Below, piece by piece: positions 1-64,000 of a stretch of 64,000 nt of DNA. Every line of letters starts with the position of its first letter. Position 1 is the first letter of the stretch. The DNA is taken from assembly GCF_900109575.1 (NCBI RefSeq), contig NZ_FOAF01000001.1, forward strand, positions 1,521,662-1,585,661, read 5' to 3'. Source of the DNA: Olivibacter domesticus (GTDB lineage: Bacteria > Bacteroidota > Bacteroidia > Sphingobacteriales > Sphingobacteriaceae). The translations under genes were made by a program, and so were the position numbers. The notes under the pieces are model-generated. The model worked only from the letters and a program-made list of their open reading frames with translations, was not told the origin of the DNA and searched no databases.

Positions 1-1887
1 GATGATTTGGACAACTATTTCAGAAGCTCCGATATCGGCCAGATTTTCTTGGATGCGGACCTAAATATCAGGCGCTTCAACCCGCAGGCTATGCGGCTGA
101 TTAACTTAATAGAGACTGATATCGGTCGTCCTATCAGCCATATATCCAATAACCTATCCGATGACACCCTGTTGGAAAACATTATTGAAGTACAGGATAG
201 CGAAAATGTATATGAAAAACAGATCCGGCTCAAAGATGGCCGCTTAAACCTCATGCGGATTTATCCCTATGTACGTCGCGACAAAGAAACCGATGGCGTG
301 GTACTTACTTTTGTAGATATTTCAGCTTTAGAAAACCTAAACAGTATCATCAAAGGAGTTTTTGACGCCAGTTTGGATGCTATTTTAGTATTGTCCCATC
401 AACAAGATGCCATTAGCACAGGCCAACAATTTGATTTGCTAACTCAAAACCAAGCAGCAGACGCCCTTCTGCAAGGGCTGGGTATCCTAGATAAGAAAAC
501 TAATTTCTTCGAGCAATTAAGTAAAAGCGTGGGGCAACGTGTAGAAAAAAGAATGCTCGAAACCTTTCAGACCGGACGTTCGGGTAAAATGGAAATCAGC
601 CTTCGGGTGGCAAATACCGCCCAATGGTATGAATTCAGTATGGTAAAAATGAAAAATGGACTCGCACTATCCTTTCATAATATCACGCTGCAAAAAGACA
701 CGATGAATCGCTTGCGCAAAAATTATAATGAACTGGTTGTGGCCCGCGAACAATTAAAGACCTTAAACATCGGTTTAGAAGGAGAGGTCGCCAATAGAAC
801 AGCACAATTGGCTGCCAGCGAAGAGCGCTTTCGTTTTGTCGCACGGGCTACCAATGACTGTATACGAGATTGGGATCTTGTCAGTAATTCCGTTTGGCAT
901 AGCGAGAATTTCCATACCATTTTTAATTTTCCGGAAAGCCAGGCATTGGGTCAGATAGAAGATTGGTTTGAGCAGATCCATCCAGATGAACGTGATGACA
1001 TTCGCAAGAAGCTTTTTCAAGCCATCAACGAAGGGAGCGAACAGTGGAACGGTGAGTATCGCTTCAAAAAAGGACACGATAAATATTGCTATGTATTTGA
1101 TAGGAGCTTTATTCTCAAAAACGAATCAGACATTCCTTACCGCATCATCAGCTCCTTGATGGATGTAAGCCTTCTCAAAGAAGCAGAGCTGGCCACGCGC
1201 GAGCTCGCCAACAAAAAAGATGAGTTCATGAGTATTGCCAGCCATGAATTAAAAACACCTATTACCAGTATGAAGGCCAGTTTACAGCTTATTGATCGCT
1301 TCGCTGAAAAAGAAGATAGTAATGATAAGCTTAAGACCTTCATAACAAAGGCCAACCAGCAAGTAGACAAAATCACCTTTCTTATTGAAAATCTGCTCGA
1401 TGTCACAAAAATCCAGGCCGGCAAAGTTATACTGCAAAAAAGTGCATTTTCACTAGATGAGCTCATACAAGATTGTCTTTACGAAGTGCGCAATATGAGT
1501 CAGCATAAAATTGTCGTATCTGGCGATGCCCAAATTATTTTACATGCTGACAAAAACCGTATTGAACAGGTATTGATAAACTTTCTAACCAATGCTATCA
1601 AATACTCACCAGCGGCAGAAAAGGTAGAATTAACTATTGAAAAAAAGCAAACAGAAGTTATGATTGCTATACGTGATTATGGCATTGGTATCAGCGAAGA
1701 AAAGTTGCAAAGTGTATTTGATCGGTTTTTCCGGGTCGAAGAATCCTCCTCACAGTTCTCAGGTCTAGGCTTGGGATTATTTATCTCCGCCGATATCATA
1801 AAACGCCATGGCGGAGACCTTGGTGCTAGCAGCGTACCGAACAAAGGGTCCACTTTCTGGTTTACGCTACCCATTCCGGAAGGATAA
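1..1887 (+). CDS. CheB/CheR-PAS type sensor histidine kinase, C-terminal part (5' end outside window)
   Basis: The reading frame is open from the first base, so the start lies upstream of the window. The first visible residues (FRSSDIGQIFLD, then IRRFNP and DIGRPISHI) match the PAS segment that follows CheB-CheR methylesterase/methyltransferase modules in large fusion kinases. After it come a second PAS region, a coiled-coil linker, a PAS fold with a PAC-like end near codons 280-390, and a HisKA/HATPase_c core. Visible catalytic features are the H-box ASHELKTP (His codon at 1243-1245, about visible residue 415), the N-box FLTNAIKYS, the G1 box DYGIGIS and the G2 box GLGLGLF. The protein probably autophosphorylates at this His in response to an unknown signal. 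The CheB/CheR N-terminus is inferred from family resemblance, not seen. Confidence 0.9.
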   Translation, partial: DDLDNYFRSSDIGQIFLDADLNIRRFNPQAMRLINLIETDIGRPISHISNNLSDDTLLENIIEVQDSENVYEKQIRLKDGRLNLMRIYPYVRRDKETDGVVLTFVDISALENLNSIIKGVFDASLDAILVLSHQQDAISTGQQFDLLTQNQAADALLQGLGILDKKTNFFEQLSKSVGQRVEKRMLETFQTGRSGKMEISLRVANTAQWYEFSMVKMKNGLALSFHNITLQKDTMNRLRKNYNELVVAREQLKTLNIGLEGEVANRTAQLAASEERFRFVARATNDCIRDWDLVSNSVWHSENFHTIFNFPESQALGQIEDWFEQIHPDERDDIRKKLFQAINEGSEQWNGEYRFKKGHDKYCYVFDRSFILKNESDIPYRIISSLMDVSLLKEAELATRELANKKDEFMSIASHELKTPITSMKASLQLIDRFAEKEDSNDKLKTFITKANQQVDKITFLIENLLDVTKIQAGKVILQKSAFSLDELIQDCLYEVRNMSQHKIVVSGDAQIILHADKNRIEQVLINFLTNAIKYSPAAEKVELTIEKKQTEVMIAIRDYGIGISEEKLQSVFDRFFRVEESSSQFSGLGLGLFISADIIKRHGGDLGASSVPNKGSTFWFTLPIPEG

Positions 1888-1938
1888 ATTAAGCAATCAT
1901 GCCTTAATGGTTCAGATAAGTAACCGACATTAGGGCAA

Positions 1939-1969
1939 GATCCCAAAAGAATAACAACCTTTTGGGATC
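1939..1969. terminator. Inverted repeat after the histidine kinase
   Basis: A perfect 11-bp stem (GATCCCAAAAG / CTTTTGGGATC) with a 9-base loop lies 52 bases after the kinase stop. No T-run follows, so it may be a terminator or an RNA 3' end stabiliser. Confidence 0.55.
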
Positions 1970-2186
1970 CGGGAGACGACAATTTATCAGACGCCCCGCT
2001 TATGGGGGCCTACGCTTACAATTCAAGCTTATACTTATTATTTTTTTAATCTTGACTATATTATCTTTCCTAACATTATTTTCTGGCTCACATAAAACGG
2101 GCTATTTGCTATGGACATTTATGTTGCTTTACGTAGTATTCCTTACGTTTCGACATTTTACATGGGATATTTGTCACAAAAAATAA
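1962..2186 (+). CDS. Possible small membrane protein (weak)
   Basis: This is a 74-codon frame with only a TTG start, which falls inside the preceding hairpin. It encodes two hydrophobic stretches (about residues 21-42 and 48-65) and a basic N-terminus, so it could be a small inner-membrane protein. No family is recognised. The lack of an ATG near the 5' end and the overlap with the hairpin argue against it. Confidence 0.25.
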   Translation: MGSGRRQFIRRPAYGGLRLQFKLILIIFLILTILSFLTLFSGSHKTGYLLWTFMLLYVVFLTFRHFTWDICHKK

Positions 2187-2231
2187 AGTAATTAGAAATT
2201 CAATAACGTAAATATTTGTTAACTTTCCTTT

Positions 2232-3425
2232 ATGGATACTGTTGTTTTCACCAAAACGCAAGCACGTAAAATCATTCTCGATGCGGCCTGCCTAACCAGA
2301 AAAGCGCAGCTCGGAACGGGAATCGAAGCCGTATACCGGTTTATAGATCATTTGGGTTTTGTGCAGCTGGATACAAATTATGTTGTCGAGCGCGCCCACC
2401 ATCATGTGATCGCTACAAGAGTTCCGGATTATAAAGTAGAATGGCTGAATGAACTTTGCGAGGAAGGCCGATTATTTGAGTACTTCACTTCAGATGCGGG
2501 CTATCTTCCCATGAGCGACTTTCGTTATTCATTACCCGTAAAAAATGCTTTTAAAACCCAAAATGAGCCTCACAGTCAAGCCGAGATTAATTTGATGAAG
2601 GAAATGATGGATTGCGTTGAACGGGACGGGCCTGTTAGGGTAACAGATTTTGAGAATGACCGAAGGGAAGCGAGCACCGGTTGGTGGGACTGGCGACCAG
2701 CCAAGGTTGCCTTGGAACGACTTTATCTTAACGGCGACCTGATGGTGAAGCGTACCCCAACCTTTCAAAAAATGTACGACCTACCACTAAACCTGGTACC
2801 TGATGAAATAAGCCTTACCATGCCCACAGATGAAGAATATGCACGCTATATTATCGAACGTACTTTAAGGGCGCTTGGTATCGCTTCTATCAGAGAAATG
2901 GCGTGGCGCAGCCGTCGGGTAAAAGGCAACCTGGTAAAAAAAACATTGGAAGCAATGGTCCTGACCGGCGAAGTAAAGAAAGTAACTGTTGAAGGAGTGA
3001 AAGGCCCACTCTACATGCTACGCGATCAGGATACCGATATCAAACTTGCGAACGAAGTTTTCATCCTATCGCCATTTGATATTCTCAATGTATTTCGCCA
3101 CCGTTTAAAAGACTTTTTTGACTTCGAATACCAGATTGAATGCTTTGTACCCGCTCCAAAACGCCTTTACGGATATTTTTCATTACCGGTATTAGCAGGT
3201 GAAACGTTCATTGCAAGAATGGATGCGAAAGCTGACCGCAAACAAAAAGTGCTGATCGTTCATAATATCCATTTTGAGCCGGTCTCCTTAGCGCAGCATA
3301 CGCTTGCAAAGTTTGTAGAAGCGCTCAAATCTTTCGTCCTTTTTAACCAGTGTCATGACATTACCTTTAGCAGAACAAACAACGAAACTTATTTGGAAGC
3401 GATCCGTAAAGAGTTTTCAGGATAG
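2232..3425 (+). CDS. YcaQ/AlkX-like winged-helix DNA glycosylase family protein
   Basis: This 397-aa protein has the winged-helix architecture of the YcaQ/AlkZ (HTH_42) family, whose characterised members unhook interstrand crosslinks or alkylated bases by base excision. The family's catalytic QxD motif is present as Q45-L-D47 within GFVQLDT, followed by the typical ERAHHH segment. Its length (about 400 aa) is normal for the YcaQ branch. It stands alone between a two-component kinase and a convergent accessory cassette and ends in a strong terminator at 3440-3468. The family call is firm; the precise lesion it acts on is inference. Confidence 0.87.
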   Translation: MDTVVFTKTQARKIILDAACLTRKAQLGTGIEAVYRFIDHLGFVQLDTNYVVERAHHHVIATRVPDYKVEWLNELCEEGRLFEYFTSDAGYLPMSDFRYSLPVKNAFKTQNEPHSQAEINLMKEMMDCVERDGPVRVTDFENDRREASTGWWDWRPAKVALERLYLNGDLMVKRTPTFQKMYDLPLNLVPDEISLTMPTDEEYARYIIERTLRALGIASIREMAWRSRRVKGNLVKKTLEAMVLTGEVKKVTVEGVKGPLYMLRDQDTDIKLANEVFILSPFDILNVFRHRLKDFFDFEYQIECFVPAPKRLYGYFSLPVLAGETFIARMDAKADRKQKVLIVHNIHFEPVSLAQHTLAKFVEALKSFVLFNQCHDITFSRTNNETYLEAIRKEFSG

Positions 3426-3439
3426 TACAATAAACACAA

Positions 3440-3468
3440 AAAGGGGGAAATTCACCGTTTCCCCCTTT
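3440..3468. terminator. Bidirectional intrinsic terminator
   Basis: A perfect 11-bp stem (AAAGGGGGAAA / TTTCCCCCTTT) with a 7-base loop sits between the convergent YcaQ-like gene and the small membrane gene at 3492-3704. A-rich and T-rich flanks serve both directions. Confidence 0.85.
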
Positions 3469-3491
3469 ATCGTTTCACTCAAGTGTAGTGA

Positions 3492-3704
3492 TCACTTATC
3501 CTCTTTCGCAACGGTAGATATGGCCGATGCAACTATACCTGCTGTAGCCAGGTAACCGGCAATACTAATGACCGTTACCGGTAAGGTAATGGGAGCTGCT
3601 AGTAATGCTCCTCCTATCGCTCCTAAAGTTAAACCTATGGTTCTTATTTTTTTGAAGAACTTTGGTGTGGGAGACTTTATTCTATCGGTTATTTCTGTTT
3701 TCAT
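3492..3704 (-). CDS. Small holin-like membrane protein
   Basis: A 70-aa protein if started at the ATG giving MKTEITDRIK; an upstream start at 3725 adds 7 residues. A basic amphipathic N-terminus (KFFKKIR) is followed by a long Gly/Ala-rich hydrophobic stretch rich in small residues, which probably forms one or two transmembrane helices. It is the last gene of the minus-strand DUF6266/DUF5675 cassette. Size and topology resemble small phage holins, but no family motif proves this. Confidence 0.6.
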   Translation of the reverse strand: MKTEITDRIKSPTPKFFKKIRTIGLTLGAIGGALLAAPITLPVTVISIAGYLATAGIVASAISTVAKEDK

Positions 3705-3813
3705 AATTTTTGATTTAAGTATCAAGACATAAGTATCAAGACCTAAGGCTTCATATATAATATATAAACATCAATATATCAGTTATATTAACTAATTAAA
3801 CTAATCTAAAAGT

Positions 3814-4029
3814 TTAATGTTTTCGTTCTAAAAAATCCATTCTTTGCCGCAGCAAATTGTAATTCGCTTTTAGTTCTGCCTTCATTAGCTGGATATTGGC
3901 TTTCACGACGGCCATATCGTTTTCCATCTTCCTAAAGTTTCCATGTAATTGTTTTAAGAAATAAGCTATAATAGAGAGTAGTATACTGATTACTATACCT
4001 AGTGATGTTATTAATTCTAGTGTTTTCAT
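3814..4029 (-). CDS. Small membrane-anchored coiled-coil protein
   Basis: A 71-aa protein with one N-terminal transmembrane helix (about residues 6-26) followed by a charged helical tail with heptad-like spacing. The layout resembles phage Rz/spanin-like or holin-accessory proteins and many small Bacteroidota prophage membrane proteins. It lies between the DUF5675 gene and the holin-like gene on the same strand, separated from DUF5675 by a repeat-rich 575-base gap. Function unknown. Confidence 0.6.
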   Translation of the reverse strand: MKTLELITSLGIVISILLSIIAYFLKQLHGNFRKMENDMAVVKANIQLMKAELKANYNLLRQRMDFLERKH

Positions 4030-4604
4030 TGTTTTTTTAATTAAAAATGTTTATTAACTTTTCGCTTGATCGAAAAGTTACAAAAGATCAAGACTGCATA
4101 ATCTTCGCTAAAAAGTTTTTCCTAAGCGATAATATGCAGCCGCTACGCTTCCTCATATTATCTTTACCCACTTCTCTCAAAACTTTTTTAACGCTCATCT
4201 TATGAGGTCGCTCCTCCAAGCGTGCCGTAGTCTACATAGTTTTCCTAGTGCGCCAGCCTCTAATAACCAATAACGAGCAACTAATAACTATTATTAAAAG
4301 AGGCCGGTCCTGCTAACGTGCCGTAGTCTACATAGTTTTCCTAGTGCGCCAGCCTCTAATAACCAATAACGAACAACTAATAACTATTATTAAAAGAGGT
4401 TGGTCCTGCTAGCGTGCCGTTTCGCTTAAATGTATAATCTCTCCATTATGCTGAAAAGATCTTTAGGATAGCCTGTTCATCTCCGAAAAATTCGGCCTTA
4501 AAGATTCCGGCCACCACAGGCTAAGTAATTGCACAGACGGTCGAAGGAATATTTACAGCCGCGGCTTTTTGCTACTTTTTCAGCTGTAGGAAAAAGTAGA
4601 AGAA
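4030..4604. repeat. Repeat-rich intergenic block (composite repeat copy A)
   Basis: No gene is seen here. The block starts with the palindrome TAACTTTTCG/CGAAAAGTTA (4055-4080). Then comes a stretch resembling 5084-5259, two tandem 96-base units (4221-4316 and 4317-4412) sharing the start CGTGCCGTAGTC, and a hairpin at 4572-4599. Each 96-base unit carries an internal inverted repeat (CCTCTAATAA ... TTATTAAAAGAGG) able to form a stem. The palindrome type (ACTTTTxGCTTGA ... AAAAGT) is, from memory, common between genes in this family. Confidence 0.8.
4572..4599 (-). terminator. Terminator of the DUF5675 gene
   Basis: A 10-bp stem CTACTTTTTC/GAAAAAGTAG with an 8-base loop lies directly downstream of the DUF5675 stop codon, which is on the minus strand at 4605. 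Confidence 0.6.
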
Positions 4605-5036
4605 TTAAGTAATAAACAACAATTGCCCCGCAGCAGCGGCCTTAGCTAATAAAGGATACACCTTTTTATAAGCATCGGCGGAATGGAGCACCCGATAGTC
4701 GCCATCTATCAATTGGTAATAACTCCCTGTTAGCAGACACCCCCTTGTATCAGTATGATAGTTACCAATATGGAAAAATACCAATGTAAAATTGGGGATG
4801 CCTCTTACTTCTACCATTCCTTTATGTAACTTAGTATATCTACTTCTATACCTGCTGTTCATACTAGCTACCTTATTCAGAAAGAGTTGGTACTCTCCCG
4901 CCGGAATGGCGGTTTCTCCAGGAATTTTTGTATCCCTTATTTTATCTTCCAAGATGTAACACTGGAAGAGGTCGTTTATATATAACTGACCGAGTGTAGT
5001 ATTTTCGCCTTCGGCGATTCTTAATAGTTTTATCAT
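4605..5036 (-). CDS. DUF5675 family protein
   Basis: This 143-aa protein matches the DUF5675 pattern I recall: an N-terminal barrel with LEDKIRDTKIPGETAIPAG, then FFHIGN (His89) and DTRGCLLTG (Gly99-Cys100). The His plus Gly-Cys arrangement resembles the HxN/HGC catalytic layout of L,D-transpeptidases, so a peptidoglycan-related role is possible but unproven. DUF5675 genes are frequent in Bacteroidota prophages and phage-derived loci. It sits between DUF6266 genes and two tiny membrane proteins, all on the minus strand, which suggests a lysis-like or envelope cassette. Confidence 0.78.
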   Translation of the reverse strand: MIKLLRIAEGENTTLGQLYINDLFQCYILEDKIRDTKIPGETAIPAGEYQLFLNKVASMNSRYRSRYTKLHKGMVEVRGIPNFTLVFFHIGNYHTDTRGCLLTGSYYQLIDGDYRVLHSADAYKKVYPLLAKAAAAGQLLFIT

Positions 5037-5083
5037 TTTCTTTCTATTTATCTTTTTATGTCCTTTTTCTTGGCTATTCTCCT

Positions 5084-5329
5084 CGACTTTTGGCTTGACC
5101 CAAAAGTTCGCAAAAACTCAAGGCTTAATGGCTTTCGCTAAAAACCAGCTTTCTTTTTGTTCTGTGGAGCCGTTTCGTTACACTTCACTTCCACATAGAA
5201 CTCTCCTACCCGCTAAGCTGATTTTCTTAACGCTCATTCCATAAGGCCAGTCCTACAAGCGTGCCGTAGTCTACATAGTTTTCCTAGTGCGTCAACCTCT
5301 AATAACCAATAACGAACAACCAATAACTA
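5084..5329. repeat. Composite repeat copy B
   Basis: A second copy of the arrangement at 4055-4316: palindrome CGACTTTTGG ... CCCAAAAGTTCG, a diverged middle with the shared string TTAACGCTCAT, then 70 bases of the 96-base unit starting CGTGCCGTAGTC at 5260. It fills the gap between the DUF5675 gene and the first DUF6266 gene. Confidence 0.75.
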
Positions 5330-5331
5330 AA

Positions 5332-5955
5332 CTAAAATTCCCCTAAATACTGACTATTCGAAAACAGTTTGCTTTCGCGATTACTCACGCAGACGTAAAG
5401 GTGAACCGTGCTACCGGGAGGTTCTGCCTCCAAATCAATCGTTACGGATGCAGCTTCACGTACGGCCTCTCTAACGGCTACGGTTTTCGCTTTTACGTTG
5501 TAGCCCAAGACATACACACAATCATCGGCGAAGGAGCAGAAATTTGCCAGTGGCCGCCAGGTTACGTGTAGCTGCTTTCCCTGTAGTTGCACCTGCGGTT
5601 TCCAAAGCTTCGGTACCTTGCCCCGGCTGAGTACAATCTGTTCCGGCTTGATAGATAGATCCGGATAGGTTCCACCTATGGCGTTGTGCATGGCATGTGC
5701 CACGGCCATGTTCATGGCCGCCGTTTTCGATTTAACCTTATACGAAGCGGCGAAGCCAAGGTAGACCATTTCTTTCAGCGGCTTCAGGTAACCTCCCACC
5801 AGAGCCATCTTTGCCCTGGTTGCCAATTGCCCTGCTGTGGGCGGCTTAAGTGATTTTTTTGGTTTACTTCGGACATAGAAGCCGAAGGGCCCCATACAGC
5901 CCACAAATCCGCCCACTGATCCCGAAAAGCAGGTCATATTTATAAATTTTGCCAT
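5332..5955 (-). CDS. DUF6266 family protein (copy 1)
   Basis: A 207-aa protein started at the ATG giving MAKFIN; an upstream frame to 6003 is possible, but family members start with MAxx. The diagnostic N-terminal pattern is CFSGSVGGFVGCMG followed by a KPPTAGQLATRAK segment. The C-terminal half has Ig/FN3-like strands ending with the YLGEF tail. DUF6266 is a Bacteroidota-restricted family of unknown function, often duplicated in tandem. Here it lies 56 bases after the stop of copy 2. It lacks a signal peptide. Confidence 0.85.
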   Translation of the reverse strand: MAKFINMTCFSGSVGGFVGCMGPFGFYVRSKPKKSLKPPTAGQLATRAKMALVGGYLKPLKEMVYLGFAASYKVKSKTAAMNMAVAHAMHNAIGGTYPDLSIKPEQIVLSRGKVPKLWKPQVQLQGKQLHVTWRPLANFCSFADDCVYVLGYNVKAKTVAVREAVREAASVTIDLEAEPPGSTVHLYVCVSNRESKLFSNSQYLGEF

Positions 5956-6011
5956 TCTTTCTTGTTTTAAGGGATTGCGCCTGTAATAGCGCAATCCCAG
6001 CATTCATCCTA

Positions 6012-6650
6012 TTATGCTAGTGTATGCGATCCTGCATGCACGGTTTCTGAAATCAATTTCCCATCGCGACTGGTACTGAACAGCCAGACATCAGCCATAT
6101 GGCCTGCCGTATCGGCATCCAGCGGAATCTCCGCCTCGCCGTCCGAGCGCAGTACAATATCGTCCGATGTATAAAAAAGATTCAATTCGTGATCATACAG
6201 CAAGGGGTACATCTCATCATCCGCATGCCCATTGTACTTGTTCGTTGCCGGGTTCCACGAAACCGTCGCCACACCCGGCGCGATACCAACGGTAACATTA
6301 CGGGGCTGCAAGAGTGAGCCGTTGCTGAATGCTATTTTAGCATAGTCAATGCTAAAATCGGGGTACTCGCCGGTAACGGCTGGAAGGTTACGTGCCATCA
6401 CCAAATTGAGCAGTGTGGCCCGCGAGGTATCCAGGTTTGCGAAGCCAATCTCCATCAACCCACGTAAAGGCAATAAAAAGCGTCCCATCATTCCAAAGCG
6501 CCGTTGCTGTGCCAGCTGGCCTTCGGTAAAAGGCTTCGTTCTTTTTTTGCTGAGCCCCCGCATATAGTGAATGCTGCGCCAGCTGCTGCCGATTACGCTT
6601 CCCACTTTTCCAGAAAAGGTGCCGATGGCACCGTTGACAAATTTTGCCAT
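6012..6650 (-). CDS. DUF6266 family protein (copy 2)
   Basis: A 212-aa paralogue of the neighbouring gene. The N-terminus AIGTFSGKVGSVIG plus SWRSIHYMR is the canonical DUF6266 signature, followed by KPFTEGQLAQQ, then a C-terminal beta-rich region with WNP and HADDEMYPLLYD. The two copies are diverged in sequence, so the duplication is old. It is the first gene of the minus-strand cassette after a 610-base gap that holds hairpins and a tRNA-like gene. Function unknown. Confidence 0.88.
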   Translation of the reverse strand: MAKFVNGAIGTFSGKVGSVIGSSWRSIHYMRGLSKKRTKPFTEGQLAQQRRFGMMGRFLLPLRGLMEIGFANLDTSRATLLNLVMARNLPAVTGEYPDFSIDYAKIAFSNGSLLQPRNVTVGIAPGVATVSWNPATNKYNGHADDEMYPLLYDHELNLFYTSDDIVLRSDGEAEIPLDADTAGHMADVWLFSTSRDGKLISETVHAGSHTLA

Positions 6651-6994
6651 GTTGTGTTCTCCTTTTTTTAGTTAAAAAATAAACCACAGCGCCTTTGCAA
6701 TACCGGTATTATTACGCTGACGGAGACAAACATAAGTAGCGCTATATCAGCATCCTATAGCTAGAAACAGCTTGTCCGGTGACTGACCGGCCAAACCTAT
6801 TCTTTGGCCGTTAACTGTCCTTTAGCTGTCCTTTGCTTTTTTTGAAAGTCGTTGTTTAACCAAAAAATTTCGCTCGTTATTCAAATTTTTATTGATTTTT
6901 ATAGCGTTTAGCTGTTCTATTTCTTATACAAAAGTTGCGCATTAATTGTGTAGCACATAATAGCATACCTTTATTAGATTTGTATTGTTAAAAT
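6651..6994. other. Gene-free leader with alternative hairpins upstream of the DUF6266 genes
   Basis: No coding region is supported. Two overlapping inverted repeats are visible: CCGGT(6776-6780)/ACCGG(6786-6790) and CGGCCAAA(6788-6795)/TTTGGCCG(6803-6810). They share bases 6788-6790 and cannot both form, which is an arrangement typical of attenuators or switchable leaders. The rest is AT-rich. Confidence 0.5.
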
Positions 6995-7067
6995 GGTCGG
7001 ATGGCCGATTGGTAGGCAGATCTCCGCAAGACATCATAAAGTGGTTCGAATCCACTTCCGACCTCCA
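6995..7067 (+). tRNA. tRNA-Cys-like gene (anticodon GCA) with non-canonical C33
   Basis: A full 73-base cloverleaf can be drawn. The acceptor stem is GGTCGGA (6995-7001)/TCCGACC (7057-7063), 7 perfect pairs. The D-stem is GCC/GGC with GG in the loop. The T-arm is AGTGG-TTCGAAT-CCACT. Discriminator T7064 and an encoded CCA (7065-7067) follow. The anticodon loop CCGCAAG gives anticodon GCA (7026-7028), and U73 also fits tRNA-Cys. Two oddities stand out: position 33 is C (7025) instead of the near-invariant U, and the anticodon stem has a C-C mismatch (7022/7032). It may be a decayed or specialised copy carried by the accessory cassette. Confidence 0.75.
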
Positions 7068-7157
7068 TTTATCTTAAGCCCTTTAAAATTTTGCAATTTA
7101 TTCCTCTTGTAACCGTGTTCGTAGTTCGGTGCTATCTTGGAGGGGACACATTGGGGA

Positions 7158-7222
7158 CTCGTTGGGGCGCCGCGCCCACGAGCGCCCAACGAGGTGGCAG
7201 CCTGTTGGCTGCGAGGTGGCAG
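7158..7222. other. GC-rich structured segment
   Basis: Between the tRNA-like gene and the HTH gene lie an imperfect stem CTCGTTGGGgCG ... CGCCCAACGAG (7158-7193), a perfect hairpin GCAGCC-TGTT-GGCTGC (7197-7212) and the direct repeat GAGGTGGCAG at 7191-7200 and 7213-7222. The GC richness contrasts with its surroundings. No gene is seen. It could be a 3' structure or an attachment/recombination site. Confidence 0.45.
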
Positions 7223-7260
7223 TCATCTCCGAAGCCGGTAGGAAGCGAGCCTTAAGCGGG

Positions 7261-7632
7261 TTACTCCCCTCGGTAGTAACGACGGCAACGCTCTATGTCG
7301 CTTAAAAGAAAACGTCTTTCGCGGTTGCAATAGCTATGAACAGGTAGCATCCCACTTTTTGTTAGCCGGTACACCGTTTTGTCCGAAATGCCGATCCGCT
7401 CAGCTGCATATCTGGCACTATGCAACGTATCTTCTTCCGGAAACTGTACTGGGTGTTCACAGCTACAGGCACATGAGCACATATTCGTATGCTTGGCTTC
7501 CAGCGCTGCAATTAATTTTTCAAGCTGCTTTTGTTGAAATTCGATGTAAGTGTTTGTTAGGAAATTGTCTATATGCGTAAACTTTTCTTGAATAAGGTTA
7601 AGCTGTTCAATAAGCTTATCAAAATTGTTCAT
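7261..7632 (-). CDS. Excisionase-like helix-turn-helix protein with CxCxCxC motif
   Basis: A 123-aa protein started at the ATG giving MNNFDKL. The first 48 residues form a charged helix, followed by an unusual Cys cluster at residues 52, 54, 56 and 58 (MCSCACSCEHP). A C-terminal MerR/excisionase-type HTH_17 domain follows (SARYAAERIGISDKTVYRL, then a wing ending in RRFLLSDIERCRRYY). Such proteins usually regulate mobile elements or act as recombination directionality factors. The Cys cluster could bind metal. It is probably the regulator of the accessory cassette on the same strand. Confidence 0.75.
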   Translation of the reverse strand: MNNFDKLIEQLNLIQEKFTHIDNFLTNTYIEFQQKQLEKLIAALEAKHTNMCSCACSCEHPVQFPEEDTLHSARYAAERIGISDKTVYRLTKSGMLPVHSYCNRERRFLLSDIERCRRYYRGE

Positions 7633-7764
7633 CTGTATGTTTATAACTGGTGTGAAGGGCCTAGCTGCCACCGCCAAGATGCGCATTCAGTCCAAAGGGC
7701 CACGCCCGCTAAATAGGTTTTTGAAGGTTCAATGAAAAGACAAGAATACTTAAAGGTAGGTTAT

Positions 7765-8865
7765 TTATTCTATTATCGGCATTTTCAGCCGCGTGTAAAA
7801 GGTATTCTTATCAGACCAAGCTTTAAATTCGGCCTCGCCACGATAGTATTTTGCTAATTTCTCTTCGAGATTAGGCAGCCCGATTTGAAAATGCTCTGCT
7901 ATTCTAGCTGCCTTTATTCTGTTTTCGGTAGACATCACTAACGCCTTTTTTGATCGCGTTATTCGTACGTAGGCTGGAAATCTTTTATCGCCAAGTTCTC
8001 CATGGCGTATCATGTTCTCGATGATGACAATTAAGCTTAAAGGCATACATGCTGCGTTTAACATCGATCTATCTATTTCGCAAATCACCTGTACATCTCC
8101 GCTTTTCAACCTGGCTATCAGAATAAGTAGGCGCATAAATAACCACTCCTCCCATATGGTAACCCAAGCCATTTTTTCCATTTGCAAACCATGATGCTTG
8201 AGCATATATTGGATAAGATTTATGATTTTCACCGCCGTTTGAGGATTTGTAAAAATTAACTCTTTCCCCATATCGAGTAGATGAAACCAAAGATGCTGAT
8301 AAGAACGTGTATTATTTAACTGTATTTGCGATGTGTTCAGTTCGTAACGAAGATCTTCCGTTACACGTCTCGCCACCCAGAGGTTCGCTAATAATTGAAA
8401 CGCCTGCCAGCAGAAATAATATCCCAAATTAAGTACCGTGTACAAAAACCAAGGCCCTAACACTGCTTTTTTATGATAAAGATTGGTAAGATCGAGTAGC
8501 GCAAACGCGAATCTTATTTCCATTTTACCGGCTCCCACGCTAATGGCCACCGCTAAGGCAAACAGTATTAAACTTTCCAGGATCACAAAAACCGGCACCT
8601 TCCACCACCAGCCCTTTAAGTTGGAAAAAATATATGGAAAGAAACGCCGCATATTTAAGTGAAAGGCCACATAAATCAAACCGTAATAAATGGCCTGATT
8701 TAATAAGATATTTGCGTCAGGTGCAAACAAATCCTCCCCCATCAACCATTGCTGGTAAGTTATCAAAGAAACCACCACCAAGAAACTGAACCAAATGGAT
8801 TCGATAATTTTCTTTACTGCAGTAATAATTCTAAAAATATTCTGCTGTTCAACGTTTTGCTCCAT
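7765..8865 (-). CDS. LytS/YehU-type sensor histidine kinase
   Basis: A 366-aa protein with four predicted membrane spans (about residues 25-37, 57-70, 92-112 and 138-160), a short coiled coil and a His_kinase/HATPase region. The phosphoacceptor His191 lies in YQHLWFHLLD, corresponding to the family's NPHFLFNSL, with several conserved residues replaced. The N-box is IIENMIRHG (E283, N284) and a degenerate G-box IGLPNLEEKL follows. It overlaps the LytTR regulator by 17 bases, so the two are translationally linked. The membrane part suggests sensing at the envelope. The divergent motifs make the strength of autokinase activity uncertain. Confidence 0.8.
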   Translation of the reverse strand: MEQNVEQQNIFRIITAVKKIIESIWFSFLVVVSLITYQQWLMGEDLFAPDANILLNQAIYYGLIYVAFHLNMRRFFPYIFSNLKGWWWKVPVFVILESLILFALAVAISVGAGKMEIRFAFALLDLTNLYHKKAVLGPWFLYTVLNLGYYFCWQAFQLLANLWVARRVTEDLRYELNTSQIQLNNTRSYQHLWFHLLDMGKELIFTNPQTAVKIINLIQYMLKHHGLQMEKMAWVTIWEEWLFMRLLILIARLKSGDVQVICEIDRSMLNAACMPLSLIVIIENMIRHGELGDKRFPAYVRITRSKKALVMSTENRIKAARIAEHFQIGLPNLEEKLAKYYRGEAEFKAWSDKNTFYTRLKMPIIE

Positions 8866-9607
8866 TTTTCCGGCTCAGTTTAGTAAAGATGCGTTTTGAT
8901 CGATAAAAATCAGACAGGGCCTCCAAATAGGTATCGCCAATCTTCAGTGGCACGTTAATTCCATGTACACGCACTTGCTTGGTTTCCAAATTGATGCTTC
9001 TAATATGATTTCTGTTTACTAAAGAGTTTTTGGCTGCTCGTATAAAAAGATTCATATGAGCAAGCTGCAACTCCATTGATTTCAGCGTAGTAGTCACCAC
9101 CCACCTAGGTTTTTGCTTTTCAAGCGTATATACGTGGCAGTAGTTACCATCAGCTAGAATACAGGGCACTCCGGCCATATCTACCGCTCTATGCTCATTA
9201 TTTTCAGCTTTAATGTAAACTACAAAGTCTTTATCGCCACCTAAGTGCTCCAGCGAGATTTTTTTTAACAAACGGAGCGTATGTTTTTCTTGTAAAGGTT
9301 TTAGCAGATAGTCATATACATTGTGTTGGTAGGCAGACAAGGCATATTTGTCATAGTGTGTAACCAATACGAAATATCGATAATAGCCCTCTAGCAATTT
9401 ATACGCTGTCAGTCCATCGTAGCCGGGCATCTCCTGATCACAAAAGACAATATCGACTTTGAAGCTTTCTTGGCTCAGAAAATTCAATGCATCTTTTACG
9501 GTAGAAAAGGTATTTAAAAGTTCAAGCTGTCCAAAAGATTGGAAGTGCTGTGCAACTAGGTCTAAGTCTTTTTTATCATCATCAATAGCAATAGCGGAAA
9601 AAGGCAT
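8849..9607 (-). CDS. LytTR-family response regulator
   Basis: A 252-aa protein with a receiver domain (acidic D9-D11, phosphoacceptor D57 in CDQEMPGYDG, T83, K103 in LLKP) and a C-terminal LytTR DNA-binding domain (SLVNRNHIRSINLETKQV). It is co-transcribed upstream of its kinase. Direct repeats of CTACCTGTT spaced 21 bases apart lie in the divergent intergenic region, matching the usual two-site spacing of LytTR operators. This points to control of the 9990-11591 genes. Confidence 0.9.
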   Translation of the reverse strand: MPFSAIAIDDDKKDLDLVAQHFQSFGQLELLNTFSTVKDALNFLSQESFKVDIVFCDQEMPGYDGLTAYKLLEGYYRYFVLVTHYDKYALSAYQHNVYDYLLKPLQEKHTLRLLKKISLEHLGGDKDFVVYIKAENNEHRAVDMAGVPCILADGNYCHVYTLEKQKPRWVVTTTLKSMELQLAHMNLFIRAAKNSLVNRNHIRSINLETKQVRVHGINVPLKIGDTYLEALSDFYRSKRIFTKLSRKNGAKR

Positions 9608-9989
9608 GGCAATAAGTTTGTGTTGTTCTTTAGGTTTTTAAATATAAGTAAAGCTTAGGAATAATAAGTAAAACACACTCATTTCTGAAAAAAAGTTAAT
9701 AGCTCGTTGTTCTTTCACAACGACTGGCTCGCCAATTTCCCCTAGTGAACCAATTGTTAATCAAACTTTTCGTATTAATAAAACATTACAAAAAAAAATA
9801 AAAAATGAACAGACTGAATAGACTTAATGAAAGGCAGGTGGTAGCTCGAATAGATAAGAAAAGCAAAAACGTTTAAAAAGAAAAAACTACCTGTTTAGGA
9901 GAAAAAGCTACCTGTTCATCATTTTTTAGTAGACATTTCACTGTTCTAGCTTCATATTAGGCCAATTATTAATCAAATTAATTACTGTT
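9608..9989. promoter_or_regulatory. Divergent regulatory region with candidate LytTR operator
   Basis: A 382-base AT-rich region without genes. CTACCTGTT occurs at 9887-9895 and 9908-9916, 21 bases apart, each followed by bases fitting the GTTNRK half of the LytTR consensus. A third, weaker CTGTTCTAG starts at 9941. LytTR proteins bind two direct 9-bp repeats spaced by about 12 bp, exactly this geometry. The repeats are 75-100 bases before the secreted-protein gene at 9990. Confidence 0.5.
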
Positions 9990-10262
9990 ATGATGCTTAA
10001 AAAAAGAAAATACTCGATTTTAATCTGCTTGCTCATCACCTATTTTGTAGTACAAGCAAAAGAAAAAAAGACATGCAATCCTGTTAGTGCTTTCCAAATA
10101 TCCTCAATTGAACGAATCCAATTAATGGGCAACCAGGAATTACCCAAGGAGAAGGATGAAGACGATTGGTCTACTATCCGTTATCATTTTTTTGTGCGCG
10201 TTGTGCCTACACGCAGCTTACCCGCTCAGCAAGTAGCTGTCTTAGCAAAATATGGCGAGTAA
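9990..10262 (+). CDS. Small secreted protein, unknown
   Basis: A 90-aa protein with a clear signal peptide (KKRKYSILICLLITYFVVQA) and a charged mature part containing one Cys. No family recognised. It overlaps the next gene by 11 bases and heads the plus-strand operon 9990-11591, downstream of the candidate LytTR operator. It could be an exported substrate or accessory of the membrane proteins that follow. Confidence 0.6.
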   Translation: MMLKKRKYSILICLLITYFVVQAKEKKTCNPVSAFQISSIERIQLMGNQELPKEKDEDDWSTIRYHFFVRVVPTRSLPAQQVAVLAKYGE

Positions 10263-10800
10263 TTTATACACAATGCAGAAGCGTTACCTCTCTTTATTCT
10301 TTGCCACCAGTCACCTTGCCTTGATTTTGTTGTACAATGTGCATAGTATATTATCAGCCCATGGCTACCGATTACTGGAGCCTTGTTTTCGGGCTATCGA
10401 AAAGTTTCCGATCACCAGGCAGTACCTCATCTGGAGCGGTACAGAAACGGTCTATGGTTTCTTTGCGCCCACGGTGGGCAGTCAACAGGTGTTATTGTTT
10501 CATTCCAAAGAAGACGGATCAAATTCCAGCGAGTTCATTGACTATCCCCTGTTTAATACCAGCGAGGCTAAATTCCGTTATATAAGCTTTTTAGACCAAC
10601 TAGAAGACAAACTCCGAAGTAAAGATCCACGCATTCAGGCTTATGGCAGAGCATTGCTCAAAGGACTTGTAAACCGGTACAGACGGAATCCAGGTGCCGT
10701 ACCTATTGAAAGTCTTAGCATTTATGTTGTGATACAGCCGCGGCTAGCAGCACCTGCGACACAAAACATTTATAAGAAGATCTATCATTTATCCATGTAA
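10252..10800 (+). CDS. Membrane-anchored protein, unknown
   Basis: A 182-aa protein; a second start (MQKRYLSL) lies 7 residues in. One N-terminal transmembrane segment (about residues 13-35) is followed by a periplasmic domain with GTETVYGFFAPTVGSQQVLLF. From memory this arrangement occurs in Bacteroidota genes directly upstream of HTTM proteins. Here the HTTM gene starts 11 bases downstream, supporting a shared function. Confidence 0.65.
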   Translation: MASNLYTMQKRYLSLFFATSHLALILLYNVHSILSAHGYRLLEPCFRAIEKFPITRQYLIWSGTETVYGFFAPTVGSQQVLLFHSKEDGSNSSEFIDYPLFNTSEAKFRYISFLDQLEDKLRSKDPRIQAYGRALLKGLVNRYRRNPGAVPIESLSIYVVIQPRLAAPATQNIYKKIYHLSM

Positions 10801-10811
10801 TAAGCGAAGGG

Positions 10812-11591
10812 ATGATGAATAAACAGGCCATAGAACATGAACCAATACTGGCTCAGCGCATATTAGCACATGGCTTAGGGCTCTTGTTATTTATCTCCAT
10901 GTTGATGCTTTGGGATGACTTGCCGCAATTATATGGCACCGATGCGCTTCTCCCGGACGATCTTCTTTATCTACGCCAAGATTTCATTATTGGCAAGCAG
11001 TTGCAGTTGCTAAGTGATGCCCTTGGTGGTGTAAAATCTTTAGGCTTTCTGTATTTGACACTATGTGTACTGCTTTGCTTTCGCGTTGGCGGGCGCTACC
11101 TGGCGGCGCTGCTACTGCTTTTGCATTTGAGCTTTTTCCGTAGTGTCATTTTTTTTACTTACGGTTTCGACCAGCTGGCCACCATCGCCTTATTTTATTG
11201 TATCATGCTGCCATCAACTGGCTTTATATACCTGCTCCGCGTCCATATATGTCTGATCTATTTTTTTGCCGGTTTAGATAAGCTATTAGGTGCCACCTGG
11301 TGGAACGGGGAAGCCTTATATAAAGCCCTTACCCTTCCGAACGGGCATCAAGACTTGTTGCCGCTATTACATTGGCTGGCGCAATGGTCTCTATTGTATA
11401 AAGTATCGGGTATAGCCGTTTGGCTATCAGAAATTACTTATCCCTTATTCTTTCTGCTTAAGGACTACCGCTATAGGCTGTGGTATGCCATCGTATTTCA
11501 TCTTTCGATTGCCTACATCATGCAGCTCTATTTATTTTCGGGTGTAATGCTTCTGCTCAATTTTGCAGCCTCGCCACCCAGGAAACTTTAA
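10812..11591 (+). CDS. HTTM-domain membrane protein
   Basis: A 259-aa polytopic membrane protein with 6-7 hydrophobic helices. The segment RVHICLIYFFAGLDKLLG followed by WWNGEALYKAL is typical of the HTTM (horizontally transferred transmembrane) domain related to vitamin K-dependent gamma-carboxylase. It lacks the long C-terminal region of true carboxylases, so catalytic activity is not implied. It is the last gene of the operon with two small exported proteins and is followed by a hairpin at 11706-11734. Confidence 0.75.
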   Translation: MMNKQAIEHEPILAQRILAHGLGLLLFISMLMLWDDLPQLYGTDALLPDDLLYLRQDFIIGKQLQLLSDALGGVKSLGFLYLTLCVLLCFRVGGRYLAALLLLLHLSFFRSVIFFTYGFDQLATIALFYCIMLPSTGFIYLLRVHICLIYFFAGLDKLLGATWWNGEALYKALTLPNGHQDLLPLLHWLAQWSLLYKVSGIAVWLSEITYPLFFLLKDYRYRLWYAIVFHLSIAYIMQLYLFSGVMLLLNFAASPPRKL

Positions 11592-11705
11592 TCCATGTTT
11601 TATCCCGCTCGCTTTCCCTTTCGCAAGCCAATTTGCAAAAGTGAATAAAGCGGCAATAAAGAAAGGAGGTCTGCGAAAAAAGACATTATCTAAAGACAAG
11701 AATAC

Positions 11706-11734
11706 CCTCCCTGTAAGATGCGCGAGCAGGGAGG
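11706..11734 (+). terminator. Hairpin between the HTTM operon and the AraC gene
   Basis: Stem CCTCCCTG/CAGGGAGG with a 13-base loop, followed by AT-rich sequence and the AraC start codon 16 bases later. It may end the HTTM transcript or sit in the AraC leader. Confidence 0.5.
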
Positions 11735-11749
11735 ATTATCCATTTTAAA

Positions 11750-12757
11750 ATGAAGAAACCAGTAGAAATATATATTCCTGCTATATATAAGTTAGAAACA
11801 AGGCACTTAGCACAAACACCCTCCAAGCTAAGCTATCGACTTGGCCACGCCCAAGCGCACTATTGGCAGCATGCCGCATTTTGCGTTTCAGAACAGTATT
11901 ATGATTATCCAGATGCTTTTCTTTGTGTGGCAGAGGTAAATACCCGTATTCCCCTACATCTTCACATCACCTGTATTTTACACGATCTTTATTGGCTATA
12001 CCAATTGAAAGGGAACTATCACATTATAACAGCCCATGAGAAAGCAAATCAATTACTTCGCATCAGTGCAGATCAGCACTTGGTAATCTACATGCCACCT
12101 GACAAATACATCGCCCACTTTGACATAGGCACACATGTGCTCCTTTACTTTGTAATGAAACCAAGTTTTCTTTTTCGGGAACAAAGCGTTGAACTAAGCG
12201 CCATGGAAGAACTTTTAGCCTCACTAAAACGCCGTTCAAAACAGCCGATGGGGAGCCCCTTATTTACGATGCGCAATGAAATAAAACGTAATATATTTCA
12301 TTATCTAAACGTTGCAAAGCTAGGTTACCTAGAACGCTACAAAGCAACGCAGAACTTACTCATCAACTTGATACTGGAAAGTAATGATCAATTAAGTCAA
12401 AAAACATCAATACCTCAAACTAACAAAGACCTATTAGTAAGCATTCGGCATTACATAGTAAGGGAAATTGAAGAAGGCAATATCATTAGTAATGATGCTA
12501 TTGCAAAAAAAGCAGGTTTTTCTTATCCTCACCTGGAGGCTTTGTTTAAAGCCCGTTTTGGCAAAAGTATCTGGCAGTACGTAATCGCCGTCAAGTTAAA
12601 ACAGGCAAGCATACTCTTAACAGAATATGGTTTGTCGGTAGCACAGACGGCTCATTTTCTCAATTTAACCCGGCATCATTTTGCAAGAATATTTAAACAA
12701 CAGTATGGTGTAAGCCCATCATCATATATCAAGACACGCCGTCTTCCTAAGAAATAG
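11750..12757 (+). CDS. AraC family transcriptional regulator
   Basis: A 335-aa regulator with an unclassified N-terminal sensing domain and a C-terminal HTH_18 domain of about 100 residues: ISNDAIAKKAGFSYPHLEALF for the first HTH, then LSVAQTAHFLNLTRHHFARIF and the GVSPSSYIKTRR end. It lies just upstream of the MauE-like and DUF6520-like genes on the same strand, a pairing I recall from other Sphingobacteriaceae, and probably controls them. Confidence 0.88.
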   Translation: MKKPVEIYIPAIYKLETRHLAQTPSKLSYRLGHAQAHYWQHAAFCVSEQYYDYPDAFLCVAEVNTRIPLHLHITCILHDLYWLYQLKGNYHIITAHEKANQLLRISADQHLVIYMPPDKYIAHFDIGTHVLLYFVMKPSFLFREQSVELSAMEELLASLKRRSKQPMGSPLFTMRNEIKRNIFHYLNVAKLGYLERYKATQNLLINLILESNDQLSQKTSIPQTNKDLLVSIRHYIVREIEEGNIISNDAIAKKAGFSYPHLEALFKARFGKSIWQYVIAVKLKQASILLTEYGLSVAQTAHFLNLTRHHFARIFKQQYGVSPSSYIKTRRLPKK

Positions 12758-12845
12758 CACCTTATCCATCCGCAGATACAGCACAATAGCCATAAAAGTC
12801 GGTCTACATTTGATTTATGGACGCACATATAATTCATAAACCAGC

Positions 12846-13376
12846 ATGACAATGAAATCAAAATGGATCAATGGTATTCTTCTAACCGTAGAATATTTGA
12901 TAAGGGCCATATTTATTTTTTTATACAGCTACACTGCTGTGATGAAAATTGCCGATTTCAAAGTGTATCGCATTAAGATGTACCGGCAGGTATTTCCTGA
13001 TTGGTTGAGCGAAATTATGGTGTATGCCTTACCTGCAGCTGAGTTGGGGATGGTGGCTTGGTTGTTGGCCCCTTATTTCTCCGAACGCAAGCTATTCCGT
13101 ATTGGACTTAAAGCTAATATAGTGCTCATGGCTAGTTTTACGGTATATGCATGGCTGGCCAAGGAAAAAGTATTTGGATACATCCCTTGTGCGTGTGGGG
13201 GCATTTTTGAAAAGATGGAATGGCCAGAACACTATGTAGTGAATCTGCGCCTAACGATACTTGCTGTAGTAGGAGCCTGCCTGCAGCATTGGCCAAAGAT
13301 AAGGCTCATAACCAATGAGCTGTATAAACGCTGGTGTGGGCGCACCGCTCGTGCACAAGAGGTGCTGCGCAATTAG
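12846..13376 (+). CDS. MauE/DoxX-like redox-associated membrane protein
   Basis: A 176-aa protein with four transmembrane helices. A Cys-rich loop IPCACGG (C115, C117) precedes the last helix, and EKMEWPEHYVVNLRL is typical of Bacteroidota MauE/DoxX proteins. MauE in methylotrophs assists disulfide formation during methylamine dehydrogenase maturation, so a periplasmic thiol role is plausible. The downstream DUF6520-like protein has a Cys pair, and a TlpA thiol oxidoreductase is encoded nearby, which fits an exported redox function. Confidence 0.78.
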   Translation: MTMKSKWINGILLTVEYLIRAIFIFLYSYTAVMKIADFKVYRIKMYRQVFPDWLSEIMVYALPAAELGMVAWLLAPYFSERKLFRIGLKANIVLMASFTVYAWLAKEKVFGYIPCACGGIFEKMEWPEHYVVNLRLTILAVVGACLQHWPKIRLITNELYKRWCGRTARAQEVLRN

Positions 13377-13542
13377 TATTATACATTCAATTGCTCCAGA
13401 TTACCGTTAAGAACGGCATAAAGGCAAACAAAAGCTCTGTCAAAAAGAAAGAGAAACACAGAAACGTTATTTCAGCCTGCTATGCTTAGTGCAAACGATA
13501 AGAAGGAACAAAAGAAAAACAGCTTGTTTAAAACACAAAATT

Positions 13543-13881
13543 ATGAACGTAAAAAAAATCACAGGAACTGTATTGGTAGCCGCAATGCTATCGGGCGGAG
13601 GTATTGCTTTAGCAAAAGCAAAAGCGACCAAAGCAGAAATGGCAGCAAGACAGGATCAAGAGTGGGCTTATACACCCGATCCTGAAGATGCCAATCCAGA
13701 TCCAACACAGGCAAGCAATTATACGCAGGTTGGATCACTAAACTGTCCGGGTGGTGACGAACTCTGCGGCATTACCGCTCCCGCAGCAGGTAGTCAGCCG
13801 GATTTGGACAAAGACCCGAACTTTAGAACACGGATCCAAAGTCTAGATCAGACACAGGGAGATGTTCATTCCTTCAACTAG
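13543..13881 (+). CDS. DUF6520-like small secreted protein
   Basis: 112 aa when started at the ATG giving MNVKKITGT; the frame is open further upstream, but this start gives a proper signal peptide (hydrophobic TVLVAAMLSGGGIALA). The mature part is Pro/Asp/Gln-rich and contains two Cys (C68 in SLNCPG, C75 in ELCGI). That matches the paired-Cys pattern of DUF6520, small secreted Bacteroidota proteins often found beside MauE-like genes. Likely an exported protein or peptide with a disulfide. Function unknown. Confidence 0.68.
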   Translation: MNVKKITGTVLVAAMLSGGGIALAKAKATKAEMAARQDQEWAYTPDPEDANPDPTQASNYTQVGSLNCPGGDELCGITAPAAGSQPDLDKDPNFRTRIQSLDQTQGDVHSFN

Positions 13882-13902
13882 GGGCTCTAACTCTCATTAG
13901 AA

Positions 13903-13930
13903 AAAGCTGGATCAGGGATGATCCAGCTTT
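13903..13930. terminator. Bidirectional terminator
   Basis: A perfect 12-bp stem AAAGCTGGATCA/TGATCCAGCTTT around a GGGA tetraloop lies exactly between the convergent DUF6520-like and SusD genes. Confidence 0.9.
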
Positions 13931-15284
13931 ACCTTCCATTCTGTTCAATACCTCCCAGATTAATCACATCAAAAGGTATTAGAAATGCAAACGCTGCATC
14001 TGTTTCTGGCAATTGGTACTCTTTTCCATCTATCACACGATTCAATATCTTCACATGGGTAGTATCCTTACTAAATCTTTTTAAATCAGCCCATCTGATT
14101 CCTAAACGAAATGCAAGTTCCTTTTTCCTCTCAGAAAGCACGCTATTTAAAAGCTCATCATTGGGAATCCCGGTTGCGTTATAAGTTCCGGTACGATATC
14201 GGGTAAATAACAGCAAATCGAGGTCAGCTTGTGCCTCCATTATTCTGCCCAATCTCGCGTAGCATTCCGCCCGGGTCAGATAAAGTTCGTCAATGGCGAT
14301 TCCAGCGAAGACAGGTCTTACCATATTGCCGGCATAATCGCCGTAAAAACCGGTAACGCCACGAGCATTAGTCTTAAAGAATATCTTTTTCCGCAGATCA
14401 TTGTTATGATAACTTGCGTACAACACGGTATCAACCCGTGCAATAGCATTTCCCAAAGAGCTATTGGCTGCATCGGCAACAGCGTGATAGATAACTTCAT
14501 CGTTAAGCGTCTTGAATTGCCCCGCCGCCACGGTATCGAGTGTATTATAATTGATAAGTACATCGTTTAAGGATAAAGCCATTTCTGCGTAAGTTAAGGC
14601 CTGGTCGTAATCTCCTGTCGTTAAAAACACTCTACTGAGTAAAGCCGCTGCGGCTGCTTTACCTGGCTTCGTTTTTACACTTGGACGATCCGGAAGTATT
14701 TCAAGAGCAAACTGTAAATCCTGAATCAACTGATCATAAGAACGTTGTAAACTTTCCCGCGTGCTCGGCGCGTTGATATCGGCCGTTACCCGTAAGGGTA
14801 TACCTGGCGTAGATCCTGCCGATCCGGCATCATAGGGTTGCGTGTAATTTACCAGAAGGTTGTAAAAAGCAAACGCCCTCACAAACAAAGCTTCGCCCCT
14901 TATCCGCACGCGATCCAGTTCCGTCAAAGTACCTAAAGCCACCTGTCCAACCTCTTCCAGTACCACATTACAATCAAGCACCTTTACATAACTGGCATTC
15001 CAGTAACCTTCACGGACTGGCAATGTCTGGCCAAACAAATAGTTGTCCCGGGTCTGTTCGTTCAAAGAACGCCAGTCGTTGTCGGCTAGATAATAATAAT
15101 CCGCCGCCATATCACCAGCCATCGGAAAGAGACTATTTATCCTCGTCTCATTACTCATAATGGCGTCCAGATCATTGAGCGTAGACGGGACCGCCAAGGA
15201 CTGATCCGGCCGTATATCAAGATATTCCGAACAGCCTAAAACGCTTGTTGAAAATAAAAACAACGATATCGTATATGCTTTCAT
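13929..15284 (-). CDS. SusD/RagB-family outer-membrane lipoprotein
   Basis: A 451-aa protein with a lipoprotein signal (lipobox SVLGC, Cys18), the typical early motif LDIRPDQSLAVPSTLNDL, a TPR-like central region (RGEALFVRAFAFYNLL) and the SusD C-terminus (ERKKELAFRLGIRWADLKR). SusD proteins form the lid of SusC channels and bind the substrate. It is the last gene of the tlpA-susC-susD operon, 9 bases after susC. No glycan enzymes are nearby, so the cargo may be a peptide or other nutrient rather than a polysaccharide. Confidence 0.95.
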   Translation of the reverse strand: MKAYTISLFLFSTSVLGCSEYLDIRPDQSLAVPSTLNDLDAIMSNETRINSLFPMAGDMAADYYYLADNDWRSLNEQTRDNYLFGQTLPVREGYWNASYVKVLDCNVVLEEVGQVALGTLTELDRVRIRGEALFVRAFAFYNLLVNYTQPYDAGSAGSTPGIPLRVTADINAPSTRESLQRSYDQLIQDLQFALEILPDRPSVKTKPGKAAAAALLSRVFLTTGDYDQALTYAEMALSLNDVLINYNTLDTVAAGQFKTLNDEVIYHAVADAANSSLGNAIARVDTVLYASYHNNDLRKKIFFKTNARGVTGFYGDYAGNMVRPVFAGIAIDELYLTRAECYARLGRIMEAQADLDLLLFTRYRTGTYNATGIPNDELLNSVLSERKKELAFRLGIRWADLKRFSKDTTHVKILNRVIDGKEYQLPETDAAFAFLIPFDVINLGGIEQNGR

Positions 15285-15293
15285 AAGTGTGTT

Positions 15294-18200
15294 TTATAAA
15301 TTAATATTAATACCCAATGCATAACTCTTCGGGAGCGGCCCCTGCCTATAATCCGGATCAATCCCCTCCCTATTTGCCCGCCATAGTATGCCGAGATTCT
15401 GAACATAGGCTGTGATCGTTAATGATTTAAAAGGTGTACGACGTAGGGTCGCAGCCGGTAGTCGGTACGAAAAGTTGGCATCCTGAAAACGGATATGATC
15501 CCCTTTTTCAACCAGAACCTCCGAATTGATATAAAACCGATCGCGGTTGGCACTTGCCGGATAGGCCAGAGAAGGTACGCTGGTATGCACCTCGTCTCCC
15601 GCTTGCTGCCACCTTTTATAGTAATCTGCATGGGGCATGGAGGCGTTGGAACTCAGCAAACTGCTATAACTTATAGTAGGCCTCCTGAAATAATAATCAA
15701 AACGGTAAGTCACATTCACTGATAAGGAAAAGTTACCCCAGCGGACATTATTTCTGATAGCACCGAAAATACGCGGTAACTGTGTTCCATGAAACACCAG
15801 ATTGTCAATATTGGGTGATTGAAGAATTGCTTGATAATCTTTACTTAGTTGCCCATCAAGATAGCCCTGAGGATCACCATTTGCAGCATCCAAACCAGCC
15901 CACGCATAACTGAATAAACTATTTAACGGATAACTATTACCGGGTGGAATGCGCGATCCGGTAACGTAATTGCTGGAACCGAGATTGCTTACATAGTTCT
16001 CCAACACCTTGTCTTTGTTTCTACTGAAGATCCAGTTCGTTGCCCATGAAAAAGATTTATTCGTCATGTTTAAGGTGTTGACCTGGACATCCAAGCCAGT
16101 CGTAAGCAGTGAGGCAGCGTTCATGGTCAGACTCGAGAAGCCGGTGGTGGGATCTGCTGCAACTCCGCTGATCAGGTCTGTTGCCTTTTTTCTATAGTAC
16201 GCCACTGAGCCATCAATCCTATTATTTTTCAGGGCAAAATTGATTTCCGTATTCAACTGGCTGACGTTTTCCCATCTCAGCTCCTGGTTCGGTGCGCCCT
16301 GTACAAATGCAAAGGGAAGATTAGCTAAAGGACTCGGAGAACTCTGGTAACGGATAGTTGTCAAAGCGGTAATACCGTTGTTCACATTTCCGCTCTTACC
16401 ATAGGTGATACTCAAGTCGAATTTTGGGACGAGCTGAGAGGGAAAAAAGGCTTCTTCCGCCAAGCGATATTTAAATCCCGCAGACCATAAAGGCTTCCAC
16501 TTGTTATTTGTGGAAGTACCAAAGAGATTGGAAGCGTCCCTTCTTGCACTTCCAGAGAAAATATATTTGCTTTTGAAACTATAAGATGCATTGGCATACA
16601 ATGAGAGAAAACGGTCCCTATACGCGCCGAACGATTGGAGGTTAGGTATTTGCTGATCCCACTCAAGGCCACCAAAAACCGGAAAACGCGTCAGGAGATC
16701 AACAACTCCTCCCGTCATCAACTGGTCGTTATAGCCATAAGTCCGTGATACCTCGCTATCACTCAACGCATCTCTTACTTCTGTACCTCCCAATGCTGTC
16801 AACTGATGCACATCTTTCCATGTCTTATTATAATCAAGCTGCAATCTCAGGGCATGCGAATACAACTGTTGCCTGTTCAGATCAAGTATACCTCCCAGCG
16901 GTACATTTCGTTTTATATTATTACCGTCAACAGTCGTAAACTTATTAATCAGGTTACGGGTAAAAAACATCTCTTCACTTTTAAAACCTCTATTAAGTAC
17001 ACCTTGGTTTTCGTACTGATACAGCGCCGCAACTTTCAGGTCATCATTGATCCGATAAGTGACGTTGGCGTTCAGCAAAAGGTCATTCGTACGGATGCGA
17101 TTATCCGCCTCGTATATTTCATTGAGTGGAAAATATTGCCAATCTAACAGCTTTCCACTACCCGCCGTATCAAGATAACGTTTACGGTATTCCTGCTCGA
17201 GTGGTAAAGCCGTCCCGTTATCATCAGCTAACTTCGCATAGGGATATATGAGGTCCGTTAAGCCCATTCTTACACTGCCTGGGTTATTGTCCTGTTGTCT
17301 GGAAGCGGTATACACAAATCCCAATTCTATTTCCAGTTGCTTTAACGGCTTAAACTTATTCTGTGCGCGAATGGTAAGGCGGTCATTTTCATTTTCCTTC
17401 AATTCCGTTAGATTCTTATCATAGCCGAACGAAAGTCTATAGTTATGATGGTCATTACCGCCACTTAATTGAAGAGCATGCTGCTGTAAAAAAGCAGGTC
17501 TATATAGGTATCGTTCATAATCTTTTCGTATGTCTTTATCCCGGTAGCTATTAATCAGTATATCTGCCCGGCCTTCCTCCAGTCTGCCCGCACGCACATC
17601 ATCCAATAACTCAACTACCGGCGTAATTACGGGCCTATCTGCAGTATTGGATAAGATTGCATCATAAGCACCTTGCTCAAACAAAAATCTCTCAATATCG
17701 ATGTAATCGGACGAACTTACCAGAGGCATATAGAAGAGATCAGACTTATCCTGGATTGTCAAATTACTTGTGACATTCAGTTGCATTGGCGCATTGAATT
17801 TTGCCTTCTTCGTGGTAATTACCAGTACGCCGTTGCCTGCACGTGCGCCCCAGATAGAAGCCGCTGCGGCATCTTTCAGGAAGGTGACACTTTCTATATC
17901 ATTTGGATTAATGTTGTTTATATCGCCCTCATAGGGGAAATTATCTAAAATAATCAGCGGCCTTGCGTTTGAATAGAGCGTGCTAATGCCACGGATTTGA
18001 AAGTTCTGCCGTTCTCCTCCCCTTTTATCGAAGAGAATTCCGGGCGCAAGCCCATCCAGCCGGGTGATCACGTCTGTTGAAATCTGCCTGTTGAAGAGCT
18101 CCTTGTCAATAACAGAAAAGGATCCGGTGGCCCGGTCCTTTGGCACACTTGTATAGCCTGTAGATACCACAACTTCTTCAAGCACTGTAAAATGATCTGT

Positions 18201-18491
18201 AAGTTTAATAGAAAGTGGGAAGACCGTATTGACCGTAATTAAAACTATCTCAGACTTATAACCCACTTTTGATACGACCAATTCAGCAGTATCTGATATG
18301 GGCAGTGACCAACTGAAATATCCATTGTTATCTGTTTGAGCTTGTTGCTTAAGTCCTTTGATGAGAACCGTCACCCCTGCAATTGGCTCGTTGCTCTGCC
18401 CTATTACAAAGCCTTTTAATGCTAACGTCTTCTGTGCGCTCGCAGTCAACACACAACAGAGATACATAAAAATTAGAATATACTTTAACAT
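15294..18491 (-). CDS. SusC/RagA-family TonB-dependent transporter
   Basis: A 1065-aa protein with a signal peptide and an N-terminal carboxypeptidase-like beta domain (LKGFVIGQSNEPIAGVTVLI). A TonB-box/plug region follows with VVVSTGYTSVPKDRATGSF and LIILDNFPYEGD, then a 22-strand barrel ending in the aromatic-poor terminus GININL. It pairs with the SusD lipoprotein immediately downstream and imports substrates across the outer membrane using TonB energy. The TlpA gene begins 13 bases upstream, a common pairing in Pedobacter-like genomes. Confidence 0.95.
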   Translation of the reverse strand: MLKYILIFMYLCCVLTASAQKTLALKGFVIGQSNEPIAGVTVLIKGLKQQAQTDNNGYFSWSLPISDTAELVVSKVGYKSEIVLITVNTVFPLSIKLTDHFTVLEEVVVSTGYTSVPKDRATGSFSVIDKELFNRQISTDVITRLDGLAPGILFDKRGGERQNFQIRGISTLYSNARPLIILDNFPYEGDINNINPNDIESVTFLKDAAAASIWGARAGNGVLVITTKKAKFNAPMQLNVTSNLTIQDKSDLFYMPLVSSSDYIDIERFLFEQGAYDAILSNTADRPVITPVVELLDDVRAGRLEEGRADILINSYRDKDIRKDYERYLYRPAFLQQHALQLSGGNDHHNYRLSFGYDKNLTELKENENDRLTIRAQNKFKPLKQLEIELGFVYTASRQQDNNPGSVRMGLTDLIYPYAKLADDNGTALPLEQEYRKRYLDTAGSGKLLDWQYFPLNEIYEADNRIRTNDLLLNANVTYRINDDLKVAALYQYENQGVLNRGFKSEEMFFTRNLINKFTTVDGNNIKRNVPLGGILDLNRQQLYSHALRLQLDYNKTWKDVHQLTALGGTEVRDALSDSEVSRTYGYNDQLMTGGVVDLLTRFPVFGGLEWDQQIPNLQSFGAYRDRFLSLYANASYSFKSKYIFSGSARRDASNLFGTSTNNKWKPLWSAGFKYRLAEEAFFPSQLVPKFDLSITYGKSGNVNNGITALTTIRYQSSPSPLANLPFAFVQGAPNQELRWENVSQLNTEINFALKNNRIDGSVAYYRKKATDLISGVAADPTTGFSSLTMNAASLLTTGLDVQVNTLNMTNKSFSWATNWIFSRNKDKVLENYVSNLGSSNYVTGSRIPPGNSYPLNSLFSYAWAGLDAANGDPQGYLDGQLSKDYQAILQSPNIDNLVFHGTQLPRIFGAIRNNVRWGNFSLSVNVTYRFDYYFRRPTISYSSLLSSNASMPHADYYKRWQQAGDEVHTSVPSLAYPASANRDRFYINSEVLVEKGDHIRFQDANFSYRLPAATLRRTPFKSLTITAYVQNLGILWRANREGIDPDYRQGPLPKSYALGININL

Positions 18492-18504
18492 GTCTTTAGG
18501 TTGA

Positions 18505-20118
18505 TTATTTTATGATCTGAGAGTTGAAATAGGGATGATTCGACGGCAGATAGCCGTAAGGGGAAAAACGCAATGTCTCGGGAGTTTTCTGTAAATAGTT
18601 CTGTTCAGAAACTACAATCACCTTCTTCCGCACGAAGCTTTTTTCTAAGTACAGCCCTTTTTCATTTAAACTTCTTTGCAACGAAGCACTATCTGGATAT
18701 GTTTGATCAAACTCAAGGTCTAGCAAAAAATCTTTCGGTAAATCCGTGCTATCCACAATAGGCGGTAAGACAGGGAAAACTTTGTAAGGGTTCACCTTTG
18801 TCTGCGCAAGCAAGGTTTGAATTGGAAAATTCATCAAATAACTTTTTGCACCGCTGGAAGATCGTCCCACAAACCGCTGTTGTTCTACCATCCTTGCAGG
18901 CACGTGGCTATCTATCACCATTAAGGGAATTCCGCCTTTACTGCCCGTTACTTTTCTATCTTTGACGCGTTTTAGGAGCAAAATCTCTACCTGCCGCTCT
19001 TCTATCCGGCTTTTCAGATTAAAGAAAAAATCCAGATCAATTTTTAATCTGTCATTTATCTCTTCCTTGGCAATCTGTTCGGGGAAAATTGCTTCGTAAT
19101 TATAAGCATGTCTATTACGCCAATTGAGCTCCTCCTTTTGCGTTGTATTTCTGTTTGCTATATACTTATAAGCTTCAGGATATGCTACTTCTAATACAAC
19201 ATCATGTGGATTTGTGGGAGAAAGCGTTCCAAAAGCCCTTGTAACAGCGTACAGACTCAAAATTGACTTTTCGACCTGATAGTAGCGATTCACCTTCTTT
19301 TTCCCTAAATTTATAAAAGCTGCGTTGCTTCTTATACTTGGAATAGCTGGTATAATGGTGGTATAATAGAAAGGCTTATGCTTGTTCATCTGTGAGTAAG
19401 CAGCAGTAAGAAAAAAAGCTTCAGCATCTATAGCTTCATTTTTGGCAATTAAACCAGTAGACTTCTTCTGCTCAATTATCTCCGTAATGATTTCTCTTGT
19501 TAAATACTCCGGGCTAGTAATTGCTAACAAGCTATTATCCCAAATTATAAGCGTATGCGGTACTACTTTATGAGGGAAGTAAGCAGATAAGTGCTTATCT
19601 TCCACTATTGATGAAAAATCGTTAGGAGGTATCAATTGTCGCTGGCTAGCCATTTTCATAAATTGCTCAATAGTTGTGCTCTTTTCATAAGTCACAGGTA
19701 TCACCTTCATACTTTTATCAAAACTTTCTTCAAGCGCATGCAGATCGGGCATAGCCCGTATGCAGGGCTTACACCACGTAGCCCAAAAGTCCAGAACAAT
19801 CAGTTTGCCTTTGTAACCATTGAGGGTTACAGTAGTGCTTCCCTCCTGCCCCTCTTTCACCATTTGCAATGGCAAGTTCCATAATGCATCAGGAATGCTA
19901 TCCCCTATCCGCAGAGGCTTAATAGAATCTGTGGATAAAGCCACGCCTGCAGCAGCAGGGTTGCCTACACCCCGCTGCCCGGCGTGAGCCAAACAAACAC
20001 AGAACAAGATTTTTATAGTAGCAAGAGATAAAACATAAGATCTAAGAGTTTTACTTGTTAATATTTTAGGTTTTCGTTTGGAGCATACCACTCTTATTAA
20101 GCGTAAAAGTTGCTTCAT
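18505..20118 (-). CDS. TlpA-like thiol-disulfide oxidoreductase with long C-terminal domain
   Basis: A 537-aa protein. A basic N-terminus and one hydrophobic segment (about residues 28-46) act as signal or anchor. Then comes a thioredoxin fold with the active site WCKPC (C116, C119) in LDFWATWCKPCIRAMPDL, and about 300 residues of unknown domain. TlpA-type proteins reduce or isomerise disulfides in the periplasm. It heads the operon with susC and susD, downstream of a good promoter at 20244-20275. Its presence suggests that the imported substrate or a partner has cysteines. Confidence 0.9.
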   Translation of the reverse strand: MKQLLRLIRVVCSKRKPKILTSKTLRSYVLSLATIKILFCVCLAHAGQRGVGNPAAAGVALSTDSIKPLRIGDSIPDALWNLPLQMVKEGQEGSTTVTLNGYKGKLIVLDFWATWCKPCIRAMPDLHALEESFDKSMKVIPVTYEKSTTIEQFMKMASQRQLIPPNDFSSIVEDKHLSAYFPHKVVPHTLIIWDNSLLAITSPEYLTREIITEIIEQKKSTGLIAKNEAIDAEAFFLTAAYSQMNKHKPFYYTTIIPAIPSIRSNAAFINLGKKKVNRYYQVEKSILSLYAVTRAFGTLSPTNPHDVVLEVAYPEAYKYIANRNTTQKEELNWRNRHAYNYEAIFPEQIAKEEINDRLKIDLDFFFNLKSRIEERQVEILLLKRVKDRKVTGSKGGIPLMVIDSHVPARMVEQQRFVGRSSSGAKSYLMNFPIQTLLAQTKVNPYKVFPVLPPIVDSTDLPKDFLLDLEFDQTYPDSASLQRSLNEKGLYLEKSFVRKKVIVVSEQNYLQKTPETLRFSPYGYLPSNHPYFNSQIIK

Positions 20119-20209
20119 TTTGGTTGATTTTTATTGATTTAGGTTTCAAAAAATTTAAAAACCGACCACCATGCCTTATACAAGGCACAAATATTTGCAA
20201 GATTAAAAG

Positions 20210-20224
20210 AAAGGTACTACCTTT
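20210..20224. promoter_or_regulatory. Palindrome in the leader of the tlpA-susC-susD operon
   Basis: AAAGGTA-C-TACCTTT, a perfect 7-bp palindrome, lies about 20 bases downstream of the predicted -7 box. It could be an operator or a leader hairpin. Confidence 0.4.
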
Positions 20225-20243
20225 AGGCTGATTGCAACAACCG

Positions 20244-20275
20244 TAAAGATAAAGCCTATTCCAAATCGAAGCAAA
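20244..20275 (-). promoter_or_regulatory. Bacteroidota-type promoter of the tlpA-susC-susD operon
   Basis: Read on the minus strand, TTTG (20275-20272) is followed by a 20-base spacer and TATCTTTA (20251-20244). This fits the Bacteroidota consensus TTTG-N19/20-TAnnTTTG except for the last base. The tlpA start codon is about 125 bases downstream. Confidence 0.6.
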
Positions 20276-20329
20276 CAATAGTTTTCCTTATGGTATGGGG
20301 TCGGCAACAGACTCGGATTTGGCTTTTTA

Positions 20330-20363
20330 GAGCCTGCTTCGGGTGAGGGCTTTTTATAGGCTC
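20330..20363 (-). terminator. Hairpin after the 46-codon leader gene
   Basis: GAGCCT/AGGCTC stem with a structured loop containing GCTTCGGGTGAGGGC, downstream of the small minus-strand gene at 20407-20547 and upstream of the operon promoter. Confidence 0.4.
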
Positions 20364-20406
20364 CTCTCCTACGCTATCCACAGCCTGTTTATTTTTTTGG
20401 CTCGCT

Positions 20407-20547
20407 TTATTCGGGAGAGGCAATTATGTTCTTTAATATTGATTGAAGGGATTTGGGGTGTAACTTTCGCTGACTGTGTTGCCGAGCTATCTCTGCAAAT
20501 ATCTTGCGGGTTAAAGAGTTAATTGGTTTGGTTTTGATCGTTTTCAT
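20407..20547 (-). CDS. Small basic peptide gene (46 aa), unknown
   Basis: A complete ATG-to-TAA frame of 46 codons encoding MKTIKTKPINSLTRKIF followed by a Lys/Gln/Ser-rich helix ending IIASPE. It lies between a large nested-hairpin element (20610-20742) and a terminator-like hairpin, upstream of the tlpA-susC-susD operon on the same strand. It has no signal peptide. It may be a leader peptide or a small independent protein. No family recognised. Confidence 0.45.
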   Translation of the reverse strand: MKTIKTKPINSLTRKIFAEIARQHSQRKLHPKSLQSILKNIIASPE

Positions 20548-20609
20548 AATGTTTAGAGTTTATGTGAACGAGCATAAAATCAAAAGGCTGGAACCTGTGT
20601 CCTGCCATC

Positions 20610-20742
20610 ATCCGGGAACTAGCAATCCCACAGCGCGGCATTCAACAAGCCCAGCCTAAAGATTGTGTAAAGGTACACAATATCTTTAGACGTGGGTTAA
20701 ACTTGCTGCCTCACGCTGAATTTTCAATTGCTAGTTTCGGAT
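20610..20742. ncRNA. Candidate structured RNA: five nested stems
   Basis: Complementary arms occur in strictly nested order. They are 20610-20626 with 20727-20742 (ATCCG plus AACTAGCAAT pairing), 20631-20635 with 20714-20718 (CAGCG/CGCTG), 20637-20640 with 20707-20710 (GGCA/TGCC), 20646-20649 with 20702-20705 (CAAG/CTTG), and 20657-20668 with 20675-20688 (TAAAGATTGTGT with ACACAATATCTTTA, two-base bulge). This gives one long interrupted hairpin of about 130 bases in a gene-free region. The strand is unknown; on the minus strand it would precede the 46-codon gene. A 6S-like RNA, a regulatory leader or a miniature mobile element are all possible. Confidence 0.55.
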
Positions 20743-20907
20743 TCAGAGGCTCATTCAACTCACAATCTATCTATCATATAGATGGTGTTGTCATATTTCA
20801 ATTACCAATCCTTGATTGGAAATACAAATATACATAGCATCACTTATAAAAGCAAATATAATTGCGATTTACACATAAAAAACTCATTATAAAATATTTA
20901 AACAAAT

Positions 20908-21360
20908 ATGAAATTCAGCAAATTCCTAAAAGGAATTAATAAAGATTATGAAGAAATAGTTTCGAAAGAGCCCTCGTTATCGAGCATAAAGTTAGAGGTT
21001 GATTTATCTAACATACGGGGGAAAGATTTCTATAGAGTTCTAATTTTAGTCACGGAAGATTTTGACAAAGATTGTAAAACTGCGCTTTTCGAGATTGTTG
21101 ACGGCGCTAAGAAGAAATATCAAAACAAGTATTCTAAAAAGGGGAAAGGGAATAAATCACTAAATAGTTATCAAGAGTTCATAAATCAGTTTATTGTATT
21201 ACAATCAGATATTGCGGAGAACGCCAGTATTGAAAACACTAGGTTCACTAAGGTTTTAAATCTGCAAGCAAATGACTTCTACGCATATGAAGTCTATTCT
21301 ATAGTAATTTCTCGAGGAATCACTGCTAAAAGTGCATTTGAACAATTGTATAAAAAATAG
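20908..21360 (+). CDS. Hypothetical protein, 150 aa
   Basis: A soluble, lysine-rich protein (KKKYQNKYSKKGKGNK in the middle) with mixed alpha/beta character, no signal peptide and no recognised motif. It is the first gene of the AT-rich accessory island after the structured element and seems to be monocistronic. The ATG start follows an AT-rich upstream region. No function can be assigned. Confidence 0.6.
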   Translation: MKFSKFLKGINKDYEEIVSKEPSLSSIKLEVDLSNIRGKDFYRVLILVTEDFDKDCKTALFEIVDGAKKKYQNKYSKKGKGNKSLNSYQEFINQFIVLQSDIAENASIENTRFTKVLNLQANDFYAYEVYSIVISRGITAKSAFEQLYKK

Positions 21361-21481
21361 ATTTGGTATCATTAGGCTGCCATTTTTACTATAGTATAAT
21401 CATTGCCCACGAAAAGCAATATTTATCATTACTAATTAACTGATCGTTTTATGAAACATTCTCAATATAAAATTATTGACT

Positions 21482-21919
21482 TTAGTTGTCAGTTTTCAAT
21501 TCATATAGCTTGCCTTCTACCCTCCGTAATATGAATATCTTATCAAATGCTGATTTGAATACTCTATCATTCGCATTGAAGTTATCGAAGTCAAAGTATG
21601 TTGCCATAGTGCTACTATCCTCGACTATCAATAGCCATAGTTGATCATAGCTTTCTTTGTAAGATTCACTGGTTTTATTCTTACTCTCAATAGAAGAAGT
21701 TAGCTCTTCACCTTTAAGAATATCTGGTACTACCACTCCTCCGCTAGTCATCCATGATGAAAGTAATTTGGCAGTTTTATGCACAGAGATTCTTAATATT
21801 TTCTCTGGGCAATAAAAAATGGAACGCAACATCTGACCTTGAACAGTTGGGACAGGACTTTGACTGATAATTGTTAAATGCTTTATAATGACAAAAACAT
21901 CGGAAAGTTGGTAAAGCAA
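21482..21919 (-). CDS. Hypothetical protein, 145 aa
   Basis: A frame encoding a protein with a hydrophobic N-terminal third and a more ordinary C-terminal part (YDQLWLLIVEDSSTMATYFDF and FDKIFILRRVEGKLYEL). The C-terminal strands look like a real soluble domain; the N-terminal 40 residues are less convincing and the true start may be internal. No family is recognised. It is convergent with the 150-aa gene. Confidence 0.5.
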   Translation of the reverse strand: MLYQLSDVFVIIKHLTIISQSPVPTVQGQMLRSIFYCPEKILRISVHKTAKLLSSWMTSGGVVVPDILKGEELTSSIESKNKTSESYKESYDQLWLLIVEDSSTMATYFDFDNFNANDRVFKSAFDKIFILRRVEGKLYELKTDN

Positions 21920-21973
21920 ACTATAGGATAAATTTTTGTAATTTAGTCAAGCCACGAGAAATATCGGTAAATT

Positions 21974-22843
21974 ATGATTCCGCAAAAAATACAAGCATTA
22001 TTTGAGTTCATTGATTTTTTGGACGACAACAAAAGCGAATACATTGAAAAATATATTCCTCTTTGCGATGAACTGAATGAACTTGATAAGCGAAGAAACG
22101 AATTAGATCCAGATGGCAATTACAAAGACAGAAGGTCTTACGACAACATTCAAAAGCAAATAAAGGAAAAGTTTGCGCCTATTAAAGAAAATATTTACAA
22201 GCCGATTACAGGCAAAATGCGAGAATTAGGAATTTGGGCAGGCGATGACGTTTTTACAAGCATTTGGAACAATAATATATCTGAAATATCTTATTTTAAA
22301 AGAAATTTTTCAGAAGAGGATACGATACAAATTTTTCAATACAAACAAAAATATCTGGACTTTCGAGCAGAAACGAACAATGATTTTCATTGTCTCTCAT
22401 TTGTTTTTCAATCATTAGACGAAATTTTGAAAGAACTTTTTAATTTTTTCAAAGACACTAGCAAAAATGAATTTGATAGTTTTGAAACTAAAATAGTAGA
22501 AGTCGAAGATTTTGATGAAATGGTAAAAAGAATAAAAGACAACAGGAGGAAAAATATAAAATATTCTATTCCTTCTGAGGCATTTTTTGGTACAAAACAA
22601 ATAGTGACCTCAACAAAAACACCAGGTATAAAGAATGAAATTATTATGGGAGACAAAATAGAAGTAGGAAACATTTCAAATAACACTGGACAAATTTCTG
22701 TAGGAAAGGGGAACAAAACAAAGGTAAACGGCAATGATGAACTTGCTGCAAAATCTTTTCGTTGGCAAAAAAGGGATACAATTATCTCTATAGTTCTTGG
22801 CATTATTGGAATAATAATAGCTTATCTATCAATGGGAAAATGA
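21974..22843 (+). CDS. Hypothetical C-terminally anchored protein
   Basis: A 289-aa protein, largely helical and charged for about 215 residues. Then comes a linker GDKIEVGNISNNTGQISVG resembling the short beta-repeat linkers seen before effector or membrane segments in bacterial conflict proteins, and a single C-terminal transmembrane helix (about residues 267-286). Tail-anchored topology with a large cytosolic domain is likely. Its place beside a membrane channel-like protein and HEPN genes suggests a conflict role, but this is inference only. Confidence 0.6.
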   Translation: MIPQKIQALFEFIDFLDDNKSEYIEKYIPLCDELNELDKRRNELDPDGNYKDRRSYDNIQKQIKEKFAPIKENIYKPITGKMRELGIWAGDDVFTSIWNNNISEISYFKRNFSEEDTIQIFQYKQKYLDFRAETNNDFHCLSFVFQSLDEILKELFNFFKDTSKNEFDSFETKIVEVEDFDEMVKRIKDNRRKNIKYSIPSEAFFGTKQIVTSTKTPGIKNEIIMGDKIEVGNISNNTGQISVGKGNKTKVNGNDELAAKSFRWQKRDTIISIVLGIIGIIIAYLSMGK

Positions 22844-22990
22844 CAGTTGCAATAAATAAATAGACGATAAAATCTCAAACCTATTGCCATCTAATGTTTC
22901 GTAGCCGAAATTTTAAATCCATAATTTCTGACTTTATCTTGGAAAACATCTTTTTGCCTTTACAGATACGACACAAATCCTAATAGCGGA

Positions 22991-24751
22991 ATGGAGTTTA
23001 TTATAAATATTGATAATTACAAGCCGTTGGTTCAGAAAGACAATTGCTTCGTTGTTGATACTGAATTTATAAAAAAAAAATCTCTAGAAACCTGCCAGAA
23101 AATTATCATAAAAGACATCAAAGACAAGGACTTACTGCTATACATCCTAAAAGTTGACCTACCCAAAACAAGAATAGAAATCCGTGATTGTGTATTTAAC
23201 ACAATCTCTATAGAGAAATCCACAATTGATGAAGTTGTTCTTAATACGGTGGAAGTAAGTGAAAGTAAGGATGGAAAATTTGCGCCTTTTAAAACATTTA
23301 TAGACTCTTCAAAATTTAAGTATCTGTGGTTTTATTATTGCAAGCTTCATAATGGCATGATCGTAAGGAAGGAGTCTGAAATAGAGTCATTATCAATAAA
23401 TAATACAATCATTGACCGTAGCTTTACCTTTATTAATTCTAAATGCAAAACAATTATAGTCGAATCTTCAAATGTTTCCGAAGTTATCATTGAAAGAATT
23501 GACTATCCAAAAGAAAATGGAAGGACAGAAGTTGATACAATAAATATTTTTAGATCCGAAGGTTTGAAAAATATTAGAGTCTGGGAAGTAACATTTAAGA
23601 ACCTTCATATTCATAAAGTAATCCTAAATAAAACCGAAAGACTAACTGATCACAATAATGAGATCTATATAAAGACACCTCACAAGTACAGAGATGTAGA
23701 GGAAATAGAAATTTCTGAATCGACAATTTCATCCAAAACAATTATCATTTTTGATGATACAAAACACCTTAAGTTTTTCGATTCCAGTTTGAGCGAATTA
23801 ATTCTAAACTATTGGCACATTGATTCTCTGCTCTTTTCGAATTGCAGGTTTAGTGATTCAACATATTTTGGACGGTCCAACCAAATAAAAACAATAAACA
23901 AATCCCTCGTTGAAAACTGCACTTTTGACGACACATTCGATATGAGCAGTATTCGATTTAAAGAAGAAGCATTTTTTAGAGGTTTAGTTTTTAAAAAATA
24001 TCCCTCATTTTTTTATCATAATACAATTGAAGAAAATTGTAAAACCGACTTTCAATATTCGAATCTTCAAAACCTTGTTTTTCAAAAAATTGACTTTAGA
24101 TTCTTTTCTTTTAAAGAGTTTGATATTACAAATGTTGAATTTAGGGAATGTCGTTGGCTTTCAGAAAGAAAATGCTTTATTAGCAGGAATTTGATTTTCG
24201 ATGACAATAATGACATCACTGAAATTGACGAACTCGTAAAAGTTAAGGACATTTATTCAAAGCTGAGAATGAATGCTGAGAAGAGTTCAGACTTCTTAAA
24301 TCTCGGAAAATTCTATATTTCAGAGCAAGAGACTAAACGAAAAATCCATCGTGAAAAAAAAGATCGTATTGAATTTCTTCTAATGAGTTTCCACAAGGTA
24401 ATTAGTAGTTATGGTGAAAACTTTAAAAAACCTCTCTTTCTTGCTCTTTGTTCTATAATTCTTTTTGCATTATTGTTCATATTTACTGGGTTCTATGTAG
24501 GCGATGAATTAGTAAAATATAGGTTGTTTTCATTTCAGTGTTCTAATATTTCAAGTACATTGCGGGATTTTGGATATTCACTAATATACAGTTTAAAGAA
24601 CATTTTACCATTTCAAGTCAGTTTGAATTTTTATTTACACTCAGACAAATCATTACCATTATCACAGACACTTGAACTCATGCACAAAATAATAAATTTA
24701 ATTTTAGCGACATGTTTTACCGCTGCCTTTATAAAATACTTACGGAAATAA
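22991..24751 (+). CDS. Pentapeptide-like beta-helix protein with C-terminal ion-channel-like membrane domain
   Basis: A 586-aa protein. The first 400 residues are built of short recurring strands (SLSINNTIID, LLFSNCRFSD, NVEFRECRW) characteristic of degenerate pentapeptide/right-handed beta-helix folds. Then comes a helical motif YSKLRMNAEKSSDFLNLG that in other pentapeptide membrane proteins joins the helix to the membrane part. Two transmembrane segments follow (about residues 480-500 and 560-580), with a re-entrant-like YSLKNILPF between them, as in two-helix potassium channel-like modules. No selectivity filter TVGYG is seen. A membrane effector or mechanosensitive role is possible. Confidence 0.65.
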   Translation: MEFIINIDNYKPLVQKDNCFVVDTEFIKKKSLETCQKIIIKDIKDKDLLLYILKVDLPKTRIEIRDCVFNTISIEKSTIDEVVLNTVEVSESKDGKFAPFKTFIDSSKFKYLWFYYCKLHNGMIVRKESEIESLSINNTIIDRSFTFINSKCKTIIVESSNVSEVIIERIDYPKENGRTEVDTINIFRSEGLKNIRVWEVTFKNLHIHKVILNKTERLTDHNNEIYIKTPHKYRDVEEIEISESTISSKTIIIFDDTKHLKFFDSSLSELILNYWHIDSLLFSNCRFSDSTYFGRSNQIKTINKSLVENCTFDDTFDMSSIRFKEEAFFRGLVFKKYPSFFYHNTIEENCKTDFQYSNLQNLVFQKIDFRFFSFKEFDITNVEFRECRWLSERKCFISRNLIFDDNNDITEIDELVKVKDIYSKLRMNAEKSSDFLNLGKFYISEQETKRKIHREKKDRIEFLLMSFHKVISSYGENFKKPLFLALCSIILFALLFIFTGFYVGDELVKYRLFSFQCSNISSTLRDFGYSLIYSLKNILPFQVSLNFYLHSDKSLPLSQTLELMHKIINLILATCFTAAFIKYLRK

Positions 24752-25022
24752 GGTGTACGACAGGTAATAAAGGCAAAACAATTGTGTGAAAACATTTACA
24801 TATGACATTATCTGTCAAATACAATATATCTATATTATTAGGATCATTAACAATCGGATCGTAGGGACTCACGTATTCAGAAATGCCTAAACTTCTGCTA
24901 CATCCTTTCTCTTTCTCAAATATCACAGTACATTTGCCGCCGATGAAATATTTCTTAGCCAGCCATACTAGAAATGCCGTTATAAGAGCTATTAGGATAC
25001 CTTTCAAAATCAGATCCAACAT
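24729..25022 (-). CDS. Small membrane protein, unknown
   Basis: 97 aa with an N-terminal transmembrane helix (residues 4-22) and a Cys-containing tail (C31, C41, C74, C76). It overlaps the 3' end of the channel-like gene by 23 bases in the opposite direction, which lowers confidence in the last residues. No family recognised. Confidence 0.4.
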   Translation of the reverse strand: MLDLILKGILIALITAFLVWLAKKYFIGGKCTVIFEKEKGCSRSLGISEYVSPYDPIVNDPNNIDILYLTDNVICKCFHTIVLPLLPVVHLISVSIL

Positions 25023-25198
25023 TACATTGACCTTATACCGTGTGTAATTAGCTCATTTAATCTATGACCAAGTAAATTTACACTTTTTTTTCCTAGGCCT
25101 TCATATTAAAGTGCAATCGTGCTTGGATCGTTTGTCTATGGTCAAGTACATATCTGCCATTGTTCCTTCACCTGTCGCATGTCGCACTTTACCAGTTC

Positions 25199-25217
25199 GG
25201 CTAGCTATTCGCTAGCC
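25199..25217. terminator. Hairpin downstream of the HEPN genes
   Basis: GGCTAGC-TATTC-GCTAGCC, a perfect 7-bp stem, sits 40 bases beyond the stop of the minus-strand HEPN gene. A T-run occurs about 10 bases away on the plus strand. Confidence 0.45.
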
Positions 25218-25256
25218 TTAATAATCGTTTTTTTAAAATGATACTTCTATCAGAAT

Positions 25257-25895
25257 TTAATTTGAGATCTTCTTGTTATATGCATTAATAATAGCTTCAA
25301 GAAACATAGATGTTGTTCTCATGAACCTTTTCAAAAGTTTAGGATTTCTAATTCGTATCCGACCCGAACGTCCAGCGACTATGACGTCGTTGTCTTTCAA
25401 AAATTTGTAGAGTTTTTCTTTTTCAATGTCTTTCGTGCCCTCTTTATCAATCATCCCTCCATTATGAACTAAAAGATTACGTATTGATCTGAAATGTTTT
25501 ATTTCTCCCCATTCCGCAACCCCTTCATTTGCTTGTTGTATTTCACCAATTTTTTCAATATACAACCTGTAATTCTCTATTCCGTTTCCATTTAAATCTT
25601 CAATTTTTAAATACTTTCCCTCACTTAAAACATAAGCAGTAAGCCACATTTTGTCTTCAAAATGCGAGTACATCGAAATAAAAATAGCATTTTGTAATAT
25701 CCAATCTGCATGCATAAAATGAATACTATCCTCTGTGCTTTCTTCAAAGTTTCTTATTTCGTCAAGTATATCTCGGGTTAGTTGTTCATCTTGTTGCTTA
25801 ATTGCTTTTATATTATCCTCTGCCAGCCTCACGAGAGAACGACATATTGATATGTAAGTTTTTACGGACATTGGCTTTATTTCCTTCTTATCCAT
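25257..25895 (-). CDS. HEPN-domain protein (RNLLVH motif)
   Basis: 212 aa from the ATG giving MDKKEIKPMS; a TTG start would add 7 residues. An all-helical protein with the HEPN signature Rx4H as RNLLVHN (Arg139, His144) in FRSIRNLLVHNGG. HEPN domains are often RNases in toxin-antitoxin, abortive infection and CRISPR effectors. It is the distal gene of a three-gene minus-strand run whose products all resemble HEPN proteins. No antitoxin-like partner is obvious. The RNase role is inferred from the motif. Confidence 0.7.
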   Translation of the reverse strand: MDKKEIKPMSVKTYISICRSLVRLAEDNIKAIKQQDEQLTRDILDEIRNFEESTEDSIHFMHADWILQNAIFISMYSHFEDKMWLTAYVLSEGKYLKIEDLNGNGIENYRLYIEKIGEIQQANEGVAEWGEIKHFRSIRNLLVHNGGMIDKEGTKDIEKEKLYKFLKDNDVIVAGRSGRIRIRNPKLLKRFMRTTSMFLEAIINAYNKKISN

Positions 25896-25933
25896 ATTTT
25901 TAATTTCTACGATCAATTAATCGTTTATTGGCA

Positions 25934-26461
25934 TTATAATACCTTATTCAGATTGAGGGATGAGCGTTGCATGTTATTATCCGGTAAGCCCATAATTTCC
26001 ATTAAACTTTCGGAATTGTGATGGTAAATGTTTTTTTCTATATTATGTTCTATAAAATCAATAGCCTTAAGCAAAGCCATTTTATCTACATTATGATTAA
26101 TAAACCCCTCATTAGTATGAGCAACAGCTCTATTTGCGGCAACTAACACTTTAAATATCTCATGCTTGTCATTATGGTTTAATATATCTTCTTTATTTAT
26201 TGCCATAATAATACCCATTTTTATCACATCACCTTCATGTTCTTTTAAATCGTTCAACTCCTTTGCGTTTCGGGGCAGTTTTATTCCCATTTCGTCTAAC
26301 AAAAGCCTTACCATCATTATCGAGATATCCTTTGCACACCTATATAAATCTCTTATGTTTTCTATTTGACTGTCTGATAAATTACTAAATCGTTCACGAT
26401 AAGTAATAAGTAGATTTAGACGATGTGGTATGTGTTTGTTCAGGTAATCGATCTTATCCAT
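25934..26461 (-). CDS. HEPN-like helical protein
   Basis: A 175-aa helical protein with VLVAANRAVAHTNEGF, in which Arg and His lie one turn apart (Rx3H). This is a variant of the HEPN catalytic pattern, and the AANRAVAH string recurs in Bacteroidota hypothetical proteins. It lies 39 bases upstream of the RNLLVH protein on the same strand. The atypical spacing may mean a non-catalytic HEPN partner, such as a minimal nucleotidyltransferase/HEPN-type antitoxin, but that is speculation. Confidence 0.55.
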   Translation of the reverse strand: MDKIDYLNKHIPHRLNLLITYRERFSNLSDSQIENIRDLYRCAKDISIMMVRLLLDEMGIKLPRNAKELNDLKEHEGDVIKMGIIMAINKEDILNHNDKHEIFKVLVAANRAVAHTNEGFINHNVDKMALLKAIDFIEHNIEKNIYHHNSESLMEIMGLPDNNMQRSSLNLNKVL

Positions 26462-26543
26462 GTGTTTATAATTAGGGTTGACGTTATGGTATATTAAATC
26501 TGATAATATCTATCGTTTTTTCGAACCAATCGTTCGTTATAAA

Positions 26544-27125
26544 TTAAATGTCAAAGACATCTTCGGATGACCATGGCCCATCATATTGAACATCCCTTAT
26601 TCGAAAATGACTTGGCACATGGCTAATTTGCAGAGAAGCGGCGTGTATTCGCTTGTTTGGACAATTTTTCTTCCAAACATAATAATGATTTATCAACGAA
26701 AGGGCTGATAGAGAAAGTATTAAATTCTCGAGGTTCGCCAAGTGATAATTGAGAGACCGATCGTGCTTTAAGCTATTATATGCTTTCCACCAAATGGGGC
26801 AGCTTGCTCTTTGCCAGCCTTTTAGAGGCTCGAAATGTTTCTTAAAAAAAAGTACGTCTACTACGTGATCGGTAATAGTAGGATAACTCTCCAAGATTGT
26901 GTCTGCGATGTTGTCAATATTGGCTCTAGGATATTGCGCTTTAAATCCCGGATGTAAAATTTCACAAAGTTCTTTTGCTACTACCTCAAACTCCGAGCAA
27001 GTTGCAAAAAATGTGAGTGAAATTTCAGTTGAAAAAGTTTGGTAATTTCTTTCATCAACCTCGACAAACGAGGATATCTCTTTGAATTTGTCTTCTAGAG
27101 AGAAAAAGTAGTTGTAATAATTCAT
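26544..27125 (-). CDS. HEPN-like protein with WWKAYNSLKHDR motif
   Basis: A 193-aa protein with PIWWKAYNSLKHDR (residues 110-123), a motif recurring in HEPN-like bacterial proteins where the KHDR tail carries the conserved His and Arg. The N-terminal half is helical. It sits first in the run of three HEPN-like genes, after a small secreted protein. Different motifs and lengths argue against recent duplication, so the three were probably assembled or diverged long ago. Confidence 0.6.
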   Translation of the reverse strand: MNYYNYFFSLEDKFKEISSFVEVDERNYQTFSTEISLTFFATCSEFEVVAKELCEILHPGFKAQYPRANIDNIADTILESYPTITDHVVDVLFFKKHFEPLKGWQRASCPIWWKAYNSLKHDRSLNYHLANLENLILSLSALSLINHYYVWKKNCPNKRIHAASLQISHVPSHFRIRDVQYDGPWSSEDVFDI

Positions 27126-27141
27126 CGGTTTAATGCAGTTT

Positions 27142-27579
27142 CTATTTTATTCTTCTTTGATATCTCCAAAAATCGTATGAGGAAACGTAATCCCAGTACT
27201 GAAATATAATCCCAGTCTGCGCTTCCCCAGCCTGTTCCTCAATGAAAGTTAGCTGTATAAAATTCCCAGAACGTGCTGTGCTTCCTAAAGCAATTGACTT
27301 TATTTGCTTCGCTGGATCTTTTACTAAGAAAGTCATTTCCCCTTTTGCGGGATGATCAAAAAGAATCTTTTCCACTTCAAGATCGTAAGTGTCTCCAATA
27401 TTTATGTATTGCCCTGTTATCACAACTTCAAAAGGGTCGCAGAGAGACTCAAGGGGAGTCTCAAACTCACCAAAAAATCTGCAAGCATTGACTTGAAAAG
27501 TTTTCTTCTGGATGTTCTGCGAATAGCTGGCCAACGAGGAAGTTGCCAACGTAATTAAAGTTGCAAAGATCACTTTCAT
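27142..27579 (-). CDS. Secreted protein, unknown
   Basis: A 145-aa protein with a signal peptide (MKVIFATLITLATSSLASYSQ) and a beta-rich mature domain with two Cys (ACRFFGEF, SLCDPFEVV) that probably form a disulfide. It ends 17 bases before the WWKAYN gene on the same strand. No family recognised. Confidence 0.6.
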   Translation of the reverse strand: MKVIFATLITLATSSLASYSQNIQKKTFQVNACRFFGEFETPLESLCDPFEVVITGQYINIGDTYDLEVEKILFDHPAKGEMTFLVKDPAKQIKSIALGSTARSGNFIQLTFIEEQAGEAQTGIIFQYWDYVSSYDFWRYQRRIK

Positions 27580-27716
27580 AACGATTCACTTTTGCTAATG
27601 TAACATACTAAGGTTTAAATTTATGCATTTCTATCATCAGATTATTACGGGAAACCATAAATGGGATAATTTTACAAATCGTCTTTAGCCGCAACATCAA
27701 CTAAGGATTGTTCTCA

Positions 27717-28322
27717 TTAATCTCTTTTAAGTTTCGGAGAAACAGTCCATCCTTCAATGTGAACACCCTCATGTCTTAAATACCTATATAGCGTGGCTTT
27801 GCTTTTTATTCCCAATGAACTGCATATTTCACCGGTTGTCAATTGGTTTGTTTTATAAAGGGCTCCTGCCGTACTTGCCGTTTTCTTAGCTTTTTCACTT
27901 AAACCCTTCGGCCGACCTCCTATACGACCACGAGCTCTGGCGGATGCAAAACCGGCCTTGGTTCGCTCTTTAAGCACCTCCAATTCGTTTTCAGCAAATA
28001 TTGATGAAAGCATAAACCAAACGCGCCCCATCTGGGTTCGTGTGTCAATCCCTTCTTTAATAGATACGAATTCGACTCCCTTTTCTCGAAGTTCAACCAT
28101 CAACTTTATGAGCTGTAATGTCGTTCGCCCAAGTCTATCAATTCTCCAAACTGCGATTACATCTCCTTTACGGATTTGATCAATCATCTTTTCGAACTGC
28201 GGCCTGTTTTTCGTGGCACTCATTTTTTCTTCGAAAATATGATCGCAAATAGACTTTAATGTATCTTATTACAAATCCCGATTCTGCTCCATTTTCGAAA
28301 CACGTATATATCCAGACACCAT
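27717..28322 (-). pseudogene. Serine resolvase/invertase gene interrupted by two adjacent stop codons
   Basis: The full frame from ATG at 28322 encodes GYIRVSKMEQNRDL, containing the catalytic Ser9. Two consecutive TAA codons follow (18 and 19, where relatives have Gln and a variable residue), then DTLKSICDHIFEEK and, without any frame change, the rest of a normal resolvase: WRIDRLGRTTLQLI, AENELEVLKERTKAG and a C-terminal HTH (TTGEICSSLGIKSKATLYRYL). A shorter protein of 168 aa from Met34 (start 28223) would lack the catalytic Ser. It is probably a recently inactivated mobile-element resolvase left at the edge of the island. Confidence 0.85.
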
Positions 28323-28528
28323 AGTACAATAAAATGTGTTTGTTGCAATTTACTGTAGCTTGTTTTTAAAAACAACAAAAATGAAATTTGACAATATTAT
28401 TTAAGCAATTTCTAGGCAGGTTCAAATTTACTTTCAAAAAGAAAAGAAATAGTGCATTAAAACGGACTTTTTTTGGAATTGTATAGATCTTTAGTTTTAA
28501 CGATATTTACGAAATTTTCCTAAACATT

Positions 28529-29962
28529 ATGAACATAGCAATAATTGTCGGGGTAAGCGAATATTCTAAACCCGGAAACAACTTACCAGGCTGCAAAAAA
28601 GATGCAGAAATAATATTTAATATCTTATCAAAAACAGAAAAGTTCGAAGATATTCTATACGTTAACGAATATTCTCCCAGTGCAATTATAAAAGCTCAAT
28701 TTACTGATTTTATAACAAAGCATAAGGAGGATTCAATTCAAGAGCTTTTTTTCTACTATACTGGGCATGGCGATTTCAAAAATGATGAATTCTATTATAT
28801 CCTCTCTGATTATGAGGCAAGTAGACGAAATCAAACTACTTTACAAAATGGAGAAATTGATAGTCTGTTTAAGACGTTAAGTCCCGCGCTAGTTATTAAA
28901 GTAATCGATGCATGTAAATCAGGACAAGCGTATGTAAAAGATACGGAAGCTATATCTAAATATTTTTCAGAAACGCAAACTAGGTTCAATAATTGTTATT
29001 TTCTTAATTCATCATTAAGAAACCAATCTTCTTATCAATCGGCAGATATTAGCGACTTTACTCAAAGTTTTGTCGACTCAATCAAAGCTCGCGGAATCAC
29101 TGAAATTAGATATAAGGATATAATAGATTATATTTCAGATGCATTTGAAGGCAACCCATATCAAACGCCATTTTTTGTTATCCAAGCAGAATATACGGAA
29201 AAATTTTGTTATATCAACGAAGCTTTAAATGGATACTTACAGAACCTTTCCATCCTTACGCCAGCAACAGCCCCCAAAAATAAAGAAGAAATAACTCTCC
29301 TAGAAAGAATCCAAGAAGACGCTGCTGAATATCTTACTAAAGATGAAACTATTAAATTGTTAGAGAAAATCAAAGACGACATAAAAAAGTTAGCGGTACC
29401 ACGCAAACTTGATGAAATATTTACTTTAGAAGTTAAGTTCTTCGAGGATTATGATGTAGTTATCAATAAAGACACAATAGGCAAATGGCTTGATGATAAC
29501 ACGCACCAGTTCTTTGCGAGGTCAAAAACTAAACTACTCCCTAAAAATCAATTTGGGATCCGATCGGCACTTAGGTTTAATTTCACTAGTGATGTTCTAT
29601 TGGATAGAAATGATTACGACGTAATCCGAGATGGCTTTGATTTAGAAGTAGAAGTGCCCTATAAGTCAATAGAAATCACATTAAACTCGAAGTATCCAAA
29701 TGTAGATGGCTATACAGCAATTATTGTTTACCTTGTTTCCCAAAAAGCTATCCGATTTTTCTACTTCATCACAAATGTAGTATCAGTTAACTGGGATGTA
29801 AAAAAAATTAATCGTAATATAAATTGGATATCCTCTGAATATTCAATGAAAGATCAAACTAGTATAGAAAGCGAGATGAAAACAATTTTCCAATCACTTT
29901 TAGCACAAGTTGACGAAGACCTTAAGGAAAAATTTCCTGATTCCAAAACACCTAGTAGTTAA
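28529..29962 (+). CDS. Caspase-like (peptidase C14) protein
   Basis: A 477-aa protein. The N-terminal caspase-fold domain (1-230) has IIVGVSEY at the first strand, catalytic His80 in FFYYTGHGD and catalytic Cys129 in VIDACKSGQ, so it should be an active protease. The C-terminal 240 residues form an unknown alpha/beta domain. Bacterial C14 proteases act in type III CRISPR, CBASS-like, Avs-like and gasdermin defence modules, usually processing a partner. No gasdermin-like gene is evident next door. The upstream resolvase remnant and downstream HEPN gene place it in an accessory, probably defensive, island. Confidence 0.85.
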   Translation: MNIAIIVGVSEYSKPGNNLPGCKKDAEIIFNILSKTEKFEDILYVNEYSPSAIIKAQFTDFITKHKEDSIQELFFYYTGHGDFKNDEFYYILSDYEASRRNQTTLQNGEIDSLFKTLSPALVIKVIDACKSGQAYVKDTEAISKYFSETQTRFNNCYFLNSSLRNQSSYQSADISDFTQSFVDSIKARGITEIRYKDIIDYISDAFEGNPYQTPFFVIQAEYTEKFCYINEALNGYLQNLSILTPATAPKNKEEITLLERIQEDAAEYLTKDETIKLLEKIKDDIKKLAVPRKLDEIFTLEVKFFEDYDVVINKDTIGKWLDDNTHQFFARSKTKLLPKNQFGIRSALRFNFTSDVLLDRNDYDVIRDGFDLEVEVPYKSIEITLNSKYPNVDGYTAIIVYLVSQKAIRFFYFITNVVSVNWDVKKINRNINWISSEYSMKDQTSIESEMKTIFQSLLAQVDEDLKEKFPDSKTPSS

Positions 29963-30283
29963 AATGCTATTACAATGACCTAACTATTTTTGATACTAGT
30001 AAGACGGAATAATAAATTCGTGAGACATCCAAACACCTATCAAGGTAGTTTTTTTAATCGACTGCCAATTTTCGTTTGCTCTTCTGCTTCAATGCTGCTA
30101 GATTAGTTAAGGTCAAATGACACTGAGACTGGGCATGCGGTGAAGGCGTCTAATTCCATAAGAGCGAAGATGTTTTCCGCTATGATTTTAAAGACCAATT
30201 AGTAGAATAGGTTGTGTAAAAGTACTTAGACTCAGTATACCTATACAGTCATCGTGGACATCGATGTAGTGCTCCTTGTAAAA

Positions 30284-30313
30284 AAAAGACCCGCAAAAAA
30301 TTGCAGGCCTTTT
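30284..30313 (+). terminator. Terminator-like hairpin
   Basis: AAAAGACCCGCAA-AAAA-TTGCAGGCCTTTT, 13 positions with two mismatches, followed by T-rich sequence. Confidence 0.6.
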
Positions 30314-30389
30314 AAATATCTAAGGAAGCAGCAAGATAATGCGGCTCTGCACCAGTCCAGTTACCCTCTGTCTTCCTTCTTTATCTTTG

Positions 30390-30413
30390 GATATTGAACA
30401 AATGTTCAATATC
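30390..30413. promoter_or_regulatory. Perfect 24-bp palindrome, candidate operator
   Basis: GATATTGAACA-AA-TGTTCAATATC lies 92-115 bases upstream of the HEPN gene start. Two turns of exact dyad symmetry with a 2-base centre suit a dimeric repressor. No regulator is encoded next to it. Confidence 0.5.
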
Positions 30414-30435
30414 TTTACGTCTCAATCTGAATCTC

Positions 30436-30459
30436 CCAATAACAATGCAAAGTTATTGG
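30436..30459. promoter_or_regulatory. Inverted repeat, candidate operator
   Basis: CCAATAAC-N8-GTTATTGG, an 8-bp inverted repeat, lies 46-69 bases before the HEPN gene start, in the region where the promoter should be. Confidence 0.45.
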
Positions 30460-30504
30460 TATACTAATTAATAAACAAAATTTATTTTAATTTTATTTAT
30501 AGCA

Positions 30505-32298
30505 GTGCAAATCCTATACCACAAATCACCGGGGTTAACTATTATCCAAAAATTTTTTATCGAAAGAAGTATAGAACTTCTGTATCGAAGTACAATAGAT
30601 TCTTATCGTGTAAGAGTAAAAAACCCAAAGACTATCTTAAACGAACTGCGTGAAACCATATTCGCTTATGAACGAGGACAGATAAAGCACTTTATTGCTA
30701 TTGCTTCTACTGAAAGGGGTAAATATGCACTAAAAGACGAAGCGCTTGATCTGCTCGAATCTCAACCTAATTATCTTAGATATCAAACCTTCTCCAATGA
30801 ATACTTCATATCCGTGCTAAAGACCTTGGACGAAAAAAATTATAAGCGGGTTCGGGATTGTTTGGGTGTATTACTGAAGGAAAATAAAGATTATCTTAGT
30901 TATGTGCTAACGGGTCTGATGCATTTGCTAAATGAAAGTCCAGAAACCGACCTACAGCTAACTGACTTATTGAAAAAAATTGACACTACTCTAAGTATTT
31001 TATACACAGAGCTATTGGAAATTGGCTTTTCCAAGGGTTTTCTATACCGCTTCATCTATGGCGTATTTGTAAACTCCTCAGATGATATTAACTTTGATGC
31101 TGCCTTTACAACCTTTACTGAAAGGCTTACACTTGATACCATATCCTATACTATTATCTTCAGAATTGATACAACTAACAAGATTAAAGAATCATTTCAA
31201 ACCATAGATGATATATCCAACGTTTGTTCTGAATTAGAAGATCTAAATCACCTTGAAGGGAACAAGGAATTCGATAATTTTGTTGCTCCTAGACTCAACA
31301 GATGTTACGTCAAATGTCGCGTCTCTGCCACCGATTATCTCTCGGCATTAAAGAAAGCCAAAGCATCTCTTGCAGAGAATCTGGATGTACTTAACCTCGG
31401 TTTCGGTGATGAGCATTTACACATACATTCACGTGTATTGGTGGTAGACGAAAGTAATCCAACTGGAGCTCGCTTTCAGGAAAGTAAAAATTTCCTCGAC
31501 GGGAAATATAGGGTGGCACAAGATCATTATCAGAACTTCATTGACAAGTTGCCAACGATCGTTACACAGGGAAATATCAATAGAGAAACTAAAGAAAAGA
31601 TCAAATCGGCCATTCGTTATCTTCGCTTAGGTAATGAATCTACAGAAGTAGAGCATAAGTCTATAAATTATTGGATAGGCTTGGAGTATCTATTTTCAAA
31701 CTACGAAAGCGTCAATACTATTAACAGAATAAAAGACTACTTTGTTGCTTGTCATTCCTTAAGCTATGTAAAACGAAATGCTTTTGATTTTCATAAAACG
31801 ATTTCAAAACTGGAGCCGAGCGAGTTGGATTTGTTAAATCATTATAACAACAACCCGATAGTCTGCCTGCAAAACCCTGAATTCTATACAGAGGTAGCAT
31901 CTGCCTTTTGCGAAACACATCCACTAATTAGTTTTCGCGCGCAGTTACTGAGAAGTACTTTATGTTCTTCATCTAACCAAAATGAAATCAAGAAATATGT
32001 TGAACGTCACCAGAAAAATCTGATTATTCATTTAACAAGGATATACCGCTTACGTAACGAGATCGTTCATGATGCTGCTACGAATACTAATAACGAAAGT
32101 ATCGCCTCCAACCTGCGATATTACCTTACCTTTATTCTCAATGGAGTGATCCACTACTTGAGTCGGACTGATAATGAAAATGCAAGTATTGAAGATTACT
32201 TTACTATGAACGAGATTTATCTTGGAAATATCAGTTACGGCAAATGGAATTTAGAGAATTTGCTAAAGGTAGACACGCCTATTGATTTCATTCATTAG
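30505..32298 (+). CDS. Large HEPN-domain protein (ApeA-like organisation)
   Basis: A 597-aa protein; GTG is the best start, because the upstream open frame lacks ATG. It is mostly helical. INYWIGLEYLF in the middle resembles the start of the C-terminal HEPN domain of ApeA-like proteins, and YRLRNEIVHDA carries the HEPN Rx4H motif (Arg517, His522). ApeA proteins are single-gene anti-phage RNases that cleave tRNA; whether this protein belongs there is uncertain. Two palindromes upstream suggest tight transcriptional control, as expected for a toxic protein. Confidence 0.65.
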   Translation: MQILYHKSPGLTIIQKFFIERSIELLYRSTIDSYRVRVKNPKTILNELRETIFAYERGQIKHFIAIASTERGKYALKDEALDLLESQPNYLRYQTFSNEYFISVLKTLDEKNYKRVRDCLGVLLKENKDYLSYVLTGLMHLLNESPETDLQLTDLLKKIDTTLSILYTELLEIGFSKGFLYRFIYGVFVNSSDDINFDAAFTTFTERLTLDTISYTIIFRIDTTNKIKESFQTIDDISNVCSELEDLNHLEGNKEFDNFVAPRLNRCYVKCRVSATDYLSALKKAKASLAENLDVLNLGFGDEHLHIHSRVLVVDESNPTGARFQESKNFLDGKYRVAQDHYQNFIDKLPTIVTQGNINRETKEKIKSAIRYLRLGNESTEVEHKSINYWIGLEYLFSNYESVNTINRIKDYFVACHSLSYVKRNAFDFHKTISKLEPSELDLLNHYNNNPIVCLQNPEFYTEVASAFCETHPLISFRAQLLRSTLCSSSNQNEIKKYVERHQKNLIIHLTRIYRLRNEIVHDAATNTNNESIASNLRYYLTFILNGVIHYLSRTDNENASIEDYFTMNEIYLGNISYGKWNLENLLKVDTPIDFIH

Positions 32299-32413
32299 CA
32301 AAACCTGTATATGTTATTCAATAAATATATTGCTTGGCCCGGCTATGCCAACGATAAGGTTGCGCACTACGGTATTTAACAAACTTTTATGACATATTTA
32401 AGAAGGGGCGGTA

Positions 32414-32438
32414 GTCTAATATATATTATCCATTAGAC
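32414..32438. terminator. Inverted repeat between the convergent HEPN and repressor genes
   Basis: GTCTAAT-N11-ATTAGAC, a 7-bp stem in an AT-rich context, located between two convergent genes. Confidence 0.45.
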
Positions 32439-32511
32439 CACTCTCTTAAATTCAGTATTCTTTAGTGTTGCAAATATAATATATATTTCTTTCGATGACT
32501 CTACTGTAGGG

Positions 32512-33309
32512 TCACCCCTTATTGAGCTGCTTTTGCATGTTGACAATAAGTTGTTTGATCTCTTGTAAATCGGTTTCTGGCGCAGGCAAACTATCTGTCT
32601 GGTGTTTAATATACTGCCAGATTTCAAGCACTTCATTCACCGGTACCGTGTAAGGCTGGTAATCCTTATTGAGAGAGCGGAGCAATAGCGTGCCATTCTT
32701 CTGCAGGCTCACCTGCTTGAACACAAAGTCCTGCTCGCCCTTTAAAATTACAATACAAGGTGTATTGGGCTTTAGCGTCTTCCAATCCTGCACATAACGG
32801 GCTACTACATCGCTTCCTTCAGGTATGGGCAGCATGGAATCACCCGTGGTGGGGAACATGCGGTAGGTGCCTCCCCGAGGTAAATTGGGCATTGAAAATT
32901 TTGGCAGCGTGGCCAGAAATTCCGGATCGGCATAACCGGCTGCATAACCCGCCTTAGCTTTAACCGGTACATACTCCATGTTCTCTTTATTATCTGGCGT
33001 AACAGTAATGGAAAGCACCCGGAGGTTTTTGCCATTGATATACTCTTTGGAACCAATTTCCATTTTGCGCAGCTCGTATTCGCTCCAACGGCCAAGGTCT
33101 TGCTTGAGCAGATGATCCAGCGGTATCTTAAAAAAATCGGAGATCTTGATAAGATCTACCAGGGGTGGATTTTCGGTTTGCCCGTTCTCCAATGCAGTAT
33201 ACTTGCTGCGTGTATAACCGAGCTGTTGCGCCAGGTGTTCCTGACTGAATTTTTTGCGGTTCCGCAGGAAACGGAGATTGCTATTAAAAAAAACTTTTGC
33301 GGCTTCCAT
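32512..33309 (-). CDS. LexA/CI-like repressor: XRE HTH plus S24 peptidase domain
   Basis: A 265-aa protein. The N-terminal XRE HTH (FSQEHLAQQLGYTRSKYTALENG, residues 21-43) is followed by a linker with Ala-Gly bonds (AKAGYAAGYAD, about 118-128) as a possible self-cleavage site, then an S24 domain with nucleophile Ser158 (TTGDSMLPIPEG) and general-base Lys198 (DFVFKQV). It is divergent from imuA-imuB-dnaE2-alkB with a 70-base intergenic region carrying three TGACAA half-sites. It is therefore the likely damage-responsive repressor of the mutasome and of itself. A decayed copy lies at 42524-42990. Confidence 0.92.
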   Translation of the reverse strand: MEAAKVFFNSNLRFLRNRKKFSQEHLAQQLGYTRSKYTALENGQTENPPLVDLIKISDFFKIPLDHLLKQDLGRWSEYELRKMEIGSKEYINGKNLRVLSITVTPDNKENMEYVPVKAKAGYAAGYADPEFLATLPKFSMPNLPRGGTYRMFPTTGDSMLPIPEGSDVVARYVQDWKTLKPNTPCIVILKGEQDFVFKQVSLQKNGTLLLRSLNKDYQPYTVPVNEVLEIWQYIKHQTDSLPAPETDLQEIKQLIVNMQKQLNKG

Positions 33310-33325
33310 TTTGTATTGTTATTAT

Positions 33326-33358
33326 TGACAACATTCATATTGTCACCAATAATGACAA
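33326..33358. promoter_or_regulatory. Operator with three TGACAA half-sites between repressor and mutasome
   Basis: TGACAA (33326-33331), TTGTCA (33340-33345) and TGACAA (33353-33358) form two overlapping inverted repeats with 8- and 7-base spacers. They lie centrally in the 70-base gap between the divergent repressor and imuA genes, so one bound repressor could close both promoters. Confidence 0.65.
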
Positions 33359-33379
33359 ATGTAAAAATTAATTCGGGAT

Positions 33380-34120
33380 ATGGAGGCCATATTGGAAAAA
33401 AAGTTGAAAGTGGAGGAGCTGCGCAAAATGATTTTGGCAGCGGAGGGTTTTTCCATAGCGAGCGAAAGTGATAACCTGATCAAAAATATAGGCCCTATGG
33501 AGCAGGCTTTTCCTACGGGAACCTTCCCATTGGGCGCTATCCATGAATTTATCAGCAATGATGTAGAGCAGGCAGCTGCATCAACGGGTTTTATTTCCTG
33601 CCTCATCGCCCAATTGATGCAACAAAAAGGCCCCTGCCTCTGGGTGAGCATAGGCAACAGGCTCTTCCCGCCATCACTGGGGCGATTTGGGATTGCGCCC
33701 CACCGCATCATCTTTATCAATCTAAAACAGGAGAAAGATGCGCTGTGGGTAATTGAGGAGGCATTGAAATGCTCTTCATTGGCAGCCGTTGTGGGCGAGA
33801 TTCGCGATTTGGACCTAACCGCCTCGCGCCGCTTGCAACTGGCCGTGGAGCAGAGCAGGGTAACGGGTTTTCTACATCGTTACCGACCCCGACGAGCGCA
33901 GAACCTGGCCTGCGTGTCACGCTGGCAGATACGCCCACTCAGCAGCCGCTTAGATGGCAAGCTGCCGGGCATTGGCCGCCCAACATGGCTGGTTGAACTG
34001 CAGAAAATACGCAATGGCAAGCCGGGTACCTGGCAGATAGAGTGGGTATCGGGCCGTTTCCATTATATGGACAAACCGGCACCGGCAAGAAAAGAAATAT
34101 ATACGAAAAAGGCGATGTGA
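33380..34120 (+). CDS. imuA: ImuA-like RecA-fold protein
   Basis: A 246-aa RecA/SulA-like accessory protein of the translesion mutasome. Visible family features are the FPLGAIHEFI strand-helix, SIGNRLFPPSLGRFG, and RRLQLAVEQSRVTGFLHR near residues 150-170, followed by CVSRWQIRPL and the C-terminal WLVELQKIRNGKPG. ImuA proteins link RecA filaments to ImuB and DnaE2. It overlaps imuB by one base (TGATG), indicating translational coupling. Regulation is probably by the divergent S24 repressor. Confidence 0.88.
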   Translation: MEAILEKKLKVEELRKMILAAEGFSIASESDNLIKNIGPMEQAFPTGTFPLGAIHEFISNDVEQAAASTGFISCLIAQLMQQKGPCLWVSIGNRLFPPSLGRFGIAPHRIIFINLKQEKDALWVIEEALKCSSLAAVVGEIRDLDLTASRRLQLAVEQSRVTGFLHRYRPRRAQNLACVSRWQIRPLSSRLDGKLPGIGRPTWLVELQKIRNGKPGTWQIEWVSGRFHYMDKPAPARKEIYTKKAM

Positions 34121-35619
34121 TGAAAAGATATGTTGCAATATGGTTCCGTCATTTGCTGACGGACCGACTGGCTAAACAGCAACCGGAATTAAAAGGGCTG
34201 CCCTTCGTACTGGCGGCACCGGAAAGGGGACGGATGATGATACAGGCCGTAAGCCCTGAAGCGGCCGTAGAAGGTATCAGGGTAAAAATGGTGCTGGCAG
34301 ATGCTCGGGCGCTCTACCCCACCCTACAGGTATTTGATTTTGAACCCGAGGGAGCGGAAAAAATACTTCGCCGTCTGGCGGAATGGTGCCTGCGTTATGC
34401 ACCGCTTGCCAGTGTTGATCTGCCGGATGGCCTACTGCTTGATGCCAGCGGTTGCGCGCACCTCTGGAAGGGTGAGAAGCCTTACTTGAGGGAGATCACG
34501 ACAAAGTTAAGAAGCAGCGGTTATGACGTGAGGGTTGCCATGGCAGATACCGTGGGTGCTGCTTGGGCGATTGCCCGTTATGGAAAAGTAAGCCCTCTTG
34601 TTGCACCGGGCTGCCATGTGGAAGCGTTATTGCCCCTACCGCCTATCGCACTCCGCTTGGAAACAGCAATCGCGGAACGGATGCAAAAGTTGGGACTGGT
34701 ACAGATTGGCGATTTTATACAAATGCCACGGGTAACATTACGCCGCCGCTTTGGCCAGCCGCTACTGGACCGTTTAGGGCAGGCAATGGGGACGATTTCG
34801 GAACGGCTGGAACCGATATGCCCGGTAGTGGTTTATCAGGAACGTCTGCCCTGCCTGGAACCTGTACGCACACGTAAGTCGATCGAGATTGCACTGGAAA
34901 GGTTATTGCAAACCTTAACGGACAAGCTTGCACAGGATAGCCAGGGCTTACGGAAAGCAGTGTTCAGGTCTTTTCGGCTGGACGGGAAAATCAAACAGGT
35001 TGAAATAGGCACCGGCCGTGCCTCACGCGATTGCCGCCACCTGTTCGGGCTGTTCAAAGAAAAGATCAGCACGATAGCGCCGGGGCTTGGCATTGAACTG
35101 TTCTTATTGGAAGCCCCGGTGGTGGAGCCGCTGGATGCCCAGCAGGAAAAACTATGGATTGATGGGGGTGCGTACCAGCAGGCAGCGGTTAGTAACCTGT
35201 TGGATCGAATAGCCGGTCGCGTAGGCTACGGATCCATCCGCCGCTATCTACCGGATGAACATCATTGGCCGGAACGTTCTATTAAATTGGCAACCTCCCT
35301 GGATGAGGAACCCGCGCGCAAGTGGCCAACTGGTGAACCAAGGCCAATTTATTTGTTGCCGAAACCGGAGCCTATCTTGGTGGCTGCGCCGATACCGGAT
35401 TACCCGCCCATGTCTTTCACTTACAAGGGGAAAATCCATACTATCAGGAGAGCCGACGGACCGGAACGTATTGAACGGGAATGGTGGATTGAAATGGGAC
35501 TGCAACGTGATTATTACCGCGTGGAAGATATGGAAGGGGCACGCTACTGGGTATTCCGCTCTGGGCATTACGATCAGGAGCAGGCACCGGAGTGGTTTAT
35601 ACATGGATTTTTTGCTTAA
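34120..35619 (+). CDS. imuB: ImuB, Y-family polymerase-like mutasome hub
   Basis: 499 aa from the ATG overlapping the imuA stop. It starts with MKRYVAIWFRHLLTDRL, the ImuB/Y-family palm start, where the catalytic Asp of true DinB enzymes (DxD) is replaced. Also seen are SVDLPDGLLLDASGCAHLW (palm strands), the thumb helix-hairpin (GLVQIGDFIQMPRVTLRRRFG) and a long C-terminal region ending in YWVFRSGHYDQ. ImuB is catalytically inactive in characterised systems and bridges DnaE2 and the clamp. It is coupled upstream to imuA and downstream to dnaE2 (10 bases). Confidence 0.9.
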   Translation: MKRYVAIWFRHLLTDRLAKQQPELKGLPFVLAAPERGRMMIQAVSPEAAVEGIRVKMVLADARALYPTLQVFDFEPEGAEKILRRLAEWCLRYAPLASVDLPDGLLLDASGCAHLWKGEKPYLREITTKLRSSGYDVRVAMADTVGAAWAIARYGKVSPLVAPGCHVEALLPLPPIALRLETAIAERMQKLGLVQIGDFIQMPRVTLRRRFGQPLLDRLGQAMGTISERLEPICPVVVYQERLPCLEPVRTRKSIEIALERLLQTLTDKLAQDSQGLRKAVFRSFRLDGKIKQVEIGTGRASRDCRHLFGLFKEKISTIAPGLGIELFLLEAPVVEPLDAQQEKLWIDGGAYQQAAVSNLLDRIAGRVGYGSIRRYLPDEHHWPERSIKLATSLDEEPARKWPTGEPRPIYLLPKPEPILVAAPIPDYPPMSFTYKGKIHTIRRADGPERIEREWWIEMGLQRDYYRVEDMEGARYWVFRSGHYDQEQAPEWFIHGFFA

Positions 35620-35629
35620 GGAAAGAGAT

Positions 35630-38600
35630 ATGGCTTATACGGAATTACAGGTAACCTCCAATTTTAGCTTCCTTCGTGGTGCTTCGCACCCCGAAGAACT
35701 GGTGGAACATGCGGCGCTATTGGGCTATAAGGCCTTGGCGATTACAGACCACAATACGCTGGCAGGTATTGTGCGTGCGCACAGTGCTGCTAAAAAACTG
35801 GGACTGCGTATCATCCCGGCCGCCAGACTGGACCTCCAGGATGGATCGCCGCTGCTTGCTTATCCAACTGATAAGGAGGCTTACGCCCGGCTATCCTCTT
35901 TACTTACTGAGGGAAACCGGCGTACTGAAAAAGGTAAATGTTTGTTGTACAAAGCGGATGTATTCCGTTATATGGAAGGGATTATTTTTATTGCCCTCCC
36001 TCCTCTCGAGCTGAATGAGTGCTTCGACTTTGAGGATGATTTTAAAAATGGACTGCAGGAATACCGGCAGCAGCTGGGCGGCCGGCTTTACCTCGCTGCC
36101 TCCTGGCTTTACCGGGGTAACGACGCCAAAAGGCTGTTTCGCCTGGCCGAGCTGGAAGAAAAACTGAACATACCACTGGTAGCTACCAATGATGTTCATT
36201 TTCATTGCCCGGAGAGAAGGCAATTACAGGATATTGTGACCTGCGTACGCGAGAAGAAAACCATCTATAATGCGGGATACCTGCTCTATCAGAATGCAGA
36301 ACGTTATCTGAAACCGATGGAGGAAATGGATCGCCTTTTCAGGAAATATCCGCATGCTATTGAGAATACAGAAGTGATTGCAAATGCTTGCCAGTTCAGC
36401 TTAGATAGCCTAAAATATGTTTACCCGAAAGAAATTATGCCGGATGGGCGCACGCCGCTGGAGGAGCTGGAGCAGCTTGCCTGGAAGGGTGCACACGATT
36501 TTTTTGGTGAACAGCTGCCGGAGAAAATTTCAACGGCTATTGTACACGAGCTGAAGTTCATTAAGGAGATGGATTATGCGCCGTATTTTCTGACGGTTTA
36601 TGATATTGTGCGTGAGGCACGATCGCGCGGTATCCTATGCCAGGGCCGTGGCTCGGCAGCTAATTCAACGATCTGTTTCTGTTTGGGCATCACCTCGGTG
36701 AATCCCACCAAGTTTGAACTGCTCTTTGAACGTTTCATTTCTTCTGCCCGTAATGAGCCGCCTGATATTGATGTTGATTTTGAACATGAACGGCGTGAAG
36801 AGATTATCCAGTATATTTATGAAAAGTATGGACGTGACCGTGCAGGTATCGTGGCCACAGTAACGCAGCTGCACCAGAAGGGTGCGGTGCGGGATGTGGC
36901 AAAGGCGATGGGCATGTCGGTAGATGCTATTAACCGGCTCTCGAGTTCTATATGGGAGTTTACGGATGAATGGTTTGATGGAAAAATCATCTCGGAACAT
37001 GGTTTTAATGCAAAGGATCCACATCTCATAAAAGTGCTCGAGCTTACAAAGCAGTTTATGGGTTTCCCACGGCAGCTGGGCCAGCACACAGGTGGTTTTG
37101 TGATTACAGATGGTAAATTGAGTGACCTCTGCCCCATCATCAATGCCCGCATGGAAGACCGTACCAACATTGAATGGAACAAGGATGATATCGATGCACT
37201 GGGCTTTCTGAAGATTGATGTACTGGCCCTGGGTATGCTCACCTGTATCCGGAAGGCCTTTGATCTGGCCAAGCTACATCACGGGCTCGAGCTTACGTTG
37301 GCCAATGTTCCGCAGGATGACCCCGCAGTTTATGATATGATCAGCGCGGCGGATACCATCGGTGTGTTCCAGATTGAAAGCCGGGCGCAACAATCGATGT
37401 TGCCGCGTTTGCGGCCACGTAATTTCTACGACCTGGTGATTGAGGTGGCGATTGTGCGGCCAGGCCCTATCCAGGGAGACATGGTGCATCCCTATCTGCG
37501 TAGGCGCAACGGTGAGGAAGCGGTGGACTATCCTTCCCCAGAGCTGGAGAAGATATTGGGCAGAACACTGGGTGTACCGCTTTTTCAAGAGCAGGCCATG
37601 AAGATTGCAATCGTAGCCGCGGGCTTTACACCTGCCGAGGCAGATGAACTGCGCCGTAGCATGGCGACATTTAAGGCAAAGGGGCTTGTAAGTCGGTTTG
37701 AAAGGAAACTGATTGATGGGATGGTATCCAGGAATTATAAGCCCGAATTTGCCCAAAGGGTATTCCGACAGCTGGAAGGATTCGGCAGCTACGGTTTCCC
37801 GGAAAGCCATGCAGCAAGTTTCGCGCTTTTGGTGTATGTTTCTTGTTGGCTTAAACACCACCTGCCGGATGTTTTTGCAGCGGCACTGCTGAATAGCCAA
37901 CCGATGGGCTTTTATGCACCGGCTCAGCTGGTGCGTGATGCACGTGAGCATGCCGTAGAGGTACGGCCTGTGGATGTAAACCTTTCGCAATGGGATAACA
38001 CGCTGGAGGAAAAAACGGGCAAACATTGTGCAATGCGATTGGGCTTTCGGCAGGTCAAGGGCTTACGGCAGGAGGAAATGGAAGCACTTGTAGCGGGGCG
38101 CTGTAAGGCGTATACACATATTCATTTTCTGCTGGATGCGGGTGTTTCCATCGCATCATTGGAGCGCTTGGCCGATGCGGATGCTTTTCGCTCGATGGGT
38201 ATGGACCGCAGGCAGGCACTGTGGGAAGTAACTGCGCTGAGCGACCGCCCTGTAGGCATCTTTGAGGGGCAGCCTACGGCCAGTGATATGGAAGAGAAAA
38301 TACAACTGCCGAAGATGTCGCTATCTGAACATGTGGTGCAGGATTATGGTTCGCTGTCGCTTTCTCTGAAAGCGCATCCGGTAAGTTTTGTACGCAAGCA
38401 ATTATACGATCGGGGCATTCTATCAACCAAAGAGCTGAATAGGTGGCCGGATGGCACTCCTGTAAGGGTAGCTGGATTGGTGCTGGTGCGGCAGCGGCCG
38501 GGGACGGCCGGCGGCGTGTGTTTTATTACGATCGAGGATGAAACAGGTGTGGCCAACCTGGTGGTTTTTGCCAGCTTATTTGAGCGTTACCGAAAGGAGA

Positions 38601-38860
38601 TATTGTATTCGCAACTGCTGATGGTAGAAGGTAAGCTGCAACGCGAAGGACAGGTAACGCATGTGATTGCGAAAAAGCTTCACAACCTTTCGGGTTTGCT
38701 ATCGTTACTGGGGCCGCAGGAACGAAAGCAGGCAGATTTACGCACGCTTGCCCCGGCAGATGAAAAAGGAGACGAAGTATACCCATCTAAAAACAAACGA
38801 TCGCAGGTGCGGCATGATGGACAACTGGATCTCTTTGGCAAGGGACGTAATTTTAAGTAA
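35630..38860 (+). CDS. dnaE2: DnaE2, error-prone DNA polymerase III alpha subunit
   Basis: 1076 aa from the ATG giving MAYTELQVTSNFSFLRGASHP; an in-frame ATG at 35603 inside imuB is less likely. Domains are an N-terminal PHP domain (ITDHNTLAGIVRAH), the polymerase core with catalytic Asp in PDIDVDF (D381, D383, after the RGSAANS segment), HhH motifs and a C-terminal OB fold (GGVCFITIEDETGVANLVVF). The length is typical of DnaE2. Together with ImuA and ImuB it performs SOS-type lesion bypass and induced mutagenesis. The last codons (NFK stop) are duplicated upstream of the second alkB. Confidence 0.96.
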   Translation: MAYTELQVTSNFSFLRGASHPEELVEHAALLGYKALAITDHNTLAGIVRAHSAAKKLGLRIIPAARLDLQDGSPLLAYPTDKEAYARLSSLLTEGNRRTEKGKCLLYKADVFRYMEGIIFIALPPLELNECFDFEDDFKNGLQEYRQQLGGRLYLAASWLYRGNDAKRLFRLAELEEKLNIPLVATNDVHFHCPERRQLQDIVTCVREKKTIYNAGYLLYQNAERYLKPMEEMDRLFRKYPHAIENTEVIANACQFSLDSLKYVYPKEIMPDGRTPLEELEQLAWKGAHDFFGEQLPEKISTAIVHELKFIKEMDYAPYFLTVYDIVREARSRGILCQGRGSAANSTICFCLGITSVNPTKFELLFERFISSARNEPPDIDVDFEHERREEIIQYIYEKYGRDRAGIVATVTQLHQKGAVRDVAKAMGMSVDAINRLSSSIWEFTDEWFDGKIISEHGFNAKDPHLIKVLELTKQFMGFPRQLGQHTGGFVITDGKLSDLCPIINARMEDRTNIEWNKDDIDALGFLKIDVLALGMLTCIRKAFDLAKLHHGLELTLANVPQDDPAVYDMISAADTIGVFQIESRAQQSMLPRLRPRNFYDLVIEVAIVRPGPIQGDMVHPYLRRRNGEEAVDYPSPELEKILGRTLGVPLFQEQAMKIAIVAAGFTPAEADELRRSMATFKAKGLVSRFERKLIDGMVSRNYKPEFAQRVFRQLEGFGSYGFPESHAASFALLVYVSCWLKHHLPDVFAAALLNSQPMGFYAPAQLVRDAREHAVEVRPVDVNLSQWDNTLEEKTGKHCAMRLGFRQVKGLRQEEMEALVAGRCKAYTHIHFLLDAGVSIASLERLADADAFRSMGMDRRQALWEVTALSDRPVGIFEGQPTASDMEEKIQLPKMSLSEHVVQDYGSLSLSLKAHPVSFVRKQLYDRGILSTKELNRWPDGTPVRVAGLVLVRQRPGTAGGVCFITIEDETGVANLVVFASLFERYRKEILYSQLLMVEGKLQREGQVTHVIAKKLHNLSGLLSLLGPQERKQADLRTLAPADEKGDEVYPSKNKRSQVRHDGQLDLFGKGRNFK

Positions 38861-39516
38861 AATAATAGAATATAGATGCAGCAGAAACTGTTTGACGATA
38901 GTGGGCAATTGGTGCTTCCAGAGGAACTGATGGATTATACACCTGATTTTTTAGAAAGGAAGGATGCCGATGAGCTGCTGAGGCTATTATTGAACAGGGT
39001 ATCCTGGCAGCAAACGAAGGTAAAGATGTATGATAAGGAAGTGCTGACACCCAGGTTAACCGCATGGTACGGAGATCACCCGCTGCGGGCGGGAGACCAG
39101 CGCATACCTATCCCATGGATACCGGAATTAGAGGCGATTAAGCAACGGATTGAGGCATTTACTGGTATGGTATTCCAGGGTGTCTTGCTGAATCTTTACC
39201 GCGATGGTAATGATTCCGTGGCGTGGCATGCCGATAAGGATACCATACCGGGCCGCAAAACGGAAATAGCCTCCTTAAGCCTGGGAGCCGAGCGAAATTT
39301 TGATTTCCGAAAGAAGGATGAGCATATGAACCGCTATTCGATTAATCTGCAGCATGGTTCTTTACTGCTTATGAAAGGTGATCTGCAGCTTTACTGGGAA
39401 CATAGGATAGCTAAATCGAACGCTATTACAAGTCCCAGGATAAATCTCACGTTTAGAAAGGTGATGTGAATATTCGAAAAAGCAGACGGATGGTTTGTCA
39501 TAAGCGCAAAAAAAGT
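38849..39516 (+). repeat. Duplicated block, copy 1 (end of dnaE2 plus alkB)
   Basis: About 668 bases are repeated at 44349-45017 with about 98% identity in the same orientation. The left edge is AATTTTAAGTAAA (last dnaE2 codons and stop) and the right edge GCGCAAAAAAAGT. Confidence 0.95.
38876..39469 (+). CDS. alkB: AlkB-family 2OG-Fe(II) dioxygenase (copy 1)
   Basis: A 197-aa AlkB-like oxygenase that repairs alkylated bases by oxidative demethylation. The iron ligands are visible as H118-x-D120 (VAWHADKD) and H176 (YWEHRI), and the 2-oxoglutarate-binding arginines in SPRINLTFRKV (R188, R194). NLYRDGNDSVAWHAD is the classical core. It lies 15 bases after dnaE2, so it is probably co-induced with the mutasome by damage. 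A second gene at 44377 encodes an identical protein. Confidence 0.93.
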   Translation: MQQKLFDDSGQLVLPEELMDYTPDFLERKDADELLRLLLNRVSWQQTKVKMYDKEVLTPRLTAWYGDHPLRAGDQRIPIPWIPELEAIKQRIEAFTGMVFQGVLLNLYRDGNDSVAWHADKDTIPGRKTEIASLSLGAERNFDFRKKDEHMNRYSINLQHGSLLLMKGDLQLYWEHRIAKSNAITSPRINLTFRKVM

Positions 39517-39808
39517 AGGCAATGTTTGAGAAAATACTGCCTACCTATTGTCAGCTTTAATTTAACTACAAGCCATTTAAGTAATTTACTTAAATAGCCG
39601 GATGGAGCTTGCTGTGTCAAAAATTTACATTTCGCTGTGTGGATAGAAGTGAAATTTTTGACATGGACGTTTCATCATACAGATCAAACTTAATATCTTT
39701 CCATTCTTCATCACTTTGTATTTGATGACCATAAGGGAAGTTAGCGATCAAGTTGCCAAACTATTAGAATATCATAGATCAGTCAGGCATATATGTAGCA
39801 AGATCGGA
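39470..39808. other. Intergenic region with three inverted repeats
   Basis: No gene is seen. It contains a terminator-like GTAGGCA/TGCCTAC hairpin (39515-39544) after alkB, a perfect palindrome ATTTAAGTAA-T-TTACTTAAAT (39575-39595) and a 12-bp inverted repeat TGTCAAAAATTT/AAATTTTTGACA with 25-base spacing (39615-39663). Confidence 0.7.
39515..39544 (+). terminator. Hairpin downstream of alkB copy 1
   Basis: GTAGGCA/TGCCTAC, a 7-bp stem with a 16-base A-rich loop, begins at the point where the two alkB copies stop matching. Confidence 0.5.
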
Positions 39809-40738
39809 TTATTGCAATTCTACCTCGTACCTGCTGGCCTGACGAATCCAGATTAAATGTCCATGAATCATCAGTTCGATGCTGGAAACATAGCGTTCAA
39901 CATCTTCATTATGCTCATGAAAATCAGGCAACTTGGATCGCAGCCTTAGAAACTCCATCAAGTGATCGTCATGCAACTGTATTGCTGCTTTTAAAGCAGA
40001 CTCCAAGGTACAATTTCGTGTATGCTGTATAACAAGTACCAAGTTTAACGTTTCGTTATCATTTTTCTCTTTTTCCATCGAGTAAATATCATTTGCCCAG
40101 CCCATAAGGTAACCTGAAAGCTTAATAATTCGCTGTATAGTAGGGTGCAAATAAATTTCATATGGCAAAATAGTGCATGATGCTACTTCTGTAAGATCAC
40201 ACAAGGCTTGTCCACCCATCGTTTTATCTCTTATATCGATATACTCTTCAACAGAAGGATAAATATTTTTGAAGTTGTAATAGGCCTCAGACATAATTCC
40301 TTCAAAAAACAGACGGTTATGCCATAGATAACGATCTACCCATTCAGGCGGTGCAAACCGCCGCAATTCATCTGTCGCAATACCAAATTGGCGTACAATT
40401 TCATTATCCTCAGGCGTGATGGCGGCCCCTTTCCAAACATCGTCAATACGCATCGTCACTCGCACAAGTTCTTTTAAGGGCAGTTTTGTATGATGGTCGT
40501 CGTGAAGAAAGCCTCCCAGGAACCATCTAGCCATAGGGATTAGCCGTTCATAGGGGGCATCCGGCCAATTGGATGCTACCCAATGGCCGACTCTTATTTT
40601 TTGCTCCTTTTGTCTGAAAGATTCCGGTAAAAAGTGACAATCGTCTAACCAAAGATTTACCTGGTTTTCCAATACTACTGCTTGGGGATGAACACGGCCT
40701 TCAAATGGATAAGTCAGCAACGATTTTAGATTTTTCAT
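39809..40738 (-). CDS. Class I terpene synthase
   Basis: A 309-aa terpene cyclase. The aspartate-rich metal motif is the variant DDHHT (D80, D81) after FLGGFLH, and the NSE triad is complete as NDIYSMEKE (N216, S220, E224). The GGQALCDLTE effector-helix segment and the LSGYLMGWANDIYS helix fit bacterial sesquiterpene synthases of normal length. The product cannot be predicted. No prenyltransferase or P450 is beside it, so it relies on housekeeping farnesyl or geranyl diphosphate. The upstream 260 bases hold no gene. Confidence 0.9.
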   Translation of the reverse strand: MKNLKSLLTYPFEGRVHPQAVVLENQVNLWLDDCHFLPESFRQKEQKIRVGHWVASNWPDAPYERLIPMARWFLGGFLHDDHHTKLPLKELVRVTMRIDDVWKGAAITPEDNEIVRQFGIATDELRRFAPPEWVDRYLWHNRLFFEGIMSEAYYNFKNIYPSVEEYIDIRDKTMGGQALCDLTEVASCTILPYEIYLHPTIQRIIKLSGYLMGWANDIYSMEKEKNDNETLNLVLVIQHTRNCTLESALKAAIQLHDDHLMEFLRLRSKLPDFHEHNEDVERYVSSIELMIHGHLIWIRQASRYEVELQ

Positions 40739-41118
40739 AGATATTTATATATAATGACTAGAATTAGAAACTAATTAGTGTAATACTTCTAATGTAATGC
40801 TATTTCCCATTATTTCTATTTAGGTACTTGGCACGATTCATTTCCGCTAAGCAAGCGCAGAATGTTTTTCACAATAGTTTTCCTTTTTTTTGCTCACAAG
40901 ACCAATTTTTGATCGAAAAGTTCACTCTGAAACAAGATGATTTTAAAAAAAAATGAACAATTTGAACAGGTGCCCAGTTACCATTTCTTGTTCAGAGGAA
41001 CTAGTAATCACCTCGATCAACGTTATGGTGCAACCAACTGCGTGTCGTACCCGATAGTCGTACCCTGGGACCAGTGTTGTCAACTTGCTCTGTCATGCCA
41101 GGTGCACCAATAGTGAAT

Positions 41119-41460
41119 TTAATAAAGATAATCTGTAAGGAGGCACTCATAATAAGTGGCATAATCATTATACCGTAGATTGGCAAATACACCTGGAACT
41201 ATTTTTTCAGGGAAATAAAATTGTGCCACATAGTTTATATCTATATTACGCACCAGGACATTGGCATTTCGTTCCGTTGCAATGTTTTCCTGCAAGCGAT
41301 CAAAAGGCACCGTATTGTTTCGGTTTTCCTCTACCTTGCGGAAATAATTTTTAGATTCAGGACTCTCCTGATATTTCTCATCGCCGCGATTAATATCCTG
41401 TGCAAAGTATTTGTATATTGTTTCCAAGTATTTTTGATTATGCCTTAACATGTCATTCAA
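41119..41460 (-). CDS. Hypothetical protein, 113 aa
   Basis: A soluble charged protein (NRGDEKYQESPESKNYFRKVEENRNN) with a C-terminal aromatic-rich end. No family recognised. Together with the frame at 41512-41748 it may form a small minus-strand pair upstream of the terpene synthase. Another frame at 41001-41192 overlaps its 3' end and is not convincing. Confidence 0.42.
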   Translation of the reverse strand: MNDMLRHNQKYLETIYKYFAQDINRGDEKYQESPESKNYFRKVEENRNNTVPFDRLQENIATERNANVLVRNIDINYVAQFYFPEKIVPGVFANLRYNDYATYYECLLTDYLY

Positions 41461-41511
41461 TTTTTACTAATTACGGAGTTTCTTTTCATCTTGCATAATT
41501 TATAACAGCTA

Positions 41512-41748
41512 TCAGCAACCTTTCCCGGACGTGGAATTGGTATACACTGCTGGTTTCGCTTTGGCAGGATTTGTACTGTTACTTACCGTTACACTCAAAC
41601 TGGGGACAACGCCTTCATGGTTGTTTTCATAAACCCTGAACATACCCTCCAGCGCAATAAAATTGAAATAATACTTCATGTTCTGGACAAAAATTGCCTG
41701 ATATTTCGATTGCGCAATGAGTGGATCAAAAAAATCCTGTCCATGCAT
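41512..41748 (-). CDS. Hypothetical protein, 78 aa
   Basis: A short frame with FNFIALEGMFRVYENNHEGVV, followed by a low-complexity Ser/Asn/Pro/Lys tail ending in Cys. It lies 51 bases upstream of the 113-aa gene on the same strand. No family recognised; it may be a remnant. Confidence 0.35.
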   Translation of the reverse strand: MHGQDFFDPLIAQSKYQAIFVQNMKYYFNFIALEGMFRVYENNHEGVVPSLSVTVSNSTNPAKAKPAVYTNSTSGKGC

Positions 41749-41932
41749 AAGATTGGTTACCTGACTGGCATAATGATAAGATTCGGTTTTTTATTAAAAT
41801 TAAGCATGAAATATGTATTGAATATTAATTAATTATAATATAATTAACTGTGGTTTTAAGCGCAGAATCTTGTGTACCGGAAGCTATGCTAAGTGCATTC
41901 AGCGGCTCGGCCTGCTATTAAAAAATTAAGCT

Positions 41933-42490
41933 ATGAAAACAAAATCAATATTTAGTCTATTTGCGATGTTAACAATTATTTTTCCTGTAATGGGACAGAT
42001 ACAGGTGAACACAAATTCGAAAGTTGAAAAAGGTACACAAGAGAATTACTTATTAAAAAAAGAGGGTAAAAACGATAAAGGTGATGAACTTATTAGTGTA
42101 GGTAATGCGAAGAATAAATGGGAAAACGAACCTTTGGTAATACCGCAAGCACTTCGACATCCCGGCTATGATAATCCTTCGATATTTTATCGAGTAGATT
42201 TCAAGGCGATCCGAAGTTTGATCGCTCCAATCATATTGGCGAAAACAAAAAATGATGAAGAATTACTGATGATCGATTATTATTTTACTCCGGACGGGAT
42301 ACCTAAAGAAGTAGTCTTTGTTACCAACGAATCGACGGGCTTAAGTGTACGAGATTTTGAAAAAATGGAAAAAGCTATTCTAACAAATGTAAGGATATCC
42401 CCTAGACGCAGTGATTTCAATCCTTTTAAGGGCGTTCCTTTTGTTAAGATATCAGATATGTTCCGCGTCGTCCAATTGCGCGAACTATAG
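41933..42490 (+). CDS. Secreted protein, unknown
   Basis: A 185-aa protein with a signal peptide (SIFSLFAMLTIIFPVMG, cleavage near residue 21) and a soluble mature domain containing DYYFTPDGIPKEVVFVTNEST, reminiscent of TonB-C-like/energy-transducer beta folds seen in Bacteroidota exported proteins. No firm family. It is convergent with the truncated repressor. Confidence 0.6.
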   Translation: MKTKSIFSLFAMLTIIFPVMGQIQVNTNSKVEKGTQENYLLKKEGKNDKGDELISVGNAKNKWENEPLVIPQALRHPGYDNPSIFYRVDFKAIRSLIAPIILAKTKNDEELLMIDYYFTPDGIPKEVVFVTNESTGLSVRDFEKMEKAILTNVRISPRRSDFNPFKGVPFVKISDMFRVVQLREL

Positions 42491-42523
42491 CAGAAGGCTT
42501 TTCCTCGTATATAATATGATTTT

Positions 42524-42990
42524 TTAGCCTTGCCTTTTATTATGGCAAGGTTTTTTATTTATCGCCAAAAAGTCTGGGAAGCCGCCCTTGTTTTGGAACA
42601 ATAGCTGCTTTTGCATCTTGACAATAAGTTGTTTGATCTCTTGTAAATCAGTTTCTGGCGCAGGCAAACTATCTGTCTGGTGTTTAACATACTGCCAGAT
42701 TTCAAGCGCTTCATTCACCGGTACCGTATAAAGTTGGTAATCCTTATTGAGAGAGCGGAGCAATACCGTGCCATTCTTCTGCAGGTTTACCTGCTTGAAC
42801 ACAAAGTCCTGCTCGCCCTTTAAAATCACAATACAAGGTGTATCGGGCTTTAGCGTCTTCCAATCCTGTATATAACGGGCTACTACATCGCTTCCTTCAG
42901 GTATGGGCAACATGGAATCACCTGTGGTAGGGAACATGCGGTAGGTGCCTCCACGAGACAAATTGGGCATTGAAAATTTGGGTAGAGTTT
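42524..42990 (-). pseudogene. Truncated copy of the S24 repressor (HTH lost)
   Basis: The sequence matches residues about 135-263 of the repressor at 32512-33309 and includes MPNLSRGGTYRMF, the Ser motif TTGDSMLPIPEG and the Lys motif FVFKQV. The HTH and linker are missing, and homology breaks off near 42990. About nine amino-acid changes (for example P to S, V to I, P to L) accumulated, unlike the identical alkB copies, and the C-terminus is altered. Loss of the DNA-binding part and of the operator makes it a pseudogene, though a free S24 domain could still be made from 42970. Confidence 0.85.
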
Positions 42991-43064
42991 TAGGAAAAAC
43001 CTGCTCTTAACGAAATTTGGATGCGTCGGTTCCCATAAGAACTATAGAAGTACCTTTAAAAAGA

Positions 43065-43095
43065 AAAGCTATCCCTCAAACCAAGGAATAGCTTT
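43065..43095. terminator. Shared Rpn-module hairpin, copy A
   Basis: AAAGCTATCCC/GGAATAGCTTT with loop TCAAACCAA and one C-A mismatch. It is nearly identical to 58483-58513 and 60890-60920 and always lies at the 3' end of a minus-strand Rpn gene. Confidence 0.85.
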
Positions 43096-43117
43096 ACTAT
43101 ATATTTATGTGAATCTT

Positions 43118-44106
43118 TTAATTTTTCTTCTTAGCCAAATCGGCACGGACTTTTTGGACGAAGTCAACTGTGACCTCAGCGGCCTTTGCCGCCTGCTCAT
43201 CTGTAAAGCCAAAGTCCAAAATCAGATTGCTGACAACCTCATATTTAGTTTCCAACACCTTTTTACGTTCTTCTGCCAGCAGTTTCTCCGAATTTGCTCG
43301 TTCAGTTTTAACGCCCAGCATTACACCTTCATTTTTCGCTTTTTCCAATAAATATTCTCTGGTTCCCACAGTGATACTCCTTCCTAATTTGTTTTCTACT
43401 TCTTCTTCAAAGATACGCAACATTTGCGGATTTTCAAAGCTTACATAATAGGCAAGAAAATCGTATATGCCTTGTCGCACAGATTTTTCCATCTTCCGCT
43501 TCATCATTTCATCGTACAAATCAAGCTTGATGGTTTTCAATTCTTCGTCGGTTATATCCTTGTGCCTGATAGCCATTAAAGAGGTCAGTACAACCACGGC
43601 AAATGGATTCAGGTTGGTTCTTAAAAATGTTCATCCTGATTCAATATTTTATAACAATTGAATTCATATGTTAATCTTGTACCCATAAATTCCTGGGTGT
43701 AAACCGAGGGATAGTAATTTTTGCTCCCATCGGCCAATATCGCTACAGCCGTAATCGGCACCTTATATTTATCATATATTTTATAGAAATACTCAAACAT
43801 TCTGGCAGCCAAATCTCCTTTACCTTTTCTTGATTGTACCTCAATGTGGCAAAGGATGAATTTTTCACCTCCCTCTTTCAGATGAACTTTTACCAGTTTG
43901 TCTACATATCTGAACCCTTTATTGTTAGGTTCAGGAGGAAAGAGCGTTTCAAATTCCTTGTCGAGATATTCAAATTCTTTATCCAGATCAAAGACTTCTT
44001 CGGCATTTGGAAAAAAGAATGTAAGAAAATGGGAGAAAGTCTGTTCCAAGATAGATTTCCAGATAGGATCATCAATGCTTTTGGCAATAGGTCTCTTTTT
44101 AGGCAT
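43118..44106 (-). pseudogene. Rpn-family (PD-(D/E)XK) nuclease gene with one frameshift
   Basis: The N-terminal part from MPKKRPIAKSIDDP has the nuclease core with D69, E89 and Q91 (ILCHIEVQSRKGKGDLAARMFEY). It runs into TAA at 43621 after NQDEHF. The other frame continues without a gap (NLNPFAVVVLTSLMAIRHKDI) to the C-terminus QKVRADLAKKKN. One missing T in the run CATTTTTAAG explains the break. Rpn proteins (PDDEXK_2 transposase-like family) promote RecA-independent recombination in E. coli. It occupies the place where imuA-imuB-dnaE2 would be in the duplicated locus. Confidence 0.85.
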
Positions 44107-44240
44107 TTTAAGGTTCCTTTTTGAAGGTTTTTCGGTTCCCCCAAAGATACAAAATTCTGCCAAAACCTCTAAATTTGGAACGAGTAAAAATCTGCGCCGA
44201 CTGAAATCTGCTAACGAAGCACTTATCAGAAACACACTAG

Positions 44241-44348
44241 TTGTGCTTATCCGACCATGGCCGTGTAAAACGTCCGGAGCGCATAATCGTACGCTTCACT
44301 GGGTTAAGAGCTTGCTTAAAGAGATGATTCTGTTTCCCACTGTTGATA
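44241..44348 (+). pseudogene. Fragment of a NUMOD4-type gene
   Basis: It encodes LSDHGRVKRPERIIVRF and, after a one-base deletion, WVKSLLKEMILFPTV. This matches residues about 38-73 of the intact gene at 62763-63557 (VSNHGRVKRLERLSVRFNGV, VLKEMIMLPAVN). The fragment ends exactly at the left edge of the second alkB duplication (44349). Confidence 0.8.
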
Positions 44349-45017
44349 AATTTTAAGTAAAAATAATAGAATATAGATGCAGCAGAAACTGTTTGACGAT
44401 AGTGGGCAATTGGTGCTTCCAGAGGAACTGATGGATTATACACCTGATTTTTTAGAAAGGAAGGATGCCGATGAGCTGCTGAGGCTTTTATTGAACAGGG
44501 TATCCTGGCAGCAAACGAAGGTAAAGATGTATGATAAGGAAGTGCTGACACCCAGGTTAACCGCATGGTACGGAGATCACCCGCTGCGGGCTGGAGACCA
44601 GCGCATACCTATCCCGTGGATACCCGAATTAGAGGCGATTAAGCAACGGATTGAGGCATTTACTGGTATGGTATTCCAGGGTGTCCTGCTGAATCTTTAC
44701 CGCGATGGTAATGATTCCGTGGCGTGGCATGCCGATAAGGATACGATACCTGGCCGCAAAACGGAAATAGCCTCCTTAAGCCTGGGAGCCGAGCGAAATT
44801 TTGATTTCCGAAAGAAGGATGAGCATATGAACCGCTATTCGATTAATCTGCAGCATGGTTCTTTACTGCTTATGAAAGGCGATCTGCAGCTTTACTGGGA
44901 ACATAGGATAGCGAAATCGAACGCTATTACAAGTCCCAGGATAAATCTCACGTTTAGAAAGGTGATGTGAATGTTTGAAAAAGCAGACGGATGGTTTGTC
45001 ATAAGCGCAAAAAAAGT
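44349..45017 (+). repeat. Duplicated block, copy 2
   Basis: Second copy of 38849-39516, including the last dnaE2 codons; one extra A lies after AAGTAAA. Homology ends at GCGCAAAAAAAGT. Confidence 0.95.
44377..44970 (+). CDS. alkB: AlkB-family 2OG-Fe(II) dioxygenase (copy 2)
   Basis: 197 aa, identical in sequence to the product at 38876-39469. I count nine nucleotide differences in 594 bases, all synonymous. All iron and 2-oxoglutarate ligands are kept (H118, D120, H176, R188, R194). Here it stands without dnaE2 upstream; only the final dnaE2 codons remain, so it has lost the operon promoter and may be silent or use a new one. The absence of amino-acid changes points to selection or gene conversion. 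Confidence 0.9.
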   Translation: MQQKLFDDSGQLVLPEELMDYTPDFLERKDADELLRLLLNRVSWQQTKVKMYDKEVLTPRLTAWYGDHPLRAGDQRIPIPWIPELEAIKQRIEAFTGMVFQGVLLNLYRDGNDSVAWHADKDTIPGRKTEIASLSLGAERNFDFRKKDEHMNRYSINLQHGSLLLMKGDLQLYWEHRIAKSNAITSPRINLTFRKVM

Positions 45018-45295
45018 TCCGGGGAAGGCTACAATACAGTGAATTAGATGATTTATTATAAGAGAATTGCTTCTTAACTTCATAACAATGGATAATCCTA
45101 TTTCAAAAACCATCTATTTAACCAAATGTATTTGAAACTGTCATTTTCCACCGACCTCTATCATTTACCAACTATATTTCTAATCTTGAATATAGGTAGG
45201 GTTTGGCTTTGAGAGGTAGAATTTGGCTCAAGGGAATTAATAATGAAGGATTTAATTTGTATTTTTGATACTTACAATACATTTACTAACATTTA

Positions 45296-45871
45296 ATGTC
45301 TTTAATATTTCAGCAACATATAGAAAAGTTCGTTCAAATTTCCAGTGACGAATTTGAAGAAATCAAAAAATTCTTTGACACGAAAGAGGTGGCTAAAAAA
45401 GAAAATCTATTGGAGGAAGGGCAGATTTGCAGGTATCATTATTTTGTATTGACTGGCTTACTAAGAAAATTTTACATCAACGAGAAAGGAATAGAACAAA
45501 CCACCGAATTTGCCATTGAAACTTGGTGGCTTACCGACAACTTCGCCTATGAACGCAATATCCCAACAGAATTCTATATTCAAGCAGTAGAAAAATCTCT
45601 AGTTCTTTATATCACTCAAGAGAAACAGGAAAAGCTACTTGAGAAATTTCCGGTAATGGAACGCTATTTCCGTTTTGTTTACCAGCGTGCCTTCGCAGCA
45701 GCTCAAAAACGCATTCAATTTCTTTTTTCATTTTCGAAAGAAGAATTTTATTTCCAGGCGGTCAAAAATCATCCCGATTTTGTACAACGTGTTCCTCAAT
45801 ATTTAATCGCTTCCTATCTGGGTTTTACTCCCGAATATTTAAGCGAAATACGCAAGAGGCTTCGTTCTTAA
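45296..45871 (+). CDS. Crp/Fnr-family cyclic-nucleotide-binding regulator
   Basis: A 191-aa protein with an N-terminal cNMP-binding jelly roll (LLEEGQICRYHYFVLTGLLRKFY, then TEFAIETWWLTD) and a short C-terminal winged helix (RVPQYLIASYLGFTPEYLSEIRKRL). It lacks the usual cAMP contact motif, as most Bacteroidota Crp-like proteins do. It precedes the AhpD-like gene by 67 bases on the same strand, a common pair in this phylum, suggesting control of a peroxide or xenobiotic response. Confidence 0.88.
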   Translation: MSLIFQQHIEKFVQISSDEFEEIKKFFDTKEVAKKENLLEEGQICRYHYFVLTGLLRKFYINEKGIEQTTEFAIETWWLTDNFAYERNIPTEFYIQAVEKSLVLYITQEKQEKLLEKFPVMERYFRFVYQRAFAAAQKRIQFLFSFSKEEFYFQAVKNHPDFVQRVPQYLIASYLGFTPEYLSEIRKRLRS

Positions 45872-45938
45872 ACCAGTTTAAGTTTTTTCATTTTGTTATT
45901 ATCCAATTTTGCATTGAACAATTAAAAAAAATAATACA

Positions 45939-46391
45939 ATGCAAAAACGATTTAACATTAAAGAAGTTGCACCAAATGCACTAAAAGCGATGGTTGGTTT
46001 AGAAACGTATCTTTCAAAGGCTTCCATATCTAAGACAACCAAAGAACTCATAAAAATACGTGCTTCACAAATTAACGGTTGTGCCTATTGTATTAACATT
46101 CATACTCAAGATGCCATTAAAAATGGCGAAACTAATCAGCGTATTTTTCTACTGAATGCATGGAGAGAAGCTGAGAGTATTTTTACAGAAGAAGAAAAAA
46201 TAGTGTTGGCAATAACGGAAGAAATAACATTAATCCATCAAAATGGATTGTCAGATGAAACCTATTCCAATGCTTTGCAATTTTTTAGCGAAGCGCAAAT
46301 TGCAGATATTATAACTGCCGTTATTACCATCAATCTTTGGAACAGGGTTGTATTAAGTACTCACCTGCTTATAGGACAAAGTCTTGCATAA
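45939..46391 (+). CDS. Carboxymuconolactone decarboxylase/AhpD-like protein
   Basis: A 150-aa all-helical protein with the AhpD redox motif CxxC plus His: C48-AY-C51 and His55 in INGCAYCINIHTQDA. The family includes AhpD alkylhydroperoxidases and stress proteins. It is downstream of the Crp-like regulator and probably co-transcribed. Role: peroxide detoxification is likely, inferred from the motif. Confidence 0.88.
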   Translation: MQKRFNIKEVAPNALKAMVGLETYLSKASISKTTKELIKIRASQINGCAYCINIHTQDAIKNGETNQRIFLLNAWREAESIFTEEEKIVLAITEEITLIHQNGLSDETYSNALQFFSEAQIADIITAVITINLWNRVVLSTHLLIGQSLA

Positions 46392-46628
46392 GAGCCTTGT
46401 AAAAAACACAGGTCCTGAGCTCCTGTAATTTTTTCAGTGTAATTTTCCGATTTCGCCATTGTTACCATGATTTCCTATATCGGACTAAGTTGAAAGGTGC
46501 AAAGTCAGTAAACCGAAAATATTTGGGGATAAAAATTCGCTTCACAAGAAGATTATTGTCAACAAAACGAACGGATTGTTTGGGATTAGTGCAAAAATAG
46601 AATTAACAACATTAAATAATACAACTAT

Positions 46629-46787
46629 GTGGACAAAAGAGAATATGCCAACCGCAGTTTAAGGGACTACCTTAAACAATACCTGAGAAACGGATGTTAT
46701 GAACCAAATAACGTCAAGAGTATCTTACTATGCCGCCAAAAAAAAATAACCCAAAGAGAATTTGCGGTGTTGATAAAAATAGTATGA
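46629..46787 (+). CDS. Small ORF coupled to the GNAT gene (52 aa)
   Basis: A GTG-initiated frame encoding DKREYANRSLRDYLKQYL, then CYEPNNVKSILLCRQKKITQREF. It ends in a 4-base ATGA overlap with the GNAT start at 46784, which is typical of translational coupling. No family recognised. It may be a remnant of a larger gene, since an in-frame stop lies just upstream. Confidence 0.4.
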   Translation: MDKREYANRSLRDYLKQYLRNGCYEPNNVKSILLCRQKKITQREFAVLIKIV

Positions 46788-47260
46788 ATAATAAAATTAT
46801 ATATAACACCAACGATTGTGCTAACGATCTTCTTAAGGAAATGCAGAAGCTATATGTAGATGCTATACAAAATGTTTGCTCAAACGAATATGATCAGGAG
46901 CAACGAAATGCTTGGGCAGCAAGCGTTGATAACATTGATAGGTGGCTGAAGATAATAAACGACCAATTGGTAGTAACTGCAAGGTGTGATCAGACGCTTG
47001 TTGGATTTGCAACCCTTGATGGCGATTATATAGATATGCTATTTGTTCATATGGACTACCAAAGAAGAGGCGTAGCCCAGGCATTGTACGGCATTTTAGA
47101 GAAGGTTGCACTAACGACAGGCGTGAGTAGCATTTATTCGCATGTGAGCAAAACAGCGCTCGGCTTTTTTCTAAAACAGAAGTTTAAAATAGAAATGGAA
47201 CAGATAGTAGAAGTCAAGAACGTCGAGATGACTAATTTCATCATGCGTAAGTATTTCTAA
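46784..47260 (+). CDS. GNAT-family N-acetyltransferase
   Basis: 158 aa from the ATG giving MNNKIIYNTNDC; an open frame continues upstream to 46730. GNAT motif A is seen as MLFVHMDYQRRGVAQALYG (acetyl-CoA-binding QRRGVA), with motif B-like HVSKTALGFFLKQKF. Substrate unknown. It overlaps the preceding small ORF by 4 bases and faces the broken phosphotransferase gene. Confidence 0.85.
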   Translation: MNNKIIYNTNDCANDLLKEMQKLYVDAIQNVCSNEYDQEQRNAWAASVDNIDRWLKIINDQLVVTARCDQTLVGFATLDGDYIDMLFVHMDYQRRGVAQALYGILEKVALTTGVSSIYSHVSKTALGFFLKQKFKIEMEQIVEVKNVEMTNFIMRKYF

Positions 47261-47304
47261 TAAGTTCGGCTATTATGAGTAGATGTAAATTAGCAAACAA
47301 TCGT

Positions 47305-48101
47305 TTACTGGGAGATCAATTTAATTATAAAAAGTGAATAATGTTCTTTCAATAACTTTTTTAGCAGTTGCAAATGTCTTCGGATAGTTGCCTTCCCGTG
47401 TAAAAACTCCGTCATCGACAGTAAATAAAGAACTCTGGCTTTATATTGCCAATTAGACTCTAAAACACCTCCCTGCTCCAGGTATGCCGCTACTAAGTGC
47501 TTTTGATATGCTGGCATCTCATCCTCAAATCTAAAAAAATTACCAAAATCAACGAGGGGCGAACCGGAAAAGGCATATTCCCAATCGAGAATGCCACTCA
47601 CTTGCCACTTCCATCCATATTTGTGTACTAAGATATTCTTTTGGTTAACGTCACTATGAACAAGTGAGGCCCCATTTTGAATGCCCTAAATGCTCTTTCG
47701 ATTGTCTAGAATGAATTTTCTTAAGCTATCATATGTTGTATGGGGTAACCAGTTGGCCAAATTTTACTTTCAAGGAGTTTCAACATATAACCATAACTAT
47801 TCTTATGATTAATGATATGTCCATGGATTTTCGGTATTGGAACATGTCTGTTCAGCCCATTTAATAAGGCTAGTTCTGTTTCGACACGGAACTTATCAGT
47901 CGAAATTCTCAGTACAAAAGACTTTTTCTGAATGGTGTCAACCTTAAGATTGACATTGCTAAAACCTCCATTAAGCACCTCAATAGTCTCAACGTCACTA
48001 ATTGAGAAATCTGCTAAAATAGCCGTAATTTCAGTTCTATCAACATGCTCCGTTGAATTTTTTTTATCAAATTTCTCTGCATAACGGTCAACATCCTTCA
48101 T
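47305..48101 (-). pseudogene. Aminoglycoside/choline phosphotransferase-family gene with frameshift and nonsense codon
   Basis: The N-terminal lobe (VLNGGFSNVNLKVD, then SFVLRIST) reads from MKDVDRYAEK to about 47760. There the frame shifts within AAATTTTGGCC-like sequence and the homologous reading continues as ANWLPHTTYDSLRKFI. A TAG follows at 47688-47686, then GIQNGASLVHSDVNQKNILV with the catalytic HSDxxxxN and the DWEYAFSG metal motif. Two lesions make it non-functional as a single polypeptide. Confidence 0.85.
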
Positions 48102-48283
48102 TTGTATTTTCCTTTTATAGCTTATTTGTAAAACCGGAAAGTTTTCGTGTCTCTTTCGCACTCGGTAACCGAAGCGGATATATTAAACTAAAGCTGCCCT
48201 TTGCTGTTCGTGTCGTTACCATCGTTTTTTGGACAAGCACACTATTTATTCTGCCCTACAAACGGGCAGCTATTCGACAAGTT

Positions 48284-48688
48284 TCACAAAACCGGAGTCA
48301 GCGCGACCGAGACAGCATAACTGTCTTCCAACAACCTGTACTTTATAATTTCATCATTTTCAACTGTCAGTTGTATGAAGAATAAAGAGTTAACTACTTT
48401 GCAAGTTTTAAGCATTTTTGTCGAAAATTCCCCTGCTATAATGGCTTTTTTCCCGTCGATAAAGATATTGTCAATATTAGCAGAAAGCGGCTCCGTATTT
48501 TGCCATAGCAATTGATAAAATTCTAAGACTTCTTCCCTACTCCTTCTTTTGCCAAGCCACAACACATTGTTTTTATCACCGGGTATGTCCCAGTCAACAT
48601 TGTTAGCAAAAAGGGCAGTCAAATTTTTCAAATCTCTCTCGGTAAGATATTGCAAAAACTTTTGAACTGTGTTTTGTGTATTGTTCAT
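48284..48688 (-). CDS. SnoaL-like (NTF2 fold) protein
   Basis: 134 aa from MNNTQNTVQKFLQYL. It has the NTF2/SnoaL pattern of an N-terminal helix, then ALFANNVDWDIPGDKNNVLWLGKRRSREEVLEFY, and a sheet ending IKYRLLEDSYAVSVAL. Such proteins are often of unknown catalytic role (ketosteroid isomerase-like). It is a single gene upstream of the phosphotransferase remnant. Confidence 0.8.
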   Translation of the reverse strand: MNNTQNTVQKFLQYLTERDLKNLTALFANNVDWDIPGDKNNVLWLGKRRSREEVLEFYQLLWQNTEPLSANIDNIFIDGKKAIIAGEFSTKMLKTCKVVNSLFFIQLTVENDEIIKYRLLEDSYAVSVALTPVL

Positions 48689-48812
48689 TGTTTGGTAGCT
48701 TTTTATAGTTTCTATCGTTTTGTGGAACGCTATTATCGTTCTATGCAAAAGGTATTCCCTCATAAGAAAATGTGCCGGAATTTTTAAGATTTGGCTGAAT
48801 TTACTTATTTGG

Positions 48813-49148
48813 TTAATAAAAGCGTGACATATCTAATATAAACCAAAAGCCAATGAGTGCTACCATGCTCGCTGTTGATAAAAAATAATTTCCCATTTTA
48901 CGCATACCTGTAGATCGTGTCATTTCCCTTTCTTTTGCGTATTTATAATAGTATGTGAGACCTATTGTATGGGTTACACCTGCAATGATAAGTAATACAA
49001 GCGGTATAAGGCGCCAATCGATTGTGAAAGTGTCAATTTTCACAATACACCATAAGGCCTGAATAGCCAGAATGGGGTAAAAGCTGAAAAGCTTGATTTT
49101 CTGGAATTTACTAAAAGGTAGGACTTCTTTCTTGTCGCTTGTTTCCAT
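48813..49148 (-). CDS. Small four-helix membrane protein
   Basis: 111 aa from METSDKKEVLPF, with three to four hydrophobic helices (YPILAIQALWCIV, LIPLVLLIIAGVTHTIGL, FLSTASMVALIGFWFIL). No family recognised. It lies between the SnoaL-like gene and the AraC regulator on the same strand, with 125- and 172-base gaps. Confidence 0.55.
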   Translation of the reverse strand: METSDKKEVLPFSKFQKIKLFSFYPILAIQALWCIVKIDTFTIDWRLIPLVLLIIAGVTHTIGLTYYYKYAKEREMTRSTGMRKMGNYFLSTASMVALIGFWFILDMSRFY

Positions 49149-49320
49149 AATACTAAGGTATAAATTAAAAATCGAATAAGAAAACAAGCGCCAATATTCA
49201 AAACCAGGGAAAGGGAGAATCTTCGAAGGCGTATTCCAATTAGATTTAGGTTGATAGTTCCCAAAGATTTATTTAGGCAAAATCATGGACACAATATTTT
49301 AAAGCGACCAGAAGTTATAC

Positions 49321-50235
49321 TTAATTAAAGGATTTCCTAAAATCTAAAGGAGATAAGTTTGTTTTTGCCTTGAATAGTTTGGTAAATGATGATGGATGCC
49401 CAAACCCCAATTCATATGCAACTTCGCTTACTGACAAATTTGTGGTTGATAGTTTTTCTTTCGCTACCTCAATGACTTTCTGATGGATAAGGCTTAACGC
49501 CTTTTGCCCTGTTAGGGATCGTACCATATCGCTTAAATAGCTTGGTGAAACGTTCATCTTTTCCGCAAGATACTGTACCGTTGGTGTTCCGGTATTCAGC
49601 GTCTTGTTGCTGAAATAATCGTCCAGAATATCCTCCAATGTTTGAACTAAATCACTGTTAATTGATTTTCTTGTAATAAATTGCCTTTTATAAAACCGGT
49701 TAGCATAAGTAAGAAGTAACTCAATTTGAGAAATGATTACATCCTGACTGAGGTCATCTATTCTATTGCTTAATTCTTCCTCTATCTCTTTTAAAATGGT
49801 TTCTATCGTGGTTTTTTCCTTTTCGGATAGATGGAGTGCTTCGTTGGTATTATATGAGAAAAAGCCATACTGCTTAATTTTTTTTGCCAATGGATAGCTC
49901 AATAAAAAGTCAGGATGCACAAGCAAGGTGTATAGAGACCATTCTTCTGCAAAGTCATAACTACATTTGCCAATAATTTGATTGGGTGCTATAAAGGTCA
50001 TACCGCCTTCAGCGTAATCGTAATGACACTGTCCGTATTTGGATAAACCACTTAATCCTACGCCAAAAGAAATACGGTAAAAATTCGACAGAACGGAACC
50101 TGTAAATTTGTTTTCGGGAGTGCGGTTTTTTGGCCAATTAATAAGACTGATAAGTGGATGTTGGGGTGCAGGAAGATCGTGATCCCGATGTATATCGGAT
50201 AACGATCTGATATTAATTGAATTTGACTTTTTCAT
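49321..50235 (-). CDS. AraC family regulator (candidate activator of the GGCAAA regulon)
   Basis: A 304-aa protein with an N-terminal AraC-type cupin-like binding domain (HYDYAEGGMTFIAPNQIIG) and a C-terminal double HTH (TPTVQYLAEKMNVSPSYLSDMV, then LSVSEVAYELGFGHPSSFTKLF, ending LSPLDFRKSF). Bacteroidota members of this type often regulate neighbouring SDR/oxidoreductase genes. Four promoters within 8 kb carry 21-bp-spaced direct repeats in the -33 position, the geometry expected for an AraC activator. This gene is the nearest candidate, by inference. Confidence 0.88.
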   Translation of the reverse strand: MKKSNSINIRSLSDIHRDHDLPAPQHPLISLINWPKNRTPENKFTGSVLSNFYRISFGVGLSGLSKYGQCHYDYAEGGMTFIAPNQIIGKCSYDFAEEWSLYTLLVHPDFLLSYPLAKKIKQYGFFSYNTNEALHLSEKEKTTIETILKEIEEELSNRIDDLSQDVIISQIELLLTYANRFYKRQFITRKSINSDLVQTLEDILDDYFSNKTLNTGTPTVQYLAEKMNVSPSYLSDMVRSLTGQKALSLIHQKVIEVAKEKLSTTNLSVSEVAYELGFGHPSSFTKLFKAKTNLSPLDFRKSFN

Positions 50236-50496
50236 CTGTATATAATTATTGATATATTGTTTATTTATAGCGGAATCAATGAGATCGCTTCGCTAAGTTT
50301 GTTTATTCATATTGTGTTCACCTTTTATTGCATTCATGCTGCCTTCGGCGGTTTTAAAGGTGATGAAGCTATCATGATTTATTTTTCACTTTTTGTATAT
50401 TTTTCAACGACGTTCAAGAGAGCGCTACGCTTAGTTCATTCCACTATGTGATAGGCAAATCATGATGGTTTCATATTGAATAAATTTACAAATTAA

Positions 50497-50552
50497 ACCG
50501 ATAGCTACGCTACCGGTTCATTATGCTATTTGAAACCACTAGCAGCGCTAGT
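50497..50552 (-). terminator. Two hairpins downstream of the SDR gene
   Basis: An imperfect ACCGATAGC/GCTACCGGT stem (50497-50517) and a perfect ACTAGC-AGC-GCTAGT (50538-50552) follow the SDR stop, which is on the minus strand at 50567. Confidence 0.5.
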
Positions 50553-50566
50553 AACCCTTTATTTAA

Positions 50567-51367
50567 TTATAGCCTGTACCCACCACTAGCTTCGACCACT
50601 TGGCCGGTTATCCAACCGCCTTGATCGGAAGCTAAAAAACCAACGACTGCGGCAATGTCTTCGGTTTCCCCAAAGCGCCCTAACGCTGTATCTGTTTCGA
50701 TAGCCTTTACAATATCACTATTTTCGCGAACTGCTGCGTTCATATCTGTGCGTGTCCAGCCTGGCGCTACAGCATTTACCGTAATTTTTCTAACTCCAAA
50801 TTCTATCGCGAGCGCATGAGTGAGTGTATTGACGGCTGCCTTTGCTGCCGAATAAATGGGAACGGACGGTTGCGGACGTGTGGCCAGACCGGAAGACGTA
50901 TTAATGATACGCCCACCGTCGGAAAGTCTGCTTTGTGCCGACTGAATAACAAAAAACGGGGCCCTTGCATGAACTGCAAACATGGTATCCCAGCTTTCCG
51001 GCGTTGCGTCTGCAAGACTTCCCCAACCGGCATTACCGGCATTGTTTACCAGGATGTTCAAGGTATTACTACCTGTGCGTACAACAAACTCACTATCCAG
51101 TTTTTCAAAAAATGCAGGGATAGCATTTGCATCTACAAGATCTGCATGAAGCGCAAAAGCTTTGCCTCCGGCTTTTTCGATGCCTGTAATAACTTCCTCA
51201 GCCGCATTTTTACCTGAATTGTAAGTAATAGCTACTAAAGCTCCATCTTGTGCAAGTCGTTCCGCTATTGCACGCCCTATTCCACGTGATCCACCAGTAA
51301 CTAATGCTGTTTTATTGGTTAAAGCCTTTTGTCCGATACCATTTTCTACTTTGTTTTCTTGTGACAT
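50567..51367 (-). CDS. SDR-family oxidoreductase (regulon member 1)
   Basis: A 266-aa classical short-chain dehydrogenase with the TGGSRGIGRAIA cofactor loop, NNAG, catalytic Ser in INTSSGL, YSAAKAAV (Tyr-x3-Lys) and the C-terminal GWITGQVVEASGGYRL. NADP preference is suggested by the Arg after the Gly motif. Its promoter carries the GGCAAA-N15-GGCAAA direct repeat (51421-51447) and a TTTG -7 element. Confidence 0.92.
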   Translation of the reverse strand: MSQENKVENGIGQKALTNKTALVTGGSRGIGRAIAERLAQDGALVAITYNSGKNAAEEVITGIEKAGGKAFALHADLVDANAIPAFFEKLDSEFVVRTGSNTLNILVNNAGNAGWGSLADATPESWDTMFAVHARAPFFVIQSAQSRLSDGGRIINTSSGLATRPQPSVPIYSAAKAAVNTLTHALAIEFGVRKITVNAVAPGWTRTDMNAAVRENSDIVKAIETDTALGRFGETEDIAAVVGFLASDQGGWITGQVVEASGGYRL

Positions 51368-51391
51368 ATTATTTTAATTTTTTTGTTATGA

Positions 51392-51447
51392 CAAATTTCG
51401 GGAGTCGCAGGTTCTTACATTTTGCCATTTTGAGGTATTACTTTGCC
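51392..51447 (-). promoter_or_regulatory. AraC-type operator/promoter 1
   Basis: On the minus strand: GGCAAA (51447-51442), GGCAAA (51426-51421), 25 bases, then the -7 element GAAATTTG with TTTG at 51395-51392. The SDR start codon follows at 51367. The downstream repeat occupies the -33 position. Confidence 0.65.
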
Positions 51448-51483
51448 GAATTAATTTTCTGCAAGCGCCTACCGCCAAACTTA

Positions 51484-52182
51484 TCAGACCACTCGTTCTC
51501 GATATATCGGACCGGGATTTGCCTCCACAATGGTAATAGCTAAACGGTTGAGGTAATCACCACCACCGTATTCAAGCGTAGCGACTTTGTGAATAAGTAC
51601 GCCGGCCTGCTCTATCGTTCGGGCGGCTTTAAGTGCGCCAACATTCAAAGGTTTAAAGCCAGCATCAGCGATTAACGTCCGAGTAATCTCTCCTGCCGAC
51701 TCATCGTCTGTTGCATAGAAAATACCCGGAGGTACCGATGTCTCAGACCAAGCTGCCACTTCAAGAAGCGGAGATGCAAGCAAGTTGAACGCCTTAACCA
51801 CTCGTGTATTAGGTAGCAATGTTTGCAAAACCTCTGCTGTCGAATTATCACGCATAAATTCTAAGTCATGGTAGTGTTCAAACTTATCGGTAACGGCCAA
51901 TGGATTCATCGTTTCTATAACAACTTTTCCTTCAAGTGCATTGCCTGCAAGATTTACTACTGCTTTGGCTCTTGGCCAATAAACAGAAAACAGGATCACG
52001 TCCCCGAACTCAGCTGCTTCTTGAATTGTTCCAAAGCGAGCCTTACCTCCTAATTCCTGAAGCAATGGTTCTAATTTTTTGGCTTCACCGTCTTTTGCAA
52101 TCACCAGCTCATGTCCGGCCTTAACCCATGCTCTAGCGAGCCGAGAGCCTATATTACCAGTATTCAAAATTCCAATTTTCAT
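51484..52182 (-). CDS. F420/NADP-oxidoreductase-like NAD(P)-binding protein (regulon member 2)
   Basis: 232 aa from MKIGILNTGNIGSRLARAW, with the Rossmann GxGxxG variant GNIGSR. GNALEGKVVIETMNPLAV and NTRVVKAFNLL are typical of the NADP oxidoreductase coenzyme F420-dependent family (PF03807), which in non-F420 organisms includes NADPH-dependent reductases. The promoter carries operator 2. It neighbours SDR genes and shares their presumed control. Confidence 0.88.
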   Translation of the reverse strand: MKIGILNTGNIGSRLARAWVKAGHELVIAKDGEAKKLEPLLQELGGKARFGTIQEAAEFGDVILFSVYWPRAKAVVNLAGNALEGKVVIETMNPLAVTDKFEHYHDLEFMRDNSTAEVLQTLLPNTRVVKAFNLLASPLLEVAAWSETSVPPGIFYATDDESAGEITRTLIADAGFKPLNVGALKAARTIEQAGVLIHKVATLEYGGGDYLNRLAITIVEANPGPIYRERVV

Positions 52183-52227
52183 TTTTATTTTTTGTTTAAG
52201 ATTTCTAATCCTTTGGATATCGAACGG

Positions 52228-52283
52228 CAAAGTTCTGTGTTTAATTTTCCAGATATTTTGCCATATTGAGGAATTTCATTGCC
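52228..52283 (-). promoter_or_regulatory. AraC-type operator/promoter 2
   Basis: On the minus strand: GGCAAT (52283-52278), GGCAAA (52262-52257), 25 bases, then GAACTTTG with TTTG at 52231-52228. Repeat spacing is again 21 bases. Confidence 0.65.
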
Positions 52284-52453
52284 GAATTAAAGATTCTGAA
52301 AGATTTTAAATACCAGACCTAGCGGATTCTTAAACTGAAAAAAAATAGGAATATATCAATACCTTATAAACAAATAACCGGAATACTATATATCTTCCGG
52401 TCATTGTAAAATTTTGCAGCTATTGTGGTATCAATTACTTAACAACATGGAGT

Positions 52454-53197
52454 TTATTTCAGATGATATTGGATAAATCCACCATCGACTGCAATGTCTG
52501 CTCCATTGATATATGCTGCTCCTTCTGAAGCTAAGAACAACACGGTACTAGCAATTTCATCAGCCTTACCAAGCCTTTGAAGAGCTGTTGATGATGCAAG
52601 ATACGCTAAAGCTTCACCGGGGGCTACAGAATCTAGGCCGGGTGTTTGGATGGGACCTGGGCTTACGAGATTTACACGTATTTTTCTGTCAGCAAGCTCG
52701 TTTACCGCAACATGGGCAAGTTTATTCAATGCTGCCTTCGTAGCAGAATAAGCTGCTGTCGCAATGGCCGCGCCCGTGGCAACGCCAGAAGAAGTTAAAA
52801 TAATTGAAGCGCCGTCAGCTAAGTGTGGAATCAGTTTTTGAAGTGTAAAGAATTGCCCTTTTACATTTGTGTTAAATTGGGCATCAAAGTCTGCCTCGGT
52901 AATTTGTGCAATTGGCGCAAATATGGCAATGCCGGCATTAAGGTAAAGTACGTCCAGTTTTACGCCACTTTCTGCAACAGCTTGTTCCAAAACAGCTATT
53001 CCCTGTAGGGTGGAAGTATCCGATACTACCGCTTTTAAATTTGAACTGTTGATTTCTTCGGCAGCTTTTTTCAGATTTTCTTCACTTCTGCCGGTGATCC
53101 ATACATTTGCACCTTCTCTGATAAATGCTTTTGCAGTTGCCAATCCGATTCCCTGGCTTCCACCTGTTATTACTACGTTTTTGTTTGTAAAACTCAT
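52454..53197 (-). CDS. SDR-family oxidoreductase divergent from HxlR
   Basis: A 247-aa classical SDR: TGGSQGIGLATA, LNAGIA in the NNAG position, LTSSGVA (Ser), YSATKAAL (Tyr-x3-Lys) and INGADIAVDGGF. It is divergently transcribed from an HxlR regulator with a 107-base gap carrying AGTAAC repeats. HxlR-SDR pairs respond to electrophiles or quinones in related bacteria. Confidence 0.93.
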   Translation of the reverse strand: MSFTNKNVVITGGSQGIGLATAKAFIREGANVWITGRSEENLKKAAEEINSSNLKAVVSDTSTLQGIAVLEQAVAESGVKLDVLYLNAGIAIFAPIAQITEADFDAQFNTNVKGQFFTLQKLIPHLADGASIILTSSGVATGAAIATAAYSATKAALNKLAHVAVNELADRKIRVNLVSPGPIQTPGLDSVAPGEALAYLASSTALQRLGKADEIASTVLFLASEGAAYINGADIAVDGGFIQYHLK

Positions 53198-53262
53198 TTT
53201 TTAAAATTTTTAATTTATTTACTACACAAAAGTAGCATATGAAAATTTATTTTATTTACTTT

Positions 53263-53294
53263 GTTACCAAAAGTAACAGTAACTTTCGAGTAAC
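53263..53294. promoter_or_regulatory. HxlR operator candidate
   Basis: GTTAC-CAAAA-GTAAC (53263-53277) is an inverted repeat. AGTAAC is repeated at 53272-53277, 53278-53283 and 53289-53294, all between the divergent SDR and HxlR genes. Confidence 0.6.
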
Positions 53295-53304
53295 TAAGTG
53301 AATT

Positions 53305-53667
53305 ATGACAGAAGAACTTTGCCACAAAAGAGATATCATGGCAATACATGATGCGATGGATGTACTCAATGGAAAATGGAAAATCTCCATCATCTCATCG
53401 ATGTGCTATTACAACGAGAGAAGATTTTCCGAAATACTGAATGACCTGAACGGCATTTCAAACAAACAGCTGAGTAAGGAATTAAAAGACCTGGAACAGA
53501 ATAAACTCGTTAAACGAACGGTATTAGATACGCAACCAGTGACGGTACAATATAACCTTACAGAATATGGATGGTCTTTACAGAATCTCATTTATGGTCT
53601 TGCAGATTGGGGAAAAGAGCACCGAAAGGTAATTATTGAGGAAAGTAACAATGTTCCCGTAAGATGA
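53305..53667 (+). CDS. HxlR-family transcriptional regulator
   Basis: A 120-aa winged-helix protein with the HxlR pattern: an early Cys (EELCHKRDIM), VLNGKWKISIIS, FSEILNDLNGISNKQLSKELKDLEQNKLVKR and WGKEH near the end. The conserved Cys6 can sense reactive electrophiles in the family. It probably regulates the divergent SDR and itself via the AGTAAC repeats. Confidence 0.92.
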   Translation: MTEELCHKRDIMAIHDAMDVLNGKWKISIISSMCYYNERRFSEILNDLNGISNKQLSKELKDLEQNKLVKRTVLDTQPVTVQYNLTEYGWSLQNLIYGLADWGKEHRKVIIEESNNVPVR

Positions 53668-53750
53668 TTTTCAGGGGCTTTAAAACGAAGTATTCTATGA
53701 ATTTTTAAGATCCATTGACTAATTTACGGTTTTAGAGCTATCACCAATGC

Positions 53751-54719
53751 TTAAGGAAGTATTGATGATGTTTCATTTTCTTGCAAATGGACGAGCGTTT
53801 TAGTGTCACTCCATAACTTTTTTGCCCGCTGCTCGTCATATGATAATTTAGAAGAACGTCGCTCAATTAAATTACCGTTATTAGATTGAAAATATTTACC
53901 TGAACCATGGGAATACATTGGGTCAGCGGCTATTTTCGCAAGAAACTGACCTGATAAAACAACGTCCCCAAGGGTTATTCCACTTCGTTTCATTACCCAA
54001 CGCATAAAAGAAGTACTTGCAAGCCATTGTACAAGCTTAGGCATACTTCGTAAAAATCCGGTATCAAAAGTAGCTCCCGGATCAAACGCTATTGAAGAAA
54101 CCATAACACCGGCTTTTTTCAATCTTCGGTTTAATTCATACGCATAAAGGATGATACACAATTTAGATGTAGAATATGCTTTTCCGTTTGGAATTGGCTT
54201 TTTGCCATTTTTACCGGTATGGGCGAGTTCGATTGCACTGTATTCTGCTGCAACTCGCATTGTTTTTCCATCAACAGTTTCGGGATCGTGTGTACCGCTT
54301 GAAGTAAAAACGATACGCCCTTTGCTCGCTACTCGGTCAATCAATAATTCCGTTAAAAGGACATGTCCTAAGTAATTTGTGGCAAACGTTGTTTCATAGC
54401 CGTCTTCGGAATATGTAGTAGCGCCATTTAGTCGAACACCTGCATTGCAAATGATTCCCTGTAAAGACTCAATTTCACCTCTATCGAGCATTGAAAGGCA
54501 CTGAGTAACTCCAGATCGAACGGATGTCAGCGAGGAGGTGTCCATTTCAATAATATCCACTTTTACTTCATAGGAATTTCGCAGTTCTGCCGCAAAAGTT
54601 TCCATTTTGGCAGGACTTCTTCCTGCTAAAATGAGATTGTAATGATAGGTTGAGGCGAGAAGTTTTGAGCATTCTGATCCTAATCCACTGTGCCCTCCTG
54701 TTATAAGAATTGTTGGCAT
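53751..54719 (-). CDS. SDR-family oxidoreductase (long, retinol-dehydrogenase-like)
   Basis: A 322-aa protein with TGGHSGLGSECSKLL, CNAGVRLNGATTYSEDGYETTFATNYLGHVLL typical of RDH/WWOX-like SDRs, catalytic Ser in VFTSSGTHD and YSTSKLC (Tyr-x3-Lys). It lies downstream of the Crp-like gene on the same strand (78 bases). No GGCAAA operator precedes it, so it seems outside that regulon. Confidence 0.9.
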   Translation of the reverse strand: MPTILITGGHSGLGSECSKLLASTYHYNLILAGRSPAKMETFAAELRNSYEVKVDIIEMDTSSLTSVRSGVTQCLSMLDRGEIESLQGIICNAGVRLNGATTYSEDGYETTFATNYLGHVLLTELLIDRVASKGRIVFTSSGTHDPETVDGKTMRVAAEYSAIELAHTGKNGKKPIPNGKAYSTSKLCIILYAYELNRRLKKAGVMVSSIAFDPGATFDTGFLRSMPKLVQWLASTSFMRWVMKRSGITLGDVVLSGQFLAKIAADPMYSHGSGKYFQSNNGNLIERRSSKLSYDEQRAKKLWSDTKTLVHLQENETSSILP

Positions 54720-54797
54720 ATTTTTTCTGTTTTAAAATTATCGTGTAAAGGTTACATGTTTAAAAGAGAAAATATTTGCCAATTGGCAAAAAGTGAA

Positions 54798-55355
54798 TTA
54801 GCCGATACTTTTTCTAATTCGACTTAAGGACGATTGTGTAATTCCTAAGTAAGAGGCGATGTAAGAAAGAGGAATTCGATTAGCAATATTCGGGAAGTTC
54901 TTTAAAAATTCAAGATAGCGGGTTGTAGCATCTTGTGAAATCATAGAACTTATTTTTTCTATTTTCCGGATGTGTTGCTTGGTCATAATTTTATCAATCA
55001 CTCTCTCCCAGTCTAAAATGGTTTCAGAGAGTTCCTTCCAATCTTTTTTGGTAAAAATGATGAATTTACAATCAGTGACTGTTTGTATATAAAAGGACGG
55101 CTCAAAATTTCCCCAATCTTTAATCAAATGGTTTTCATCAAAAAAATATTTGGTGATTTCTTCTCCTTTATTATCATAGAAAGAAACACGTACCACCCCT
55201 TCTACAAGAAAACCAATGTGTTTAGGGACTTTGGTAGCTTCCCAAAAGTAATGGTCCTTCGGAAATTCCATTTCTGCCGCCTTGCCCGTGATAAGGTCGA
55301 TTTGCTGTGTGTTCAAATTCCCGAATTGTAAAATATATTTGATAAATTCATTCAT
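54798..55355 (-). CDS. Crp/Fnr-family regulator
   Basis: A 185-aa protein with a cNMP-binding fold (GFLVEGVVRVSFYDNKGEEITKYF) and a C-terminal winged helix (IPLSYIASYLGITQSSLSRIRKS). It is followed by the long SDR gene, forming a regulator-enzyme pair like many Bacteroidota Crp-like loci. Confidence 0.88.
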   Translation of the reverse strand: MNEFIKYILQFGNLNTQQIDLITGKAAEMEFPKDHYFWEATKVPKHIGFLVEGVVRVSFYDNKGEEITKYFFDENHLIKDWGNFEPSFYIQTVTDCKFIIFTKKDWKELSETILDWERVIDKIMTKQHIRKIEKISSMISQDATTRYLEFLKNFPNIANRIPLSYIASYLGITQSSLSRIRKSIG

Positions 55356-55449
55356 TCGGTAAAGTTATCATACAGGATCAGACTGGAACTTGTCATTTGG
55401 TAAAAAAGGCTGCGTCTTGTGATGTGCCTTAGAGAAGCGATATTTATAA

Positions 55450-56199
55450 TTAATTTATTTCATCTCTCAACAGGTAACTTTGTATTTTCTCCGTTTGTTC
55501 TGCAAGAGACAAGTTCATCGGCAAGCCAGTGATAAGTTTTAAAAAATTTTCACGACGTTCCGGTAATGATAATTTTATTGCCCGATTTACCCAATTTTTG
55601 ATTTCTTCATACTTTAAGTTCGTCGCATAAATCGGAGCTCCTGGTTGTTGCTTCCAAGAATCAGCTAAAGTTCCCACATCGAAGAAGTCAAAACCTATAT
55701 CGTCTAAAAGACCTTTTACAATTTCTTTGTCTTTTGCACTATCACCTGAAACAGGGAGAGCTATTCTCTTAGATTTCTCTTTATTAGCAAGCTCTTGAAT
55801 TGAACGAGGAGAGATCGTATTAAAAACTTTCACTACAGGGCGGTTTATGATATTTGAGACCCAAGTACTTTCAACCATACCCTCATGAATTTCCTTAATG
55901 ACACCATCTCTTATTGGATAGTAATTTCCTACATCGATAATGACAGCGGAATGAGGTGCTTTCTGAAAAAGATCCGTTGGAAGAAGAGGAACATTTTTTA
56001 CGGGGATAGCAATGATAATTACGTCTGCATTTTCCGCAACGTTATTTACTGCCACAGGCTTAAATCCAATGGATTGCGCATCTTCTTTAATCGTCTCTGG
56101 TCCACGCGAATTGCTGACGCGGACTTGATGACCCGCTTCTAAAAACTTTTGGGCAAGAATTAGTCCCATATTACCAGCACCTATAATTGAAATTTTCAT
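55450..56199 (-). CDS. F420/NADP-oxidoreductase-like protein (regulon member 3)
   Basis: A 249-aa PF03807-like Rossmann protein: ISIIGAGNMGLILAQKF, VIIIAIPVKNVPLLP, VIDVGNYYP, PVVKVFNTISPRSIQELA. It is a paralogue of 51484-52182 with moderate divergence. The promoter carries operator 3, so it should be co-regulated with the SDR and the MFS pump. Confidence 0.88.
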   Translation of the reverse strand: MKISIIGAGNMGLILAQKFLEAGHQVRVSNSRGPETIKEDAQSIGFKPVAVNNVAENADVIIIAIPVKNVPLLPTDLFQKAPHSAVIIDVGNYYPIRDGVIKEIHEGMVESTWVSNIINRPVVKVFNTISPRSIQELANKEKSKRIALPVSGDSAKDKEIVKGLLDDIGFDFFDVGTLADSWKQQPGAPIYATNLKYEEIKNWVNRAIKLSLPERRENFLKLITGLPMNLSLAEQTEKIQSYLLRDEIN

Positions 56200-56218
56200 A
56201 AGCTCCTTACATTTATAA

Positions 56219-56275
56219 CAAAGTTGAGAATATTCTGTGCTTAATATTTAGCCGTTTTGAGGTATTTCATTGCCA
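56219..56275 (-). promoter_or_regulatory. AraC-type operator/promoter 3
   Basis: On the minus strand: GGCAAT (56275-56270), GGCTAA (56254-56249), 26 bases, then CAACTTTG with TTTG at 56222-56219. Repeat spacing is 21 bases. Confidence 0.62.
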
Positions 56276-56357
56276 TTTTGGTTAGTTTCTAAATTATTTG
56301 AAAAATAACTGACAACTATCACGGATTATCATCTTTTTACTGCATTACATCTTGATT

Positions 56358-57878
56358 CTATTCCTCTACCGTATCGACTTCTTTTCGAAGAAAAATGAAA
56401 ACAAACAGTGCTGTAAGCACTGTGATACCGCATAACAAAAACATAAGCGTTGAAAATCCTTTACTATAAACCTGATGTAAGTCCGCTTTTTCTACGGATG
56501 GCACTAGTACCAATGCTTCTTTGATATCTCCGGTAACAAGTCGCTGAGCAACCAAACTCGCATTCTTTCCTGCAACTTTCTCAATGTTACCACTTGTCAA
56601 AGCAGAAAATATTGCTGTTACTACAGCTATTACGAGCCCTTCTCCGGCTACACGAGAGGTACTAAAAATACCAGTTGCCATACCGGCTCTTTCTTTCGGT
56701 ACTACACTTACAGCTAGTCCGTCCATTAATCCCCATGGTAAACTGATTCCTACACCAATGGTTAGTAGCGATCCTATTAACGTATCAATTTCAGAACCAT
56801 CAGTAAAGTGCCCCAACCAGTAGAGTCCTATTGCCGATATTGCAAAGCCGATACTACAAATTATTCCTGGGGTAAACCAACGAGTCATATACCCAGAAGC
56901 TATAGGTAAAATAAGGAAAGGAGCGGAAAGTGCCATCATAATCTTACCCACAGCTATCTCATCCATTTCTTCAATCCCGACGAAACGTATGGGAAGCAGT
57001 ACAAGAAGTACTACAAATGCAAAAGACGGTGCTACCGCCAACAGCTGTGCACCTAAAAAACGGGGAAAGCGAAACAGACTCAGATCAAGCATGGGACGCT
57101 CACTTGAACGTTCGATCATCACAAATGCTACAAATAGGACTACAGCTGCAATCAATAGTGTTACCACAAATGGATGATTCCAGCCGCTTTCCGGGCCCTG
57201 AATTATCCCAAAAGTAAATAAAGAAAGTGCTAACGTAAAACTGATGGCACCCTTCCAGTCAAGCCCAGAGGCTTCAGGATCACGAGATTCTGTCATGAAG
57301 ACCATGGCTAAAAAAAAGGCTATTACTGCCAAGGTTGCTGTAAGCACAAAGATTGCCTGCCAACCAAAGGTTGCAATAAGCCACCCCGCTACAATAGGCC
57401 CAAAGGCTAATCCAATGCCAAAACTAGTTCCGACGATACTGAATGCTCGTAGTCTTTGTTGTCCTTCAAATTCCTGAGATAGTGATGCAAAGCCACCGGC
57501 AAATGCCGCAGCTGCACCTATCCCTTGAAATGCTCTAAGTAAATCAAACCAAACCAAGTTAATAGTGAAAAAAGCCAAACAAACCGAAAACATCCCATAG
57601 ATTATCGAGCCTATTAAAAGAACGCGTTTACGTCCGTAGTTATCGGCAAGTGTTCCGGCAGCCATCAAGGTGCTGCCAAAAGTTAATAAAAAGGAATTTA
57701 TAGCCCAGTTTAGCTGGATGGGACTACCGCCGAGCGTATTGCTAATTGCGGGTAAACCAACTGCTATTCCTGTAAATGAAAATGGAGTAGCAACGGCGAC
57801 ACAGCATATAGCTAAAAGAATGAATATTTTACGAGATGTAGTTGACGATTGTTTTTTTTTTCCCAAAGACCTAATCAT
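56358..57878 (-). CDS. MFS drug transporter, DHA2-like, 14 TM (regulon member 4)
   Basis: A 506-aa MFS protein with about 14 hydrophobic helices. Family signatures are LNWAINSFLLTFGSTLMAAG, LADNYGRKRVLLIG (motif A between TM2 and TM3), RAFQGIGAAAAFAGG (motif B) and GPIVAGWLIATFGW (motif C, typical of antiporters). The C-terminal loop before the last helix is extended. It probably exports hydrophobic toxic compounds. The promoter carries operator 4, coupling efflux to the reductases. Confidence 0.92.
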   Translation of the reverse strand: MIRSLGKKKQSSTTSRKIFILLAICCVAVATPFSFTGIAVGLPAISNTLGGSPIQLNWAINSFLLTFGSTLMAAGTLADNYGRKRVLLIGSIIYGMFSVCLAFFTINLVWFDLLRAFQGIGAAAAFAGGFASLSQEFEGQQRLRAFSIVGTSFGIGLAFGPIVAGWLIATFGWQAIFVLTATLAVIAFFLAMVFMTESRDPEASGLDWKGAISFTLALSLFTFGIIQGPESGWNHPFVVTLLIAAVVLFVAFVMIERSSERPMLDLSLFRFPRFLGAQLLAVAPSFAFVVLLVLLPIRFVGIEEMDEIAVGKIMMALSAPFLILPIASGYMTRWFTPGIICSIGFAISAIGLYWLGHFTDGSEIDTLIGSLLTIGVGISLPWGLMDGLAVSVVPKERAGMATGIFSTSRVAGEGLVIAVVTAIFSALTSGNIEKVAGKNASLVAQRLVTGDIKEALVLVPSVEKADLHQVYSKGFSTLMFLLCGITVLTALFVFIFLRKEVDTVEE

Positions 57879-57901
57879 GATGCTTAATTATTTTATAAGC
57901 G

Positions 57902-57957
57902 CAAAGATCAATATAGCATCATCGCTTTATTTTGCCATTTTAGGGTATTTCTTTGCA
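57902..57957 (-). promoter_or_regulatory. AraC-type operator/promoter 4
   Basis: On the minus strand: TGCAAA (57957-57952), GGCAAA (57936-57931), 25 bases, then GATCTTTG with TTTG at 57905-57902. Same 21-base spacing and same distance to the -7 element as the other three. Confidence 0.65.
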
Positions 57958-58079
57958 ATAACTATTCTTTTTACAGTCATTGCCTATAAGGTTAAAAGAG
58001 GACCTCATTATCGTCTTTGCTTGAGGGCTATCCGCTACAATCTTTTGTTCTATTGATTGTTGTACATTGTCAAAACGAA

Positions 58080-58262
58080 ATGGAACATGACCCAACAATT
58101 ACCTCTGACCAGAACTTGTATCTTATTTATGCAGATGGCCTACTAGGCGATGATCAGTAAGGGATCACAGACGGTGTTCATCCAAACGACCTTGGATTCG
58201 ATGGGATGCTTCATAAGATCCGGCCAATGATTTTAGAAATTTTTCGGCGTTATGAAATCTAA
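58080..58262 (+). pseudogene. Remnant of an SGNH/GDSL hydrolase (C-terminal end)
   Basis: The frame encodes NLYLIYADGLLGDDQ, an in-frame TAA at codon 27, then GITDGVHPNDLGFDGM and ILEIFRRYEI stop. DGVHPNDLGF is the block V of SGNH hydrolases carrying the catalytic Asp and His. The N-terminal two thirds are absent. The fragment lies directly before a NUMOD fragment. Confidence 0.8.
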
Positions 58263-58279
58263 CACGACACATAATAATT

Positions 58280-58476
58280 CAACAAACTGAAAATGATTAT
58301 ACGTACCGCTTTCAAATACAGACACAAGTGGAGGGACGTTATGTTTCCTTTCAAGTGCAACGGATGGTTTACTATTGCTTTGTAGAAACTTATGACCTCT
58401 TCGACAAAAATAATGTGATCATTTCTATAAAAGACAATGGATTGGATATACGACCGAAATATCTGAAGAAGATTTA
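58280..58476 (+). pseudogene. NUMOD4-gene fragment B
   Basis: It encodes YRFQIQTQVEGRYVSFQVQ and YYCFVETYDLFDKNN, through LDIRPKYLKKI, almost identical to residues about 77-140 of the gene at 61811-62746. It is fused at that point to the Rpn-module hairpin. Start and the downstream half are missing. Confidence 0.88.
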
Positions 58477-58482
58477 AAAAGA

Positions 58483-58513
58483 AAAGCTATCCCTCAAACC
58501 AAGGAATAGCTTT
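58483..58513. terminator. Shared Rpn-module hairpin, copy B
   Basis: Same sequence as 43065-43095, between the NUMOD fragment and the convergent Rpn gene. Confidence 0.85.
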
Positions 58514-58535
58514 ACTATATATTTATGTGAATCTT

Positions 58536-59423
58536 TTAATTCTTCTTCTTTTTAGCCAAATCGGCACGGACTTTTTGGACGAAGTCTATTGATACTTCAG
58601 CAATCTCCGCAGCTTGTTCATCGGATAACCTAAGCATTATAATAAGGTTCTCTACCACATCGTAGCTTTTCTTTTCCGTTGCTTCCCTTTTTACCGAATC
58701 AAAGGCATTCTGGGTATCCCATTTCGCTTTTAAACTAGCTTCGTACGCCATACGTTCCTCCTTTTTTAATTTAGACACTTCTCCTATCTTAAAGATAAGC
58801 TTAAAAACTCGTTTATCCAAAAATTTTGGGGTTTCATCCATACTGCTCATATGCTTGAGAAGATAGAACCATTTGTCCCGTTCACTCTCCAGCCGACCCT
58901 CATTTTTAACAAAGTTAGGTAATTGGAGGAATTTAAATCCCAGTTTCCTGTAAAAAATTTCACCCGTAGATTTGTCAGTCAATGCAATATCATGAAAATA
59001 CTGTTCTCTTTTCTCTTCATTCATGCGAAACTCCAGTACAGCAATAAGGTATACTTCAGGTAACTGATAATTATTGAATGCCTTCCCTTTGGGTAGCTGC
59101 CTCTGGATAAGACGCGATGTATAATATAATGCTCTGTCTTTAAAATACTCCTGCCTGATGCGTTGCATCTCAACAATAAAGAATTCTCCGTTCTTTCCTT
59201 TACAGTGCAGGTCAAATATTACACGCTTATCCTCATCGTCATCTCCGTCATGTTCTGTAGGCCCGTATTCCAGATCTTCAATGTATTTTTCGCCCTCAAA
59301 CAGGTCATTCAGGAATTCAATGAGAATTTCCTTGTTGGGTTCACTTCCGAAATAATGACGGAAACCCCAGTCGCTTAACGGATCAATAAATTTTCCAGCC
59401 TGTGGGTAGGTTGTGTTGGTCAT
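58536..59423 (-). CDS. Rpn-family recombination-promoting nuclease/putative transposase
   Basis: 295 aa from MTNTTYPQAGKFIDPLSDWGF; the frame is open 28 codons further. It is an intact PD-(D/E)XK (PDDEXK_2) protein: FRHYFGSEPNKEILIEFLND, catalytic D71 in VIFDLHC and E85-x-Q87 in FFIVEMQ. The C-terminal tail AEVSIDFVQKVRADLAKKKK is shared with the other two Rpn copies. It is probably the only functional Rpn enzyme in the window. It may cause or have accompanied the rearrangements around it. Confidence 0.9.
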   Translation of the reverse strand: MTNTTYPQAGKFIDPLSDWGFRHYFGSEPNKEILIEFLNDLFEGEKYIEDLEYGPTEHDGDDDEDKRVIFDLHCKGKNGEFFIVEMQRIRQEYFKDRALYYTSRLIQRQLPKGKAFNNYQLPEVYLIAVLEFRMNEEKREQYFHDIALTDKSTGEIFYRKLGFKFLQLPNFVKNEGRLESERDKWFYLLKHMSSMDETPKFLDKRVFKLIFKIGEVSKLKKEERMAYEASLKAKWDTQNAFDSVKREATEKKSYDVVENLIIMLRLSDEQAAEIAEVSIDFVQKVRADLAKKKKN

Positions 59424-59702
59424 AAGAAATAGATTTTGGTTTTTGTAAAGATAATAAAAACAACTTATTTGACTAATATTTTTAGCAAAAATATTACAAG
59501 AGTGCAACCCATGGAGAGTTCGGAATTTCTTAAGAAAAGTGAGCGTTGAGGTTTGATTTACATTTAGTCAAGTTCCGTCACTTACGATTTTTTCAGTAAT
59601 AGTAGTGATTCCTGGTATTTCGGAAACGTAGGATACTCCAGACCCAAATAAAGCAGAGGTTATTATAATAATGGCTTTGTGGTACACATGAGCAACATAT
59701 TA

Positions 59703-60230
59703 TCAACGTTTAATATACCCGTTCAATGCTACCGCATACGTTCTCCGCTGTACGTCTTCTGGTTGCATACCTTTTCGGCAGGCAATGTTAGCTCTAAAAT
59801 TGAATGCATGGGAGGGGCATAACACGTTTAAAGGAATGGTAGTTGGCCTAAAAAATATGTTGCTCTCGGAATAGACTGTATATACTGATCCTTTTTGTAC
59901 GATTAATAAAATATCATGGGGTGATACTTCTGTGATTCTCCCAAGAAAAGAAACCATTACAAATGTGTTCGGTTTTTGTTGATCCGAACTCCAGTAATCT
60001 TGGTCTATCCATACATCGTTTTTCAGACTCTTCAGGCTATGTTGATTTGTGTTGACTGCATCATGAAAAATATTAACATCGGAAATAAAGGCTTGTCCAT
60101 TTTTATCATACACCTGCAATAGATGTTTTTTATCCAAAACCGGCATTACGAAAAGTATGTCATTGATATGAACAGCTGTTGGCGCATCAAACATATCGCG
60201 CATAATAAGTGTGTGTGTAGCCATGAGCAT
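59703..60230 (-). CDS. Hypothetical protein, 175 aa
   Basis: A soluble beta-rich protein (AVHINDILFVMPVLDKKHLLQVYDKNG, VMVSFLGRITEVSPHDILLIVQKGSVYTVY). The strand pattern and ending (MQPEDVQRRTYAVALNGYIKR) suggest a compact domain. No family recognised. Isolated between an Rpn gene and a beta-lactamase remnant. Confidence 0.55.
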   Translation of the reverse strand: MLMATHTLIMRDMFDAPTAVHINDILFVMPVLDKKHLLQVYDKNGQAFISDVNIFHDAVNTNQHSLKSLKNDVWIDQDYWSSDQQKPNTFVMVSFLGRITEVSPHDILLIVQKGSVYTVYSESNIFFRPTTIPLNVLCPSHAFNFRANIACRKGMQPEDVQRRTYAVALNGYIKR

Positions 60231-60363
60231 GAGGTTTTGGTATGGATTAACTTGCTAAAGTTGCTCGTTTGATCCTAAAATTACAAAACATATAGAAATT
60301 TGCCAATTTTGTTGTAAAAAAATCAACTAGTGTATCATTAATTTAGCAAGTAGTGGTACCCGA

Positions 60364-60687
60364 ATGCAGTTTTACCAAGGAAAGATTTTGGCTAAACCAA
60401 CAACCGAATTCCTGTATGAAACTATGGTAGAAACTGTCGTTGGACCGAACCGGATAAAAGGCAAACTGCCCGAAAACCAAGAAGTTGCTCATAGACCAGG
60501 GAGTTCTTTTACCAATGATGAAGGATTAACTGCTGCGATCAATGATGTAGGAATTGTGCAATTACCCAACGGAAAACATTTTGCAATAGCAGTGTTTGTA
60601 TTTAACACAACGGAAAAATATGAGGTTGGAGAGGACATGATTGCGAGTATAGCAAAAGCAACTTGGGATTATTATACTGCGAAATAA
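60364..60687 (+). pseudogene. C-terminal fragment of a class A beta-lactamase
   Basis: TEFLYETMVETVVGPNRIKG, LPENQEVAH and LTAAINDVGIVQLPNGKHFA followed by VFVFNT match the last third of subclass A2 (CfxA/CME/PER-like) beta-lactamases. The Ser-x-x-Lys and SDN regions are absent, and the KTG box has become RPG (R44-P45-G46). Without the active-site serine it cannot hydrolyse beta-lactams. Confidence 0.85.
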
Positions 60688-60711
60688 TAGCAGTTGCTGA
60701 TTTTGCCTTAA

Positions 60712-60880
60712 TCAGTTTTCAAATACAGACACAAGTGGAGGGACGTTATATTTCCTTTAAAGTGCAACGGATGGTTTACTATTGTTTTGTAGAAGCTTAT
60801 GACCTTACCGACAAAAATAATGTGGTCATTTCTATAAAAGACAATGGATTGGATATACGGCCGAAATATCTGAAGTACCT
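60712..60880 (+). pseudogene. NUMOD4-gene fragment C
   Basis: It encodes FQIQTQVEGRYISFKVQ and YYCFVEAYDLTDKNN, through LDIRPKYLK, then joins the Rpn-module hairpin at the same codon as fragment B. It is joined upstream to the beta-lactamase remnant. Confidence 0.88.
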
Positions 60881-60889
60881 TAAAAAAGA

Positions 60890-60920
60890 AAAGCTATCCC
60901 TCAAACCAAGGAATAGCTTT
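60890..60920. terminator. Shared Rpn-module hairpin, copy C
   Basis: Third copy of AAAGCTATCCC/GGAATAGCTTT, between a NUMOD fragment and an Rpn 3' fragment. Confidence 0.85.
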
Positions 60921-60942
60921 ACTATATATTTGTGTGAATTTT

Positions 60943-61170
60943 TTAATTCTTCTTCTTTTTAGCCAAATCGGCACGGACTTTTTGGACGAAGTCAACTGTG
61001 ACCTCAGCAGCCTTTTCCGCCTGCTCATCTGTAAAGCCAAAGTCTATAATAAGGTTCTCTACCACATCATGACTTTTCTTTGCTTCGCCTTTGCGATAAA
61101 GAAAATCTTTTTCTTCCTTAAAAAATTTGCTTACTGCTTCCATAGCTTTTTTAAACCATTCATGCTCCAA
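60943..61170 (-). pseudogene. Rpn C-terminal fragment
   Basis: 75 codons: a charged helix, then SHDVVENLIIDFGFTDEQAEKAAE and the shared tail TVDFVQKVRADLAKKKK. The nuclease core is missing. It is nearly identical at its 3' end to copy A (43118). Confidence 0.85.
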
Positions 61171-61292
61171 CTAAAACAGACAAAACATGAAAGCTCCATT
61201 TGGCCTTAAAAATAAAAAACTAATTACAAATGAATTGTGTTTCCAAATTGCTGCGCAATTGTACAAATCGTAATTGCTTGAAATATCGACTT

Positions 61293-61487
61293 TCAGAGAA
61301 CCAGCGAAGCTAGCTTCTTCAATGTGTCAGGTCTTCGTTCTTTTGTATGCTGTATATCGTCTGGAAGCTCCTCGCTCCTAACAATATCCAATCCAAGTAC
61401 CTCGCGGACAATGACCGGCAAGGTCAACTCCAGATTCTCCTTGATAATCTTATCATACTGATTCGCTTGTTGTTTACTTTGGCTCAT
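61293..61487 (-). pseudogene. N-terminal fragment of another Rpn/PDDEXK transposase-like gene
   Basis: 64 codons: NQYDKIIKENLELTLPVIV and SEELPDDIQHTKERRPDTLKK. This is the conserved start of a Bacteroidota/cyanobacterial PDDEXK nuclease group, cut off just before the catalytic strands. Its promoter remains intact (61506-61536). Confidence 0.8.
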
Positions 61488-61810
61488 TCAGATTTAGGTA
61501 TGATGCAAAGATATAAAATCTAATATTTTTAGCAAAATAATATTGCATTTTTTCGCTTTGAAGAAGCTAAAAAGAGTTTGATCAGAAGATTGATTTAATT
61601 AAATTAATACAAAAAGAGCAAAAATATTTTCAAAAAAGAGAATACTATTTTTTGGGTAAACAAATTAATATGAAAGTGCTAGCGTCTCTCTTTAAATAAG
61701 CATAATTGTTCCGAAATTAACACCTCAACAGGAACACTATACTCATATTTGTGTACATGACTGCTTTTCAGTAAATTGCTTTTTTCGATCTACTGTTAAA
61801 CCGCTTTTCT
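61488..61810. other. AT-rich intergenic region between divergent genes
   Basis: No gene in 323 bases. Apart from the promoter at 61506-61536, only AT-rich tracts are seen. AATATTTTTAGCAAAA recurs upstream of the intact Rpn gene near 59473-59490. Confidence 0.6.
61506..61536 (-). promoter_or_regulatory. Perfect Bacteroidota promoter upstream of the Rpn remnant
   Basis: On the minus strand: TTTG (61536-61533), 19-base spacer, TATCTTTG (61513-61506), an exact match to TTTG-N19-TAnnTTTG. It now drives only a truncated gene. Confidence 0.7.
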
Positions 61811-62746
61811 ATGGCACAGCTAGACAAATTATATACCGACATATCAAAACCTTATCGCGACCAGAGCCTCACGGATAGACCTGGAGAAAAATGGAAACCG
61901 GTACCTGGTTTCGAACATTATTTTGCCGTTTCAAATTATGGAAGAGTTAAAAGACTCCGGCGTTATTCGTTCGATAGTATCGGAAGGAAATTCACTACTG
62001 CCGAAAAAATTATACTTCCTTCAATCAATTACTGCGAAAACAAGCTGAAAAATGATTTTACGTACCGTTTTCAAATACAGGCACAGGTGGAGGGACGTTA
62101 TGTTTCCTTTCAAGTGCAACGGATGGTTTACTATTGTTTTGTAGAAGCTTATGACCTAACAGACAAAAATAATATAATCATTTCTATAAAAGATAACGGA
62201 TTGGACATACGGCCGAAATATCTGAAGAAGATAACACTGAGCGAGAAATCTAAACGTACGTATGAAACGGGCAGGCAGCAGCCTACCTTTCTTTATGATC
62301 CCTCCTATAAAGAGCGTGCAGTGAATGCGTCTAATGCCATACAGGCCAAGATGGTTTCCTGCTACGATCTGAAAGGCCAACTGGTAGAGACTTTTACAAG
62401 CATTTTAAAGGCACGCAAGAAAACCGGAATCTGGTATGATAACATTCGGTATGCCCTGCGGCACCCCTATCACTTGATGGGCGGCTTTTATTGGAGGCCG
62501 GGTGATGACTTAGTAATTGACCTTGCAGAAAAACCAGGCAAGGATTATCGAGAGACCAGAGGGAGTAGGATAACTAAATTCGATCTTGAGGGGAATCCAT
62601 TGGAAAGGTATTTAGCTATATCGGAGGCCGCAAAACTGAACAACATTAGTCACCGTAGCATTATGAAAAACGTGAACAACGAATCGGAGAATGCAGGTGG
62701 TTTTATTTGGCGACTGGGCCATCACTATAAAAAGCTTAAACTATAA
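61811..62746 (+). CDS. NUMOD4/NUMOD1 DNA-binding protein lacking an HNH core (paralogue 1)
   Basis: A 311-aa protein. The N-terminal NUMOD4 motif (GEKWKPVPGFEHYFAVSNYG, residues 25-44) is followed by a central region with MVYYCFVEAYDL, then two NUMOD1-like repeats (SCYDLKGQLVETFTSILKAR; KFDLEGNPLERYLAISEAAK), each ending in FxWR. Such modules are DNA-recognition parts of homing endonucleases. No HNH or GIY-YIG catalytic motif is visible, so it is probably a DNA-binding relic or regulator. It is the source type for fragments B and C. Confidence 0.82.
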   Translation: MAQLDKLYTDISKPYRDQSLTDRPGEKWKPVPGFEHYFAVSNYGRVKRLRRYSFDSIGRKFTTAEKIILPSINYCENKLKNDFTYRFQIQAQVEGRYVSFQVQRMVYYCFVEAYDLTDKNNIIISIKDNGLDIRPKYLKKITLSEKSKRTYETGRQQPTFLYDPSYKERAVNASNAIQAKMVSCYDLKGQLVETFTSILKARKKTGIWYDNIRYALRHPYHLMGGFYWRPGDDLVIDLAEKPGKDYRETRGSRITKFDLEGNPLERYLAISEAAKLNNISHRSIMKNVNNESENAGGFIWRLGHHYKKLKL

Positions 62747-62762
62747 TCAATAATGTAAATTT

Positions 62763-63557
62763 ATGAACAAGCAAAGAAAAGCGATTAACACAGCCACTCC
62801 AGCACATAGAGACAGGTCATTAAACGACAGACCCGGTGAGCAGTGGCTACCCATCCCCCACCTTGAAAAGTTCTTGCTTGTATCCAATCATGGCCGTGTA
62901 AAACGTCTCGAACGCTTATCTGTACGTTTCAATGGGGTTAAATGCGTGCTTAAAGAAATGATTATGCTTCCGGCTGTGAATAAAAGCTATAATAAATTCA
63001 GAGACGACTATATACATGCATTACAACTCGAAACGAAGATAGAGGGAAAATTCATTTCATTTCAGGTGCATCGCATGGTATACTACTGTTTCGTTGAACC
63101 CTTTGACCTAAACGATAAAGACATTGTCATCAAAATAGCTGATGGCGGACTAGATATTCGGCCGCAGATGCTTTTGCGATTAAATCAGAAGGGCAAAGCG
63201 CAGCGCATGTATGAAACAGGCAGGCAGAAAAGCCCTTTCAGCTTTGATGATTTTAAAAGTAAACTGGAAGAATCACCTAACGGAAACTTAGACCAGCCTG
63301 TATCACAATATGATCATAACGGCATATTACAACACACCTACAACAATATTACAGAAGCAACGGAGATCACTGGAATAAAAGTGAAGGAAATTCGCCATGC
63401 CGCTAAATGGCTGGTTTGTTTATCGAAAGGTTATTACTGGCGTTATGGGAAAGAACCCTCTGTTGACGTGGACCGGATAAGGCAGATTATGGCAATGGAT
63501 GAGGTAAAAGTACTCGCAGACGCTTATAGACATTTTACGGGGGAAGATATGGTGTGA
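62763..63557 (+). CDS. NUMOD4/NUMOD1 protein (paralogue 2)
   Basis: A 264-aa tandem paralogue, 16 bases after the first. NUMOD4 is seen as GEQWLPIPHLEKFLLVSNHG, the central MVYYCFVEPFDLNDKDI is conserved, and one NUMOD1-like unit follows (SQYDHNGILQHTYNNITEAT) with a final YYWRYG. A C-terminal helix (DEVKVLADAYRHFTGEDMV) is unique. No nuclease motif seen. The fragment at 44241-44348 derives from this type. Confidence 0.8.
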   Translation: MNKQRKAINTATPAHRDRSLNDRPGEQWLPIPHLEKFLLVSNHGRVKRLERLSVRFNGVKCVLKEMIMLPAVNKSYNKFRDDYIHALQLETKIEGKFISFQVHRMVYYCFVEPFDLNDKDIVIKIADGGLDIRPQMLLRLNQKGKAQRMYETGRQKSPFSFDDFKSKLEESPNGNLDQPVSQYDHNGILQHTYNNITEATEITGIKVKEIRHAAKWLVCLSKGYYWRYGKEPSVDVDRIRQIMAMDEVKVLADAYRHFTGEDMV

Positions 63558-63791
63558 ACCTAGCAGGATTTGAAAGGATTAGTGTTCCCCGTCGGCAAAT
63601 ACCATATTCACAACCCTGACAATACGAATTTTAGTTGCTGGTTGCGTAATTGAGCACTCTATAATATCTTATTTTTTTAACAAAATATTTCTGTTCCGAA
63701 TACGTATCGGAAAAGTATGCAACTGCTAAACCACAGTATTCGACATTTGAACAACAGCTTGACGGCTGTTTATAGACACATTGAAAGTCGG

Positions 63792-64000
63792 TTACAGATT
63801 ATCGATCTGATACTTAACGTTGGCATTTACAGGATAAATGCCCATCCATTCACCGGTTATTTTTACTTCTTTTCCCGACTCTTCACCGACCAGTAGAGCA
63901 GTATATGAAGACTTATATTTAATCATATTTACACTTAGATTTACATGTAATTTTTTGCTTGGTTCTACATAAATTGAATCGTTTAGATCCAAAGCCGTTG
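63792..64000 (-). CDS. Partial hypothetical protein (5' end outside window)
   Basis: The C-terminal 69 codons of a gene running in from the right edge. It shows beta-rich sequence (KLHVNLSVNMIKYKSSYTAL, EVKITGEWMGIYPVN) reminiscent of small secreted or lipocalin-like domains. No family can be named from this part. Confidence 0.5.
   Translation of the reverse strand, partial: TALDLNDSIYVEPSKKLHVNLSVNMIKYKSSYTALLVGEESGKEVKITGEWMGIYPVNANVKYQIDNL

Follow-up and report, generated by a model that had tools for sequence, protein, structure and literature searches.

Features of the rpn loci

The window, by which we mean the whole 64,000-nt stretch of DNA that was analysed (C10:1521662-1585661 within the 6.78-Mb genome of Olivibacter domesticus), contains three loci of rpn, the gene for recombination-promoting nuclease. 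The genes (copies A, B, and C), their terminators, and the neighboring sequences were as follows.

58536..59423, minus strand: rpn A, full-length, 295 aa, class 1 (PDDEXK_2) body and alpha-type tail; PF12784 E 1e-69, TIGR01784 E 7e-20
58483..58513, minus strand: rpn A intrinsic terminator; terminator scan, minus strand only; folding z -3.3
58281..58473, plus strand: NUMOD fragment A, from the interior of a NUMOD4-NUMOD1 gene; 91% identity with the intact gene at nt 229-422
60943..61170, minus strand: rpn B, C-terminal part, 75 aa, class 3; 76% identity with L099 Rpn over residues 204-277
61293..61487, minus strand: rpn B, N-terminal part, class 3; 90% identity with L099 Rpn over residues 1-60
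60890..60920, minus strand: rpn B intrinsic terminator; terminator scan, minus strand only; folding z -3.2
60715..60875, plus strand: NUMOD fragment B, likewise from the interior of a NUMOD4-NUMOD1 gene; 93% identity with the intact gene at nt 257-417
60364..60687, plus strand: beta-lactamase C-terminal remnant, left neighbor of copy B; PF13354 E 5.8e-11
61811..62746, plus strand: intact NUMOD4-NUMOD1 gene; PF07463 E 2e-10, PF07453 E 4e-8
43118..44106, minus strand: rpn C, class 2 body and alpha-type tail; from ORFs, with a weak Transposase_31 match (E 0.002)
43065..43095, minus strand: rpn C intrinsic terminator; sequence identical to A and B, and folding
44248..44350, plus strand: further NUMOD remnant, close upstream of rpn C; 79% identity with the gene at 62763

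Body classes were defined by all-against-all BLASTP of the bodies (E < 1e-20), and the classes stayed separate at that threshold. The TIGR01784 match of rpn A exceeded the family cut-off, placing its product among the Rpn nuclease bodies; the closest named relative found for this body was from Olivibacter sp. XZL3 (81% identical), followed by Parapedobacter. Copies B and C, both broken, gave weak family matches or were recognised through a full-length relative. The preliminary description had taken copy B for an Rpn 3′ end only, but an N-terminus of the same class was found at 61293-61487; because residues 1-60 and 204-277 of the full-length relative are both present, rpn B is, judged by this alignment, an internally deleted class 3 gene. 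Rpn C was split by an apparent frameshift near 43597-43621; its class 2 relatives each form a single ORF. PADLOC gave no hit on three Rpn proteins. Elsewhere in the collected loci, L028:4400-4894 was a class 1 rpn that had lost its nuclease core through an in-frame internal deletion and kept the N-terminus and tail.

Positions 58310-58674 and 60717-61081 shared 365 nt at 89% identity, covering the NUMOD fragment, the hairpin, and the Rpn 3′ end, and chance was excluded for the repeats (E 1e-137 to 1e-51). The repeat reported at two places was therefore real, but not a mobile chimera. Among the different upstream partners that had been named for these ends, the beta-lactamase remnant (PF13354, E 6e-11) and an S24 repressor remnant were recovered, whereas the SGNH remnant was recognised by eye only.

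The hairpin was identical in copies A, B, and C, in agreement with the third hairpin and Rpn end already placed at 43065. A fourth copy (D, a class 3 remnant), with one mismatch in the hairpin, was found outside the window at L030:17635 (C10:1602634), 38 kb from copy C, so that the copies number more than three. Over a stretch of 38 kb, this genome has four nearly identical ends of tail plus terminator, which sit on three unrelated Rpn bodies. A run of N (gap or masked sequence) was present just past the right end of the window (L030:1324-2799).

On the minus strand the rpn stop codon was followed by the hairpin and then by a T run; in A and B the terminator scan called a 14-pair stem with TCTTTTT on this strand and nothing on the plus strand, and folding agreed. 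The repeated hairpin is therefore the intrinsic terminator of the rpn genes, on the rpn strand only. An element end or attachment site had also been considered for it and was dropped on this ground. The more distant tails E and F had stable hairpins of their own at the same position, with different stem sequences. The short string GAAGTACCTTTAAAAAG, said to precede the third hairpin, was present at 43048 and, with one mismatch, in copy B, but was absent from copy A; it is the usual downstream flank of the rpn terminator, and copy D has it too.

The intact gene at 61811 was the closest known source of the NUMOD fragments. Across five genomes of the genus, matches were limited to this gene and the two fragments, with none in the other four genomes. 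Copies A and B and the intact gene all lie within 4.5 kb, and the NUMOD parts of A and B have 8 differences from the intact gene in common, so the NUMOD junction of A and B goes back to one local event. The proposal of one ancestral junction holds to this extent; it does not hold for copy C, which has no NUMOD at its junction, and given this and the empty result in the four other genomes, copying of the junction to several sites does not hold either.

The two fragments had been described as ending at the same codon; their breakpoints differed, A extending approximately 5 nt beyond B. Copy A tracked the intact gene to GAAGAAGAT and then joined TTAAAAAG, and copy B departed from NUMOD at GAAG and then joined TACCTTAAAAAAG. 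GAAG is also present in the rpn flank GAAGTACCTT of copy C and nearly so in D, and such a 4-nt match at the join fits what would be expected of illegitimate joining. The 5-nt offset may reflect later conversion or a second join. With the remnant at 44248-44350, just upstream of rpn C, each of the window's three rpn loci has a NUMOD remnant next to it. Two further observations concern NUMOD: a short remnant (79% identity) at 30133-30206, and a tandem pair of NUMOD4 genes at 61811-63557 with no recognised nuclease domain.

Conflicting relationships of bodies, tails, and flanks

The four copies were grouped differently by each part of the gene. Bodies grouped B with D, apart from A and C; in the tail core, 20 of 22 informative sites paired A with D and B with C; and the downstream flank grouped A with B, the only copies with NUMOD at the junction. 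No single tree fits body, tail core, and flank, which implies that recombination has separated the tail both from the body and from the flank and bears out the suggestion that the unit is prone to conversion. The runs test on site patterns was weak (P = 0.013), with nearly all tail sites in agreement, and it is the conflict of the tail with body and flank, rather than this test, that carries the mosaic argument.

Across different classes, tails were 83-94% identical even though their bodies were not alignable. The tail of rpn C was nearly identical to those of B and of fragment H, an 82-nt piece of tail core at L030:10838-10919 that has no terminator and adjoins a NAD-dependent epimerase-like gene. 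Counted from the stop codon, the shared blocks had edges varying from -156..-45 to +64..+305.

The body of rpn A was 75-80% identical to three other genes in the genome, with an unrelated tail beyond KWDTQNAFD. For L029:5049-5930, for example, identity to rpn A was 80% through KWDTQNAFD, after which the tails were unrelated. Directly behind this gene a stand-alone alpha tail was found (L029:4824-5036) that begins with AAGGAGGAACGT-ATG, where genes of this class have their internal start, and looks displaced. Copy F, a class 3 remnant 1.7 kb away, matched this stand-alone copy over tail and terminator (84% over 227 nt). Most alpha-tail copies in this genome were broken genes, and in a recombinogenic region the pattern may thus partly be one of neutral decay.

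Related tails were found well beyond this genome. A 50-aa tail query had matches in 42 of 301 sampled genomes of the family, many of them within short open frames, and in a sample of 400 genomes of the order a tail profile matched 90. Approximately 60 loci were collected, in which a profile found 84 tails. For 31 of 75 placed tails the nearest DNA neighbor was close (bits > 130, approximately 80% identity or more) and its body class known; counted by hand from the table, 15 of these 31 neighbors were on a different body class.

Locus L192 (510-1834) consisted of a live rpn followed by two stand-alone tails. The second of these was 97% identical to the live gene of the same locus over a 60-nt core; compared with the L128 gene, it was 97% identical on both sides of the core and 58% identical within it. 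This alternation of identities marks it as a clear conversion chimera. Similar arrays, a live rpn with one or two tandem stand-alone tails, were present in L193, L194, and L196. The stand-alone tails stay open, and several start at the internal start codon.

The tail as a predicted antitoxin

In Escherichia coli, the C-terminal tail of Rpn is separately translated as the antitoxin RpnS (Zhong et al. 2023, PMC10327210). A corresponding internal start was predicted in rpn A.

58536..58751, minus strand: predicted RpnS-A, 71 aa; internal ATG at 58751, Shine-Dalgarno CCTCCTT at 58757-58763 (AAGGAGG on the minus strand)

When the relatedness of the genes is ignored, the internal Shine-Dalgarno sequence with ATG was more frequent than expected from synonymous codons in class 1 (12 of 13 observed, 7.8 expected) and in class 2 (21 of 22 observed, 3.5 expected). 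It was mostly missing in class 3 (3 of 12) and class 4 (2 of 6). GEAK/GIEK-type tetrads, varying in number, preceded the tail core (e.g., L115, L121, L131, and L140). The tail models showed a long helix and a two-helix bundle (H2-40, H44-50, and H55-70; H221-262, H268-275, and H279-294), with pLDDT 83-89 for the core and a three-helix layout like that of the described RpnAS fold (PMC10327210). A PDB fold search with the modelled tail gave no significant match, and sequence and profile searches of PDB chains gave no relevant match; modelling Rpn A at full length gave low confidence (pLDDT 60), and a PDB search with that model was uninformative. By family, the tail is probably an RpnS antitoxin and dimerisation domain, which would be made as the last part of RpnL and also by itself from the internal start.

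Rpn-like tails were also found on NUMOD4 proteins. In Parapedobacter, L145:1885-3138 encodes a 417-aa protein with NUMOD4 and NUMOD1 and the C-terminal end ...GIEKGKITVVKNLLAEFGFTDKQAAYAAEVPVDVVRRISSEL, and the NUMOD4-NUMOD1 protein of L180 (495-aa ORF) likewise has an Rpn-like tail; both tails are of the alpha type with the tetrad GIEKG/GFEKG. The tail profile matched L145 with E 8e-14, L145 being absent from the profile alignment. Related NUMOD proteins of L181 and L182 stop before the Rpn-like tail. The convergent NUMOD-Rpn junction was considered as a source of these fusions and dropped, because the two genes are on opposite strands in the window and on the same strand in Parapedobacter.

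Probable exchange of 3′ ends, alternatives, and known systems

The best explanation of these patterns, to which as a whole we assign a probability of approximately 0.75, is that rpn paralogues have exchanged their 3′ ends through gene conversion or recombination over short tracts whose edges vary. The exchanged unit would comprise the last 45-50 codons or so of rpn, the stop codon, the intrinsic terminator, and a little downstream DNA. In the case of A and B, the tract would have run beyond the terminator into a NUMOD fragment previously joined there, so that tail, terminator, and approximately 160 nt of NUMOD were transferred between rpn genes of class 1 and class 3. Such an exchange could change the self-recognition specificity of a nuclease, with its former tails persisting as stand-alone rpnS.

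The preliminary description suggested a mobile or conversion-prone unit. A mobile element, in which Rpn would transpose the NUMOD fragment, hairpin, and Rpn end together, is highly improbable. Copies at several sites and a hairpin close to the edge would suit such a unit, as would the RecA-independent recombination promoted by Rpn in E. coli (Kingston et al. 2017, PMC5350276), but NUMOD is at the junction in only two of the four copies, the hairpin is a gene terminator and not an element end, and the edges differ among the compared pairs, one of them falling within coding sequence. A repeat search of 57000-64000 found no inverted pair bounding a unit, and the fixed ends, terminal inverted repeats, and target-site duplications of an insertion sequence or transposon were not found (target-site duplications being sought by eye). 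Zhong et al. (PMC10327210) likewise found no evidence of autonomous rpn transposition. The shared blocks vary in their edges, and neither duplicated target sites nor a transposase was seen, which favors gene conversion over transposition. Simple segmental duplication with later decay, in which A and B would derive from one local duplication of a convergent rpn-NUMOD pair and C and D would be older paralogues that have conserved the tail, with no need for exchange, is also unlikely, if less so. The proximity of A, B, and the intact NUMOD gene, the 8 differences shared by A and B, and the prevalence of remnants agree with it; the conflict between tail-core and flank groupings and the high identity of cross-class tails on bodies that are not alignable do not, and because A and B differ in body class, duplication alone is unable to give them a common tail.

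A different question is whether exchanges, if real, have any function. They could simply arise because the paralogues are numerous and recombinogenic and the region is tolerant, without any selection for new tail specificity, a possibility to which we give appreciable weight, although well short of even odds. The many pseudogene copies and the tail-core fragment H without a terminator point in that direction, whereas the internal start signal kept above codon expectation in classes 1 and 2, the stand-alone tails that stay open and in several cases begin at the internal start, and the finding that tail repeat number sets RpnL-RpnS recognition in E. coli (PMC10327210) argue for function. Exchange of 3′ ends by conversion could, tentatively, be extended to a genome-wide pool of exchangeable Rpn antitoxin cassettes in Sphingobacteriaceae, in which stand-alone rpnS, serving as templates, would re-tail live nucleases by gene conversion and change their toxin-antitoxin specificity, and from which the tail would also have been grafted onto NUMOD4 DNA-binding proteins; we regard this extension as possible but doubtful.

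If tail exchange is right, it explains how Rpn antitoxin tails could diversify fast enough for phage defence, a question left open by Zhong et al.; a live gene with tandem stand-alone tails would be a concrete system for watching the switching of antitoxin-domain cassettes, and gene trees of Rpn proteins built on tails would be unreliable. The toxin-antitoxin nature of Rpn, its variable tails, and stand-alone rpnS are already known. The literature search returned no description of tail exchange between Rpn classes, of conversion with stand-alone tails, or of NUMOD4 fusions, and nothing on NUMOD4 in Bacteroidetes.

Three known systems are comparable. Rpn/YhgA (Kingston et al. 2017, PMC5350276) belongs to the same family, and its nuclease cuts can seed short recombination tracts; the available part of that report draws no link between Rpn activity and exchange of Rpn's own tails. 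In the Rhs/CdiA polymorphic toxins (e.g., PMC3967940), a conserved body likewise carries an exchangeable C-terminal end, displaced older ends are kept downstream, and the main gene recombines with orphans; the exchanged part is there a toxin domain with a separate immunity gene, whereas here it is probably an antitoxin/dimerisation domain of an intracellular nuclease. The nearest system is Rpn/RpnS of E. coli (PMC10327210; COG5464, PF04754, PF12784, and TIGR01784), with which the loci share a PD-(D/E)XK body and variable C-terminal tail, tetrad repeats preceded by an internal start (here predicted), rpnS standing alone downstream of certain genes, and arrays formed by tandem duplication without transposon ends. 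Zhong et al. described the variable tails, the stand-alone RpnS, and the tandemly duplicated arrays, and suggested Rpn as a possible initiator of the array-forming recombination. Stand-alone RpnS of E. coli group with their own upstream gene, whereas the stand-alone tails described here can differ from, or be chimeric with, the tail of the live gene, and one tail with its terminator is found on three to four body classes.
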